Under the pieces are notes generated by a model, which saw nothing but the letters and a program-made list of their open reading frames with translations, ran no database searches and was not told the origin of the DNA. Shown here piece after piece: positions 1 to 44,708 of a DNA stretch of 44,708 nt; position 1 is the first letter of the stretch; every line of letters starts with the position of its first letter. Position numbers and translations under genes: made by a program. The DNA comes from Candidatus Saccharibacteria bacterium RIFCSPHIGHO2_12_FULL_47_17. GTDB lineage: Bacteria; Patescibacteriota; Saccharimonadia; Saccharimonadales; UBA10212. Location of the stretch: assembly GCA_001790575.1 (NCBI GenBank), contig MGCV01000003.1:1-44708 (forward strand). The letters are read 5' to 3'.

Positions 1-2
1 AC

Positions 3-320
3 GATACCCAAAGAGCTATGGGAGAATTTTTTCGTGTCCTTAAGCCAGGCGGTGTGATTAGCGTCCGGGTTAAGGCTAGAAAACCAGAAGATCCGGAAAC
101 TGGTCATGAAGCCGATCAACTCTCTGGTGGCAATACTCGCTTTTTTCGCTACTATACGCTAGAGGAAATTACGGGATATGCGGCACAAGCAGGCTTTAAG
201 GTGGCTCAGTCCGAAATATATAATGAGAAGAATCGCGCTCAGCAGATGGCAGATCAATCAAGAATCCGAGACATCAACTGGGTAATTTTCACAGCACATA
301 AACTACTTCGCTCAGAATAA
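3..320 (+). CDS. Class I SAM-dependent methyltransferase, C-terminal part (5' end outside window)
   Basis: The frame is open to the window edge, so the ATG at 18 is probably internal. The segment FFRVLKPGG near the visible N-terminus is the conserved beta4/post-motif region of class I methyltransferases (type-11-like, 'R.LKPGG'). The remaining roughly 85 residues fit the C-terminal half of that fold, with a YTLEEI segment typical of the region after beta5. The SAM-binding glycine-rich motif I lies upstream of the window. The substrate cannot be read from this part. A gene relic and a toxin-antitoxin pair on the opposite strand follow. The family is fairly certain; the function is not. Confidence 0.7.
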   Translation, partial: DTQRAMGEFFRVLKPGGVISVRVKARKPEDPETGHEADQLSGGNTRFFRYYTLEEITGYAAQAGFKVAQSEIYNEKNRAQQMADQSRIRDINWVIFTAHKLLRSE

Positions 321-329
321 TTTAGATTT

Positions 330-368
330 TTATTCGTATTTTGGCAGGAAGCGGCGGAGGCAGAGCAG
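330..368 (-). pseudogene. Relic of the C-terminus of a membrane protein like the one at 2616-3179
   Basis: On the minus strand, positions 368-330 read LLCLRRFLPKYE followed by TAA. The intact membrane protein at 2616-3179 ends LLCLRRYLPKKA and stop. The DNA is also similar (shared GGAGGCAGAGCAG near 356-367 and 2640-2653). No upstream part of such a gene remains because the toxin gene begins 8 bp away. This looks like the tail of a lost paralogue or of a duplicated segment. The match is short, so chance similarity is not excluded. Confidence 0.4.
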
Positions 369-375
369 AGCCCGC

Positions 376-882
376 CTATTGCTTCGAATATTTTTTCACC
401 GGTGCTAAATTTAAGAAATCAGCGACAGAGATTATACTTATCCCTTTGTAGTTTTGTAGTATTAACAAATCTTCGTCTCCTGTGATGATGTAATTACAGC
501 TTCCAGCCATAGCTGTGGCAATAACGGGGTCATCTTTTGGGTCTCTGCTAATCTCAGGCAGGCTAGAAGATTCAACCAAGACACACATCCGATTTAGAAG
601 TTTTTCTAAAGCATTACGCCATTTGTAAGGCGTTTTATGTTCTCTAAGGAGACTTAGAAGTTCGTCGATTAAATATCTAGAATTTATTATGTGATAGTTC
701 TGCTTGCAGAATCTTATTACTGCTTCTGGCTTACCGCCATATAGAATTCCGCTGAACCAGACGTTAGTATCTATTAAGACTCTATAGTTTCCAGCTTCGC
801 TTTTGATTGCGCCTTGCGCTAATATCTCTAGCCACTGCTTTCTCTGACTTGTACCCAATTTCTTTGCCGATTTGTTTGCCAT
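376..882 (-). CDS. PIN-domain toxin (putative toxin-antitoxin toxin, COG1569-like)
   Basis: Predicted PIN-fold endoribonuclease, the toxin of a type II pair. The domain starts at about residue 33 with YRVLIDTNVWFSGILYGG, carrying the first catalytic Asp. Later acidic positions appear in SRDPKDDPVIATA and in TGDEDLL, the order expected for this family. The partner antitoxin lies immediately upstream. The only ATG (882) gives a 33-residue N-terminal extension that overlaps the antitoxin gene in another frame. A TTG at 858 is the only other ordinary start, and neither is close to the usual PIN N-terminus. A GAGGAA sequence lies 10 nt before the ATG. The family is confident; the exact start is not. 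Confidence 0.8.
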   Translation of the reverse strand: MANKSAKKLGTSQRKQWLEILAQGAIKSEAGNYRVLIDTNVWFSGILYGGKPEAVIRFCKQNYHIINSRYLIDELLSLLREHKTPYKWRNALEKLLNRMCVLVESSSLPEISRDPKDDPVIATAMAGSCNYIITGDEDLLILQNYKGISIISVADFLNLAPVKKYSKQ

Positions 883-1039
883 AAGCCATCAATTCCTCAA
901 ATTCCTGTTCCTCACGCAAATACTTTAGTGCCGCGTAGCGCAAAAAGTCACTGCGGCTTCCAAACTGCTCCTTGGCCTTTTTATCTATTTGATCGGCCAA
1001 AGCCGCAGGAAACGATATGTTAAAAGTTTTAACTGACAT
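782..1039 (-). CDS. Ribbon-helix-helix antitoxin
   Basis: An 85-residue protein whose first half, SVKTFNISFPAALADQIDKKA followed by FGSRSDFLRYAALKYL, is a standard RHH DNA-binding strand plus two helices. The charged C-terminal tail probably wraps the toxin. The gene precedes the PIN toxin and overlaps it by 101 bp, consistent with coupled translation and autoregulation by the complex. On the minus strand a TATAAA box lies 5 nt before the ATG, so the mRNA may be leaderless. RHH antitoxin is well supported; the VapB/VapC subfamily name is not assigned. Confidence 0.8.
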   Translation of the reverse strand: MSVKTFNISFPAALADQIDKKAKEQFGSRSDFLRYAALKYLREEQEFEELMAYGKQIGKEIGYKSEKAVARDISARRNQKRSWKL

Positions 1040-1152
1040 AATTCTTTATACTCAACTTGACTAAATTTAACTATATCTATTGTATGAAAATTGTATGAAT
1101 ATGTCAATAACAAATTATATGCGGGGAGGGGGAGAGGGAACAGAGCCCGGAG

Positions 1153-1413
1153 TTATTGCTCTGGGTAATAATGCTTGTAGGCTTCATCTGCAAAGATCGC
1201 TTTGTCTTCAAGATGTGGAACTCCGTTCTTCAAAGAGAATTCGAATCCTTCGCCCAGCAAGAATGCCTTTTCTGCAGTATTCGCTGTGGCTTTAGCGGCA
1301 AAGTAAAGTGCGTATAGGCTTCTAAGTGCTCCCGCGGCTTCTGCCCCCTGTCCTTCAGTGATGGCTGTAACTTGATCTTTTAGCTCTTTTCTTACTTCCA
1401 TTGGAGTACTCAT
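1153..1413 (-). CDS. Small conserved-looking protein of unknown function
   Basis: An 86-residue acidic, Ala/Glu-rich, probably helical protein (VRKELKDQVTAITEGQGAEAAGALRSLYALYFAAKAT). No signal peptide, membrane segment, cysteine or known motif is seen. It has its own promoter: TATAAT (minus strand, 1426-1421) stands 7 nt before the ATG. Two palindromes at 1454-1470 and 1489-1505 lie upstream of where a -35 box would be. The overlapping plus-strand reading frame at 1080-1295 is much less protein-like. The function is unknown. Confidence 0.55.
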   Translation of the reverse strand: MSTPMEVRKELKDQVTAITEGQGAEAAGALRSLYALYFAAKATANTAEKAFLLGEGFEFSLKNGVPHLEDKAIFADEAYKHYYPEQ

Positions 1414-1420
1414 AACTCAA

Positions 1421-1426
1421 ATTATA
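1421..1426 (-). promoter_or_regulatory. -10 box of a leaderless promoter
   Basis: Perfect TATAAT on the minus strand, 7 nt before the ATG at 1413. A TG dinucleotide two bases upstream resembles an extended -10. With normal initiation 6-8 nt past the -10, the transcript would begin at or next to the start codon. Confidence 0.6.
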
Positions 1427-1453
1427 CGCAGAGAGCGGGCCACCAGCACCATT

Positions 1454-1505
1454 ACAGGGTGCGACCCTGTAAACCAGCTCTAACTCCTATAGGGTACGAC
1501 CCTAT
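1454..1505. repeat. Pair of AGGGT-N3-ACCCT palindromes (operator-like)
   Basis: Two 17-bp inverted repeats of the same design: ACAGGGTGCGACCCTGT (1454-1470) and ATAGGGTACGACCCTAT (1489-1505), centres 35 bp apart. They lie just upstream of the promoter of the 1153-1413 gene. A related palindrome (ATAGGGGT-N2-ACCCCTAT, 41310-41327) overlaps the -35 region of a prepilin gene. Tandem sites at this spacing fit a dimeric repressor, but no cognate regulator is identified. Confidence 0.5.
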
Positions 1506-1568
1506 TTATTATAGAAGATGTGGGCTTGTCCAGCCACTTGCTGTGGCGAGGGTTGGGGAGTAGAACCC

Positions 1569-1829
1569 CTAGAGTTGTTGTTGACTTGAAACTTCGTGAG
1601 CCAGCCCTCCTTGGATCCTTACTCCTAGCCCAATTTCTTCACCATCTTTAATTAATGGAGCGACGTCTGCATTCCAGCCAGCTTCGCCGATTATCGCAGC
1701 TAAGTCACGTAACTCTTCGATTGACACTTCCGGGGGAGCCAACCTATGTACTTGAAGTAGCTCGCAATCACTCATATCCATGCCATCTGTTAACTCACCA
1801 AGTACATAAGCTACCTCAGCGGCATACAT
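1569..1829 (-). CDS. Small acidic protein of unknown function
   Basis: An 86-residue protein, strongly acidic in the first two thirds (LGELTDGMDMSDCELLQVH, then EVSIEELRDLAAIIGEAGW) with a Gly-rich strand-like end (IGLGVRIQGGLAHEV). It has no recognisable domain, signal peptide or membrane helix. The start at 1829 sits directly behind a TATACA-like sequence, and no ribosome binding site is obvious. The codon pattern looks coding, but the family is unknown. Confidence 0.45.
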   Translation of the reverse strand: MYAAEVAYVLGELTDGMDMSDCELLQVHRLAPPEVSIEELRDLAAIIGEAGWNADVAPLIKDGEEIGLGVRIQGGLAHEVSSQQQL

Positions 1830-1937
1830 CTGTATAGGGCTCGGAGTTTTGGTTCTCCATTACGATGATCCGGATCTAACATTCAAACTCCTCTTTAAAG
1901 CTATTATTACTCAAAAGGCCAGTTTTGCAAGCATAAG

Positions 1938-2019
1938 CCCAGTAGTAGACTTTCGAGTCTGTCTGTAAGGCAGATGAAATATTCGCTGGAGCGAATAATC
2001 TCGAAAGCTCACTACTGGG
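1938..2019. mobile_element. 82-bp palindromic insertion flanked by TAAG target duplications
   Basis: Arms CCCAGTAGTAGACTTTCGAG (1938-1957) and CTCGAAAGCTCACTACTGGG (2000-2019) are inverted repeats. Between them are two further hairpins (TCTG...CAGA, and ATTCGC-TGGA-GCGAAT at 1981-1996), giving a cloverleaf. TAAG flanks both ends (1934-1937 and 2020-2023). The flanks joined without the element equal the 23-bp sequence at 2584-2606, which is uninterrupted there. It encodes nothing and would have to be moved in trans. Confidence 0.75.
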
Positions 2020-2035
2020 TAAGCACCTCTGTTTT

Positions 2036-2551
2036 TTAGGCGGGTCTTTGGTCGAGTGGAGTCGGTTCAAGCAACTCTGGTGCTAGCCAACCCTGCATAG
2101 CCAGCTCGTCTTCTATCTCAGCAATAGATTTTTTGCCCATGCCTATCATTGCTTCGAGTTCTAATTCCGAAAGATTACCGAGCTGCCCCAGGGTTCTAAT
2201 TTCATTTTTGTGTAAGACGTTATAGGGACGAGTGCTAAGTTCTATTTCCTCGATGGGCAAGTCAACAAGCGCTTCCGGAATAAGGCCAATTGGCATTGCT
2301 TTGATACGAAGTTTCTCGAGATCGATCCCGTGAGACGCCAGAAGTCCTAGTAAATGGTTAACCGAGCCTACAATCGTGTCAGACATTCGTTGTTTGTCGG
2401 GCGAGTATGTCCGGCCTAAATCGCTAACAATGCGCTGCAGGCGGTCATGATCATATCTGCCACTAGTTGCTATCTCGCCTAGTGTATGGCGGGCATCCGG
2501 CGATCTTTCTAAAAATCTCGGTTGGCTTGGATTTGTCTCTGTATCTGCCAT
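2036..2551 (-). CDS. Free-standing RNA polymerase alpha C-terminal-domain protein
   Basis: A 171-residue protein. Residues about 97-157 (LPIEEIELSTRPYNVLH, then IRTLGQLGNLSELELEAMIGMGKKSIAEIEDEL) match the alpha-CTD, with the two helix-hairpin-helix segments and the GKKS motif that contacts DNA and activators. There is no alpha N-terminal assembly domain. The first 90 residues are charged and unfamiliar. This is not RpoA itself; it may bind UP-element DNA or transcription factors, or act as a regulator. It is flanked by direct 23-bp repeats. The upstream region has a TTAAAT box 7 nt before the ATG. Confidence 0.75.
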   Translation of the reverse strand: MADTETNPSQPRFLERSPDARHTLGEIATSGRYDHDRLQRIVSDLGRTYSPDKQRMSDTIVGSVNHLLGLLASHGIDLEKLRIKAMPIGLIPEALVDLPIEEIELSTRPYNVLHKNEIRTLGQLGNLSELELEAMIGMGKKSIAEIEDELAMQGWLAPELLEPTPLDQRPA

Positions 2552-2615
2552 AGTCCTAATTTAAATAGCCGCGAGCCATCAATGCAAGCATAAGCACCTC
2601 TGTTTTCGGACCAAA

Positions 2616-3179
2616 CTAAGCCTTTTTTGGGAGGTAGCGTCGGAGGCAGAGCAGGACCATAAGTCCGTCGAAGAAGACGACATAGGCCGGTAGTAAATAG
2701 CCCGACAATTGTGAACTGTCTGCGCTTATCCAGGCTAGACTGCTAGCCAGCAAAAACCAGAACCAGAAAAAGAAATGCTCGTCGCGCGGATCGTCGATAA
2801 CTTTTTTGATGGTCGGAATGCCACCGATAAAGTTGGCAATCAAGCCGATTGTCAAGTTAAGAAACGGAGCGTGGGTTGTTAGCCAGATAATCAAACTGGC
2901 TGCCAGCAGGATCGAACTTATCAGCTCCGTCTTGCCAAAAGTCCGTTTAGATTTTTTTAACGAAAGACTAAGGATAGCAACATTGCCCGCAACGGCAAGT
3001 GTTGCCATTAGCTTGATTCCAGGGCTGTTATGTAGGGCGAAAACACTGGCGAAATTATTGAAGGCGATGCCAAACCAAATAATCCGCGTATAAATACTCG
3101 GCCGATATTTGTCATAAAAAATCGCATGGGTTGCTGTGGAGTAGGAAAGAATCGTAAATAGCGCGATTAACCAAATCAT
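2616..3179 (-). CDS. Polytopic membrane protein, unknown function
   Basis: A 187-residue hydrophobic protein with about six predicted helices, separated by a basic stretch (LKKSKRTFGKTE) and an acidic one (DDPRDEH). The segment IGLIANFIGGIPTIKKVIDDP, with Pro-Thr in a helix turn, resembles PQ-loop/SemiSWEET-type small transporters, but the resemblance is weak. No signal sequence beyond the first helix is seen. A short relic of a similar C-terminus lies at 330-368. The CDS is confident; the function is unknown. Confidence 0.6.
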   Translation of the reverse strand: MIWLIALFTILSYSTATHAIFYDKYRPSIYTRIIWFGIAFNNFASVFALHNSPGIKLMATLAVAGNVAILSLSLKKSKRTFGKTELISSILLAASLIIWLTTHAPFLNLTIGLIANFIGGIPTIKKVIDDPRDEHFFFWFWFLLASSLAWISADSSQLSGYLLPAYVVFFDGLMVLLCLRRYLPKKA

Positions 3180-3200
3180 CAGTTAATCATACCAAACAGG

Positions 3201-3229
3201 GGTATAATTTATCTGCTGAGGAGGTTTAT
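3201..3229 (+). promoter_or_regulatory. -10 box and strong Shine-Dalgarno of the aldo/keto reductase
   Basis: A TATAAT (about 3202-3207) is followed by a short leader with GAGGAGGT 4-5 nt before the ATG at 3230. It is one of the few genes here with a near-perfect ribosome binding site, and it supports that start. Confidence 0.55.
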
Positions 3230-4045
3230 ATGGTTATACCGAATTTGAAATTGAACACCGGCGCAAGTATCCCGCAGGTTGGATTGGGGACGTGGATGCT
3301 AACTGATGAAAAAGAATGTAAAGATGCGGTTACGTCCGCGCTCGAAATTGGCTACCCCCATATAGACACGGCGCAGGCCTACCACAACGAGCAGTTTGTT
3401 GGCGAAGTTATGAAAGCCAGCGGCATTGCTCGCAAAGATATATTTATTACTACCAAAATCGACGTTGATAATATGGGCTACAGACTTGAAGATAGCTTTA
3501 ATAAGTCGCTAAAAAAGCTGCAGACTGACTATGTGGATTTGTTACTGCTTCATTTTCCCATGACCATGTATCGCCGGCCGGCTTGGCCAAGAATGGAAGA
3601 AATTTACAAATCCGGGCGTGCCAAAAATATTGGCGTGAGCAACTACATGATTAATCATTTGGAAGAGCTTTTGGCCGAGTGCGAGGTAAGGCCAGCCGTA
3701 AACCAATTTGAAATGCACGTATTTTTGCAATCGCCCGAGTTGGTTGATTTTTGTAAACAGCAGGGAATTGTCGTTGAAGCCTACTCGCCTTTGGCGCGCG
3801 GTCGTAGAATGGATGACCCAACCTTAGTTGCTATTGCTAAAAAGCATAAAAAGACTTCAGCCCAAATCATGATTCGTTGGTGTATCGAAATGGGTGCCGT
3901 GACGATACCAAAATCGGCCCACAAAGATAGAATTGCCGAAAATTTTGAGGTTTTTGACTTCAAACTCGACAAAGCGGATTTGAAAATGCTAAAAACGCTC
4001 GACCAAGATTTCCGCGTCAGCTGGGATCCCACCCACGTCCCTTAG
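3230..4045 (+). CDS. Aldo/keto reductase
   Basis: A 271-residue NAD(P)H-dependent carbonyl reductase of the AKR superfamily, full length for the prokaryotic AKR5-like group. The TIM-barrel active-site tetrad is visible: Asp and Tyr in HIDTAQAYHNE (about residues 45-55), Lys in ITTKID and His in LLLLHFP. The phosphate-binding region TIPKSAHKDRIAEN near residue 225 matches the cofactor motif. The gene has its own promoter and a strong SD, and a single-gene unit is likely. The physiological substrate is unknown. Confidence 0.9.
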   Translation: MVIPNLKLNTGASIPQVGLGTWMLTDEKECKDAVTSALEIGYPHIDTAQAYHNEQFVGEVMKASGIARKDIFITTKIDVDNMGYRLEDSFNKSLKKLQTDYVDLLLLHFPMTMYRRPAWPRMEEIYKSGRAKNIGVSNYMINHLEELLAECEVRPAVNQFEMHVFLQSPELVDFCKQQGIVVEAYSPLARGRRMDDPTLVAIAKKHKKTSAQIMIRWCIEMGAVTIPKSAHKDRIAENFEVFDFKLDKADLKMLKTLDQDFRVSWDPTHVP

Positions 4046-4105
4046 TTCAGACTAGAGCATTTTTTCTCTTGTTTGTCAAAAGGACCTATGACATAATTGT
4101 TTGTA

Positions 4106-4675
4106 ATGACATCCCGCACTGAAGCTTACAATTTGGAAGCCGAAACCAGTCAGTATGGCAAGCATCTTTTTAGACTGCTAGATGAACGTCAAGTTCCGGC
4201 TGAAGTCATTGAAACCGTTGACCACATGGACTTGATGGTGCCTGAGGCCATCTTCGGTGATTTTATGAGAAAAGAGATTTCACCTAGATCACTTGAGGTA
4301 GCTTATATGACGGATGAGCCGTTATTTGTAATGAATGCAATGCTCAAGAGTAATATTGAGGTTTTTAGAACTTATGCTAACCAGTGGCTGCAAGTAAGCA
4401 GGGAAGAAGCCTGGAAGCGAAAAAAAATTGAGCCGGTGATTGACGCAATAACCTTTTACTACCCTGATCTTAAGAAGGCCAAAAAAATACTTAAAAAAAA
4501 TACTAGCCTTCATCCAAGGGAGGTTAAAAGGGATGGTCTTGACTGTTTAAGCGTTACCCTAGCCAGTGCAGTTAGGTTTGAGGTAATATCAATACCTATT
4601 TACAGAGCTACTGAGCTGGGCCACCGTAAAAAGATTAATTTAGCTCAGCCGATAGTCAAAGCTCAGGCGGCATAG
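4106..4675 (+). CDS. Hypothetical protein
   Basis: A 189-residue soluble protein of no recognised family, rich in charged residues, with a Lys-rich middle (LKKAKKILKKNTS). The ATG at 4106 is preferred over the upstream TTG at 4097 because CATAAT (4092-4097) stands 8 nt before it, the leaderless pattern seen at other genes here. Its 3' end overlaps the convergent antiporter gene by 13 bp. Nothing in the sequence suggests membrane location or catalysis. Confidence 0.55.
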   Translation: MTSRTEAYNLEAETSQYGKHLFRLLDERQVPAEVIETVDHMDLMVPEAIFGDFMRKEISPRSLEVAYMTDEPLFVMNAMLKSNIEVFRTYANQWLQVSREEAWKRKKIEPVIDAITFYYPDLKKAKKILKKNTSLHPREVKRDGLDCLSVTLASAVRFEVISIPIYRATELGHRKKINLAQPIVKAQAA

Positions 4676-5709
4676 AGAAAGAAGCCGACAGCAATAATGG
4701 CATAGGCGGACAGTAATTGGGCGCCTTCGAACCAGTTGCTCTCACCATCCTGGATAACAATATTGGCTATCATGACCGAGACAATGATGGTCGCCAGCTC
4801 AAAGGTCGTGAAAATCAAGTCCATGCTTTGGCCCAGCAGCAGGCCGGCAAAAACCAGCAGCGGCACCACGAACATAGCAATTTGAGTGGCCGAGCCAATG
4901 GCTATCTGCAGGGAAAGGTCCATGCGGTTCTTGACCGCCATGACAACTGCCGAGGCGTGCTCGGCAGCATTACCAATGATGGCGATTATAACCGCACCGA
5001 CGAACAGTTCCGTCCAACCCAAGTTGTGCAAGGCTGGTTCAATTGACTCAACTAAGATTTCGCTGATCCAACCAACGCCGGCTGTTGAGGCAAGTAGAAC
5101 AGTGATGCTTTTTTTGGTACTCCAGCGGGACTCATGGCCGAGCTCTTCGGTATAAAGATGTTTGTGGGTCCGGAAGATAAAGAAAAGAAATGCCAGATAA
5201 ATAACGAACATAATAATCGCCACCAGCACGCTCAAATCCTTACTGTGTATGGCATTGGCAGCTGGTGAAGTCAGCAAAAAAATCTGCGGAATAGTCAGGG
5301 CGATTACGCCCAGCAACAATATGGCGCCGCTGGCTTGGGCAGCCGTGCGGTTAAAAACCTGCTTATTGTGCTTTAAGCCGCCGAGAAAAATTGAAGCCCC
5401 TAAAACTAAAAGCAAGTTGCCGATAATTGAGCCGGTAATCGAGGCTTTGACAAGCTCGATCAAGCCGGCATTGAGCGCTAGCCCAGCGATTATTAACTCG
5501 GTAGCATTTCCGAATGTGGCATTGAGTAGCCCGCCCAGTGCCGGGCCACTACGGCTGGCAATTTCCTCTGTTGCTTCACCCAAAAACTTTGCCAGGGGAA
5601 TTATGGCCAAAGCAGCTAAAAAGAAAACGGTTGTATATGACCAATGCAGGTAGTTACCCAATATAGCAACCGGCACTATGGCTAATGAGCCGAGAAAAAA
5701 CCTCTGCAT
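4663..5709 (-). CDS. Ca2+/H+ antiporter (CaCA/CAX family)
   Basis: A 348-residue membrane protein with about 11 helices. The two inverted alpha-repeat signatures of cation/Ca2+ exchangers are present: GGLLNATFGNATELIIAGLA near residue 80 and VIIAIIGNAAEHASAVVMA near residue 240. Their acidic residues bind Ca2+. The CAX-type length and the EEIASRSGP segment before the first repeat favour a Ca2+/H+ exchanger over Na+/Ca2+. It would export cytosolic Ca2+ using the proton gradient. It converges with the preceding gene. Confidence 0.9.
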   Translation of the reverse strand: MQRFFLGSLAIVPVAILGNYLHWSYTTVFFLAALAIIPLAKFLGEATEEIASRSGPALGGLLNATFGNATELIIAGLALNAGLIELVKASITGSIIGNLLLVLGASIFLGGLKHNKQVFNRTAAQASGAILLLGVIALTIPQIFLLTSPAANAIHSKDLSVLVAIIMFVIYLAFLFFIFRTHKHLYTEELGHESRWSTKKSITVLLASTAGVGWISEILVESIEPALHNLGWTELFVGAVIIAIIGNAAEHASAVVMAVKNRMDLSLQIAIGSATQIAMFVVPLLVFAGLLLGQSMDLIFTTFELATIIVSVMIANIVIQDGESNWFEGAQLLSAYAIIAVGFFLYAA

Positions 5710-5813
5710 GCATCAAGATTAACATTTTTGCTAACCCCGCGCCTATTTAGACCGAACTCCCCCTATATATACATAAAGCATCCCATTCCACCTCATCCCA
5801 CCCCATGCCATCT

Positions 5814-5845
5814 ATTGAAACATTTAAATATTTAAATGTTTCAAT
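5814..5845. repeat. Perfect 32-bp AT-rich palindrome
   Basis: Each half is the exact reverse complement of the other: ATTGAAACATTTAAAT (5814-5829) and its complement (5830-5845). It lies in the 256-bp gap between divergent genes, beside a CCCA/TCC-rich stretch (5779-5812). A similar AT-rich inverted repeat (GAAATATTT...AAATATTTC, 41229-41254) lies before a prepilin gene. No T-run follows it, so it is not a typical terminator; an operator or a repeat remnant is possible. The rest of the gap shows only the -10 at 5954-5959. Confidence 0.55.
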
Positions 5846-5965
5846 GAAGGGAAGTGAGTGTACATTGAGATAAGGAAAGATGGGAAAAAATAATAAAGAG
5901 AGGACGCGGCAAGGACTATTAGGAATTTAATATCTTTTCTTAAGCTTGGATATCATAATAAAAGT

Positions 5966-6598
5966 ATGAAAAGATGGCGTGATCGGATTGAAGCGGGACA
6001 AGAATTAGCCAAAGCATTGGCCGACTATAAGGATAAACCGGTTGTGGTTTATGGCCTACCACGTGGTGGTGTGGTGGTGGCAGCTGAAGTCGCCCGAGCT
6101 TTAAATGCACCGTTGGATTTAATAATTGCTCGCAAAATCGGCCATCCGTTTCATCCGGAATACGCTATCGGCGCGGTCACCGAAACCGGTCAACCGGTAT
6201 TGAACGAATCCGAGACCTCGACTTTAGATCAAAAATGGTTACAAAAAACCATTGCCGAACAAAGAACCGAGGCCAAACGCCGGCGCGAACTCTACTTAGA
6301 AGGTAAAGAGCTGACTCCGCTCCACGGTAAGACGGCTATTTTGGTTGATGATGGCATCGCCACCGGCCTGACCTTCAGAGTCGCTATAGAGGAGTTGAAG
6401 TCCAAGAAACCGGCCAAGATAGTAGTGGCCGTGCCGGTCGCGCCGGACGATTCGGCAGCCGAAATAGAGGCCGAAGTTGATGAATTTATCTGTTTGTTAC
6501 GGAAAAAGTATTATCTTGGCGCGGTTGGCACCTACTATGAATACTTTGAGCAAACCGAAGATGACGAAGTAATCGACATTTTAAGCGAGTTCGAATGA
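5966..6598 (+). CDS. Phosphoribosyltransferase-domain protein (COG1926-like)
   Basis: A 210-residue type I PRTase. The PRPP-binding loop AILVDDGIATGLT is near residue 125, with the two acidic residues followed by the glycine loop. The N-terminal VVYGLPRGGVVVAAEVA and LDLIIARKIGHP are hallmarks of the COG1926 group, whose substrate is generally undefined. A CATAAT box 6 nt before the ATG suggests a leaderless start. The stop overlaps the start of the following HAD gene, so the two are translationally coupled and may act on related nucleotide or sugar-phosphate substrates. Confidence 0.85.
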   Translation: MKRWRDRIEAGQELAKALADYKDKPVVVYGLPRGGVVVAAEVARALNAPLDLIIARKIGHPFHPEYAIGAVTETGQPVLNESETSTLDQKWLQKTIAEQRTEAKRRRELYLEGKELTPLHGKTAILVDDGIATGLTFRVAIEELKSKKPAKIVVAVPVAPDDSAAEIEAEVDEFICLLRKKYYLGAVGTYYEYFEQTEDDEVIDILSEFE

Positions 6599-7167
6599 TA
6601 AAGGCGATTATTTTTGACTGTTTCGGAGTTCTTACTAAGGATTGGTGGCGGGAGTTTTGTGCGACGTTGCCCGAGGGACCGGCTCTTGAAAAGGCCAAAG
6701 AGCTCAATCATCAGTATGACGCCGGCCTTATAAGTCTAAGCGATTTTGTAGAGGCGGTGCACCGAATTACTGGCCGGGCACCGCAGCCAATCGAAGATAT
6801 TTTTTCCAGTCCCGAGCCTATGAAAAATACCGAGCTGCTGGAATACATCAAACTACTAAAGCCCAAATATAAAATCGGCATAATTAGTAACGTTGGCACC
6901 AATTGGATAAGAGATTATTTTTTGTCCAAAGAGGAACAGGCGCTATTTGACGATATGGTCCTTTCGTTCGAAGCCGGGACCACCAAGCCAGATCCCCAAA
7001 TCTATCAACTGGCACTGGAGCGTCTTGGCGTTAAGCCCGAAGAGGCCGTGTTTGTCGACGACCTCGAGCCTTACTGTGCCGCCGCCCGAGCTGTGGGTAT
7101 GCAGGCCATCAATTACGACAACCTAAAACAGCTAAAAACCGACCTCGAACAAGCCCTAAAAGTCTAA
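6595..7167 (+). CDS. HAD-superfamily hydrolase
   Basis: A 190-residue HAD-IA type hydrolase. Motif I is IIFDCFGVLT near the N-terminus, motif II lies in IGIISNVGTNW and motifs III/IV in TTKPDPQIY and AVFVDDLEPYC. The second acidic residue of the usual DxD phosphatase motif is replaced by Phe (DCF), as in some HAD-IA and dehalogenase-like members, so the nucleophile is present but the acid/base residue is not. The start overlaps the PRTase stop (ATGA). It is probably a nucleotidase or sugar phosphatase, specificity unknown. Confidence 0.85.
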   Translation: MIKAIIFDCFGVLTKDWWREFCATLPEGPALEKAKELNHQYDAGLISLSDFVEAVHRITGRAPQPIEDIFSSPEPMKNTELLEYIKLLKPKYKIGIISNVGTNWIRDYFLSKEEQALFDDMVLSFEAGTTKPDPQIYQLALERLGVKPEEAVFVDDLEPYCAAARAVGMQAINYDNLKQLKTDLEQALKV

Positions 7168-7173
7168 AAGTTT

Positions 7174-7250
7174 ACCATTCACCATTTACTGTTTACTTTG
7201 CGTTTACTATTTACTGTTTACCATGGAAAACAGTAAACGGAAAACTGTCT
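7174..7250. repeat. Copy of a TTTACTGTTTACC-type palindromic repeat
   Basis: Positions 7174-7233 are identical over 60 bp to 42864-42923, which lies inside a prepilin gene. The right part folds: GTTTACTGTTT and AAACAGTAAAC surround CCATGG. Here the copy is intergenic, between two convergent genes. Diverged relatives lie at 32215-32320 and perhaps 38119-38227. Confidence 0.8.
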
Positions 7251-7490
7251 CTAGCGGCCAGTTCTAATAATTAGTTTGCCGCGAATGCCGCAGGCCTTGA
7301 TAATTTTTTGTTTTTCCAGTTGAAGCGTGCCAGCCAGTGCCGAGTTAGAAACACTAACCGTTACATCGTTATTTCTAACAGTGACGCTGCATGCGCTTTT
7401 GTAACGCCGCTGAATATAATCTTTGACAGATTGAGATTCCCTGGGCGGCGTGAACTTTTTTCTGGATAAAATTTCCTGCAAACTCTCCAT
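7251..7490 (-). CDS. Short DUF721/DciA-like protein
   Basis: A 79-residue protein. Residues 28-75 (RRYKSACSVTVRNNDVTV, then NSALAGTLQLEKQKIIKACG) resemble the C-terminal part of DUF721/DciA, a small domain that helps load the replicative helicase in many bacteria. The full DciA N-terminal region is absent, so this is a minimal version. A TATACT box lies 10 nt before the ATG and no SD is seen. The family call is by pattern only and moderately secure. Confidence 0.5.
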   Translation of the reverse strand: MESLQEILSRKKFTPPRESQSVKDYIQRRYKSACSVTVRNNDVTVSVSNSALAGTLQLEKQKIIKACGIRGKLIIRTGR

Positions 7491-7577
7491 GCTTTAGACA
7501 AGTATAAACTAAAACAATCCCAAAGGTGTTAACTAAGATTGCCAAAACAGCTAATCTATGCTATAATCTACTAAGTT

Positions 7578-8627
7578 ATGCCAACAGAAACACTCAAACC
7601 GGCTCTAGATGCAGATAGAACTCCTGAAAATTTAGGGGAATATCCCAACAGCTATACCGTGGAATTTACCGAGGGTAGAGTGACTTACTCTCTATATGGC
7701 GATCCGAACTCTGCCCATAATCCGATAATTGTGGTTAACGATATGGTACAGGGGCGGAAGTCCAACAAAGAGCTGGCCGCACTTCTTTCGGCCGACGGCC
7801 GGCAAGTTCTGATATATGAGGATCCAGAATACATCGAGTCTATTTCGGCTAAAGACAAGAGAAATACTATTAAGGCTGTGGACTTTCAGGCTGAGGCGGT
7901 TCTAGCAGCCGCCAAAGACGCTGGACTGCTGGACACTGATAGGTCGGTTAATATGATTGGCCACTCCCTTGGTGGATTAATTGCACAGAGGATAAGACAA
8001 ATTGCCCAACGGGATAGAATTGCTGCACTGGATCCGGAGAAGGATTCGCAATTAGCCCTGATAGCTAGTAGTGGCAATATTCGGCAGGAAAGCTATCGTG
8101 GACTTACCGGCCGCTGGCTGGGGTATATGATGAAGGGACTTATAGAGGCGAAAGCCCTAGATCCTAAAGGAGTTAAACGTGGAACTCTTATTACTAATGC
8201 CTTGAAACAAAGAAATAAGGCTATTGGCGAAATTCGAGCCGTTAAGGATGAGGAACTTCATTACAATGGCCTTGGCGAAGCTCTTCATTTAGTTTACCCA
8301 GAAGATAAAATGTTCCCTTGGCGGCGTACACGACCTACGGTCCAGAGACATATTGAAAACGGGCGGCCCATTGCGGTAGCTACACCGATTGATTATGGGC
8401 AACCGGCTCTTAAAGGCTTGGAGTTATGGCTAACTAAGGCTCACCTCAAAGGCCGGAAGGCTCGTCTTAACTTCGCTTTGTCTTATCGCGGCGCTGGTCA
8501 TGATGAACCGACCAGTAATCCTGAACGGACTGCCAAAGCACTAATTGATTATTTTGATGACGGTCGTGTGCTACATAGGGCTCGAGCAGGACACAAAAAG
8601 CATTATCCCCAATACGCCAAAACTTAA
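7578..8627 (+). CDS. Alpha/beta-hydrolase-fold protein
   Basis: A 349-residue hydrolase. The nucleophile elbow is MIGHSLGGLIAQR near residue 130, followed by the expected helix. A late His lies in YRGAGHDEPTSNPERTAKALIDYF near residue 312, with the acid probably in the preceding strand region. No signal peptide is present, so it is cytoplasmic. The long N-terminal segment before the first strand (VEFTEGRVTYSLYGDP) is usual for esterase/lipase-type members. TATAAT with an upstream TG stands 10 nt before the ATG. The substrate is unknown. Confidence 0.75.
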   Translation: MPTETLKPALDADRTPENLGEYPNSYTVEFTEGRVTYSLYGDPNSAHNPIIVVNDMVQGRKSNKELAALLSADGRQVLIYEDPEYIESISAKDKRNTIKAVDFQAEAVLAAAKDAGLLDTDRSVNMIGHSLGGLIAQRIRQIAQRDRIAALDPEKDSQLALIASSGNIRQESYRGLTGRWLGYMMKGLIEAKALDPKGVKRGTLITNALKQRNKAIGEIRAVKDEELHYNGLGEALHLVYPEDKMFPWRRTRPTVQRHIENGRPIAVATPIDYGQPALKGLELWLTKAHLKGRKARLNFALSYRGAGHDEPTSNPERTAKALIDYFDDGRVLHRARAGHKKHYPQYAKT

Positions 8628-8650
8628 ACTACGACGTTATAATTAAGGGA

Positions 8651-9778
8651 ATGCCGGAGCTTCCCGAAGTTGAAACTATTAGAATTGGATTGGCTAAACT
8701 TTTGCCTAGTTTGGAAGTTAAAGATGTCTGGCATGATTGGCCGAAGTCGTTTCCTAATCCGCCAGCCAACGTCAATGCATTTTTAATCGATGCCAAAATT
8801 AAAGAGGTAAGGCGGCGAGCAAAGGTATTAATAATTGATCTTTCGACCAAATATTCGCTGATAATTCATCTAAAAATGACCGGCCAGCTGGTTTTTGTTG
8901 ACAAAAACCAGCAGAAACTAGAAACTAGGAAAAAGAAACTAGTAAAAAAAGCTAATTCCCAATTCCCAATTCCTAATTCCTCTGAAGCGGGACGCTTCGG
9001 TGGAGGGCATCCAACTGATTCGCTGATCAAAAAGTTGCCGGATAAATCCACGCGTGTCATCATCGAGTTCTATCCGAAAAAAGTATCGAGGGGCATGGGC
9101 TCGAGTACGATTCAAGGAAAAGGCGAGCAGCGAACTGAGTCGTATATGAAATACGGTGAAGGAGCAGCGCAGGATTTGACGCAGAAGCGTGCCAAGAGCG
9201 CCAGCGGAGCTGCTGGCTCTGCTAGCAGGCAGGCTGGTGCGGCCCATGGGCCTCGGCTGTTTTTTAACGATCAGCGGAAGTTCGGCTGGATGCGGCTACT
9301 GCCGACTTTGGAAGTTCCGGAAATTGATTTTATGAAAAAAGTCGGCCCGGAACCGCTGGAAGATGATTTTACATTCGAAGTCTTTGCCAACAGATTAGCC
9401 CGACGTCAAAAAAGCTCAATCAAAGCCGCGCTGCTCGATCAAACTGTTTTGGCTGGAGTTGGTAATATTTACGCCGACGAGTCGCTGTACGCCGCCAGAA
9501 TACACCCGGCTACTCCTGTTAAATCAATTTCTAAAGCCAAACTAGCCAATCTTTATTATGAACTGCGGATGATACTCCGTTTGGCTATCGAAGCTGGCGG
9601 CAGTACAGATAAGAATTACGTTGATGCCAGCGGTAAAAAGGGAAGTTATTTGAGTTTCGCCAAAGCCTTTCGCAAAGAGGGGCACCCCTGCCCACGCTGC
9701 GGCACACCAATTGAGAAGATAAGAGTGGCTGGGAGAGGTACTCATATATGTCCCCATTGTCAGAGGTTGCCGAAATGA
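8651..9778 (+). CDS. mutM: Formamidopyrimidine-DNA glycosylase with internal expansions
   Basis: Bifunctional 8-oxoguanine/FaPy DNA glycosylase and AP lyase of base-excision repair. It begins MPELPEVETIRIGL, so Pro2 is the Schiff-base nucleophile and Glu3 the catalytic acid. The C-terminal zinc finger has CPRCG and CPHCQ, and the H2TH segment includes LLDQTVLAGVGNIYADE. At 375 residues it is about 100 longer than usual. Two low-complexity insertions lie before the conserved FFNDQRKFGW: residues about 88-118 (AATTCC-rich DNA) and 145-200 (a palindromic repeat, 9113-9248). TATAAT lies 7 nt before the ATG. The following holA overlaps its stop codon. Whether the long form is active is not known. 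Confidence 0.92.
   Translation: MPELPEVETIRIGLAKLLPSLEVKDVWHDWPKSFPNPPANVNAFLIDAKIKEVRRRAKVLIIDLSTKYSLIIHLKMTGQLVFVDKNQQKLETRKKKLVKKANSQFPIPNSSEAGRFGGGHPTDSLIKKLPDKSTRVIIEFYPKKVSRGMGSSTIQGKGEQRTESYMKYGEGAAQDLTQKRAKSASGAAGSASRQAGAAHGPRLFFNDQRKFGWMRLLPTLEVPEIDFMKKVGPEPLEDDFTFEVFANRLARRQKSSIKAALLDQTVLAGVGNIYADESLYAARIHPATPVKSISKAKLANLYYELRMILRLAIEAGGSTDKNYVDASGKKGSYLSFAKAFRKEGHPCPRCGTPIEKIRVAGRGTHICPHCQRLPK
8911..9010. repeat. Low-complexity repeats inside mutM
   Basis: Contains repeated GAAACTAG units (about 8914-8945), repeated AATTCCC units (about 8954-8982) and a perfect hairpin GAAGCG-GGA-CGCTTC (8985-8999). It is read in frame and interrupts the MutM N-terminal domain. The base pattern is unlike the surrounding gene. 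Confidence 0.55.
9113..9248 (+). repeat. Two-hairpin palindromic element, copy in mutM
   Basis: Hairpin 1 has CGTAT-ATGAA-ATACG (about 9141-9155). Hairpin 2 is nested: outer GCGCCAGC (9198-9205) with GCTGGTGC (9233-9240), inner CTGCTGGC (9210-9217), loop TCT, GCTAGCAG (9221-9228). The same order and spacing occur at 41395-41525 with different stem sequences. The first half also matches 23512-23586 base for base over long stretches. Confidence 0.75.
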
Positions 9779-10689
9779 TAGTTACTTTAACTGGCTCAAA
9801 TAGTTTTGCATTGAAACGACGCTTGGATGAAGTAGTTAAGAAGTTCGTAAAAGAATATGGTGATTTGGCGCTGGAGCGGTTTGATGGGGAAGAGGACGAT
9901 GCGCAGGCCATAATTGATGCCATTTCCAACCTGCCGTTTTTAGCAAAAAGGAAAATGGTAGTGGTTCGGGGTGGCAGTTTCAATAAGGATTTTGCTGAGC
10001 AGATTGAACAAATAATTAGCTCAACTCCGCAGTGGTGCGAGTTGGTTTTGTATGAACCACAAATTGACCGCCGAACGACCTATTTTAAGGTGTTAAAAAC
10101 CCAGACCAAGTTCGAAGAATTTCCAGAACTTGATGCCCGCGGCCTGTCCAAATGGCTGGCTGATGAAGCTAAAAAAGAGAGTGGTAATTTATCATTTGGC
10201 GACGCTAATTATCTCATTCAACGGCTGGGCACGAATCAAGCCAGGCTTTATAACGAGCTGCTGAAGCTGCTGACTTACAACTTGCAAATTAGTCGCGCCA
10301 ACATTGACCTTTTGACCGAGTCGAACCCCCAAACCAAGATCTTTGAGCTTTTAGATGCGGCCTTTTCTGGGCAAAAGAAAAGGGCGTTACGGCTTTATGG
10401 GGAGCAACGAGCTCAAAAAGTTGAGCCTCAAGAGATTTTGGGCATGATTGTCTGGCAGTTGCGCCTGATTGCTCTGGCCAAATACAGCGGCCAAAAGAGC
10501 CCAGCGGAGATTTCTAAAGATAGCGACACAGCCGAATATCCGCTAACAGGGGCCAAAAGGCTAGCCAGCAGCATTTCTGAAACCAAACTTCGTCAGCTGG
10601 TGAATGAGGCGTTGGAGCTTGATATCAAGGGTAAAACTACCGCAATAGACCTTGATGAAGCCCTAAAGACTTACTTAGTTACCCTCTAG
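9775..10689 (+). CDS. holA: DNA polymerase III delta subunit
   Basis: Clamp-loader delta subunit, which opens the beta sliding clamp. The start at 9775 gives MIVTLTGSNSFALKRRLDEVV and overlaps the mutM stop by 4 bp. The ORF could extend upstream, but residues before this Met do not resemble the family. The N-terminal strand and helix carry NLPFLAKRKMVVVRGG, the typical delta region after the degenerate Walker site. The later IWQLRLIALAKY and C-terminal helical domain match HolA. Length (304) is slightly below the usual 330-340. It is coupled to mutM in a DNA-maintenance pair. Confidence 0.85.
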   Translation: MIVTLTGSNSFALKRRLDEVVKKFVKEYGDLALERFDGEEDDAQAIIDAISNLPFLAKRKMVVVRGGSFNKDFAEQIEQIISSTPQWCELVLYEPQIDRRTTYFKVLKTQTKFEEFPELDARGLSKWLADEAKKESGNLSFGDANYLIQRLGTNQARLYNELLKLLTYNLQISRANIDLLTESNPQTKIFELLDAAFSGQKKRALRLYGEQRAQKVEPQEILGMIVWQLRLIALAKYSGQKSPAEISKDSDTAEYPLTGAKRLASSISETKLRQLVNEALELDIKGKTTAIDLDEALKTYLVTL

Positions 10690-11343
10690 GGCTTGTTTGA
10701 GCTTGACGGCCAATGTCGGCCGGTTAGTTATCAATCCTTCTACACGTTTGTCTTTTAAGACCCTGATGATATGGTTATGATCATCAACTGTCCAGACATA
10801 GACCGGTAGCTCTGCCCGTTGCGCCCGTTTAAGCACGCCGAATCTGACAAGCTTATAGTTGGCGCTTAGAAATTTAGCACCGCAGCGCTTGGCACGTTTG
10901 ATGGGGAAGACTTCGGATAGGCGAGTCCGCAATTTATTTTTAGGTTTATGGCGGCCTAAACTTAAGCCGACATTAATGCCAAGACCCATATCATTAATAG
11001 CTTTAACAGATTCGTCTTCAAGGGTAGAAACAACAAACTGATTAGGCTTTAAATGCTTAAGTACTAGCTTGATGAAGTCCGCCTCATAGCCGGGCTCTTT
11101 AAGATCCAGCATTATTTTTGTTTTATGCTTACTAGCTAAGTGGACAATTTCTTCGATCAAGCTGATTTCACGGTGGATGGCGGGCAACTCATGAGATACA
11201 ACCATCACACCATCTTTGGCCCGATGAATGTCAACTTCCACCATGTCGACCCCGGCCTCAACGGCTTTTTTAAAGGCGGCAACAGTGTTTGGCGTGACAC
11301 CTTCACTGGAGCCACGATGACCAACTATGATTGGCGTACCCAT
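10675..11343 (-). CDS. Glycerophosphodiester phosphodiesterase-like protein
   Basis: A 222-residue TIM-barrel GDPD that would hydrolyse glycerophosphodiesters to glycerol-3-phosphate and an alcohol. The signature IIVGHRGSSEGVTPNTVAAF is near the N-terminus, metal ligands lie in VEVDIHRAKDG and the second catalytic His in VVSHE. The third usual metal ligand, in a Glu-x-Lys motif, appears as Asp (LDLKE). The C-terminal VYVWTVDD and GLITNRP are typical. There is no signal peptide, so it is cytoplasmic. It overlaps holA convergently by 15 bp. Confidence 0.82.
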   Translation of the reverse strand: MGTPIIVGHRGSSEGVTPNTVAAFKKAVEAGVDMVEVDIHRAKDGVMVVSHELPAIHREISLIEEIVHLASKHKTKIMLDLKEPGYEADFIKLVLKHLKPNQFVVSTLEDESVKAINDMGLGINVGLSLGRHKPKNKLRTRLSEVFPIKRAKRCGAKFLSANYKLVRFGVLKRAQRAELPVYVWTVDDHNHIIRVLKDKRVEGLITNRPTLAVKLKQALEGN

Positions 11344-11392
11344 ATCAAAAGGATACTACAAGCCGAGCGAGCGGCCTTATTTGGTACGGAAG

Positions 11393-11743
11393 CTAACTTT
11401 TAGCCGTTTTTCTAACAGGTTTTCTCGAAGTTGCTTTTTTAGCTACCGTAGATTGCTTGGCTGTAGATTTGGCGGGTTTGACGCCAATGGCTTTAGCCAT
11501 GGTGGCCAGTTGGGACTTCTTGCGAGCAGCCTTATTGCGGTGAATCACATTTTTCTTGGCGGCTATATCAATAGCACTCACAGCTGCATGCTGTGCCTTA
11601 GAGATCGCCTCTGTCTTGCCGCTTTCGAGCGCCAGCTTAAAGGCTTTGAAAGTATCGCGTAACTGCTGCCGAGTTTTGGTATTGCGGATATTGGCCTTGG
11701 CGGCAATCTTTACACGTTTTTTAGCAGATTTAATTATCGGCAT
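11393..11743 (-). CDS. rpsT: Small ribosomal subunit protein bS20
   Basis: Begins MPIIKSAKKRVKIAAKANIR and continues NTKTRQQLRDTFKAF, the bS20 pattern that binds 16S rRNA at the base of the 30S body. The core ends with NVIHRNKAARKKSQLA. The length of 116 exceeds the usual 85-95 because of a Lys/Ala/Thr-rich basic tail of about 30 residues. A TATAGT box lies 8 nt before the ATG on the minus strand, so the message may be almost leaderless. Confidence 0.92.
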   Translation of the reverse strand: MPIIKSAKKRVKIAAKANIRNTKTRQQLRDTFKAFKLALESGKTEAISKAQHAAVSAIDIAAKKNVIHRNKAARKKSQLATMAKAIGVKPAKSTAKQSTVAKKATSRKPVRKTAKS

Positions 11744-11884
11744 GGTGCATAACTATACAGCTCTAACCCCTGTTTGTAAAGTAACTAGACGCCAGAAAAT
11801 AACTTCTTGCTTAAAGGTAATGGTTATGTTATCATTCACCCCAGAAGTCACCTCACAAAAACTTCTTAAACCAAAACAAAAACT

Positions 11885-13324
11885 ATGGAACCGGCGGCCG
11901 CGCAAACCCAAGCAGTAGAGCGCATTTCTCAGGCGTCTAATATTCTAGTGACGGTCAGTTCCAGCCCGTCAGTTGATCAGCTGGCGGCCTGCATTGGCTT
12001 AACTTTGCTTTTGAATCGTCTGGACAAACACGCCACGGCTGTTTTTTCGGGGCTGGTGCCATCAACTATTGAGTTTCTGCAGCCGGAAAAAACGCTTGAG
12101 ACGAATACCGATAGCCTGCGTGATTTTATAATCTCGCTCGATAAAAACAAGGCCGACAAACTGCGCTACAAAGTCGAGGACCAGTTCGTTAGAATCTTCA
12201 TAACCCCTTATAAAACGAGCTTAAGCGAGAAAGACCTGGTTTTTAGCCAAGGCGATTTTAATGTCGAAGTGGTAGTGGCGCTTGGCGTACATAGCCGCAA
12301 CCAACTTGACGCGGCCATTACTGCCCATGGTCGGATTTTGCATGACGCTACCGTAATTTCGTTGGTCGCCGGTAAAAGCCAGGCGCCGGACCTTGGCCAA
12401 ATCAATTGGATAGATCCCGCCGCCAGCAGCCTGTGCGAAATGCTGGTGACTATGAGTGACAGCCTGGGCCAAAATTTGATTGATAATCAGATGGCCACCG
12501 CTTTCTTGACCGGTATTGTGGCCGAAACCCAGCGGTTTAGTAACGACAAAACCACGCCAAAGGCCATGAGTGTCAGCGCCAAATTAATGGGTGCCGGAGC
12601 TAACCAACAGTTGATTATCAGCAAACTGGAACCGCCCGAACATCCAACCGGCAGCGGCCAACCGTCGCCCAAACAACCACCGCAGTCGCCGAAGCCACAA
12701 CCCAAAGGTGTTTTGAGTGTTTCGCACCATCCGGAAAACGCCGATACTGCAGAAGTAGAAGTCACGCCAGGCGAAATTCACATAGACGAACAGGGTAATA
12801 TCATCACAAATTCGACGCAGGCGCGGTCGGCGCCGCAAGCCAGAAGGCCTTTGCCGGACATGCCAACCTTCCAGTCGGCAGGATCGCTGACTGATGACGA
12901 TTCGGCTGTGCCGGGTCCGCACGATCTACTTGATCCATCGCAGCATCAGCCAGCTATAAGTCCGCCATTTACGGCTGATACTCAACCCGCCTGGTACGAC
13001 AGTGAAAAACAAGGTCTCAAGGACCCACTGATTGATGGCCACGGGGCTGAAGATAAAATTCTTGACAGGCCCGGCGACCAGGAGCCAGTTGACAATGCAG
13101 CCAAACCGGTTACTCTGCCGACGCCACCAGTCGACACTGCTCGCAGTGCTGTTAATCAAGCTATTGCTTCGGCACCTTTTGATCCGGCCGGACATCCGTT
13201 AGCTTCGATGGGATCCCAACCAATAGCACAGGACTTACATCCAACCCAATTGCCAAAAATTCCAGGCACCGCGCCACCGCCGGTGCCACCACCGCTGATG
13301 CCAAACAACAAAAAAACAGGGTAA
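11885..13324 (+). CDS. Degenerate DHH-family (NrnA-like) protein with long disordered tail
   Basis: Residues 1-245 align in pattern with DHH/DHHA1 phosphoesterases such as NrnA: an early SSSPSVDQLAACIGL where active enzymes have DGDA, and INWIDPAASSLCEMLV matching the ASSTxE segment. The DHH triad itself is replaced (VISLVAGKS), and most metal ligands are missing, so phosphoesterase activity is unlikely. Residues 245-479 are Pro/Gln/Asp-rich, low in order, and end in a PPPVPPPLMP run. It may be a scaffold or nucleotide sensor. It precedes truB, separated by an AGGGT-type hairpin. Confidence 0.6.
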   Translation: MEPAAAQTQAVERISQASNILVTVSSSPSVDQLAACIGLTLLLNRLDKHATAVFSGLVPSTIEFLQPEKTLETNTDSLRDFIISLDKNKADKLRYKVEDQFVRIFITPYKTSLSEKDLVFSQGDFNVEVVVALGVHSRNQLDAAITAHGRILHDATVISLVAGKSQAPDLGQINWIDPAASSLCEMLVTMSDSLGQNLIDNQMATAFLTGIVAETQRFSNDKTTPKAMSVSAKLMGAGANQQLIISKLEPPEHPTGSGQPSPKQPPQSPKPQPKGVLSVSHHPENADTAEVEVTPGEIHIDEQGNIITNSTQARSAPQARRPLPDMPTFQSAGSLTDDDSAVPGPHDLLDPSQHQPAISPPFTADTQPAWYDSEKQGLKDPLIDGHGAEDKILDRPGDQEPVDNAAKPVTLPTPPVDTARSAVNQAIASAPFDPAGHPLASMGSQPIAQDLHPTQLPKIPGTAPPPVPPPLMPNNKKTG

Positions 13325-13370
13325 TAGGGTCGTAGGGTTGTAGTCGATCATCTATAACCCTCTCACCCTA
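13325..13370. repeat. AGGGT-rich inverted repeat between the DHH-like gene and truB
   Basis: Left arm TAGGGTCGTAGGGTTGTAG (13325-13343) pairs with CTATAACCCTCTCACCCTA (13352-13370) with few mismatches and an 8-nt loop. There is no T-run after the hairpin. The AGGGT units resemble the palindromes near 1454-1505. Further ACCCTATA copies run on to 13380. Confidence 0.55.
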
Positions 13371-13390
13371 TAACCCTATATACTTCTTGC

Positions 13391-14074
13391 ATGGATGGTA
13401 TTCTGTTGGTTGATAAACCAAAGGGCTGGACTTCGCACGATGTGGTTGCCAAAGTCCGAAAAATTTTATGGCAAAAAACTGGCCGAAAAATCAAGGTGGG
13501 ACATACTGGCACGCTTGATCCGGCAGCCACTGGCCTGCTGATTTTGGTTATCGGCAGCTATACTCGGCGGGCTGCCAAATTCAGCAAACTGGATAAAGTT
13601 TATGATTGCGAACTGACTCTCGGCGCAGTCAGCACGACCGGTGACGCCGACGGCCAAATCAGCTATGTCTCGGATAAAATACCGAATAAAAATCAGTTAA
13701 AAAATACAATTTCCCAATTCATTGGTACTTATAAGCAGATTCCACCGGCATACAGCGCCATAAAAATTAAAGGCCAAGAGGCCTATAAATTAGCTCGAGC
13801 AGGCAGGGAACTAAAAATGGAGCCGCGGGTTATCACGATCTATAAGATTGAAAATGCGGACTATCAATACCCAAAATTGAATTTTCGAGCAAAGGTTAGT
13901 AGCGGTACCTACATCCGCTCACTGGCCCAAGACATTGGCGCCAAACTTAGCACCGGCGCCTATTTATCAGCCTTACGCCGCATAAAGGTTGGCGATTTTG
14001 ATGTTAAAGATGCTTATAAGCTTAATGATCTAAATATGGCAGCTGTTCAAACAGAGGTTGCCAAATCACCTTAG
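13391..14074 (+). CDS. truB: tRNA pseudouridine(55) synthase
   Basis: Isomerises U55 in the T-loop of tRNAs. It begins [19 protein letters not shown]; the catalytic Asp lies in [16 protein letters not shown] (near residue 44). [28 protein letters not shown] and [13 protein letters not shown] are all TruB blocks. The 227-residue length lacks a full C-terminal PUA extension, as in short bacterial forms. A TATACT box stands 6 nt before the ATG. rpsO follows 24 bp downstream. Confidence 0.95.
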
Positions 14075-14098
14075 ATTTGCTAGAATTCAACACAACGA

Positions 14099-14365
14099 AT
14101 GATATCTACTGAGAAAAAGGCGGAGATTGCTAAAGATCTCCGGACTAAGGATAATGACACTGGCTCACCGGCCGTGCAAGTGGGCATTATGACAGCTCGG
14201 ATTGCCGAGTTGACCGCTCATTTGAAGAGTCACAAGCATGATTTTGCCGCCCGCCGGGCACTACTGCAGTTGGTCGGTAAGCGCAAAAGACTGCTTAAAT
14301 ACATCTCGAATCAAAGTGAGGAAGCCTACATAGAGCTGATTAAAAAACTCGGCATCCGCCGTTAA
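14099..14365 (+). CDS. rpsO: Small ribosomal subunit protein uS15
   Basis: An 88-residue, full-length uS15. DTGSPAVQVGIMTARIAELTAHL, then HKHDFAARRALLQLVGKRKRLLKY are the classic rRNA-binding helices. It binds the 16S central domain. The rpsO-pnp order is widely conserved. A TAGAAT box lies 12 nt before the ATG. Confidence 0.96.
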   Translation: MISTEKKAEIAKDLRTKDNDTGSPAVQVGIMTARIAELTAHLKSHKHDFAARRALLQLVGKRKRLLKYISNQSEEAYIELIKKLGIRR

Positions 14366-14424
14366 TTTGCCCAGACTACAATGTCCGCCTAGGTGGACAA
14401 AAGCTTGTGCACATTAAAACTAAG

Positions 14425-14495
14425 GCTGTTTGTGAACAGAGCCACAGATATATAGCCGCACAAGGGCGTATATTTGAACCCTGAGCGCAAACAGC
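14425..14495 (+). promoter_or_regulatory. Structured pnp leader
   Basis: GCTGTTTGTG (14425-14434) pairs with CGCAAACAGC (14486-14495) with one G-U pair, enclosing about 50 nt with a smaller GGG...CCC hairpin (14464-14482). Another hairpin around 14382-14399 precedes it. AGGAAGG lies just after the long stem. pnp leaders in well-studied bacteria form RNase III substrates used for autocontrol; that function here is an inference. Confidence 0.5.
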
Positions 14496-14517
14496 AGGAA
14501 GGATCCTAAAATTAATA

Positions 14518-16674
14518 ATGGGACACACAATTAACCCTTTTGGTAAAAAAATAATTAAGGTAGCCACCGATTTTGGCGGCCGCGAACTAAGCTTAGAAGT
14601 CGGCCGGGTTGGCTTTAGGACTTCGGCCTCGGTCGTGGCCCGCTACGGTGACACCGTCGTTTTGGGCACGGTCATGATTAGCCCTGAGAAAGCGCCCGGG
14701 CTGGATTATTTTCCGCTATCGATCGACTATGAAGAGAAGTTTTACGCCGCTGGCAAAATCAGCGGCAGTCGCTTTGTAAAAAGAGAGGGCCGGCCTAGCG
14801 ACAAGGCCGTATTAATTGGCCGTCTAATAGATAGGCCAATTCGGCCACTTTGGCCAAAAGGCTACCGCAATGAGGTCCAAGGCGTGGCCACCGTGCTAAG
14901 CATGGATCCGAACTTTAGGCCCGATATGGTGGCCATGATCGCCATGAGTGCAGCTTTTATGTTAACCGGAGCGCCGTTTGAAGGACCGGTGGCCGGTCTG
15001 CGTGTTGGCCTGGTTGACGGCAAACCCAAAGCCTTTGCCAGTCCCGAAGAATTGGATAAAGGTTCATTAGACATCGTCTTAGCTGGAACTAAAGACGGCA
15101 TTATGATGGTTGAGGCCGGTGCCCGAGAAGTTTCGGAGGCCCAGGTCATCGAAGCCCTGGAGTTTGCTCACAAACAGATACAACCGGCCATTGCTCTGCA
15201 AAATGAGCTGGTTCAAAAAGTTGGCGTTGAACCACAAGAGTATGAACTGCTCAAACCTGATGAAGATATCCAAAAACGGGTTGATGCCTGGCTAAGCGGC
15301 AAAATGGGCGCTAACTTGAGGACGCCGCACCCGGAACGCGGCGATATAGTCAGAAAGCTAGAAAAACAGATGTTCGAGCACTTTGTCAGCGAGATAGGTG
15401 ATAACTTTGAGGAACTCAAGGACGAGTATGAAGAAGCTTTCACAACCGCCCTACATAAAGATTTACGAGAGGCTATCTTGGTCGAAAATATTAGGCCTGA
15501 TGGGCGTAAACTGACCGAAATTAGGCCGCTGTCGTCTGAAGTTGGCTTCTTACCGCGAGCTCACGGTTCAAGCTTATTCACTCGCGGCGTGACCCAAGCC
15601 ATGAACATCGTTACGCTGGCGCCACTTTCCTATGCCCAGATGATAGATACCATGGAAGAGAACACCGAGAAGCGATACCTGCATCATTACAATGCGCCAG
15701 GCTACACGGTCGGCGAGGTCCGGCGCTTGGGCTCGCCGGGACGGCGCGAAATCGGCCACAGCCATTTGGCTGAACGGGCCCTGGAATCGGTCATCCCGCC
15801 GGAGGCCGAATTTCCATATACTATTCGAGCCGTTACCGAAATTATGAGTCAAAATGGTTCCACCTCCATGGCGGCAACTTGCGCTAGCACACTAGCGTTG
15901 ATGGACGCCGGCGTGCCAATTAAAGCGCCGGTCAGTGGCATTGCCATGGGTCTAATAACAGATGGCCAAAAAGCAGCAGTTTTATCTGATATTGCCGATG
16001 CTGAGGATTTTGCCGGCGATATGGACTTTAAAGTCACCGGTACCGCCAAAGGCATTACGGCTCTACAGATGGATATTAAAGTTCACGGCTTGAGTATTGA
16101 TATTTTGGGCAAAGCTTTGGATCAGTCGAAAGCCGGCCGGGCCGCAATTTTGGAGCATATGCTTTCAATTTTGCCACAACCGCGGGCCGAATTATCCCCG
16201 CACGCGCCGCGGGTTGAAACCATTACTATCAATCCGGATAAAATCCGCGAGGTCATTGGCAAGGGCGGTGAGATGATTCAGAAAATCACTGGCGAAACCG
16301 GCGCTGAAATCGATATTAAAGATGATGGCTTGGTAATGATTGCTAGCCCCGACAAAAAAAGTATTGATGCAGCGCGGCAGTGGATAGAAAGCATCACCGC
16401 CGAACCGGAGGTTGGCAAGATCTACCATAACGTGCCGGTGGTTAATGTCATGGACTTTGGTGCTTTTGTACAGATTATGCCCGGTAAGGACGGCCTAGTA
16501 CACGTTAGTGAAATGAGCGAGCAGCGGGTCGAAAAACCTAGCGATGTAGTTAAAGAGGGCGATAAAGTCACGGTAAAATTAGTATCAATTGACGATCGCG
16601 GTCGCCTGCAGCTGTCAATGAAGGCTGCAGTCCGAGAACTTAAAGATAAGAAAGAGCCTGATGCCGCCAGCTAG
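14518..16674 (+). CDS. pnp: Polyribonucleotide nucleotidyltransferase (PNPase)
   Basis: Phosphorolytic 3'-5' exoribonuclease of mRNA turnover. The 718 residues hold two RNase PH domains; the second has GPTVGEVRRLGSPGRREIGH-like features (GYTVGEVRRLG, then RREIGHSHLAERAL, with the catalytic region GDMDFKVTGTAKGITALQMD). The KH domain is IREVIGKGGEMIQKITGETGA (near residue 575), and the C-terminal S1 domain ends DRGRLQLSMKAA. The leader is structured. The end overlaps a small membrane-protein gene by 14 bp. It probably works with RNase J at 17.7 kb. Confidence 0.97.
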   Translation: MGHTINPFGKKIIKVATDFGGRELSLEVGRVGFRTSASVVARYGDTVVLGTVMISPEKAPGLDYFPLSIDYEEKFYAAGKISGSRFVKREGRPSDKAVLIGRLIDRPIRPLWPKGYRNEVQGVATVLSMDPNFRPDMVAMIAMSAAFMLTGAPFEGPVAGLRVGLVDGKPKAFASPEELDKGSLDIVLAGTKDGIMMVEAGAREVSEAQVIEALEFAHKQIQPAIALQNELVQKVGVEPQEYELLKPDEDIQKRVDAWLSGKMGANLRTPHPERGDIVRKLEKQMFEHFVSEIGDNFEELKDEYEEAFTTALHKDLREAILVENIRPDGRKLTEIRPLSSEVGFLPRAHGSSLFTRGVTQAMNIVTLAPLSYAQMIDTMEENTEKRYLHHYNAPGYTVGEVRRLGSPGRREIGHSHLAERALESVIPPEAEFPYTIRAVTEIMSQNGSTSMAATCASTLALMDAGVPIKAPVSGIAMGLITDGQKAAVLSDIADAEDFAGDMDFKVTGTAKGITALQMDIKVHGLSIDILGKALDQSKAGRAAILEHMLSILPQPRAELSPHAPRVETITINPDKIREVIGKGGEMIQKITGETGAEIDIKDDGLVMIASPDKKSIDAARQWIESITAEPEVGKIYHNVPVVNVMDFGAFVQIMPGKDGLVHVSEMSEQRVEKPSDVVKEGDKVTVKLVSIDDRGRLQLSMKAAVRELKDKKEPDAAS

Positions 16675-16870
16675 ATCCAAAGAACTCAAGCTTTTACATA
16701 GTTGGCAAGGCGAATTTTTGCTGCTCATAATTTTCGCTTTGTTGTCTTACTGGTTTGTTTCTGCAGCCATTGATTCGGGTAGAACACTGGAATACGGGGC
16801 CGCCATTATTTTTGGTATCCTGGCCCTCAAAAATTTGGCCCGGTTAATTAAACATTTAATAGGCAGGTAA
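16661..16870 (+). CDS. Small two-helix membrane protein
   Basis: A 69-residue protein with hydrophobic spans FLLLIIFALLSYWFVSAA and AAIIFGILALKNLA, and basic ends (RLIKHLIGR). It starts inside pnp and stops 2 bp before the UDG gene, so it is translated as part of that operon. It has no recognisable family. It might tether a partner to the membrane, but that is a guess. Confidence 0.6.
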   Translation: MPPARSKELKLLHSWQGEFLLLIIFALLSYWFVSAAIDSGRTLEYGAAIIFGILALKNLARLIKHLIGR

Positions 16871-16872
16871 AC

Positions 16873-17616
16873 ATGCCAAAAGTTTCCAAATCTGATCAAC
16901 TTGAGAAAATAAAGGCCGACATTATCAAAAATAATGTTTGCCCAGAGCTGGCAAGCGGTGCCACTCAGCTGGTGTTTGGTGATGGTAACCCAGAAGCCGA
17001 GATTGTCTTTATTGGTGAGGCGCCGGGACAGAAAGAGGATGAGCAGGGCCTGCCGTTTGTGGGCGCCGCCGGCCGATTTCTCAATGAGATGTTGGAGATG
17101 ATTGGCCTTAAACGTTCAGATGTTTATATAACCAACATTGTTAAATACCGTCCGCCGGCCAACCGCGACCCCCTCCCTCCCGAAAAGGCCGCCTTTTTAC
17201 CATATTTGCAATCCCAGCTGGATGTCATTAAGCCAAAACTAGTAATTACATTGGGCCGCCACAGCCTGGAAGTCTTAGTGCCGGGACTCAAAATCAGCCA
17301 ATGCCATGGCCAGCCGAAGCGGTATAACGGCCAAGTCTATTTACCGCTGTTTCACCCAGCGGCGGTACTATACAACAACTCCATGCGCCAAACTCTAATA
17401 GACGATTTTAAGAAAATTCCGCAAATTTTGGCTCGAACGGAAAATCTGCCGCCAATTAGCAAACCTAATTCTGGTCCAAAGATCAATCAACCAGTCGAAG
17501 CCTTTCGACCCGTTCCAACGGCTCAGGGTCGTCCTGAGTCAATCGAAGGACGACAAGCTCAGGCCAAACCAGCCAAAAGTCGCCCGGCACAGGCCAAACT
17601 TCAACTCGAGATCTAA
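16873..17616 (+). CDS. Family-4-like uracil-DNA glycosylase lacking Fe-S cysteines
   Basis: Removes uracil from DNA. Family 4 blocks are clear: LVFGDGNPEAEIVFIGEAPG, DEQGLPFVGAAGRFLNEML, VYITNIVKYRPPANRDPLPP and the late LPLFHPAAVL. Known family 4 enzymes hold a [4Fe-4S] cluster through four Cys. Here only one N-terminal Cys remains (NNVCPELASG), and the NIVKCRPP Cys is Tyr, with none about 16 residues later. The fold presumably survives without the cluster. The last 40 residues are low-complexity and partly encoded by a palindromic repeat (17521-17560). Confidence 0.88.
   Translation: MPKVSKSDQLEKIKADIIKNNVCPELASGATQLVFGDGNPEAEIVFIGEAPGQKEDEQGLPFVGAAGRFLNEMLEMIGLKRSDVYITNIVKYRPPANRDPLPPEKAAFLPYLQSQLDVIKPKLVITLGRHSLEVLVPGLKISQCHGQPKRYNGQVYLPLFHPAAVLYNNSMRQTLIDDFKKIPQILARTENLPPISKPNSGPKINQPVEAFRPVPTAQGRPESIEGRQAQAKPAKSRPAQAKLQLEI
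17521..17560. repeat. CCTGAG...TCGAAGG hairpin repeat, copy in the UDG tail
   Basis: CCTGAGTCAATCGAAGG (17533-17549) sits in a hairpin with stems GTCGTCC (17528-17534) and GGACGAC (17548-17554), flanked by two CTCAGG copies. It encodes part of the disordered UDG C-terminus. Relatives lie at 27382-27422 and 28556-28573. Confidence 0.65.
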
Positions 17617-17655
17617 TAACTCTTATTAAGAAACAAGAAAGGATTAATTTAAATA

Positions 17656-19671
17656 ATGACCCCCAATAGAAATGATGGCTCCAAACAACCTCGTAGAGGT
17701 GTCTCACGTAGCAAAGCCCTGCGGGCTCAAAAACAGGCTGTTTCCGATGCCAACCGCATCGCCAGCCAATATCTTGATGCCACGACCAAAGCGGCGGCTG
17801 CCGAGAGGCCACGACGTGCCAATGTTATTGATGATAGTGCAAGATTGAAAATTATCGGTCTTGGTGGCATGGACGGTGGTGGCAGCAAAAACATGATTGT
17901 CATTGAGTACCAAAACGACGCCATTGTGCTGGACTGCGGCAACGACTTAGGCGTTGATTTGCCGGGCATCAATTACGGCATTGCTGATACCAGCTATCTG
18001 GACCAAATAAAAAATAAGCTCAAGGGTTTTGTGATAACCCACGGACACCTCGACCACATCGGCGGTCTGCCGCACATTTTACCCAAATACAATGTGCCGG
18101 TTTACGGCAGCCGCTTTACCATCGGCCGGGTCGAAGAAATCTTTGAGAACTTCGGTATACCGATGCCGGACGGCTTCGAGCTCAAAACTGTCATCATGAA
18201 CGAGACGACCCATGAGCGGCTGAAAATTGGCGTATTCTACGTCGAGCTTCTAAGAGTGACACACGCTATCCCGGGTAGCACCATGGTGATCGTTGATACG
18301 CCCGTGGGCAGAATCATTAACACTGGAGACTTCCGTTTGGACCCGAATCCGCTCGACCATGAGCGCACCGATGTCACCCGTATTGAGGAACTGGCTAAAG
18401 AGGGGGTACTGCTGCTGATGTCAGAATCTACAACTACCGAAACCCTGGGCCGCACGCTATCTGAAAGTGAAATCGAAAAAAGCTTCATAGACATTATGAA
18501 CAACGCGCCGGGCCGGATCTTCGTGGCTATTTTCTCGACTAACGTTAACCGAGTACAGATGATTGTCAACGCCGCTGTTCATCACGGTAAAAAGATCGCG
18601 CTGGATGGCCGCAGCATGATCAGTACCATGGAGATGGCGGTGCGCAACGGCTTTCTGAAGATTCCCAAAGGCACCTTCATTCCGATGGCCTCTGTAGCCA
18701 GCATGAAGGATGATCAAGTTGTTGTAGTTAGCACCGGTGCGCAGGGGGAGCCGAACTCAGCGCTGGTACGCATGAGTATGGGCGACCACCAGCATGTCCA
18801 AATGAAAGAGCAGGACACGGTCATCCTTTCCAGTAGGGCCATTCCTTACACAGGTAATGATGCTCTGATCCGTGTCATGGTTGACGACCTGTTCCGTAAA
18901 GGTGTACATGTCCACCGCCATGAGACCTACGAGGTGGATAAGGGCGGGCCGCTTCACGTTTCAGGTCATGGCGGTCAGGAGGAATACCGGGAGATGATCC
19001 ACATGGTCAAGCCAAAGTTTTTCTTGCCAATTTACGGCGATTTCACAGCCAAAAAGTACCACGTTGATATGGCGCTAGAAGAGGGTATACCACGGGCAAA
19101 TATCGTGAATGTCGAGAATGGTCAGGTCGTAATGCTGGCTAAAGACAAGATAGAGCTGGGTGGTGAGGTACCTCACGGCACGATTTTGGTTGACCAAACG
19201 GGTGCCATCGTCAGTACGGTCGTTGTCAAAGACCGCGTGCTGCTGGCCGAAGAAGGTATGGTGGCAGTGGTGCTGACAGTCGATAAAAAGACCGGTTCGC
19301 TGCTAACCAGTCCCGATATTATCAGCCGTGGCTTTATTTACATGAAAGAGCAGGAAGAGTTGATGAACAACTTTCGGTCCGAACTGCGGCGGGCGGTGGG
19401 CCAGCGTTACAAACGCGTTGATTTGGACCGCTTCAAAGCCGAGCTTAAAGACTACGTAACTCACTTTCTGTATGAGCGGACTCAGCGCAGTCCGATTGTC
19501 ATTCCGGTAGTTAATGTGATTGGCGGAAGGCCGGAGAAGCAGGGAACTATAACTACTTCCAATGGTGAATCGGTCAAGCAGAAAACACCCGAAGAAATCG
19601 CCCTCGAGCAGCAGCGCCGCTTCGCCCAAATGCGCCAACGCCTACTCAACCAAGACGCGAGAGTAGACTAA
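17656..19671 (+). CDS. rnj: Ribonuclease J
   Basis: Metallo-beta-lactamase/beta-CASP ribonuclease with 5'-3' exo- and endonuclease activity in mRNA decay and rRNA maturation. The zinc motif is FVITHGHLDHIGGLPHIL (about residue 125). Further blocks are IINTGDFRLD, beta-CASP residues around SESTTTE and the HVSGHGGQEEYREMI motif with MIHMVKPKFFLPIYGD. The C-terminal domain is complete. An N-terminal basic, disordered 50-residue extension (RSKALRAQKQAV) is extra relative to RNase J1. AGAAAGGA lies about 13 nt before the ATG. A promoter begins 6 bp after its stop. Confidence 0.95.
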   Translation: MTPNRNDGSKQPRRGVSRSKALRAQKQAVSDANRIASQYLDATTKAAAAERPRRANVIDDSARLKIIGLGGMDGGGSKNMIVIEYQNDAIVLDCGNDLGVDLPGINYGIADTSYLDQIKNKLKGFVITHGHLDHIGGLPHILPKYNVPVYGSRFTIGRVEEIFENFGIPMPDGFELKTVIMNETTHERLKIGVFYVELLRVTHAIPGSTMVIVDTPVGRIINTGDFRLDPNPLDHERTDVTRIEELAKEGVLLLMSESTTTETLGRTLSESEIEKSFIDIMNNAPGRIFVAIFSTNVNRVQMIVNAAVHHGKKIALDGRSMISTMEMAVRNGFLKIPKGTFIPMASVASMKDDQVVVVSTGAQGEPNSALVRMSMGDHQHVQMKEQDTVILSSRAIPYTGNDALIRVMVDDLFRKGVHVHRHETYEVDKGGPLHVSGHGGQEEYREMIHMVKPKFFLPIYGDFTAKKYHVDMALEEGIPRANIVNVENGQVVMLAKDKIELGGEVPHGTILVDQTGAIVSTVVVKDRVLLAEEGMVAVVLTVDKKTGSLLTSPDIISRGFIYMKEQEELMNNFRSELRRAVGQRYKRVDLDRFKAELKDYVTHFLYERTQRSPIVIPVVNVIGGRPEKQGTITTSNGESVKQKTPEEIALEQQRRFAQMRQRLLNQDARVD

Positions 19672-19676
19672 GTAGC

Positions 19677-19705
19677 TTGACAGATACTTAAGCGGCGAGT
19701 ATAAA
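19677..19705 (+). promoter_or_regulatory. Near-consensus sigma70-type promoter
   Basis: TTGACA (19677-19682), a 17-bp spacer and TATAAA (19700-19705). Transcription would start near 19712, giving a 128-nt leader before the gene at 19841. Confidence 0.75.
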
Positions 19706-19711
19706 ACAAGC

Positions 19712-19822
19712 ATGAGCTATTTTAAGCGCACAAATTGTCTTATCATGTTTCCCTTAAGGGGGCTGATTTAGCGCGTTGCGAATAAATAGCTAAATGTAAG
19801 CCCCCGCCTCGGGGGCTTTTTT
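19712..19822 (+). ncRNA. Structured leader or small RNA with alternative hairpins
   Basis: Three pairings exclude one another. (a) AGCTATTT (19715-19722) with AAATAGCT (19784-19791). (b) GGGGGCT (19758-19764) with AGCCCCC (19799-19805), extended by ATTTAGC (19766-19772) with GCTAAAT (19789-19795). (c) The terminator at 19798-19822. This is the layout of a transcription attenuator or riboswitch. It could instead be a free small RNA of about 110 nt ended by the terminator. No known riboswitch core was recognised. Confidence 0.5.
19798..19822 (+). terminator. Intrinsic terminator 19 bp before a gene
   Basis: AAGCCCCCG (19798-19806), loop CCT, CGGGGGCTT (19810-19818), then a run of T to 19822. 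The stem is perfect. It lies between a strong promoter and the start codon at 19841, so its action decides whether the gene is expressed. Confidence 0.85.
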
Positions 19823-19840
19823 AAACAAAAAGGCAAGAAA

Positions 19841-20440
19841 ATGAGCGAAAGACCAGATGCAATAAGAACACCAAAAGATGTAGCACAGTTATTTATGGTT
19901 GCGGACGCCTGGAACCCTCAATATAAGGAATACGGCCAATGTGCAAGCCGTGCCGAGTGGGCCCTAGACCATATTGCGATTGCGGTATTTACTAAGACTG
20001 AAACATCGATCCCGCTGCCACTACATCCAGTTCGAGACGAACAAGATGATCCTTTTAAACTTTATGTAGATGATCCGGTCAGCCGGGAGTTAAGGGACAT
20101 GATCTATAGTGTTACACAAGCCAACATTGTTACAGATACTCGTTCAGAAAATAATCCGTACGGCAAAGTTGTACAGCATGGCTGGCACCAAGGTCAGCAA
20201 ATTAATTTCATAGAGTCGTACGTCAAATCTAAGAACGGTGATTATATGCGCTGGGATGTAGTAACCGATGTACCAGAGGAGGTTTTTGCATCCATATATG
20301 AACCAAAACCATTTAAGACCAGCGATAAAAGATTAGAGGAAGGACTTTTCCGGGCTTTAGAGACCGCCTATGCCTTACCTACGGCTGAGGTGGACGAAAC
20401 GACAGTGATTGCAGGCTGGGTTAAAAAGCAGGCTGCTTGA
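19841..20440 (+). CDS. Hypothetical protein behind an attenuator-like leader
   Basis: A 199-residue acidic, soluble protein with no family recognised. Visible features are a Trp/Tyr-rich middle (VVQHGWHQGQQINFIESYV) and a C-terminal helix ending in VIAGWVKKQAA. There is no signal peptide or membrane span. AAAGGCAAG lies 5-8 nt before the ATG as a weak SD. Expression seems to depend on read-through of the terminator at 19798-19822. A mobile palindrome follows 15 bp after its stop. Confidence 0.6.
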   Translation: MSERPDAIRTPKDVAQLFMVADAWNPQYKEYGQCASRAEWALDHIAIAVFTKTETSIPLPLHPVRDEQDDPFKLYVDDPVSRELRDMIYSVTQANIVTDTRSENNPYGKVVQHGWHQGQQINFIESYVKSKNGDYMRWDVVTDVPEEVFASIYEPKPFKTSDKRLEEGLFRALETAYALPTAEVDETTVIAGWVKKQAA

Positions 20441-20455
20441 GTTGACAGCTTAATT

Positions 20456-20537
20456 GAGGTTCGACCTTGGGAAAAGATAGGTAAAACTTTGTGGTTTTTG
20501 GTTTTCAAACTTTTTGCTTTTCACAAGGACAGACCTC
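20456..20537 (+). mobile_element. 82-bp terminal-inverted-repeat element, copy A
   Basis: The left end is GAGGTTCGACCTTG (20456-20469), the right end CAAGGACAGACCTC (20524-20537), inverted with 11 of 14 matches. Its full length aligns, at roughly 80% identity by eye, with the reverse complement of 43636-43716. Notable shared internal blocks are AAAAGATAGGTAAAACTTTG and TTTGCTTTTC. It is non-coding and lies upstream of the ftsK promoter. Confidence 0.78.
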
Positions 20538-20540
20538 TTC

Positions 20541-20583
20541 CTGCTATCGCCGATTGACAACGATAGCAGGAATGTGTTATAAT
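20541..20583 (+). promoter_or_regulatory. ftsK promoter with hairpin and operator-like palindrome
   Basis: TTGACA (20554-20559), 18-bp spacer, TATAAT (20578-20583). CCTGCTATCG (20541-20550) and CGATAGCAGG (20561-20570) form an inverted repeat around the -35. GTGTT...AACAC surrounds the -10 (20574-20591) as a second dyad. Both could be repressor sites. Confidence 0.7.
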
Positions 20584-20589
20584 TACAAC

Positions 20590-20805
20590 ACTTGCTCTCT
20601 AGCAGGTAATTTAATACTTCTTAAGCTATACTTACTTTAATGGCCCAGAGCACTCATCTTGCAACCCCTGTTCAGCTTAGTTGCACGAGTGCGGCCTACG
20701 CGAAGCATACTGCTCGTCAACGCATCAATCCAGATGCGCTTCCTCACCTGATACTCCACTCGTCAACGCTCTCGTGCAACTCACTTAACGAACGAAGGTT
20801 ACAAA
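20590..20805 (+). other. Long structured ftsK leader with a possible 58-codon ORF
   Basis: AGTTGCACGAG (20679-20689) pairs with CTCGTGCAACT (20771-20781). Inside lies CGCATC-AATCCA-GATGCG (20721-20738). The reverse complement has weak similarity to the two-hairpin element at 23512-23586, so it may be a diverged copy. A TATACT box at 20628-20633 stands about 6 nt before an ATG at 20640 that opens a 58-codon frame overlapping ftsK by 11 bp. That frame looks poorly protein-like. Confidence 0.45.
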
Positions 20806-22977
20806 ATGAGCGCTAAGAAACGAAAAAAGGCTGCGGCTAAGAAAAAAGAAGCCGCTAAAAAACAGACCGGTTTTTGGCGCGGTGTTGGCGCGGTTCTATT
20901 AATAGTCGGCGGTCTAGTGATGGCCTTTGGCTCAATCATCTCAGCACCTATTCCAGAGGATTTGTGGGATGGGGCGTGGACGGCCTTTGGCGTAGCCACC
21001 ATCATTGTGCCGCCCGTTTTGGTCTACCTTGGCGCCTTGAAATTCTTAAGCGAAGACCAGCAGATTCCGCTGGCCAAGATGCTCGGCGCTGTCTCAACGG
21101 TAGTCTTTTTGGCTGCTTGGCTACATACTGCCTTTGAACAAGGCGGTTCAGTTGGTAAATCGGTTGGTGGCGCTCTGATTGGACCGTTTGGCGAGTTCTT
21201 AAGTTCGTTGATTTTCTTTATTTTGACCATTTTTGCCGCCTTTTTCACTATGGCAATCGATCCACGAAGCTTACTGAAAATTAAGAATTTATTTGTCCGA
21301 GCCAAGCCAGAAGGCGAGGCGGGCGAAGAAGACTTGGCGGCCCTCAAGCAAAAAATGAGTCCCGATTTCCAACTGCACGAAGGTGTGCCGGTTGAACATC
21401 ACCGGGCCGGTCAAGCTAGAGCAGCTAGTCTGCGCAATGTGGCCGAAAGGCTGTCGCCGGCCGAAGATCATGCTGCGCTAACCGCGGCTTCCGATCCGGA
21501 CTGGCAATTTCCATCACTTGATCTATTAAGCGACAAGCAGGATAAAGCCGACGCCGGCGATGTCCAAGGCAATGCCCAGATAATTAAAGAAACGTTTGCC
21601 AATTTTAACATCGATGTCGGAGTGGAAGGCGCCAATGTTGGTCCACGGGTGACACAGTATACGCTTAAGCCGCCCACTGGTGTTAAATTGTCCCGTCTAA
21701 CGGCCCTGGAAAATAACTTAGCTTTGGATTTGGCGGCTCAAAGCATCCGCATGGAAGCACCAATTCCGGGTAAACGGGCGGTTGGCATAGAAGTGCCAAA
21801 TGTTAAAGCGGCTACCGTTTCTATCCACGGCCTGATATCGAGTTCAGAGTGGCGTGATCTTAAAAGCCCGCTGCCCATAAGTATTGGCAAGGATATTTCC
21901 GGCAGTCCGATCGTGGCTGATTTAGATAAGATGCCGCACCTTTTGATAGCTGGCCAGACCGGCTCGGGCAAAAGCGTCATGATCAACGCCATTTTGACCA
22001 GTTTGGTTTATCGCAATAGTCCTTCCGAACTCAAACTTATCCTGGTTGATCCCAAACAAGTCGAAATGAACCTTTATAACAACATCCCACATTTGCTGGC
22101 ACCGGTCATTCACGAACCGGAAAAATGCATAAGTGCGCTGAAGTGGGCGGTGGCCGAGATGGAACGGCGGCTGAGAACGTTTGGTGAGGTCGGCAAGCGC
22201 AATATCGCTGAATATAACAGCCTTAAAGCCGAAGAAGGCATGCCTTATATCGTTATCGTTATTGATGAGTTGGCCGATCTAATGATGATGGCCGCCCGTG
22301 ACGTGGAAGCGCTGGTGGTGCGGATTGCTCAAAAAGCCCGAGCAGCTGGCATTCACCTGGTAATCGCCACTCAGCGGCCGAGCGTTGATGTTATCACTGG
22401 CCTAATTAAAGCCAATGTACCGGGCCGGATTGCCTTTACGGTTGTATCTCAAGTTGATTCGCGTACCATAATTGACCAAGCTGGCGCCGAAAAACTCTTG
22501 GGTAGCGGCGATATGCTCTTTAGCATCCCCGAGTTTAACAAGCCGATTCGTGTTCAAGCCGCTTTGATTACCGATGCCGAGACCACCAAAGTCTGTAACT
22601 TTTTACGAGACCAGCGCTCACCGACTTACGACGACGAAGTCGTCAGTCAACCGGTGCAGTTAGGTGGCCGCGTGGGCTCAATATTGAGCGCTGAGGGTAC
22701 AGTTGATGACAGTGCCTGGCGAGATGCTGTGGAGGTGGTGATTAATAACCGCAAGGCGTCTACCTCATTACTGCAGCGCAAACTTCGGATCGGTTATGGT
22801 CGGGCCTCTCGGCTAATAGACATGATGGAAGAACAGGGGATTGTCGGGCAGGCCGAGGGCTCAAGGCCGCGGCAAGTTTTGGTCAGTGATATCAGTCAGG
22901 TGTTTGGTGCTGATTCAGACTCGGACGCCGAAACCAAAGAAATGTACGACGAAAACTTCCCCGACGACCAAAAATAG
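20806..22977 (+). CDS. ftsK: DNA translocase FtsK/SpoIIIE
   Basis: Membrane-anchored ATPase that pumps chromosomal DNA through the closing septum. A Lys-rich start is followed by four membrane spans in the first 165 residues. The motor has Walker A LLIAGQTGSGKSVMINAIL (near residue 385) and Walker B YIVIVIDELADLMMMA. The C-terminal winged-helix gamma domain, STSLLQRKLRIGYGRASRLIDMMEEQG, reads the orienting DNA sequences. At 723 residues it is a compact FtsK with a short linker. GAAGG lies 7-8 nt before the ATG, after a structured leader. Confidence 0.96.
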   Translation: MSAKKRKKAAAKKKEAAKKQTGFWRGVGAVLLIVGGLVMAFGSIISAPIPEDLWDGAWTAFGVATIIVPPVLVYLGALKFLSEDQQIPLAKMLGAVSTVVFLAAWLHTAFEQGGSVGKSVGGALIGPFGEFLSSLIFFILTIFAAFFTMAIDPRSLLKIKNLFVRAKPEGEAGEEDLAALKQKMSPDFQLHEGVPVEHHRAGQARAASLRNVAERLSPAEDHAALTAASDPDWQFPSLDLLSDKQDKADAGDVQGNAQIIKETFANFNIDVGVEGANVGPRVTQYTLKPPTGVKLSRLTALENNLALDLAAQSIRMEAPIPGKRAVGIEVPNVKAATVSIHGLISSSEWRDLKSPLPISIGKDISGSPIVADLDKMPHLLIAGQTGSGKSVMINAILTSLVYRNSPSELKLILVDPKQVEMNLYNNIPHLLAPVIHEPEKCISALKWAVAEMERRLRTFGEVGKRNIAEYNSLKAEEGMPYIVIVIDELADLMMMAARDVEALVVRIAQKARAAGIHLVIATQRPSVDVITGLIKANVPGRIAFTVVSQVDSRTIIDQAGAEKLLGSGDMLFSIPEFNKPIRVQAALITDAETTKVCNFLRDQRSPTYDDEVVSQPVQLGGRVGSILSAEGTVDDSAWRDAVEVVINNRKASTSLLQRKLRIGYGRASRLIDMMEEQGIVGQAEGSRPRQVLVSDISQVFGADSDSDAETKEMYDENFPDDQK

Positions 22978-23006
22978 TTGACCAACAGAGGTAATTTAGC
23001 TACAAT
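22978..23006 (+). promoter_or_regulatory. Promoter of the rpsF-ssb-rpsR operon
   Basis: TTGACC (22978-22983) begins right after the ftsK stop. A 17-bp spacer leads to TACAAT (23001-23006). The start would be near 23013. Confidence 0.7.
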
Positions 23007-23026
23007 CATGTGACTAATTAACTTCT

Positions 23027-23056
23027 GGTTAGCGCGACTCGCATAGGCAGCTAGCC
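23027..23056 (+). promoter_or_regulatory. Candidate ribosomal-protein leader hairpin before rpsF
   Basis: GGTTAGC (23027-23033) pairs with GCTAGCC (23050-23056), enclosing GCGACTCGC. In many bacteria an S6:S18-binding RNA hairpin sits here and represses the operon. Position fits; the conserved contacts could not be verified. Confidence 0.4.
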
Positions 23057-23080
23057 TGAATCCAAAGGAAGGAGTCTTTA

Positions 23081-23464
23081 TTGAACTTATATGAGATAGC
23101 AGTACTATATGATCCGGGTTTAGAAATTGACTTGGACAAGGCCTCTGGCAAGATTGAAAAAATTATTACCGAAGCCGGTGGCAAAATAGCCAATACCGAT
23201 AATTGGGGTAAGCGCAAACTGGCCTACCCAATCAAAAAAAATGAATTTGCAATTTATGTTTTTTACACGGTTGAAGCGCCAGCCGAGGCCGTTGCTCACA
23301 TTGAGCAGACACTTAACATAACCGACGAAGTAATCAGATTTTTGATTACCAAACCGGACCTTAAAGCCAAAGCCAAAGCCGAGGCCTTAGCGGCCGAAAA
23401 AGTTAAGAAGGCGGCTGAGCGCGCCGAAACTGCGAACGAACAAGAAAGCGAAGAGGAAGAGTAG
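23081..23464 (+). CDS. rpsF: Small ribosomal subunit protein bS6, TTG start
   Basis: Begins (TTG) NLYEIAVLYDPGLEID, with the ferredoxin-like bS6 fold blocks NWGKRKLAYPIKKNEFAIYVFYT and ITDEVIRFLITKPD. No ATG is available at the proper N-terminus; GGAAGGAG 7 nt upstream supports the TTG. The C-terminal 30 residues are a Lys/Ala/Glu helix. It binds the 30S platform with bS18, encoded two genes downstream. A weak start codon with a strong SD may tune expression. Confidence 0.94.
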   Translation: MNLYEIAVLYDPGLEIDLDKASGKIEKIITEAGGKIANTDNWGKRKLAYPIKKNEFAIYVFYTVEAPAEAVAHIEQTLNITDEVIRFLITKPDLKAKAKAEALAAEKVKKAAERAETANEQESEEEE

Positions 23465-23484
23465 AATTAATAGTGAGTAATGAG

Positions 23485-23493
23485 AAAGGAGGT
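23485..23493 (+). promoter_or_regulatory. Shine-Dalgarno separated from ssb by an inserted hairpin
   Basis: AAAGGAGGT is the best ribosome binding site in this operon, yet it lies 118 nt before the ssb ATG. Everything from 23494 to 23603 is bounded by inverted arms, and 8 nt remain between the arms and the ATG. Confidence 0.55.
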
Positions 23494-23603
23494 CGTTTAG
23501 ACAACGAAGTACAAGGAAAGCTTGAGTAACAGACTGAGATGTATGAAACAATACTTCGAAGGAGTAACGCAGAGCTTGACGCAGTAATTCGTTAGAATAA
23601 ACG
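23494..23603 (+). mobile_element. 110-bp palindromic element between the ssb SD and start codon
   Basis: Outer arms CGTTTA...AACGAA (23494-23508) and TTCGTT...TAAACG (23588-23603) are inverted repeats. The interior (23512-23586) matches the first half of the element in mutM (9113-9186), including GACTGAG, TGTATGAAA/AATAC and TTGACGCAG in the same order. It is non-coding and interrupts an operon that is otherwise tightly spaced. Confidence 0.75.
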
Positions 23604-23611
23604 AGCGAACC

Positions 23612-24106
23612 ATGGCAAGATCATTTAATCAGGTGATATTGATGGGCAATTTGACCCGTGACCCAGAGCTGCGCACCACGCCAAATGGCCAGAGTGTCTG
23701 CAATTTTGGCTTGGCCCTAAACCGTAGTTACAAAAATTCGGAAGGTGAGTGGGTGGAAGCCACCGATTTTATCGATATTGTGGCTTGGGGTCCGTTAGGT
23801 GAGCGGGTGGCACAGTACCTAACCAAAGGCCGGGCAGCGCTGGTTAGTGGCCGTTTGCAAAGCCGCTCTTGGGAACAAGATGGCCAAAAGCGCAGCAAGG
23901 TCGAAGTTGTGGCCAACGATGTTACGTTCTTGGGCGGTCCTGGCGGAGCGCCAGCACGATCTGATGATACGGCTGGCATTACCCAACCGGCTGACACAAA
24001 GACTAAAAAGACTGCCAAAAAAGATGAAAAAAAGAAGGGCGAAGAAGACGTTGTTATCGAAGATATAGGCGACGAGCCGATAAACCTCGACGATATCCCG
24101 TTTTAG
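23612..24106 (+). CDS. ssb: Single-stranded DNA-binding protein
   Basis: OB-fold protein that coats ssDNA in replication and repair. It begins MARSFNQVILMGNLTRDPEL, then GQSVCNFGLALNRSYK and RGRLQSRSWE-type residues (ALVSGRLQSRSWEQDG). The C-terminus is an acidic, Lys-rich linker ending DEPINLDDIPF, the partner-binding tip typical of SSBs. It sits between rpsF and rpsR, the usual order. No SD is adjacent to the ATG because of the inserted element. Confidence 0.96.
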   Translation: MARSFNQVILMGNLTRDPELRTTPNGQSVCNFGLALNRSYKNSEGEWVEATDFIDIVAWGPLGERVAQYLTKGRAALVSGRLQSRSWEQDGQKRSKVEVVANDVTFLGGPGGAPARSDDTAGITQPADTKTKKTAKKDEKKKGEEDVVIEDIGDEPINLDDIPF

Positions 24107-24115
24107 GATAGAGAA

Positions 24116-24319
24116 ATGGCAAAAATTTTCAAATACCGAACCGACGTAGCCTACTTCGACTACAAGGATTTTAAGACCTTGCAGCGCTACATTAACCAAT
24201 ACGGCCAAATTGAACCGCGCAAAAAAACCGGTTTGACCGAGAGCAAACAACGCCAACTGGCCCGAGCTATCAAACGGGCTAGACATATCGCTCTGTTACC
24301 ATTTGTAGCCAACGGTTAG
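24116..24319 (+). CDS. rpsR: Small ribosomal subunit protein bS18
   Basis: A 67-residue bS18: DYKDFKTLQRYINQYGQIEPRKKTGLT and KQRQLARAIKRARHIALLPFV are diagnostic. It has no zinc cysteines at the N-terminus (a zinc-free type). It pairs with bS6 on the 30S platform. It follows ssb by 9 bp. Confidence 0.96.
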   Translation: MAKIFKYRTDVAYFDYKDFKTLQRYINQYGQIEPRKKTGLTESKQRQLARAIKRARHIALLPFVANG

Positions 24320-24326
24320 TAGACCT

Positions 24327-24887
24327 ATGGCGCTTTCTTTCACCGATCTGAAAAAAGGCACAGTTTTTCAGCTCGACGAAGTGCCCTATAAAGTTTTGGA
24401 TTACTCACACAAAATGATGGGTCGCGGCAGTGCAACCGTCAGTGTTAAACTACAAAATTTATTGGACGGCAAAATTTTAGACAAAACTTTCAAGGGTAGT
24501 GAACAGATAGAGCCGGCCGATGTCGTGTCTCGTCCTGTCCAGTATCTCTACCAAGACAACAGACAGTTTTATTTTATGGATCCGGCAAACTATGAGCAGT
24601 ATGAACTTAGCGGCTTGCAAAATCAGGCCATGTTCATTAAAGAGGGTGATAACATCACGGGCCAGTTTTTTAAAAATAGGCTAATTAACATCGAACTGCC
24701 AAAAAACGTTTGGCTCAGAGTAGTGTCTGCCGAGGAAGCCGTGCGCGGCGATACTTCTACAGCAATTACTAAAGAAGCTCAAACCGAGACCGGCCTAAAG
24801 GTGAAGGTACCGGCTTTTATTAAAACTGGCGATATAATTTCGGTGGATACTGCAAGTGGAACCTACAGAGAACGCCAAAAAACCTGA
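24327..24887 (+). CDS. efp: Elongation factor P, Arg at the modification site
   Basis: Relieves ribosome stalling at polyproline codons. The 186 residues have all three domains; SGTYRERQ near the C-terminus is typical. The domain I loop reads HKMMGRGSATVSVKL where Lys-type EF-Ps have PGKGSA/PGKGQA, so the tip residue is Arg. Arg-type EF-Ps known elsewhere are rhamnosylated by EarP; no EarP gene is in this window. It follows rpsR directly and overlaps the next gene. Confidence 0.94.
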   Translation: MALSFTDLKKGTVFQLDEVPYKVLDYSHKMMGRGSATVSVKLQNLLDGKILDKTFKGSEQIEPADVVSRPVQYLYQDNRQFYFMDPANYEQYELSGLQNQAMFIKEGDNITGQFFKNRLINIELPKNVWLRVVSAEEAVRGDTSTAITKEAQTETGLKVKVPAFIKTGDIISVDTASGTYRERQKT

Positions 24888-25359
24888 CAAATTGCGCTTC
24901 TGGCTGGCCTTAATGCTAGAGGACCTGCCTGTAGGTACACAGTTTCAGCCCGGACGCTTACACCTAACTATAATCCCGTGGTTTGTCAGTGAGCTAGATG
25001 AAGACGCATTAATTAATTCTTTTAGCGGTAAATTTTCCAAGATAAATAAATTTAATTTAGTATTGGGCCAAAAAGCCATGTTCGGACCAAAAAAAGACGT
25101 CTCGGTCAGCTTAATTGAGCCAAATCAAACCCTACAGGCTCTTCACGAACTCTCACTAGAGTGGTTCGATGAGATTGGCGCCCGCTGGGCAGTAAAAAAT
25201 GCTCATGTTGCCCAGGATTATAAACCGCATATACGTCGTCGGCAGGGCACAAAAATAAAAACTGGCGAGATTTATAAAATTAATTCGCTTAGTTTAATAA
25301 AAGCGGCCCGCCACGAAGACGGTAAAAGGGTAGTGGCCGCTAGGATTAGCCTAAAATGA
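24856..25359 (+). CDS. 2H phosphoesterase (2'-5' RNA ligase-like)
   Basis: Two His motifs of the 2H superfamily are visible: RLHLTIIPWF near residue 35 and DYKPHIRRRQG near residue 125. The 167-residue length fits the LigT/ThpR-like group, which acts on 2',3'-cyclic or 2'-5' phosphodiesters. The GTG at 24856 overlaps efp by 32 bp; a TTG at 24892 is a possible alternative start. The stop overlaps the start of tlyA (ATGA). It may take part in RNA end processing, which is an inference. Confidence 0.72.
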   Translation: MEPTENAKKPDKLRFWLALMLEDLPVGTQFQPGRLHLTIIPWFVSELDEDALINSFSGKFSKINKFNLVLGQKAMFGPKKDVSVSLIEPNQTLQALHELSLEWFDEIGARWAVKNAHVAQDYKPHIRRRQGTKIKTGEIYKINSLSLIKAARHEDGKRVVAARISLK

Positions 25360-26075
25360 GCAAGTTTAGGCTGGATACAGAACTAGTTAGACGAGGGCTG
25401 GTTGAAACCCGCTCGCAAGCTGAAAATTACATAAAATTAGGCTATGTTGAGGTGGACGGAAAAATAATTAAAAAATCCGGCTATTTTATAAATAATTATC
25501 AAAAAATTAAATTAAGTAAAAAACAACAATACGTTGGCCGAGGCGGGCTCAAATTAGAAGCTGCTAATAATAATTTCAAGCTAAATTTTAAGAATAAGGT
25601 TGTTCTTGACGTCGGTAGCAGTACAGGGGGATTTACAGATTACGCACACCAACATGGAGCCAAAAAAATAATCGCCGTGGACGTCGGCACGGGCCAAATG
25701 CATCCAAAATTATGCCGAAGTAGCGCAGTTGAGCTTCACGAAAAGACTGATATCCGAGATTTTATCCCCAAGATCAGGCCGGACATCATTTTGGCCGATT
25801 TGTCATTCATTTCACTGCGTCAAGTATTGCCTCATTTAGCCCAAATTGCTGGCTTAAAGACGCAACTTATCATCCTGTTTAAGCCACAATTCGAAACCAA
25901 GCCTAGCCAGATTAACAGAGGTATTATCAAGAATGATAGGATCCGGCGAGAAATTATCAAGAACTTTGAAAATCGGATAAAAAATTTATTCAAAACAGTC
26001 GATAAAATGGATAGTCAGGTGACCGGCGAGCATGGTAACATCGAACGTTTTTACCATTTGCAAAAAATAAAATAA
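25356..26075 (+). CDS. tlyA: TlyA-family rRNA 2'-O-methyltransferase
   Basis: An N-terminal S4 RNA-binding domain (RLDTELVRRGLVETRSQAENYIKLG) is followed by YVGRGGLKLEAA and an FtsJ-like methyltransferase with SAM motif VVLDVGSSTGGFTDYAHQHGA. The catalytic pattern DLSFISLRQVLP and LFKPQFE follow. TlyA proteins methylate 16S/23S rRNA riboses. The 239-residue length is slightly short of the usual 265. It is coupled to the 2H gene by a 4-bp overlap. Codon use is more A/T-rich than upstream genes. Confidence 0.9.
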   Translation: MSKFRLDTELVRRGLVETRSQAENYIKLGYVEVDGKIIKKSGYFINNYQKIKLSKKQQYVGRGGLKLEAANNNFKLNFKNKVVLDVGSSTGGFTDYAHQHGAKKIIAVDVGTGQMHPKLCRSSAVELHEKTDIRDFIPKIRPDIILADLSFISLRQVLPHLAQIAGLKTQLIILFKPQFETKPSQINRGIIKNDRIRREIIKNFENRIKNLFKTVDKMDSQVTGEHGNIERFYHLQKIK

Positions 26076-26154
26076 TTTTTGTGTCAATATTTTTTGATTT
26101 TTTTGATTTTTTCAGCATATATATTTTGTCGAAATCCGCTTAAACTTAGTATTG

Positions 26155-27336
26155 ATGGGTAAAAGGTGCATTTTAATCTGTTCGGGCTTAATATTAGCGG
26201 TTATTTTTGGCTTTTTTCTGATTTCTCGTTCAAGCTATGAATTTATTAAATTATTTGTTTGGCCGCCAAAAATAAGCTTTTATTCTGCTGAAAATATTAA
26301 AAATTCGGCCATAAATGCAAATTATTTAATTTCGGGGGATGTTTTTTGGGGTAGGGCAATTGATCTTTATGCTCAACAAACTTCGTTGAAATATGACTGG
26401 CCTTTTTCCCGGCTTAATGACTTTGATCGGTCAAAATACGATGGCTGGATTGCTGATATGGAGTGTCCGGTAACAGATAAAAAAGTGCCTTATCAAGTCC
26501 AGGTAGATTCCTTGATTTTTTCCTGCTCGCCGGATTATTTAGGCGCCGCCAAGGATTGGTTTAACGTCTTTACGCTAGCTAATAATCACACCGACAATAC
26601 TGGCGCCGACGGTTTTACAGATACCAGAAATAATTTAAGTTCGGCTGGCCTGCAGTTTTTTGGTCATTATGATATTTCGCAAAAGGAGGACCTGTGCGAG
26701 GTAGTATCTCTTAATGTCAATGTTGATAAACAGAAGAAAAAACTGCCAATAGCGATGTGCGGCTATCATTGGTTGGCCCGACAGCCAACAGATGAAGAAC
26801 TGGCTGAAATTAGCAAATACGGGGCTTATTTCCCGGTCTGGGTTTTTCCGCACGGCGGAGAGGAATACGCTATTCATTCCAACGCCCAACAACAAACACT
26901 TTACCGTAAAATGATTGATCTGGGTGCCGATGCTATCTTTAGTGATCATCCGCATGTGGTACAGGAAACCGAGGCTTACAAGGGTAAATTGATTGTTTAT
27001 GACCTGGGTAATCTGATTTTTGACCAGTGGTTTGATGTGGAAGTCACTAAATCACTAATTGTTAACGTCCAAATATCGGTTGAAAATAGCGATCAGCTTA
27101 AGCCTTACCTAGATTTGGCAACTTCTTGCGCGACTTTTAAAGACAACTGCCTTAAAGAGGCAGAGCAGAAGAAGTTAAAGGGCTATAAACTGGACTATTC
27201 CTATGACATTATCTGTGGTGAACGCTCGGCTGCCTCGCTCAACGATAAGCTGACGCACAAATGCAGCCAGTCAAATTACGATTGGTTAGTGGAACGTACT
27301 AACTGGCAAGTAACTTCTGCCGGACTTACACACTAA
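26155..27336 (+). CDS. CapA/PgsA-family metallophosphoesterase-like membrane protein
   Basis: One N-terminal membrane span (ILICSGLILAVIFGFFLI) anchors an outside domain. CapA blocks include LISGDVFWGRAID, WIADMECPVTD, FTLANNHTDNTGADGFTDT and ADAIFSDHPHVVQETEAYKGKLIVYDLGNLIF. In other bacteria CapA belongs to poly-gamma-glutamate capsule systems, but solitary homologues of unknown role are common. No capB/C is nearby. The ATG at 26155 is preferred over TTG at 26152. The upstream 76 bp are T-rich without a clear promoter. Confidence 0.82.
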   Translation: MGKRCILICSGLILAVIFGFFLISRSSYEFIKLFVWPPKISFYSAENIKNSAINANYLISGDVFWGRAIDLYAQQTSLKYDWPFSRLNDFDRSKYDGWIADMECPVTDKKVPYQVQVDSLIFSCSPDYLGAAKDWFNVFTLANNHTDNTGADGFTDTRNNLSSAGLQFFGHYDISQKEDLCEVVSLNVNVDKQKKKLPIAMCGYHWLARQPTDEELAEISKYGAYFPVWVFPHGGEEYAIHSNAQQQTLYRKMIDLGADAIFSDHPHVVQETEAYKGKLIVYDLGNLIFDQWFDVEVTKSLIVNVQISVENSDQLKPYLDLATSCATFKDNCLKEAEQKKLKGYKLDYSYDIICGERSAASLNDKLTHKCSQSNYDWLVERTNWQVTSAGLTH

Positions 27337-27381
27337 AAATATAAGACACCCCTTCGCGATTTCTTATCGCTCCGGGTGCGG

Positions 27382-27422
27382 CCTTCGACTACCGCTCAGG
27401 CCGCCCTGAGCTTGTCGAACGG
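27382..27422. repeat. Inverted pair of CCTGAG...TCGAA units
   Basis: CCTTCGACTACCGCTCAGG (27382-27400) and CCTGAGCTTGTCGAACGG (27405-27422) form a hairpin in the gap between the convergent CapA-like and ychF genes. A CCGCCC/GGGCGG stem (27401-27426) is an alternative fold. No T-run is present on either side. Confidence 0.65.
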
Positions 27423-27461
27423 GCGGAATGAATCCGACACTCGGGCTATTTTCCGGAGGAA

Positions 27462-28535
27462 CTATACATTAAATCTGAATTCAACTACGTCGTCGGGCTG
27501 CACAATGTAGGCTTTGCCTTCGGTTCGGACCTTGCCGACGGCTCGAGCGGCAGCTAGTGAACCAGCCGCGATTAGATCTTGGTAAGTTACGACTTGAGCG
27601 TTAATAAATCCGCGCTCAAAGTCGGTATGGATTGCACCAGCCGCTTGGGGGGCAGTTGCACCTCTGTTAATTGTCCAAGCGCGCACTTCTTTTTCGCCGG
27701 CTGTCAGGAAGCTTTGTAGACCTAAAGTTTTATAGGCAGCGTGGATAAGTTGGACCAGGCCGCTTTCTTTTTGGCCGTAACTTTCAAGCAGTTCCTGGCG
27801 GTCGGTTTCATCCAGCCCGCGCAGCTCGTCCTCCAACTTGGCGGAAATAATAATGGCTTCTGATGGCTCAACTATTGCGCTTAAATTTTTATTATTTTCT
27901 AATTTATTTAAATTTTTCTCATCGACATTGAAGACATAAATCACCGGTTTAGCTGTTAGCAAAAATAAATCGGTTAAATATTCCAAATTTATTTGAGGGG
28001 CGGAAATAATTAATTTATTTTCCTCTAATATTTTTTTGGTGGTCAGTAAATTATCGTAAATGGGTTTTAATTTAGGGTCAGCCTTAGCTTCTTTTTCTAA
28101 AACTGGCAGTCTTTTATTAACAGTGGCCAAATCGGCTAAAACCAGCTCGGTATTGATAATTTCGATATCCTTTTTTGGATCCGAGGTACCCTTATTTTGG
28201 ACATTTTCATCTTCAAAAGCTCTGACAACGTGGCAAATGGCATTGCAGGCCCGAATGTGAGCTAAAAATTGGTTGCCCAAGCCTTCGCCTTGGTGAGCGC
28301 CAGCCACCAAACCGGCAATATCAACAAATTTCACCGTGGCTGGCACGATTTTTTCGGTCTTAAAAACTTTGGCTAGTTTTTCCAGTCGTTCATCAGGTAC
28401 TGGTACCACGCCGGTATTGGGCTCGATCGTAGCAAATGGATAATTAGCAATTAAGGCATTGGCATCTGTTAAGGCGTTAAAAAGCGTCGATTTGCCGACA
28501 TTGGGAAGGCCAACAATACCTATCGAGAGACTCAT
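27462..28535 (-). CDS. ychF: Ribosome-associated ATPase YchF/OLA1
   Basis: An Obg-type P-loop protein that hydrolyses ATP, bound to ribosomes and linked to stress control. MSLSIGIVGLPNVGKSTLF holds G1, then DIAGLVAGAHQGEGLGNQFL (G3) and the C-terminal TGS domain ending QPDDVVEFRFNV. The start at 28535 is chosen because the 17 upstream in-frame residues (containing FDYAQDL) come from a dispersed repeat. Length is 357 residues, normal for the family. Confidence 0.94.
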   Translation of the reverse strand: MSLSIGIVGLPNVGKSTLFNALTDANALIANYPFATIEPNTGVVPVPDERLEKLAKVFKTEKIVPATVKFVDIAGLVAGAHQGEGLGNQFLAHIRACNAICHVVRAFEDENVQNKGTSDPKKDIEIINTELVLADLATVNKRLPVLEKEAKADPKLKPIYDNLLTTKKILEENKLIISAPQINLEYLTDLFLLTAKPVIYVFNVDEKNLNKLENNKNLSAIVEPSEAIIISAKLEDELRGLDETDRQELLESYGQKESGLVQLIHAAYKTLGLQSFLTAGEKEVRAWTINRGATAPQAAGAIHTDFERGFINAQVVTYQDLIAAGSLAAARAVGKVRTEGKAYIVQPDDVVEFRFNV

Positions 28536-28555
28536 TTGGCCTTCCCAACGGAGAT

Positions 28556-28573
28556 CCTGAGCATAGTCGAAGG
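28556..28573. repeat. CCTGAGCATAGTCGAAGG repeat before ychF
   Basis: One 18-bp unit of the family also found at 17533-17549 and 27382-27422. It lies in the 169-bp gap between ychF and purH, where nothing else but a short relic of a ychF-like start (28684-28660) is seen. Confidence 0.6.
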
Positions 28574-28704
28574 ACCGACATCCCACCCCAGCACCAAAAT
28601 CTTGATGTTACGAAATAGGGATATTCTCCCTCTTCTCCACTCAGGATTTAGTGCGGGGCAAGCAATCCCAATCGCTAAACTCATGCACCCATTCTACTTC
28701 TTAA

Positions 28705-30345
28705 TTAGTGGGCGTAGAAGCCGCGGGCGGTGGAATCGGGCAGGGTGTAGAAAATAACGCCGGCCTTTTTTAGAGCTTCTGTAACCTTAGCATCATTGAC
28801 CGAGCCTCGAGTGGCCAAAATGTCTTTGACGCCGGCTTCGGCCAGTTCCATTGGCCCGTCCGGGAAGGGGAAGAAACTATCGCTATAAGCTACCGCACCG
28901 CCAATATCGTGGCCGGCATTACGGGCCCGTTTGATAGCCAGTTGAGCCGCCGAAACCCGGTCTTGCTGGCCAACACCATTGCCGATTAGTTTGCCATTTT
29001 TGACCAAAGTTATAGTGTTGCTATTGCTGGTTGAGCCGATGGCCCAAGCCAAAACCATATCTTTTTCATATTTCACCACATTTTCGCCATTTACAGGGAC
29101 ACTCCTTGTAATAGCTACGGCGGTTTTTTGGAGTTCGCTGGATTTTAAATCCAATATAAATGTGTAATTGTCTTGGACTAATGTGCCGCCGCGGACATAA
29201 CGGAATCTCTCCAATGAATCAAGCGATTTTTGATTAAGTTTGGCTAACTGCGGATTGGTAACCACCCGCAGTTTGCCGCCTTTACGCTGCAAAATAGTGA
29301 GCGCCTCATCTGTTACGTCAGCGGCGGCAATCACATCCAGTAAGCGTTTAGCTTCAGTCATACGATGCTCTAGCAGCACTTCGGCCAAATTTTTATCGAG
29401 TGCAAAATTAAACATCACCGAACCGCCAAAAATGGCTCGTTTGTCGCCATCGAGCATTTTTTTTATGGCTTCGGTTTTGGAATTTGAAACCGCACCGCCG
29501 CAGACATTACCATGTTTGGCACCCAAGGCTACGGCCGGAACTTTGCCAAAATTTTTATCAAAGCCGGCGGCAATATGGGTGATGGTTTGGAGCAAACGAT
29601 CAATATCAGCATAGTTGTTATAACTTAACTCAGTACCGCCAAGCTGCTCAAACCAATCCAAACCTAGCTGATCATAGCTTAAGCCTTCGCTGTAAAGTCC
29701 GGCATCCTTTTGCCAGCGGTTTTCGCCGTATTTGGTCTGGTTAAGGCGCTGGCCAATGAAACCGGCAAACTCGTCATCGCCTAGATATTTGGCGGAGGCG
29801 AAAGCATATTTGGCGACTTCGAATTCAGCCACCGCCGCTAGCGCTCTTAGGAAATTGGGCTCGTCCGGCCGGCCGGCTTTAAGCCAGTCCAAAACCGTTT
29901 GGCGTTGTTCGGGCCGGCAAATGACAATCCGCCGACCCTTAGCGGCGGCCCTAAGCAAAGTTGGTCCGCCGATATCGGTCATTTCGATAACATCGGCTTC
30001 GACGGCACCTTTTTTGTTAATAACTTTTTCTAGTGGGTACATATCAACACAGACTAAGTCGAAGCGGGGAATAGCCAGCTTTTTGAGTTCGGCGGCGTGA
30101 GCTTCATCCGCCAAAAGTCCGGCGTGAATTTCGCGCGATAGCGTCACCACACGATGATCCAAAATAGCTTGACCATCCACGAGTTCGGCAACGTCTTTGA
30201 CCGGAATTTTAGCTTTGGCAATAGCCTTGGCCGTGCCGCCGGATGCGTAAATTTTAAAATCGAGCTTAACAAGCTCGGCTGCAAATTCGCCAATTCCGGT
30301 TTTATCAAAAACCGAAATCAAAGCGTTAAGCTGCTTACTAACCAT
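28705..30345 (-). CDS. purH: Bifunctional AICAR transformylase/IMP cyclohydrolase
   Basis: Last two steps of purine synthesis: formylation of AICAR and closure to IMP. The N-terminal IMP cyclohydrolase region has LISVFDKTGIGEFA, YASGGTAKAI and DHRVVTLSREIHAGLL. The transformylase part has ELSYNNYADID, ALGAKHGNVCGGA with the catalytic Lys-His pair, and FPFPDGPMELAEAG at the end. It is full length at 546 residues. No other pur gene is in the window; small CPR genomes often lack the pathway, so this may be a salvage or folate-linked remnant. Confidence 0.96.
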   Translation of the reverse strand: MVSKQLNALISVFDKTGIGEFAAELVKLDFKIYASGGTAKAIAKAKIPVKDVAELVDGQAILDHRVVTLSREIHAGLLADEAHAAELKKLAIPRFDLVCVDMYPLEKVINKKGAVEADVIEMTDIGGPTLLRAAAKGRRIVICRPEQRQTVLDWLKAGRPDEPNFLRALAAVAEFEVAKYAFASAKYLGDDEFAGFIGQRLNQTKYGENRWQKDAGLYSEGLSYDQLGLDWFEQLGGTELSYNNYADIDRLLQTITHIAAGFDKNFGKVPAVALGAKHGNVCGGAVSNSKTEAIKKMLDGDKRAIFGGSVMFNFALDKNLAEVLLEHRMTEAKRLLDVIAAADVTDEALTILQRKGGKLRVVTNPQLAKLNQKSLDSLERFRYVRGGTLVQDNYTFILDLKSSELQKTAVAITRSVPVNGENVVKYEKDMVLAWAIGSTSNSNTITLVKNGKLIGNGVGQQDRVSAAQLAIKRARNAGHDIGGAVAYSDSFFPFPDGPMELAEAGVKDILATRGSVNDAKVTEALKKAGVIFYTLPDSTARGFYAH

Positions 30346-30383
30346 CTACCTCAATTATTGGCTAAAAACTCTGAGTACACAAC

Positions 30384-30929
30384 CTAGAAGACGCCTGAAG
30401 GAGGAGGACGTCTAAACAGTCTCAACGGTGGAATTTGGTAAGATTCTTTTTCAACCTTCTTATGTAAGGCATACTCTTTTGAGCCGAGTTCAACAATTGC
30501 TGCTTCTTCAGCTTTTAAGGAGCGTGGGTTTACAAAATAACCACCTTTTCGCCACACGCCTCTTTCTCCGCCGCGCTTGGCATAAACAGTACCAGTATCA
30601 TTAATGCAAATTGTGGGAGTATCCTCCACGGGCCTCCTAGATTTATTAATAAAGGTAAACCTTAAACCTGCAGCCGCAAATGGACCCTCATCTATATTTT
30701 CTAATGGCACCACCATTCTGTCTGTTTCCTCTTCCAGCCATTCAATATAAACTGGTACGAATTCACGCCTCCACTTTGGCTCTCTGAAGCTGTTCCACAC
30801 CATTCTAAACGGCCCAGGCGCCTTACCAGGACGGAAGTCAGCTCGACTAACCCTATTTTCTATGCCAACAATAAATCTCTGGGCAGAGATTGTTTGCATA
30901 GGTGGGTGGATTTTCGCCGGTTTTGTCAT
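30384..30929 (-). CDS. Hypothetical protein
   Basis: A 181-residue basic protein starting MTKPAKIHPPMQTISAQRF; the frame extends 26 codons upstream, but that stretch is Phe/Leu-rich and AT-rich and less likely to be translated. FTFINKSRRPVEDTPTICIN and WRKGGYFVNPRSL suggest a beta-rich fold. No signal peptide or motif is known. A palindrome AAAGAAGTTCTTT overlaps the region just before the ATG and might be an operator. Function unknown. Confidence 0.5.
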   Translation of the reverse strand: MTKPAKIHPPMQTISAQRFIVGIENRVSRADFRPGKAPGPFRMVWNSFREPKWRREFVPVYIEWLEEETDRMVVPLENIDEGPFAAAGLRFTFINKSRRPVEDTPTICINDTGTVYAKRGGERGVWRKGGYFVNPRSLKAEEAAIVELGSKEYALHKKVEKESYQIPPLRLFRRPPPSGVF

Positions 30930-31043
30930 AAAGAAGTTCTTTAAAAATAAATTAACATAAAATAGCAAAATATGCAACAGAGTGAAACTATATGCGATAT
31001 TGCCCACTAATTGCCCAAGCTGGCGCTCAAATGTATACTGCTT

Positions 31044-32204
31044 ATGTATATGGTGGTCAAAAAACTAAAAGTCCTGACTGCGCTAGTTTATATTTTGAGC
31101 CTTAGCTTGGTTAACGTTGGTCTGGCAGCAGCCGACACTCGCCCGTATTTTAAAGCTTATGGAGCCGATACATTCAGTGGTGGAGGCTTCAACTCGGGCC
31201 CATCATCATGTAATCCGTCGGATAGTTCCTACCAAGCGCCGGACTATTCTGGCCCGTCTAATTTATACAAAGGTGGCGTCATGGGCTTTGGCACATATGA
31301 TGCCAACAGCCAAAAAGCCAAAGGCGCCGGCAGTGAATTCGGCGCGCTGGCGCTAGGAATTATCGAAGGCAGCAGCGGCGCCGGCGAACCTTACGGTTTC
31401 TCGACCGGTACAACCGGCTACAACAAGACCAGCTTTGCCAACAAAAGCACCATCACGGCCAATAACTTCTGGGGCGGCTTTTTGGAAGGCACTGTTCGCC
31501 AAACACACTGCATTCCAGATTATTTCGGCACTAAACAATCTTCGCCTCAAACTATCGTCTCGGCTAACGACGTTGCGGCTCTTAACACTGGCCAGTATTT
31601 AATCAATGGCAGTGGCATCACCAATGTTGCTGCAGCTTCGCCAATCGCCGCCGGTAAGAAAATAACTTTATTTGTCTCTGGCGACGTCTTTATTTCATCA
31701 AATATTACTTACGGCGCCCATAACGTGGATAATGTGCCCAAGTTTACACTGGTTGTAAAAGGCAATATTTATATTGCTAATGATGTTGGCCAGCTGGATG
31801 GTCTTTATATTGCCCAACCCGCTCCAGGTCCAGAATTATGTGTTGATCCCGGGCCTGGAGACGATCCAAATGACCCGAAATTTGGATGTAAGTCGACTTT
31901 TGAGGGTGGAATTATATGGACCTGTCATACGAACTCAACCGATCCGCCAACCGATGTTTATGTTAGTGCGGCCTGCCGCAATAAGCTGACCATTAACGGC
32001 GCCTTTATCGCCAAGAAAGTTAATCTGGTCCGGAGCAGCGGCGATGTGAACTCAGCCATACCCGGAGAAACAGCCAGCAGTGGCAACATTGCCGAAGTCT
32101 TTAACTTTACGCCAGAAATGGTAGTTGGCGGCGGATTCTTCAATTCGGCCGGCGCTGCTACCAACAAAATCCAAAGCCTGATCAGCCTGCCTCCAGTGTT
32201 CTAG
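31044..32204 (+). CDS. Secreted repeat-rich protein upstream of the pilus operon
   Basis: MYMVVKKLKVLTALVYILSLSLVNVGLAAADT-like start: a signal peptide with cleavage likely after GLAAA. The mature part is Gly/Ser/Asn-rich with recurring strand-turn units (GKKITLFVSGDVFISSN, FTLVVKGNIYIANDVGQLDGLYIAQP, LTINGAFIAKKVNLVRS), suggesting a beta-helix. Six Cys may form disulfides outside. TATACT is just before the ATGs at 31044/31050. It lies directly upstream of pilM and may be a pilus-associated or surface protein; this role is inferred from position only. Confidence 0.6.
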   Translation: MYMVVKKLKVLTALVYILSLSLVNVGLAAADTRPYFKAYGADTFSGGGFNSGPSSCNPSDSSYQAPDYSGPSNLYKGGVMGFGTYDANSQKAKGAGSEFGALALGIIEGSSGAGEPYGFSTGTTGYNKTSFANKSTITANNFWGGFLEGTVRQTHCIPDYFGTKQSSPQTIVSANDVAALNTGQYLINGSGITNVAAASPIAAGKKITLFVSGDVFISSNITYGAHNVDNVPKFTLVVKGNIYIANDVGQLDGLYIAQPAPGPELCVDPGPGDDPNDPKFGCKSTFEGGIIWTCHTNSTDPPTDVYVSAACRNKLTINGAFIAKKVNLVRSSGDVNSAIPGETASSGNIAEVFNFTPEMVVGGGFFNSAGAATNKIQSLISLPPVF

Positions 32205-32214
32205 CAGGCCTTTT

Positions 32215-32320
32215 ACAGTTTACAGTTTACTGTTCACCATGCGTTTACCGTGGTCCGTTTACATTGAAAACAGAAAACAGAAAACGTATGGAAAACCGTG
32301 AACGGATAATGGTAAAAACC
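32215..32320. repeat. Diverged TTTACTGTTTACC-type repeat
   Basis: CAGTTTACAGTTTACTGTTC, ACCATGCGTTTACC and, on the right side, AAAACAGAAAACAG, GGAAAACCGTGAACGG resemble the units at 7174-7250 and 42864-42975. The left half is rich in TTTAC, the right half in its complement, so the segment can fold. It lies between the secreted protein and pilM. Confidence 0.65.
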
Positions 32321-32361
32321 TAGCGTTAATCTATAACGCTAATGTATAATTCAGAGTAATT

Positions 32362-33402
32362 ATGGCATTTTTCAGTGGTGGGCGATCCGACTTCTTTGGC
32401 CTGGATATTGGTACCTTTGGCATGCGAGCCGTTCAACTGAGAGGCCCTGGCCCGATTAAGACCCTTGATCGCTACGGCGAAATAACGCTGGATAGCACAG
32501 TTGGTACCGGCTATGACGTGGTTGATAAACAAGGCTTCGCCCAAGCTCTGCAGCGCTTGGTCAAGCAAACCGGAATTAGTAGTAAAAATGTAGCCGTCAA
32601 CATCCCCTCGCAACGAGTATTTACGACCATTATTGACATACCCAAAATGGTTCCGGCCGAACTGGAAAAAACTATTCGCTACCAGGCCGGTTCGTATATC
32701 CCCACGCCCCTGGATAAATCAAAAATCGATTGGGCGGTGATTGGCAACTCGGCCCAGGCCGGAAAAGTAGAAGTTCTGATTTCTAGTGCGCCAAATGATT
32801 TTATAGAATCCCGCTTGGCTCTAGTTGAGTCTGCTGGTCTAAACGTCATGGCTATGGAGCCGGATAACATGGCTTTGGCCCGGGCGATTGTGGCGGTTGA
32901 TGCCACGCTACCCCAGATGGTTTTGGATGTGGGCAGTGTTAGTGCCGATCTGGTGATTAGTTTTGGCGGCACGCCTCATTTAGTGCGAGCCATTCCAACC
33001 GGCATGCAAAACATCGTCCGGGCGGCCACCCAAAATCTGGGGATTGATGTCAAACAAGCCCAGCAGTTTGTCCTTAAATTCGGCCTGGGCAAAGATAAGT
33101 TAGAGGGAAGGGTTTACGCCGCTATCATTGGTGTGGTAGATGGCCTGATAGCCGAGATAGAAAAGTCGATCAAATTTTTCGCTGAACGTTATGGTAATAC
33201 TAAACTGGACCGCATTATCGTGACCGGCGGCGCCTCGACCTTGCCGGAACTGCCGCTTTATATCGCCAATAAATTCGGCATTAATGTAGAAATTGGTAAT
33301 GCCTGGCGTAATGTTAATGTGCCGGCGCCTCAACAAAATCAAGCCATGGTAGTTTCTAGCCATTTTGCGGTAGCGGTCGGTTTAGCAGAAAGGATGGAGT
33401 GA
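32362..33402 (+). CDS. pilM: Type IV pilus assembly protein PilM
   Basis: An actin-like ATP-binding protein on the cytoplasmic side of the pilus platform. FFGLDIGTFGMRAVQL is the first phosphate loop, QMVLDVGSVSADLVIS the second and RIIVTGGASTLPELPLYIA the adenosine motif. Its 346 residues are full length. It binds the short N-terminal tail of PilN. TATAAT lies 11 nt before the ATG, marking the start of the pil operon. The stop overlaps pilN by one base. No pilQ secretin is seen downstream, as expected for a single-membrane cell. Confidence 0.93.
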   Translation: MAFFSGGRSDFFGLDIGTFGMRAVQLRGPGPIKTLDRYGEITLDSTVGTGYDVVDKQGFAQALQRLVKQTGISSKNVAVNIPSQRVFTTIIDIPKMVPAELEKTIRYQAGSYIPTPLDKSKIDWAVIGNSAQAGKVEVLISSAPNDFIESRLALVESAGLNVMAMEPDNMALARAIVAVDATLPQMVLDVGSVSADLVISFGGTPHLVRAIPTGMQNIVRAATQNLGIDVKQAQQFVLKFGLGKDKLEGRVYAAIIGVVDGLIAEIEKSIKFFAERYGNTKLDRIIVTGGASTLPELPLYIANKFGINVEIGNAWRNVNVPAPQQNQAMVVSSHFAVAVGLAERME

Positions 33403-34112
33403 TGGCACCCCGTGCTCAATTTAACCTACTGCCAGACATCAAACAAACTGGCGTCAAGCTGCAAAGATCTCGTCGGCTGGTGGCCTCCACAGCGGTTTTG
33501 GTCAGCATAATCTCGGCCGCTATCTTTGTGCTAATGCTGCTAACGGTTTATGGTATCCAGAAAAAACAGCTGTCTGATACCGACAAAGACATTACTAGCT
33601 ACAGTCAAAAATTAGCGGCCACCGAAAACCTAGATAGGATTTTGACAGTCCAAAACCAACTGACCACTTTATCCGGCCTGCATCAAAATAAGCATGCTGT
33701 GTCGCGAATTTTTACCTATATGCCCGAAGTCACACCCAGCAATGTCAATTTGAGTAATTTATCACTTGATCTGACGGCCGACACTATCCAGATTGACGGC
33801 ACCGCCGATTCACAAAAATCGGTTAATACCTTTGTAGATACCTTGAAGTTCACCACCTATAGCTTAGGATCGGACACCACCGCCAAGACAGCCTTTCCCT
33901 CGGTGGTACTTAGCAGCTTTGGTATCGGTGAAGGCCGAGCTAGTTTTTCGGTTAATGTCACTTTTGATGCGGTGCTGTTTAGCAGCAGTGCCATAGATTC
34001 TAGCGGTAACAGCGTGGCACCGAAACTCGATGTCCCCAAACTAACTTCTACTCGATCAGTCCTCGATGATCCGTCCAACGTCTTATTCAACGGTCAGGGA
34101 GGAGGGCAATGA
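33402..34112 (+). CDS. pilN: Type IV pilus inner-membrane protein PilN-like
   Basis: Starts MAPRAQFNLLPDIKQTGVKL; the NLLP motif near the N-terminus is the PilM-binding tail of PilN. A single membrane span (VLVSIISAAIFVLMLLTVYG) is followed by a coiled coil and a ferredoxin-like periplasm-side domain. ATG 33402 is preferred over GTG 33399. GGAGGAGGG lies at its 3' end, where a following start would be expected, but a palindromic insertion intervenes before pilO. Confidence 0.85.
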   Translation: MAPRAQFNLLPDIKQTGVKLQRSRRLVASTAVLVSIISAAIFVLMLLTVYGIQKKQLSDTDKDITSYSQKLAATENLDRILTVQNQLTTLSGLHQNKHAVSRIFTYMPEVTPSNVNLSNLSLDLTADTIQIDGTADSQKSVNTFVDTLKFTTYSLGSDTTAKTAFPSVVLSSFGIGEGRASFSVNVTFDAVLFSSSAIDSSGNSVAPKLDVPKLTSTRSVLDDPSNVLFNGQGGGQ

Positions 34113-34113
34113 T

Positions 34114-34197
34114 GACCCCGATTAGAAGTAGTATGTCAAAGACATCTTCTGATTTGTTTAAAACAAATCAGACTTCTAACGGGGTCTATCCCGTTAG
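34114..34197. repeat. Palindromic insertion between pilN and pilO
   Basis: The outer pair is GACCCCGATTAGAAGT (34114-34129) and ACTTCTAACGGGGTC (34172-34186). The inner perfect pair is TCTGATTTGTTT (34148-34159) and AAACAAATCAGA (34161-34172). An alternative hairpin is CTAACGGG (34176-34183) with CCCGTTAG (34190-34197). The element lies in a 183-bp gap in an operon whose other gaps are under 20 bp. Confidence 0.7.
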
Positions 34198-34295
34198 CAC
34201 CTCACCCCTCTCTTACATTTATCATCGCACGTTGGATGGCAAGTACAGCACTAGCTTTAGGTTAACTTTATTGCTGAAGGCTGAGGTCTAATGGG

Positions 34296-34973
34296 ATGAA
34301 AGCTAAATTCGACTTTAAAAAGCTCAATTTAGACCGCGGCCAGACCCGCATGTTGGTGATGATTACCGCAGCCGTGGCAGTGAGTGTATTTTGTCTTTTG
34401 AGCGCTAAGGCGCTGTGGAGTCAGGCGGCCTACCATCGTCAGGTCCTGAGCGCTAAAAAAGAAGCTGTTAAACAGCTCAAATCCAACCTAGATACGATAG
34501 AAACCTTAAAAACCCAGTACGATTCGTTCAACTCGGCCAATCCCAACGCCATTGGCGGCAAGAATGTGGCCGATGCTAATGCCGCTCCGCCGGATGGTGA
34601 AAACGGTCGAATTGTGCTGAATGCTTTGCCTGCTAAATACGATTTCCCAGCTTTGATTTCTTCAGTTACTAAAATAATGACGATTAACCGGATCGGTAAC
34701 CCAGGCATTGCCGGCAGTGACCAGTCGGCAACCATTAGCTCTCAACCAACCGCCAACCCTCAGGCTGTCGAAATACCCTTAAGCCTTAGCGGCCTAACGA
34801 CTTACAGCGGCGCCCAGAATCTAGTCCGCGACCTGGAACGCTCCATCCGACCATTTGATATCACCAAATTGCAGCTGTCTGGCTCTAGCGCCAGTCTGTC
34901 AGTTTCGGCTAGCGTGACAACCTATTTCCAGCCGGCTAAAATTTTGAGTAGCGGCACCAAGGAGGTCAAATGA
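34296..34973 (+). CDS. pilO: Type IV pilus assembly protein PilO-like
   Basis: A 225-residue bitopic protein: short basic cytoplasmic tail, membrane span (MLVMITAAVAVSVFCLLSA), coiled coil (KKEAVKQLKSNLDTIETLKTQ) and a globular outside domain. This is the PilO layout, partner of PilN. GAGGT 8 nt upstream supports the start. The next gene overlaps by 4 bp. Identified by order and topology rather than by strong motifs. Confidence 0.75.
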   Translation: MKAKFDFKKLNLDRGQTRMLVMITAAVAVSVFCLLSAKALWSQAAYHRQVLSAKKEAVKQLKSNLDTIETLKTQYDSFNSANPNAIGGKNVADANAAPPDGENGRIVLNALPAKYDFPALISSVTKIMTINRIGNPGIAGSDQSATISSQPTANPQAVEIPLSLSGLTTYSGAQNLVRDLERSIRPFDITKLQLSGSSASLSVSASVTTYFQPAKILSSGTKEVK

Positions 34974-35230
34974 GACGCCGGGAAATAATCTTAATTAGTT
35001 CGGCGGCGGTGATTGCCGCAATCATTGCCTTGACAGTTTCCAGCATGGTCTTTAACGCCCCATCCAGCCGTAGTAAAGTACCGGTAGTTGAGGCCATCAA
35101 GCCTAGCTTCCCAGATGTCAAAAACGATCCCGCCTACAGCACGTTTCTTAATCGTAATGCCCTGGATCCGACTCAACCGATACAAATTGGTAATACCAAA
35201 AATACTTCCCCTTTCAACCCAACCCAATAG
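34970..35230 (+). CDS. Small membrane-anchored pilus-operon protein (PilP position)
   Basis: An 86-residue protein with one N-terminal span (IILISSAAVIAAIIALTVSSMVF) and an exported Pro/Asn-rich tail ending TSPFNPTQ. It occupies the place of pilP but lacks the PilP beta domain and any lipobox Cys. It is coupled to pilO (ATGA) and followed 10 bp later by pilB. It may link PilN/PilO to the wall; function unproven. Confidence 0.65.
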   Translation: MRRREIILISSAAVIAAIIALTVSSMVFNAPSSRSKVPVVEAIKPSFPDVKNDPAYSTFLNRNALDPTQPIQIGNTKNTSPFNPTQ

Positions 35231-35240
35231 GAGGCGCGTG

Positions 35241-37019
35241 ATGGGTATTTTATCGCCTGACACCCAACTCAAGGTCGAGGAAACTCTGGTAGCTGGCGGA
35301 CTTTTGTCTCAACCAGAGCTCGATCAACTAAAAGATAAAGCCGCCCGCCAAAAGCAGCCAATCCTGACCTTCCTGATAGACTCTGGCCGGATAACCGACG
35401 AGCAGTTAACCAAAGCCCTGGCCGAAGTTAATGGTCTGTCATATGTTAACTTAAGCAAAATCCACGTTAACGAAAAAACCTTAAGTTTGCTGCCTAAAGA
35501 TATCGCCGAGCAGTACATGGCCGTACCGATTGGCGAAATGCAAAACTATCTGGTGGTAGCCATGCTGAATGCCGATAACCTTCAGGCCGTTGACTTTTTA
35601 TCTTCTAAAATCGGCCGGCCGATAAAATCTTATGCCGCCAGTGAGTCGGGCATTAGAAGGGTGTTAGAGCAGTTCGGCAAGTTGGGGCTCCAACACGGGC
35701 TAACTTCGATGCTCGACGTTGGCCAGCCGGCTGCCGGTGCTGAGACCCCATCAACCACCGACAAGGCTAGCCAAACTATTGTTCAGGATTCGCCCATTAG
35801 CCGGGCGCTCAGTGCCATCATGGACTACGCTGCCAACAACAATGCCAGCGATGTCCATATCGAATCGCTGGAAAAAGAACTGAAAATTCGTTGTCGCGTC
35901 GACGGCGTAATGCGCGAAATTATGCGCCTGCCCAAGACCAACGAGGCGCCGCTAATTTCTCGCATAAAAATATTATCCAATCTAAAAATTGATGAGCATC
36001 GTATACCGCAAGACGGTCAATTTACCATCAAAGCCGCTGGCAAGGAAATAGACCTTAGGGTGGCCATCAGCCCGGTGGTATGGGGCGAGCAGGTGGTGCT
36101 GCGGCTGCTTGATAAATCAGACACCGCACTACGGTTTGAAGAAATGGGCTATAACGGCCGGGCACTACGAATGCTCAAACGGGCGTTAGCTCAACCGCAT
36201 GGCATGATTTTGACTTCCGGGCCGACTGGCTCCGGTAAAACCACCAGCATGTACGCCATGATCCAAGCCATCAAAAACGACGCTATTAATATTGTGACGC
36301 TAGAAGACCCGGTGGAATACAAAATGGAGGGCGTTAATCAAATCCAGGTTAATCCAGACGTCGGCCTGACATTTGCTTCCGGGCTGCGCTCGGTTTTGCG
36401 CCAAGACCCCGATGTAGTAATGGTTGGCGAGATTCGCGACAAAGAAACGGCCAACCTGGCGGTGCAGGCCGCTTTAACCGGACACTTAGTCTTTAGCACG
36501 CTGCATACCAACTCGGCGGCTGGCATTTTGCCGCGCCTACTTGATATGGCCGTAGAGCCGTTTTTAATTGCCTCAACCGTTCGCACAGTCCTTGGCCAGC
36601 GCCTGGTACGCAAAGTTATCCCCGGCGAAACTTACCAGTCGACTAAAGCCGAGACTGTGGCCATTCAGCAGACTATTGGTGCCATCTTACCCAAAACGCC
36701 AGCCGAGGTGGCCAAAGTTGGTGTTGATCTTGGCTATCAGAACTTGCCTCTGGCGACGCAAAACGCTTATACTTTGGTTAAGCCCAGGCCAACGCCCGAT
36801 AGCCCGTCAGGCTTTAAGGGACGAATGGGACTTTACGAGGTCTTTGAGGTAACCGAGGCTATCCAGGACCTGATTGTCAAACGGCCCACTTCTACGATGA
36901 TCCAAAAGGTGGCGCAAAGCCAGGGCATGATAACCATGAAACAGGACGGCTATCTCAAAGTACTGGCCGGCCTGACAAGTATTATGGAAGTAAATAGGGT
37001 GGCTTCGGCTGATAGTTAG
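35241..37019 (+). CDS. pilB: Pilus extension ATPase PilB (GspE family)
   Basis: A 592-residue hexameric ATPase that powers pilus polymerisation. An N-terminal MshEN-like domain (LKVEETLVAGGLLSQPELDQ) is followed by the motor: Walker A ILTSGPTGSGKTTSMYAMI, Asp box VTLEDPVEYKMEGV and Walker B QDPDVVMVGEIRDKETA. The tetracysteine zinc motif usual in PilB/GspE is absent; the region before FKGRMGLYEV has no Cys. The start at 35241 follows GGAGG; the frame is open upstream but overlaps the previous gene. Confidence 0.93.
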   Translation: MGILSPDTQLKVEETLVAGGLLSQPELDQLKDKAARQKQPILTFLIDSGRITDEQLTKALAEVNGLSYVNLSKIHVNEKTLSLLPKDIAEQYMAVPIGEMQNYLVVAMLNADNLQAVDFLSSKIGRPIKSYAASESGIRRVLEQFGKLGLQHGLTSMLDVGQPAAGAETPSTTDKASQTIVQDSPISRALSAIMDYAANNNASDVHIESLEKELKIRCRVDGVMREIMRLPKTNEAPLISRIKILSNLKIDEHRIPQDGQFTIKAAGKEIDLRVAISPVVWGEQVVLRLLDKSDTALRFEEMGYNGRALRMLKRALAQPHGMILTSGPTGSGKTTSMYAMIQAIKNDAINIVTLEDPVEYKMEGVNQIQVNPDVGLTFASGLRSVLRQDPDVVMVGEIRDKETANLAVQAALTGHLVFSTLHTNSAAGILPRLLDMAVEPFLIASTVRTVLGQRLVRKVIPGETYQSTKAETVAIQQTIGAILPKTPAEVAKVGVDLGYQNLPLATQNAYTLVKPRPTPDSPSGFKGRMGLYEVFEVTEAIQDLIVKRPTSTMIQKVAQSQGMITMKQDGYLKVLAGLTSIMEVNRVASADS

Positions 37020-37028
37020 GAACTAGGG

Positions 37029-38105
37029 GTGGCTGAAATATCACAAAATATTAAAATCGAACTTCTGCTAGAAGACGTTGTTAAGAAGAAAGCGTCCGAT
37101 TTGCATCTTCAGGTTGGTTTGCCGCCGATCCTGCGGATTGATGGCGTCTTGTCGCCGGTGCCGGGCGCGCCGGCCTTGAGCGAACAATTGGTCGAAACTC
37201 TGGTCTTTTCGCTTTTGGATGAGGACCAAAAACAAATCCTGCTACGCGACAAAGAGTTTGACTTTAGCTTCGCTTTTGGTGATCTGGGTCGCTTTCGGGT
37301 CAATGCCTTCCACGAGCGGGGCAATTTGGCAGCCGCTATGCGCCTGATTACTAACGAAATTAAGAGTGTCGAACAGCTGGGACTGCCAAAAATTATCAGC
37401 AAATTCGCCGCCTATCCGCGGGGGTTAGTGCTTATTACTGGCCCAACCGGCTCGGGCAAATCAACAACCCTGGCGGCTCTAATCGAGAAAATAAATAGCG
37501 AGCGCCCACTACATATTATTACTGTCGAAGACCCGATTGAGTACACCCATCAATCTAAAAAATCGATCATTGTCCAACGCGAAGTCCATTATGACACCTA
37601 CAGCTTCTCGGCCGCCCTGCGTTCCAGCTTGCGTGAGGATCCGGACGTGGTGTTAATCGGTGAAATGCGCGATCTGGAAACCATTGCTGCCGCCATTACC
37701 ATTGCCGAAACTGGCCATTTGGTTTTTGCTACTTTACATACTAATTCGGCGGCTCAAAGCATTGATAGGATGATTGATGTCTTTCCACCACATCAGCAGC
37801 CGCAGGTTAGAGCGCAACTGGCTAACATTTTAATGGCTATCTGCTCACAGCGTCTGATTCCAGCGCTGGGTGGCGGTCGGGTCGTGGCTACCGAAATTTT
37901 GATCGCCACGCCGGCGGTACGCAACATCATCCGCGAAGGCAAAACTTATCAACTGGAGGCCGTCATTCAAACCGGCGCCGACTATGGTATGCAGAGCATG
38001 GACCGCACTTTGGTCAATCTAATACATTCGGGCATTATCAGCTATGATGAAGCCCGCAACTACGCCGTTGACGTCGAGGAATTAGACCGACTGATGAGGA
38101 CCTAA
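37029..38105 (+). CDS. pilT: Pilus retraction ATPase PilT
   Basis: A 358-residue retraction motor. KKASDLHLQVGLPPILRIDG starts the PAS-like domain. Walker A is LITGPTGSGKSTTLAALI, the Asp box is TVEDPIEYTHQSKKS, and Walker B is REDPDVVLIGEMRDLETI. ETGHLVFATLHTNSAAQSIDRMID is the His box. The GTG start lies 9 bp after pilB. Its presence implies retractable pili, used for twitching or DNA uptake in related systems. Confidence 0.94.
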   Translation: MAEISQNIKIELLLEDVVKKKASDLHLQVGLPPILRIDGVLSPVPGAPALSEQLVETLVFSLLDEDQKQILLRDKEFDFSFAFGDLGRFRVNAFHERGNLAAAMRLITNEIKSVEQLGLPKIISKFAAYPRGLVLITGPTGSGKSTTLAALIEKINSERPLHIITVEDPIEYTHQSKKSIIVQREVHYDTYSFSAALRSSLREDPDVVLIGEMRDLETIAAAITIAETGHLVFATLHTNSAAQSIDRMIDVFPPHQQPQVRAQLANILMAICSQRLIPALGGGRVVATEILIATPAVRNIIREGKTYQLEAVIQTGADYGMQSMDRTLVNLIHSGIISYDEARNYAVDVEELDRLMRT

Positions 38106-38227
38106 ATGACTACGTCATTGTATTTATCATTTACCAATTCACATTTACCAATTAAGTATCATTTATCATTTGTTAAATGGTTAATGGTTAATAATTCGGC
38201 TAATGGTAAATGGATAATGGTTAATGC
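38104..38227. repeat. Hairpin and ATTTACCA-type repeats between pilT and pilC
   Basis: AATGAC-TAC-GTCATT (38104-38118) is a perfect hairpin at the pilT stop. Then TTTACCAATT/ATTTATCATTT units (to about 38172) face TTAATGG/TAATGGTAAATGG units (38177-38225), so the whole 120 bp can fold on itself. It separates two genes of one operon by 143 bp. Confidence 0.6.
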
Positions 38228-38248
38228 GCCGACGGTAGGAGACGCTTG

Positions 38249-39463
38249 ATGCAGAGCTTTACTTACACAGCCCGCAACCTTAGAACCGGCGAGAAAATAA
38301 CGGCCGATGTGGAGGCCGAAAACGAGGCCGCGGCCGCTAGACTTTTAACCGAGCGCGGTCTGGCGCCACTAGAGATTGTGCCTAAAAAAGACGAGGGTTT
38401 GCGCTTACTATTCAACCGCATTCCGGCCAAACATATGGTTATTTTTTCGCGTCAGTTGTCCACGCTGGTTAATTCCGGCCTGCCGCTGGTTCAAAGCCTA
38501 GACGCAGTTCGGGGGCAAACTTCCAACAAGCAACTCAAGCCAATCATCGCTAAGATCATTAACGATGTCGAAGCCGGCTCCTCTTTAGCCGAAGCCATGG
38601 CCGCCCACCCGAAAGTTTTCAGCGATGTCTATACTAGTCTGATTGCTGCCGGTGAAGCTTCCGGCACACTTGATGTCAGCTTGGAACGCTTGGCCAACCA
38701 GCAAGAAAAAGATGCCGAGATTGTCGCGCGCCTGCGCGGCGCCATGTTATATCCATTTCTGGTCATTATTGTTCTGGTTGGTGTAGTTGTCTTTTTGATG
38801 ACTTCCGTTTTGCCCCAAGTTGAAAGCCTCTATGCTGGCCTGCCCGGCGTCGAATTACCGGTTATTACCAAACTGCTACTGGCTCTTTCCCATTTTCTGC
38901 TGAAGTTCTGGTGGTTAATAATTTTGGCTTTTGGCGGTGGCATTTTCCTGTTGGTGCGCTGGGTACGAACGCGGCCTGGCCGACTGTTCTATGATCAATT
39001 CAAACTACGAGCCTGGGGCATCGGGCCGCTGTTTATGAAGCTTTACATGTCCCGTTTCGCCAGAGTTTCTTCGACGCTGGTGGCCAGCGGTGTACCACTG
39101 ATTCAAGTACTCAACACAACCTCCAAATCAATCGGCAATGTCCACGTCGAGGCGGCTATTTTGCGGGCCGCCGAGGAGGTCAAGGGCGGCAAGGCTTTAA
39201 GTGAGAGCTTAGCTGGCGATAAGCATTTTCTGGAGTTGGTGCCCAACATGGTTCACACTGGCGAGCAATCTGGTTCGTTGGATGCCATGCTTGGCAAACT
39301 GGCCGATTATTACGAAAAAGAGGTTGATAATCAAATAAAATCGATTGCCACCGTAATTGAACCGGTGCTGATGATTACGGTTGGTATCATCGCTCTGATA
39401 ATCGTGGCTGCCGTGCTGCTGCCAATTTACTCGCTGGCCGGTAAGAATTTCGTCAAAATATAA
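38249..39463 (+). CDS. pilC: Type IV pilus platform protein PilC (GspF family)
   Basis: A 404-residue integral membrane platform that couples PilB to pilin assembly. Two homologous GspF domains each carry the conserved block: FSRQLSTLVNSGLPLVQSLD and SRFARVSSTLVASGVPLIQVL. Three membrane spans separate and follow them, the last IIALIIVAAVLLPIYSLA. TAGGAG lies 8 nt before ATG 38249 (the TTG at 38246 is not needed). Full length. Confidence 0.94.
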   Translation: MQSFTYTARNLRTGEKITADVEAENEAAAARLLTERGLAPLEIVPKKDEGLRLLFNRIPAKHMVIFSRQLSTLVNSGLPLVQSLDAVRGQTSNKQLKPIIAKIINDVEAGSSLAEAMAAHPKVFSDVYTSLIAAGEASGTLDVSLERLANQQEKDAEIVARLRGAMLYPFLVIIVLVGVVVFLMTSVLPQVESLYAGLPGVELPVITKLLLALSHFLLKFWWLIILAFGGGIFLLVRWVRTRPGRLFYDQFKLRAWGIGPLFMKLYMSRFARVSSTLVASGVPLIQVLNTTSKSIGNVHVEAAILRAAEEVKGGKALSESLAGDKHFLELVPNMVHTGEQSGSLDAMLGKLADYYEKEVDNQIKSIATVIEPVLMITVGIIALIIVAAVLLPIYSLAGKNFVKI

Positions 39464-39541
39464 AGATTGCAAGTTCAAGCAGATGTAATATCATATAAGC
39501 ATAAGCATTCACCAACGTATTTCCCAGGGGGGCATATTTTA

Positions 39542-40129
39542 ATGAAAAATTTTATCAAAAAAAGAACTAGTGGGCTTGCCTTGTGGAATGTTCGCCAAAA
39601 GCGAACCGGCAAAGTCGATTCCACTGGGTTTACTATTATTGAAGTCCTGATCGTTTTGGCAATTGCCGGTTTGATACTGTCAATAGTCTTCATCGCTGTG
39701 CCGCAGTTGCAGCGCAATGCCCGTGATTCCAAACGACAAAGTGTAGCCAACCGCTTAAGCTCCGAACTGGGTTCATTCTCGGCCAACAATCAAGGTGCTT
39801 ATCCTTGGGTGGGCGTAAACGGCAACTTTACAAGTTGCGCCACTGCCAATAACAATAACCAGAGCTGTTATGACTGGCACAACCGCTACATTAATGGCAA
39901 GGTTAATATTCAGGATCCAACTTCCGGCAGCGACACCACTATTTTTTATGCCAATACCGGTACTTTGCCGGCCTGGTCGCTTGGCAATGTCTGGATCAGC
40001 GTCGGCGCCGTTTGCAACGGTGACCGTCCACCACAGGGCGCCACCGGCGCGTCAGCCACATCCAAACAGTATGCCCTGACAATTGCTCTAGAACGAAGCA
40101 ACACTTACTACTGCGTCGATAACGGCTAG
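39542..40129 (+). CDS. Type IV pilin, probable major subunit
   Basis: A 195-residue prepilin. Leader of 29 residues, then cleavage expected after Gly in DSTG|FTIIEVLIVLAIAGLI, with Glu at +5 and a long hydrophobic helix. The remainder is Asn-rich with Cys residues that could form the D-loop. ATG 39542 is preferred over a GTG/TTG extension to 39467. It precedes pilD. The longer mature part and its place after pilC suggest the main subunit; this is an inference. Confidence 0.85.
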   Translation: MKNFIKKRTSGLALWNVRQKRTGKVDSTGFTIIEVLIVLAIAGLILSIVFIAVPQLQRNARDSKRQSVANRLSSELGSFSANNQGAYPWVGVNGNFTSCATANNNNQSCYDWHNRYINGKVNIQDPTSGSDTTIFYANTGTLPAWSLGNVWISVGAVCNGDRPPQGATGASATSKQYALTIALERSNTYYCVDNG

Positions 40130-40178
40130 CGCTCGCACCATATTTTTGCAAGCGCCTTCTCACCGTGAGTAGCTGTTA

Positions 40179-40277
40179 GTCAAAACCGAGCTTGCCTTCG
40201 GAACTTCTCGAAAATCAGCCACCGGCTAATCTTCTCGTCAAACAGCCGAAGGCAGCCAAGCCCGCTTTAGTTTTGAC
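40179..40277. repeat. 99-bp palindromic element before pilD
   Basis: Ends GTCAAAAC (40179-40186) and GTTTTGAC (40270-40277) are inverted. Inner arms GCCTTCGG (40194-40201) and CCGAAGGC (40246-40253) are perfect, and GCTTG/CAAGC pairs lie between. AGCC-ACC-GGCT (40217-40227) forms a central hairpin. There is no coding potential. The size and nested design match the other elements here, though the sequence is different. Confidence 0.65.
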
Positions 40278-40358
40278 AACATCTAATCAGGGTTCGGCGG
40301 AGGCTTGGAAAAATAGGTGCTCGCTTGGTAATTTCTGATTGTATATATACTTAAAGGA

Positions 40359-41150
40359 ATGATTATTTTTGTTTTGGCTGTGTTGGGACTTTGTTTGGGG
40401 AGTTTCGTTAATGCGCTGGTTTGGCGGATACATAAAAATAAAGACTGGGTAAAGTCTCGTAGTCAATGTGTACATTGTGGGCACGAATTGTCGGCCAAAG
40501 ATTTGATTCCGATTTTTTCTTGGCTAATGCTAAAAGGCCGCTGTCGCTACTGTCAAAAACCGATTTCCAAGCAATACCCGCTAGTTGAACTTATCATGGC
40601 AACCGTTTTTATTCTTTCGTATTTATTATGGCCGACAAGTTTTAACGAGCCGGGACAGTGGATTCTATTTGTTAGCTGGCTGGCCGCTAGTGTCGGCCTG
40701 TTAGCACTGGCTGTTTACGATTGGCGCTGGCTGTTACTACCAAATAAATTGGTTTATCCAACTTTCTTGGTAGCCGCCGCTGGCCGGGTAGTTTATATCG
40801 CTGGTTATGAGCCGGATAAGTGGCTGGCGCTACTTAACCTCCTCGGGGCGGTGGCAGTGGCTAGCGGTATATTTTTCTTAATTTATAGCTTATCGGACAA
40901 GTATATCGGCGGTGGTGACGTTAGTCTCGGTTTAGTTACAGGCACATTGCTGGCTATACCAATTAACAGCTTATTAATGATCTTTTTTGCCTCAATTTTA
41001 GGATTGTTGTTCGCACTGCCGGGCCTAGTTAGCAAAAACAAAAAGCTAACTACCAAAATTCCATACGGGCCATTTTTAATCGCCGCCACCTTCATAGTGC
41101 TGCTTTTTGGGCAGGGAATTACCGATTGGTACGAACAGCTACTAACATAA
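40359..41150 (+). CDS. pilD: Prepilin peptidase/N-methyltransferase
   Basis: Cleaves prepilin leaders and methylates the new N-terminus. A start LCLGSFVNALVWRIH is followed by the zinc-type cysteine pairs CVHC and CRYC. The two catalytic Asp are in VYDWRWLLLPN and IGGGDVSLGLVTG (the latter the GGGD motif). About eight membrane spans. TTAAAGGA lies just before the ATG. Its substrates are the prepilins encoded around it. Confidence 0.95.
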   Translation: MIIFVLAVLGLCLGSFVNALVWRIHKNKDWVKSRSQCVHCGHELSAKDLIPIFSWLMLKGRCRYCQKPISKQYPLVELIMATVFILSYLLWPTSFNEPGQWILFVSWLAASVGLLALAVYDWRWLLLPNKLVYPTFLVAAAGRVVYIAGYEPDKWLALLNLLGAVAVASGIFFLIYSLSDKYIGGGDVSLGLVTGTLLAIPINSLLMIFFASILGLLFALPGLVSKNKKLTTKIPYGPFLIAATFIVLLFGQGITDWYEQLLT

Positions 41151-41228
41151 ATCTGGCCTTGCACGCCTCTTTACATATTATTTGCACACCACTTTATATA
41201 CTAATAAAGGCTTTTTATTCCCAACATC

Positions 41229-41343
41229 GAAATATTTCTATATTTAAATATTTCAATAATAGATTGAAGTACGGGTAAGTCTTTTGCTGTCAGCCGACTG
41301 CCAGAACTTATAGGGGTCTACCCCTATCCGCTTATGCTATACT
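41229..41343 (+). promoter_or_regulatory. Prepilin promoter with AT palindrome and ATAGGGGT dyad
   Basis: GAAATATTT (41229-41237) and AAATATTTC (41246-41254) are inverted. ATAGGGGT-CT-ACCCCTAT (41310-41327) covers the -35 region. TGCTATACT (41335-41343) is an extended -10, 6 nt before the ATG at 41350. The remaining gap between pilD and this gene holds nothing else seen. Confidence 0.6.
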
Positions 41344-41349
41344 GAACCC

Positions 41350-42327
41350 ATGTTATCTAGGCTGTGGGCCTTGTACTTGAGCAAAGTTCAAGGAAGCCAA
41401 GGTGCGAAGCGAGCGAGGCGTATATGTAATACGTTGAGCGAGCTTCGCACGCAGCTGGCACCGCAATTTGCCAAGAGCATTGTCAGAGTTACTGGCTCTG
41501 CCAGTAAGCAGGACAATGCGGCACAAAGGCCACAGGGGTATACAGTTATTGAGGTCTTAATTGTATTAGCAATCTCCGGCGTAATTTTTGTCAGCGGGGT
41601 GGTGATGTTCAGCGGCCAAAGTAACAGCACCGCCTTTGAACAGAGCATGCAAGATACTAATTCCGAAATAGCCACCCGTATTCGCGGCGTCGGCTCGAGC
41701 CAATTCTTTAATACCGAGGGTTATACCTGTATAGTCAGCGGTAATCCAGCGCGGGCCATTCTAACACCTTCAGGCGGTGGCACGGGGCAGCAAGACTGTC
41801 TGGTTGTTGGCACGGCCGTGGAGGTGCCGACCGGTGCCAGCAACCTATATTTTTATGAAGTGCTGGGTAATCGCCAGGTTTACGGCCCCGGTAATAATCC
41901 GCTCGGCCCGTCCACCAGCCTAGCTGAGGCTAACCCAACGCCAGCAGTTGCCGAAGGTACAGATCTGACCTTTAGCTTCAAATTGGCCAGTGACGTGAAA
42001 ATAATTTCATCGAACATCGAAGCCATCGACGGCTCCAGCCTAGCCAGTAATCTGGTTAGTTTTTATATAGACTTTAGCGGCGAAGCACCGACGACCGGCA
42101 GCGGCGTGCAGACTTCGGTCGCCAAAGCCTATAATTATGAGTCAGCCGGACATGACACCAGTGGCGTAAAAAATTGCATCGAAGGCACAGGTTGCCAGGC
42201 GCCAACCGATTCGAAAGTCTGGAGAATTTGTTTCGAGAGCCCGTCAGGTAATCGCCGAGCCCAGATTGATATCACTAGTCAGCCAACCGGCGTAACCACC
42301 GAACTTAAATTCATTAATTGCACATGA
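41350..42327 (+). CDS. Prepilin-like protein with a long repeat-derived leader
   Basis: A 325-residue protein. The cleavage site is QG|YTVIEVLIVLAISGVIFV with Glu at +5. The leader of about 62 residues is far longer than usual (6-30); residues about 14-58 are encoded by the palindromic element 41395-41525. The mature part is Ser/Thr/Gly-rich with Cys pairs and ends with CT. An extended -10 box directly precedes the ATG. It is likely a minor pilin; the next gene overlaps by 4 bp. Confidence 0.82.
   Translation: MLSRLWALYLSKVQGSQGAKRARRICNTLSELRTQLAPQFAKSIVRVTGSASKQDNAAQRPQGYTVIEVLIVLAISGVIFVSGVVMFSGQSNSTAFEQSMQDTNSEIATRIRGVGSSQFFNTEGYTCIVSGNPARAILTPSGGGTGQQDCLVVGTAVEVPTGASNLYFYEVLGNRQVYGPGNNPLGPSTSLAEANPTPAVAEGTDLTFSFKLASDVKIISSNIEAIDGSSLASNLVSFYIDFSGEAPTTGSGVQTSVAKAYNYESAGHDTSGVKNCIEGTGCQAPTDSKVWRICFESPSGNRRAQIDITSQPTGVTTELKFINCT
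41395..41525 (+). repeat. Two-hairpin palindromic element, copy in a prepilin leader
   Basis: Hairpin 1: GTGCGAAGC (41402-41410) with GCTTCGCAC (41442-41450), inside it CGTAT-ATGTA-ATACG (41419-41433). Hairpin 2: GCATTGTC (41477-41484) with GACAATGC (41512-41519), inside it TTACTGGC-TCT-GCCAGTAA (41489-41507). All four stems are perfect. The order and spacing equal those in mutM. Confidence 0.8.
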
Positions 42328-42827
42328 TGAACAATAAGCAAAAAACAATAATCAATAAGCAAGACAAATACCGTCTTTCGTCTTCCGTCTTCCGTCTTCC
42401 GCGTGTCACCTCTGGCGACACGATTATCGAGGTTATGCTATCAATCGTTTTAATCGGCTCGGCCATCGCCTTGGCTGTCACCATGTCAAACCACAACCTC
42501 AATGTGGGCATTAGTACGACCCAGAGGACTCAAGCTCTGTCAATTACCCAGGGCCAAATCGAACGTATCCGCAATGCCTACAACACCAATAATCCTATTT
42601 TGGAGACCTATAAATCAGATCAGGCATATTGTATTTTAAATGATGGCAGCGTCGAGCAAGTTGGTGCCCAGGATTCCAAATGCCTCAATTTCAACGATAC
42701 ACAGTACTCAATTTCAATCACTTATGACGATACCAGTAAAGTATTTTCAGCTACCACTTCCTGGGTGTCCAATTCCAGCGGTTCCGGCCAAGATCAACTA
42801 AAGCTATCTTATAAACTACCGAGTTAA
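42324..42827 (+). CDS. Minor prepilin-like protein (GDTIIEV type)
   Basis: A 167-residue protein, start coupled to the previous stop (ATGA). The N-terminal hydrophobic helix follows TSG|DTIIEVMLSIVLIGSAIALA, with Glu at +5 but Asp in place of Phe at +1. The leader of about 31 residues includes SSSVFRLPR, encoded by CGTCTTCC repeats (42371-42400). The mature part has two Cys and Asn-rich loops, like PilV-type minor pilins. Confidence 0.8.
   Translation: MMNNKQKTIINKQDKYRLSSSVFRLPRVTSGDTIIEVMLSIVLIGSAIALAVTMSNHNLNVGISTTQRTQALSITQGQIERIRNAYNTNNPILETYKSDQAYCILNDGSVEQVGAQDSKCLNFNDTQYSISITYDDTSKVFSATTSWVSNSSGSGQDQLKLSYKLPS
42370..42402. repeat. Tandem CGTCTTCC units in a prepilin leader
   Basis: Four successive CGTCTTTC/CGTCTTCC-type units spaced 7 bp (about 42372-42401) code for part of the leader peptide. 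The tandem units differ in composition from the rest of the gene. Confidence 0.6.
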
Positions 42828-42830
42828 ACA

Positions 42831-43604
42831 ATGAGTAGTAAACAAAAGACAATCAAACCATTCACCATTCACCATTTACTGTTTACTTTGCGTTTACTAT
42901 TTACTGTTTACCATGGAAAACAGAAAACAGACCACCGAAAACGTACTGTGAACGGAAAACTGAAAACGGTTAAAGCTACATCTGGTTTTACAGTGGTAGA
43001 GTTGACTATAGCCACAGCGGTTTTTGCCGCAGTCCTGTTGGTCGGCCTGGTTAGTTTTCTGGGCGTCGGCAAAGTTTATTACAAAGGCGTCAGCCTGACC
43101 CAAACTCAGGCCGTGGCCCAGCAGATTCTGACCCAACTGACCGCCGATATCCAGTTTGCACCAACTATTGTGACGGCCAAAGCTACGGGCGATGGTTCCA
43201 GCCAGTTCCTCTGCCTCGGCAACATTCGTTATACATTTAATCTCTACCAAAAAGTCGATTTAGCCGATCACGATAATCAAAGCAAATTTGGCCTGCTGCG
43301 CGACAGCCTGCCGGGTAGCACCGGCTGCAACAGCCCGTTTGGCGATGGCGCCGTCTCGCTCAATAATCCAACCGAACTTTTGGGCAATAAAATGCGTCTG
43401 GCCAAGCTCAATCTGACCCCAGCCAAGGATGCTGCCGGCGGCAATGTGACCGACCTTTGGAACCTAGACGTCAAGGTAGCTTACGGCGATGACGATGTAC
43501 TAACGAACCCGGGGGTCGAGAATGTTACTTGCGACGCCAATCTAACCTCTACCCAATTCTGTTCGGTCAATTCACAGACCACAACCGTTAGCCGAGGTCT
43601 ATAG
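42831..43604 (+). CDS. Minor prepilin-like protein with repeat-derived leader (PilW-like)
   Basis: A 257-residue protein with site ATSG|FTVVELTIATAVFAAVLLVGL. The leader is about 52 residues; it contains FTIHHLLFTLRLLFTVYHG, encoded by the 60-bp repeat identical to 7174-7233. ATG 42831 follows the previous stop by 3 bp. The mature part is about 205 residues with three Cys, PilW-like in size. The leader reads as a second hydrophobic stretch, which may affect targeting. Confidence 0.8.
   Translation: MSSKQKTIKPFTIHHLLFTLRLLFTVYHGKQKTDHRKRTVNGKLKTVKATSGFTVVELTIATAVFAAVLLVGLVSFLGVGKVYYKGVSLTQTQAVAQQILTQLTADIQFAPTIVTAKATGDGSSQFLCLGNIRYTFNLYQKVDLADHDNQSKFGLLRDSLPGSTGCNSPFGDGAVSLNNPTELLGNKMRLAKLNLTPAKDAAGGNVTDLWNLDVKVAYGDDDVLTNPGVENVTCDANLTSTQFCSVNSQTTTVSRGL
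42864..42975. repeat. TTTACTGTTTACC-type repeat inside a prepilin gene
   Basis: Identical to 7174-7233 over 60 bp (42864-42923). The next 50 bp (AAAACAGAAAACAG, GTGAACGGAAAACTG) are complementary in style to the left half, so the element can fold. It is read in frame with no stop. Confidence 0.8.
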
Positions 43605-43613
43605 GTTATAATT

Positions 43614-44708
43614 ATGCTTATGCCAATTTTATTGGGAGGTCCGACCTTGGGAAAAGCAAAGAATTCTCTAACGAAAACTACAAAGTTTTACCTATCTTTT
43701 TTCAAGGTCGGACCTCTTCAAAGACGTAACCAAGCTGGTCTCACATCCGTAGTCGTAGTCTTTGTGCTGGTGCTTTTGCTGACATTGCTCTCCATCGGCT
43801 TCACCAAAGTCATGAACCGCTCGCTGCAATCAACTTCGTCCAACCAGCAATCCACCGCCGCAGGTTATGCCGCCCAGTCGGGTATTAACGACGCCATTTC
43901 TTATATAAAAAAGACCCTGCTAGCCGACCCCAGTGCCAACGTCTCGGCCACCAAATGCGATGATCTGCTCAAACAAGGTGCGCCACTGGCCAGTGCCTCA
44001 AAACTTGACGATGCCACCAATTACACCTGCCTACTGATCGATCCCACACCGACCAGCCTTTTTTATCAGGACTTGCCGCCTTATAAATCGCAGATAGTCA
44101 AAATCACTACATCGGCGCCGCTGTCCAGCCTGCTGTTCTCTTGGCAATCGACAAACGCCGAGCATAACCAGTTTGTACCCAATGCCGACGGCCAAACCTT
44201 GTTTGATGAAACGGTCTGGAGTAATAGCAAATACTCTCCAGTTTTGAGAGTTACGCTTTACCCGATCCCGGCCAACGCCGATATATCCGGTGTCCAGGCT
44301 GCGTCTAAGACCTTCTATCTATATCCGCAGACCGGTGGCGGCAGCAACAGCGTTTCATACAATTCGGCCAGCGGCTTACAGTCGGTTAATTGCGTATCTA
44401 AGAATCTCGGAGGCTTTTCCGGCAGTGCCGACTACGACTGCAATGTTGTCATTAATGAATTGCCCAGCGGCGCCACGGCTGCCTATTTCTATGCTCGCTT
44501 CTCGCCTTATTACGACAAGGCGGTGGTTAAAATTAAAGGCAACGACGGCGCGGCCCAACCGGTTAAGTTTGTTAATGTCCAGTCGGTCATTGACGTCACG
44601 GCCAAATCCGGCAACGCCACCAAACGCTTGCAGGCACGGATGGATTCCAGTACTACCACTGGCGGTGGTGATTTCAACATTGATCCCTCCAGCAATCTGG
44701 CACCGGAA
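43614..44708 (+). CDS. PilX-like pilus protein, 3' end outside window
   Basis: The frame is open to the window end (at least 365 codons). Sequence after the leader: RRNQAGLTSVVVVFVLVLLLTLLSIGF, one long hydrophobic helix as in PilX/GspK-type minor pilins, but without Glu at +5. Then a Ser/Asn-rich exported domain. The first 37 residues (PILLGGPTLGKAKN...FFKVGPLQ) are encoded almost wholly by the 81-bp element 43636-43716. ATG 43620 is an alternative start, 7 nt after TATAAT (43607-43612). Confidence 0.75.
   Translation, partial: MLMPILLGGPTLGKAKNSLTKTTKFYLSFFKVGPLQRRNQAGLTSVVVVFVLVLLLTLLSIGFTKVMNRSLQSTSSNQQSTAAGYAAQSGINDAISYIKKTLLADPSANVSATKCDDLLKQGAPLASASKLDDATNYTCLLIDPTPTSLFYQDLPPYKSQIVKITTSAPLSSLLFSWQSTNAEHNQFVPNADGQTLFDETVWSNSKYSPVLRVTLYPIPANADISGVQAASKTFYLYPQTGGGSNSVSYNSASGLQSVNCVSKNLGGFSGSADYDCNVVINELPSGATAAYFYARFSPYYDKAVVKIKGNDGAAQPVKFVNVQSVIDVTAKSGNATKRLQARMDSSTTTGGGDFNIDPSSNLAPE
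43636..43716 (-). mobile_element. 81-bp terminal-inverted-repeat element, copy B, in frame in a coding region
   Basis: Perfect 14-bp ends GAGGTCCGACCTTG (43636-43649) and CAAGGTCGGACCTC (43703-43716). It aligns along its length with copy A (20456-20537) in reverse orientation. It is read without a stop codon and, at 81 bp, keeps the frame. Confidence 0.8.

Follow-up and report, generated by a model that had tools for sequence, protein, structure and literature searches.

The mutM gene of Candidatus Saccharibacteria bacterium RIFCSPHIGHO2_12_FULL_47_17 contains a nested-hairpin element that lies in frame with the coding sequence. How did such an element reach a DNA-repair gene, and why has its fold persisted there? 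Palindromic insertions that keep the reading frame of protein genes are known chiefly from Rickettsia, in which neither their mobility nor the reason for their persistence has been settled. The window analysed here is a whole stretch of 44,708 nucleotides (contig MGCV01000003.1 of assembly GCA_001790575.1), in which the original prediction, made from the letters alone, described two hairpin copies that share the order of their parts, a TCT loop and paired stem changes. Here, we describe the full extent of the element, its relatives across CPR genomes, its terminal repeats and the covariation of its fold. In our assessment, the element very probably belongs to a family of CPR MITEs that is moved in trans, and its fold, once resident, is kept in place and is probably recognised by a factor. 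Both the spread and the persistence of the mutM-type hairpin element are now testable. Genomes and loci of the comparison set are referred to by our own G and L numbers.

Element copies in the window and in protein genes

The features shared by the two predicted copies were confirmed exactly from the sequence. In the nested hairpin, the outer stem is GCGCCAGC/GCTGGTGC in copy 1 and GCATTGTC/GACAATGC in copy 2, and the inner stem is CTGCTGGC/GCTAGCAG and TTACTGGC/GCCAGTAA, respectively. The intervals first proposed (9113-9248 and 41395-41525) cover real structure but only the inner part of the element, which runs to the limits given in the table and is closed in both full copies by a terminal stem of 13 bp. 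The 5' arm of this stem in copy 1 corresponds to the TAGGACTTACGC terminal inverted repeat (TIR) of young copies in other genomes. A partial third copy lies between rpsF and ssb, just upstream of ssb, and is common to G005 (orthologous copy L053:950-1036).

Element copies, their parts and host genes in the window
Feature	Position	Strand	Details
Full-length copy 1	9086..9256	+	171 nt, in frame within mutM; covariance model R1, 157.5 bits, E 2.3e-34
Copy 1, terminal stem P1, 5' arm (degenerate TIR), GAGGGGCATGGGC	9088..9100	+	From sequence; partner 9242-9254
Copy 1, terminal stem P1, 3' arm, GCCCATGGGCCTC	9242..9254	+	From sequence; consensus pairs columns 2-14/178-191
Copy 1, nested-hairpin arm	9198..9240	+	Outer stem, GGAG/GCAG internal loop, inner stem, TCT loop
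Host gene mutM (Fpg)	8651..9778	+	Pfam Fapy_DNA_glyco, H2TH, zf-FPG_IleRS; AlphaFold2 model
Full-length copy 2	41362..41535	+	174 nt, N-terminal leader of prepilin-like ORF; R1, 133.4 bits, E 1.1e-28
Copy 2, terminal stem, 5' arm, CTGTGGGCCTTGT	41362..41374	+	From sequence and fold; partner 41523-41535
Copy 2, terminal stem, 3' arm, ACAAAGGCCACAG	41523..41535	+	From sequence
Copy 2, nested-hairpin arm	41477..41519	+	
Prepilin-like host ORF of copy 2	41350..42327	+	N-methylation motif from residue 62; true start uncertain
Partial third copy	23503..23592	+	Long arm, without nested hairpin; R1, 77.0 bits, E 2.2e-15

Both full copies had also been placed in frame inside proteins. The host frames are indeed open across both, and copy 1 is certainly within mutM, but the start codon of the copy 2 ORF is uncertain. 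In several pilin genes (L203 of G006 and the ORF at 41350-42327 of the window) copies immediately precede the prepilin cleavage motif, so that the leaders are unusually long.

The mutM insertion can be compared with an empty site: the segment concerned measures 230 nt in G000, the window's own genome, and 59 nt in G001 of the same genus, a difference of 171, and G001 MutM has KDGR where that of G000 has a 57-residue longer loop, the flanks being 82-90% identical. Copies occupy the same place in mutM of G005 and G006 and are absent from many relatives, including G012, which is 85-93% identical to G006; this patchy presence indicates that gain or loss recurs at the mutM loop. In an AlphaFold2 model (mean pLDDT 69, from a shallow alignment) the insert, residues 146-197, lies between the beta strands at 135-140 and 202-206 and is predicted to be disordered, with pLDDT below 50. 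A second, low-complexity insertion in mutM, at 8906-8990 of the window (aattcccaattcccaattcc), is present in G001 as well.

The element also lies in frame and in sense orientation in UvrD (at two places), UvrC, RarA, PrmC, the dihydrouridine synthase Dus (DusB), PheT, an MGMT-like protein, Mur-type ligases, an aminopeptidase and prepilins; the names have Pfam support for those tested and were otherwise given by eye from the sequence. Copies inside ORFs number 27 in the sense and two in the antisense direction, by an ORF-based test that finds in-gene copies only where the frame is open. Most of the sense copies use one frame and encode a recurring shared peptide. Across 130 copies, open frames are more frequent on the antisense strand (148) than on the sense strand (60); sense readings have GRAVY values of -0.7 to -0.8 and antisense readings of +0.1 to +0.2, and hydropathy is the likely reason for the sense excess inside ORFs. 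Translated, the folding strand would usually give some 57 residues of hydrophilic, disordered peptide and, owing to this character, sense insertions in protein loops would be tolerated, as hydropathy and the AlphaFold2 model suggest. The length fits as well, since a body of 166 bp with a 5-bp duplication makes a 171-bp insertion, a multiple of three. MutM, UvrD, UvrC and DusB are examples of CPR proteins that carry 57-residue inserts whose transposon origin annotation and structure prediction should recognise. In a yjbR-like gene of G001 (L136:2083-2314), the copy has about 60 nt extra inside the element relative to G000.

Sense-only placement in genes, a conserved fold and insertion into core enzymes could also be expected of an intron-like or self-excising element that is removed from the RNA. 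However, the in-gene copies have open frames and keep the frame of the host; only three of 53 upstream sense genes overlap the element by at least 40 nt, so that few enter a closed element and genes interrupted by it are rare; many copies are antisense to both neighbours; and Rfam holds no matching ribozyme. We consider removal from RNA highly improbable.

Terminal repeats, mobility and distribution

Evidence for movement comes from young copies in other CPR families, which are 99-100% identical to one another and are located in AT-rich spacers. In G357, G393, G448 and G426 they are bounded by perfect TIRs, TAGGACTTACGC...GCGTAAGTCCTA, with 63 TIR matches in G357. Among 33 TIR-bounded units from related CPR genomes, 23 are flanked by exact 5-bp target duplications, against 1.6% for random pairing, and lengths of 3, 4 or 6 occur in two to three units each. 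These TIRs and duplications mark the family as a non-autonomous DNA transposon of the MITE type, whose terminal stem is its TIR. The elements are short (about 165-175 nt) and numerous, lack a transposase gene and have empty sites in relatives, in mutM (G001), UvrD and others. The element is about 165-170 bp long with TAGGACTTACGC...GCGTAAGTCCTA as its ancestral TIR, insertion duplicates 5 bp of target in related CPR genomes, and movement would have been by a transposase acting in trans.

One locus (L280:903-1059 of G426) has the same TIR around a wholly different interior (TGTCATCCTGAGC...GGAATGACA), and one transposase may therefore serve several MITE families. Loci with a single TIR, fetched as possible autonomous remnants, contained no recognisable transposase ORF, and a search of six genomes for DDE_Tnp_1 (IS4/IS5-type) gave three matches, none flanked by the TIR.

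Strand-specific folding with conserved mismatches would suit a different mode of transfer, in which a REP/RAYT- or IS200/IS605-type element is moved as a folded single strand by a Y1 (HUH) transposase, and Y1 genes do occur in the window's own genome and in 22 of the 61 genomes searched. Yet G008, G015 and G046 have no Y1 match while each holds at least 14 element matches, and perfect TIRs with 5-bp target duplications are not Y1 features. Contradicted by the duplications and absent from copy-rich genomes, a Y1 mobiliser was rejected, and we give this origin very little credence.

In Saccharibacteria the TIR is degenerate yet still paired, forming helix 1 of the consensus, and TIRs or target duplications are recognisable in at most three of 133 copies. 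These copies are old and their duplications are gone; mobility in this group therefore rests on homology and on empty sites. The full element found at the 3' site of rpmA in G001 and G015 (L181:1696-1867) has as its counterpart in G000 a hairpin with a TTCG loop (L006:560-620); this hairpin is probably the remnant of an internally deleted copy that now resembles a bidirectional terminator. A comparison of these loci had suggested that the terminal stem was a host terminator with the element inserted in its loop, a reading that was dropped because young copies show the stem to be the TIR.

A search of the genome and its relatives with a covariance model, as proposed with the original prediction, found 27 copies at E<1e-13 in the window's own genome, so that the mutM hairpin is one of about 30 old copies there. 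Within the order, model matches were found in 96 of 198 genomes, with at most 14 candidates scored in each, and in a phylum-wide CPR sample in 34 of 287, among them members of families beyond the class (lowest E 1e-31); gene calls were ORF-based, the copy sample is skewed to strong matches and the genomes are mostly incomplete. Some matches have a 125-nt form that lacks the nested arm. When 84,980 species were scanned for exact 21-mers, 11 Saccharibacteria contigs and one Verrucomicrobia contig were hit, the latter without a model match, and viral, phage and plasmid collections yielded no element copy. Rfam 15 scans of the window and several copies gave no relevant match at gathering or at E<=1, and neither Rfam nor the open-access papers searched on CPR repeats describe this element; within that literature the family is previously unreported in CPR, in line with the prediction of a new family resembling that of Rickettsia. 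Beyond that prediction, the family proves to be a MITE with TIRs and 5-bp duplications, CPR-wide, and mostly intergenic in either orientation.

Many of the genes that hold or border copies in G000 and its relatives serve DNA repair and recombination: mutM, uvrD (two sites), uvrC, rarA, an MGMT-like gene, xth, dinB, a lexA-like gene, ruvB, ruvC-ruvA, ssb, dnaB and comEC-yebC, a list made post hoc and without a background count. An opposite-strand gene that follows the element usually has its stop codon in the final 0-9 nt of the element's 3' end. The window also holds other repeats: a short direct repeat, TTCACCATTTACTGTTTAC / TTTACTATTTACTGTTTAC, at two distant sites (7178-7245 and 42868-42911), and an inverted repeat, GAGGTCCGACCTTGGGAAAAG / CTTTTTTCAAGGTCGGACCTC, at 43636-43716 with arms 39 nt apart, possibly another small repeat family.

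Covariation and the fold at orthologous sites

Single-copy searches of the window's own genome and 60 relatives matched many diverged copies, and 60 full-length copies were aligned (alignment A3). Their consensus has 60 pairs, which form a three-way junction in about 170 nt: the terminal stem P1 (12 consensus pairs), a long arm with regularly spaced internal loops, and the nested-hairpin arm. Paired cells amount to 90.2% compared with 69.7% after shuffling, and changes on both sides of a pair occur in 843 cells compared with 274, affecting 52 of the 60 consensus pairs. The covariation score was 0.591, against 0.221+-0.007 for 500 shuffles and 0.06-0.13 when partners were slid, its size being somewhat inflated because the structure came from the same alignment; on no measure did any of the 500 shuffles equal the observed value. 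Applied to 36 copies of other CPR families, with the alignment fitted to the model, the structure was 94.9% paired and scored 0.381 versus 0.117. The statistical test of pair covariation suggested with the original prediction came out for pairing: further copies exist, and the changes among them preserve it.

Mispairs are unequal, with 489 G-U and 155 A-C (about 3:1), and this excess identifies the strand named here as the folding strand. The asymmetry is equal whichever direction the neighbouring genes are transcribed. Post-insertion G-U/A-C changes, counted with respect to the transcribed strand, stand at 29:15 against 9:7, both from few events. The purine-rich internal loops are nearly invariant: the unpaired columns include tandem G.A/A.G (58-59/83-84), A.A (48/92) and G.G (143/163), and most tested positions are Watson-Crick in only 0-10% of copies.

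Paired stems could arise by mutational coupling without selection, if template switching between the arms at replication (quasipalindrome correction) kept them paired. This would account for paired changes in either orientation and for paired stem arms beside stop codons or start signals. It would also erase mismatches, however, whereas the near-invariant internal loops persist, and it makes no prediction of the excess of G-U over A-C; the conserved mismatches argue against template switching as the whole cause, which we regard as improbable.

Selection can be followed most directly at orthologous sites, that is, where copies share the same flanking genes in different genera, such as those before yebC, rpmA and ssb and between mraZ and rsmH. 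In 21 orthologous copy pairs (mutual closest matches among the sampled copies), 189 stem pairs have changed on both sides and still pair, compared with 42.9+-5.7 expected when the 3' changes are dealt out anew. The excess appears in coding (51 versus 11.9), tandem sense (84 versus 18.9) and antisense (20 versus 4.8) contexts and is present in convergent and divergent ones too, and orthologous pairs of the same genus at 79-88% identity already have three to five compensatory pairs. Since compensatory change exceeds chance at these sites, the fold has been kept in place, which gives the proposed selection for a folded DNA or RNA form firmer support than a comparison of just two copies could provide. 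Orthology was called from flanking genes and best similarity, some calls being weak with few copies sampled, and repeated insertion or conversion at one site could mimic in-place change.

If the element were no more than a selfish MITE, resident copies would not be expected to keep their fold. One explanation is that the element, though of mobile origin, is a host-functional structured RNA or single-stranded DNA site, for example for a global RNA- or single-stranded-DNA-binding protein, and that host benefit keeps the fold. Compensation in place across coding, tandem, convergent and antisense contexts, the near-invariant unpaired residues with their tandem G.A/A.G motif and the positions common to several genera (upstream of yebC, rpmA and ssb, for example) all favour this explanation. 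Against it, intergenic orientation is random (35 tandem copies sense, 32 antisense), sites are gained or lost within a genus (mutM, L181/L006) and the G-U to A-C ratio ignores the direction of neighbouring transcription, so that no single mRNA-level role fits. A host function of this kind is conceivable, although we lean away from it. The same strand folds irrespective of the direction in which neighbouring genes are transcribed, so a simple role as mRNA leader or terminator does not account for every copy; RNA made from the element itself, or transient single-stranded DNA, would do so.

Our favoured reading remains the trans-mobilised MITE; some cellular factor probably still recognises its resident fold where it stands, in the form of RNA or of single-stranded DNA. 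A bolder form, which we put forward tentatively, is that of a dual-coded resident: at some 30 sites per genome, several of them in core enzymes, the element may be maintained in two capacities, as protein that can be read and as a specific three-way-junction fold that a putative factor recognises where it lies, which would make a selfish repeat a cellular component. Two questions have thereby become testable, namely how enzymes encoded by minimal genomes tolerate a transposon inside them, and whether the host or only the element itself is served by the maintained structure.

Relation to known repeat families

Several bacterial repeat families share features with the CPR element. REP/BIME sequences associated with RAYT are 20-40 bp long and are mobilised in the Y1 manner without target duplication. 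Like them, the CPR element consists of dispersed palindromes with strand-specific folds, but it has a TIR and a 5-bp duplication.

ERIC, Correia/NEMIS, RUP and YPAL are described in PMC2229807 as bacterial MITEs that have TIRs, duplicate their target, fold stably as transcripts and are occasionally fused in frame. The CPR element is likewise small and non-autonomous, with TIRs and target duplications; it differs in being three-armed, where those families are described there as one long stem-loop, and in having other TIRs. The passages on them mention neither phylum-wide spread nor in-place covariation. The CIR repeats of Caulobacter and Brucella resemble the CPR element in their multi-armed conserved fold, but according to PMC2229807 they have two arms with a linker and no TIR stem and are not found inside genes, whereas the CPR element is three-armed, has a TIR stem and also occurs inside genes.

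The closest likeness is to the Rickettsia palindromic elements (RPE; Ogata et al.; PMC10969869, PMC2229807), which are described as palindromic repeats of 105-150 bp with terminal inverted repeats, found in intergenic regions and in frame inside conserved protein genes, where they encode a recurring peptide. The CPR element is also palindromic and TIR-bounded, occurs in both settings and encodes a recurring peptide. Nevertheless, it has other hosts, a three-way junction, TAGGACTTACGC TIRs, clear 5-bp duplications (marked as unknown for RPE in PMC2229807) and compensation at orthologous sites. Judged by these features, the CPR MITE appears to work like the Rickettsia palindromic elements and is likened to them, not filed as a member. 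What it adds to the Rickettsia case are recent copies whose TIRs and target duplications are defined, close relatives with empty sites, phylum-wide spread, and many old orthologous copies in which selection on the fold can be measured.
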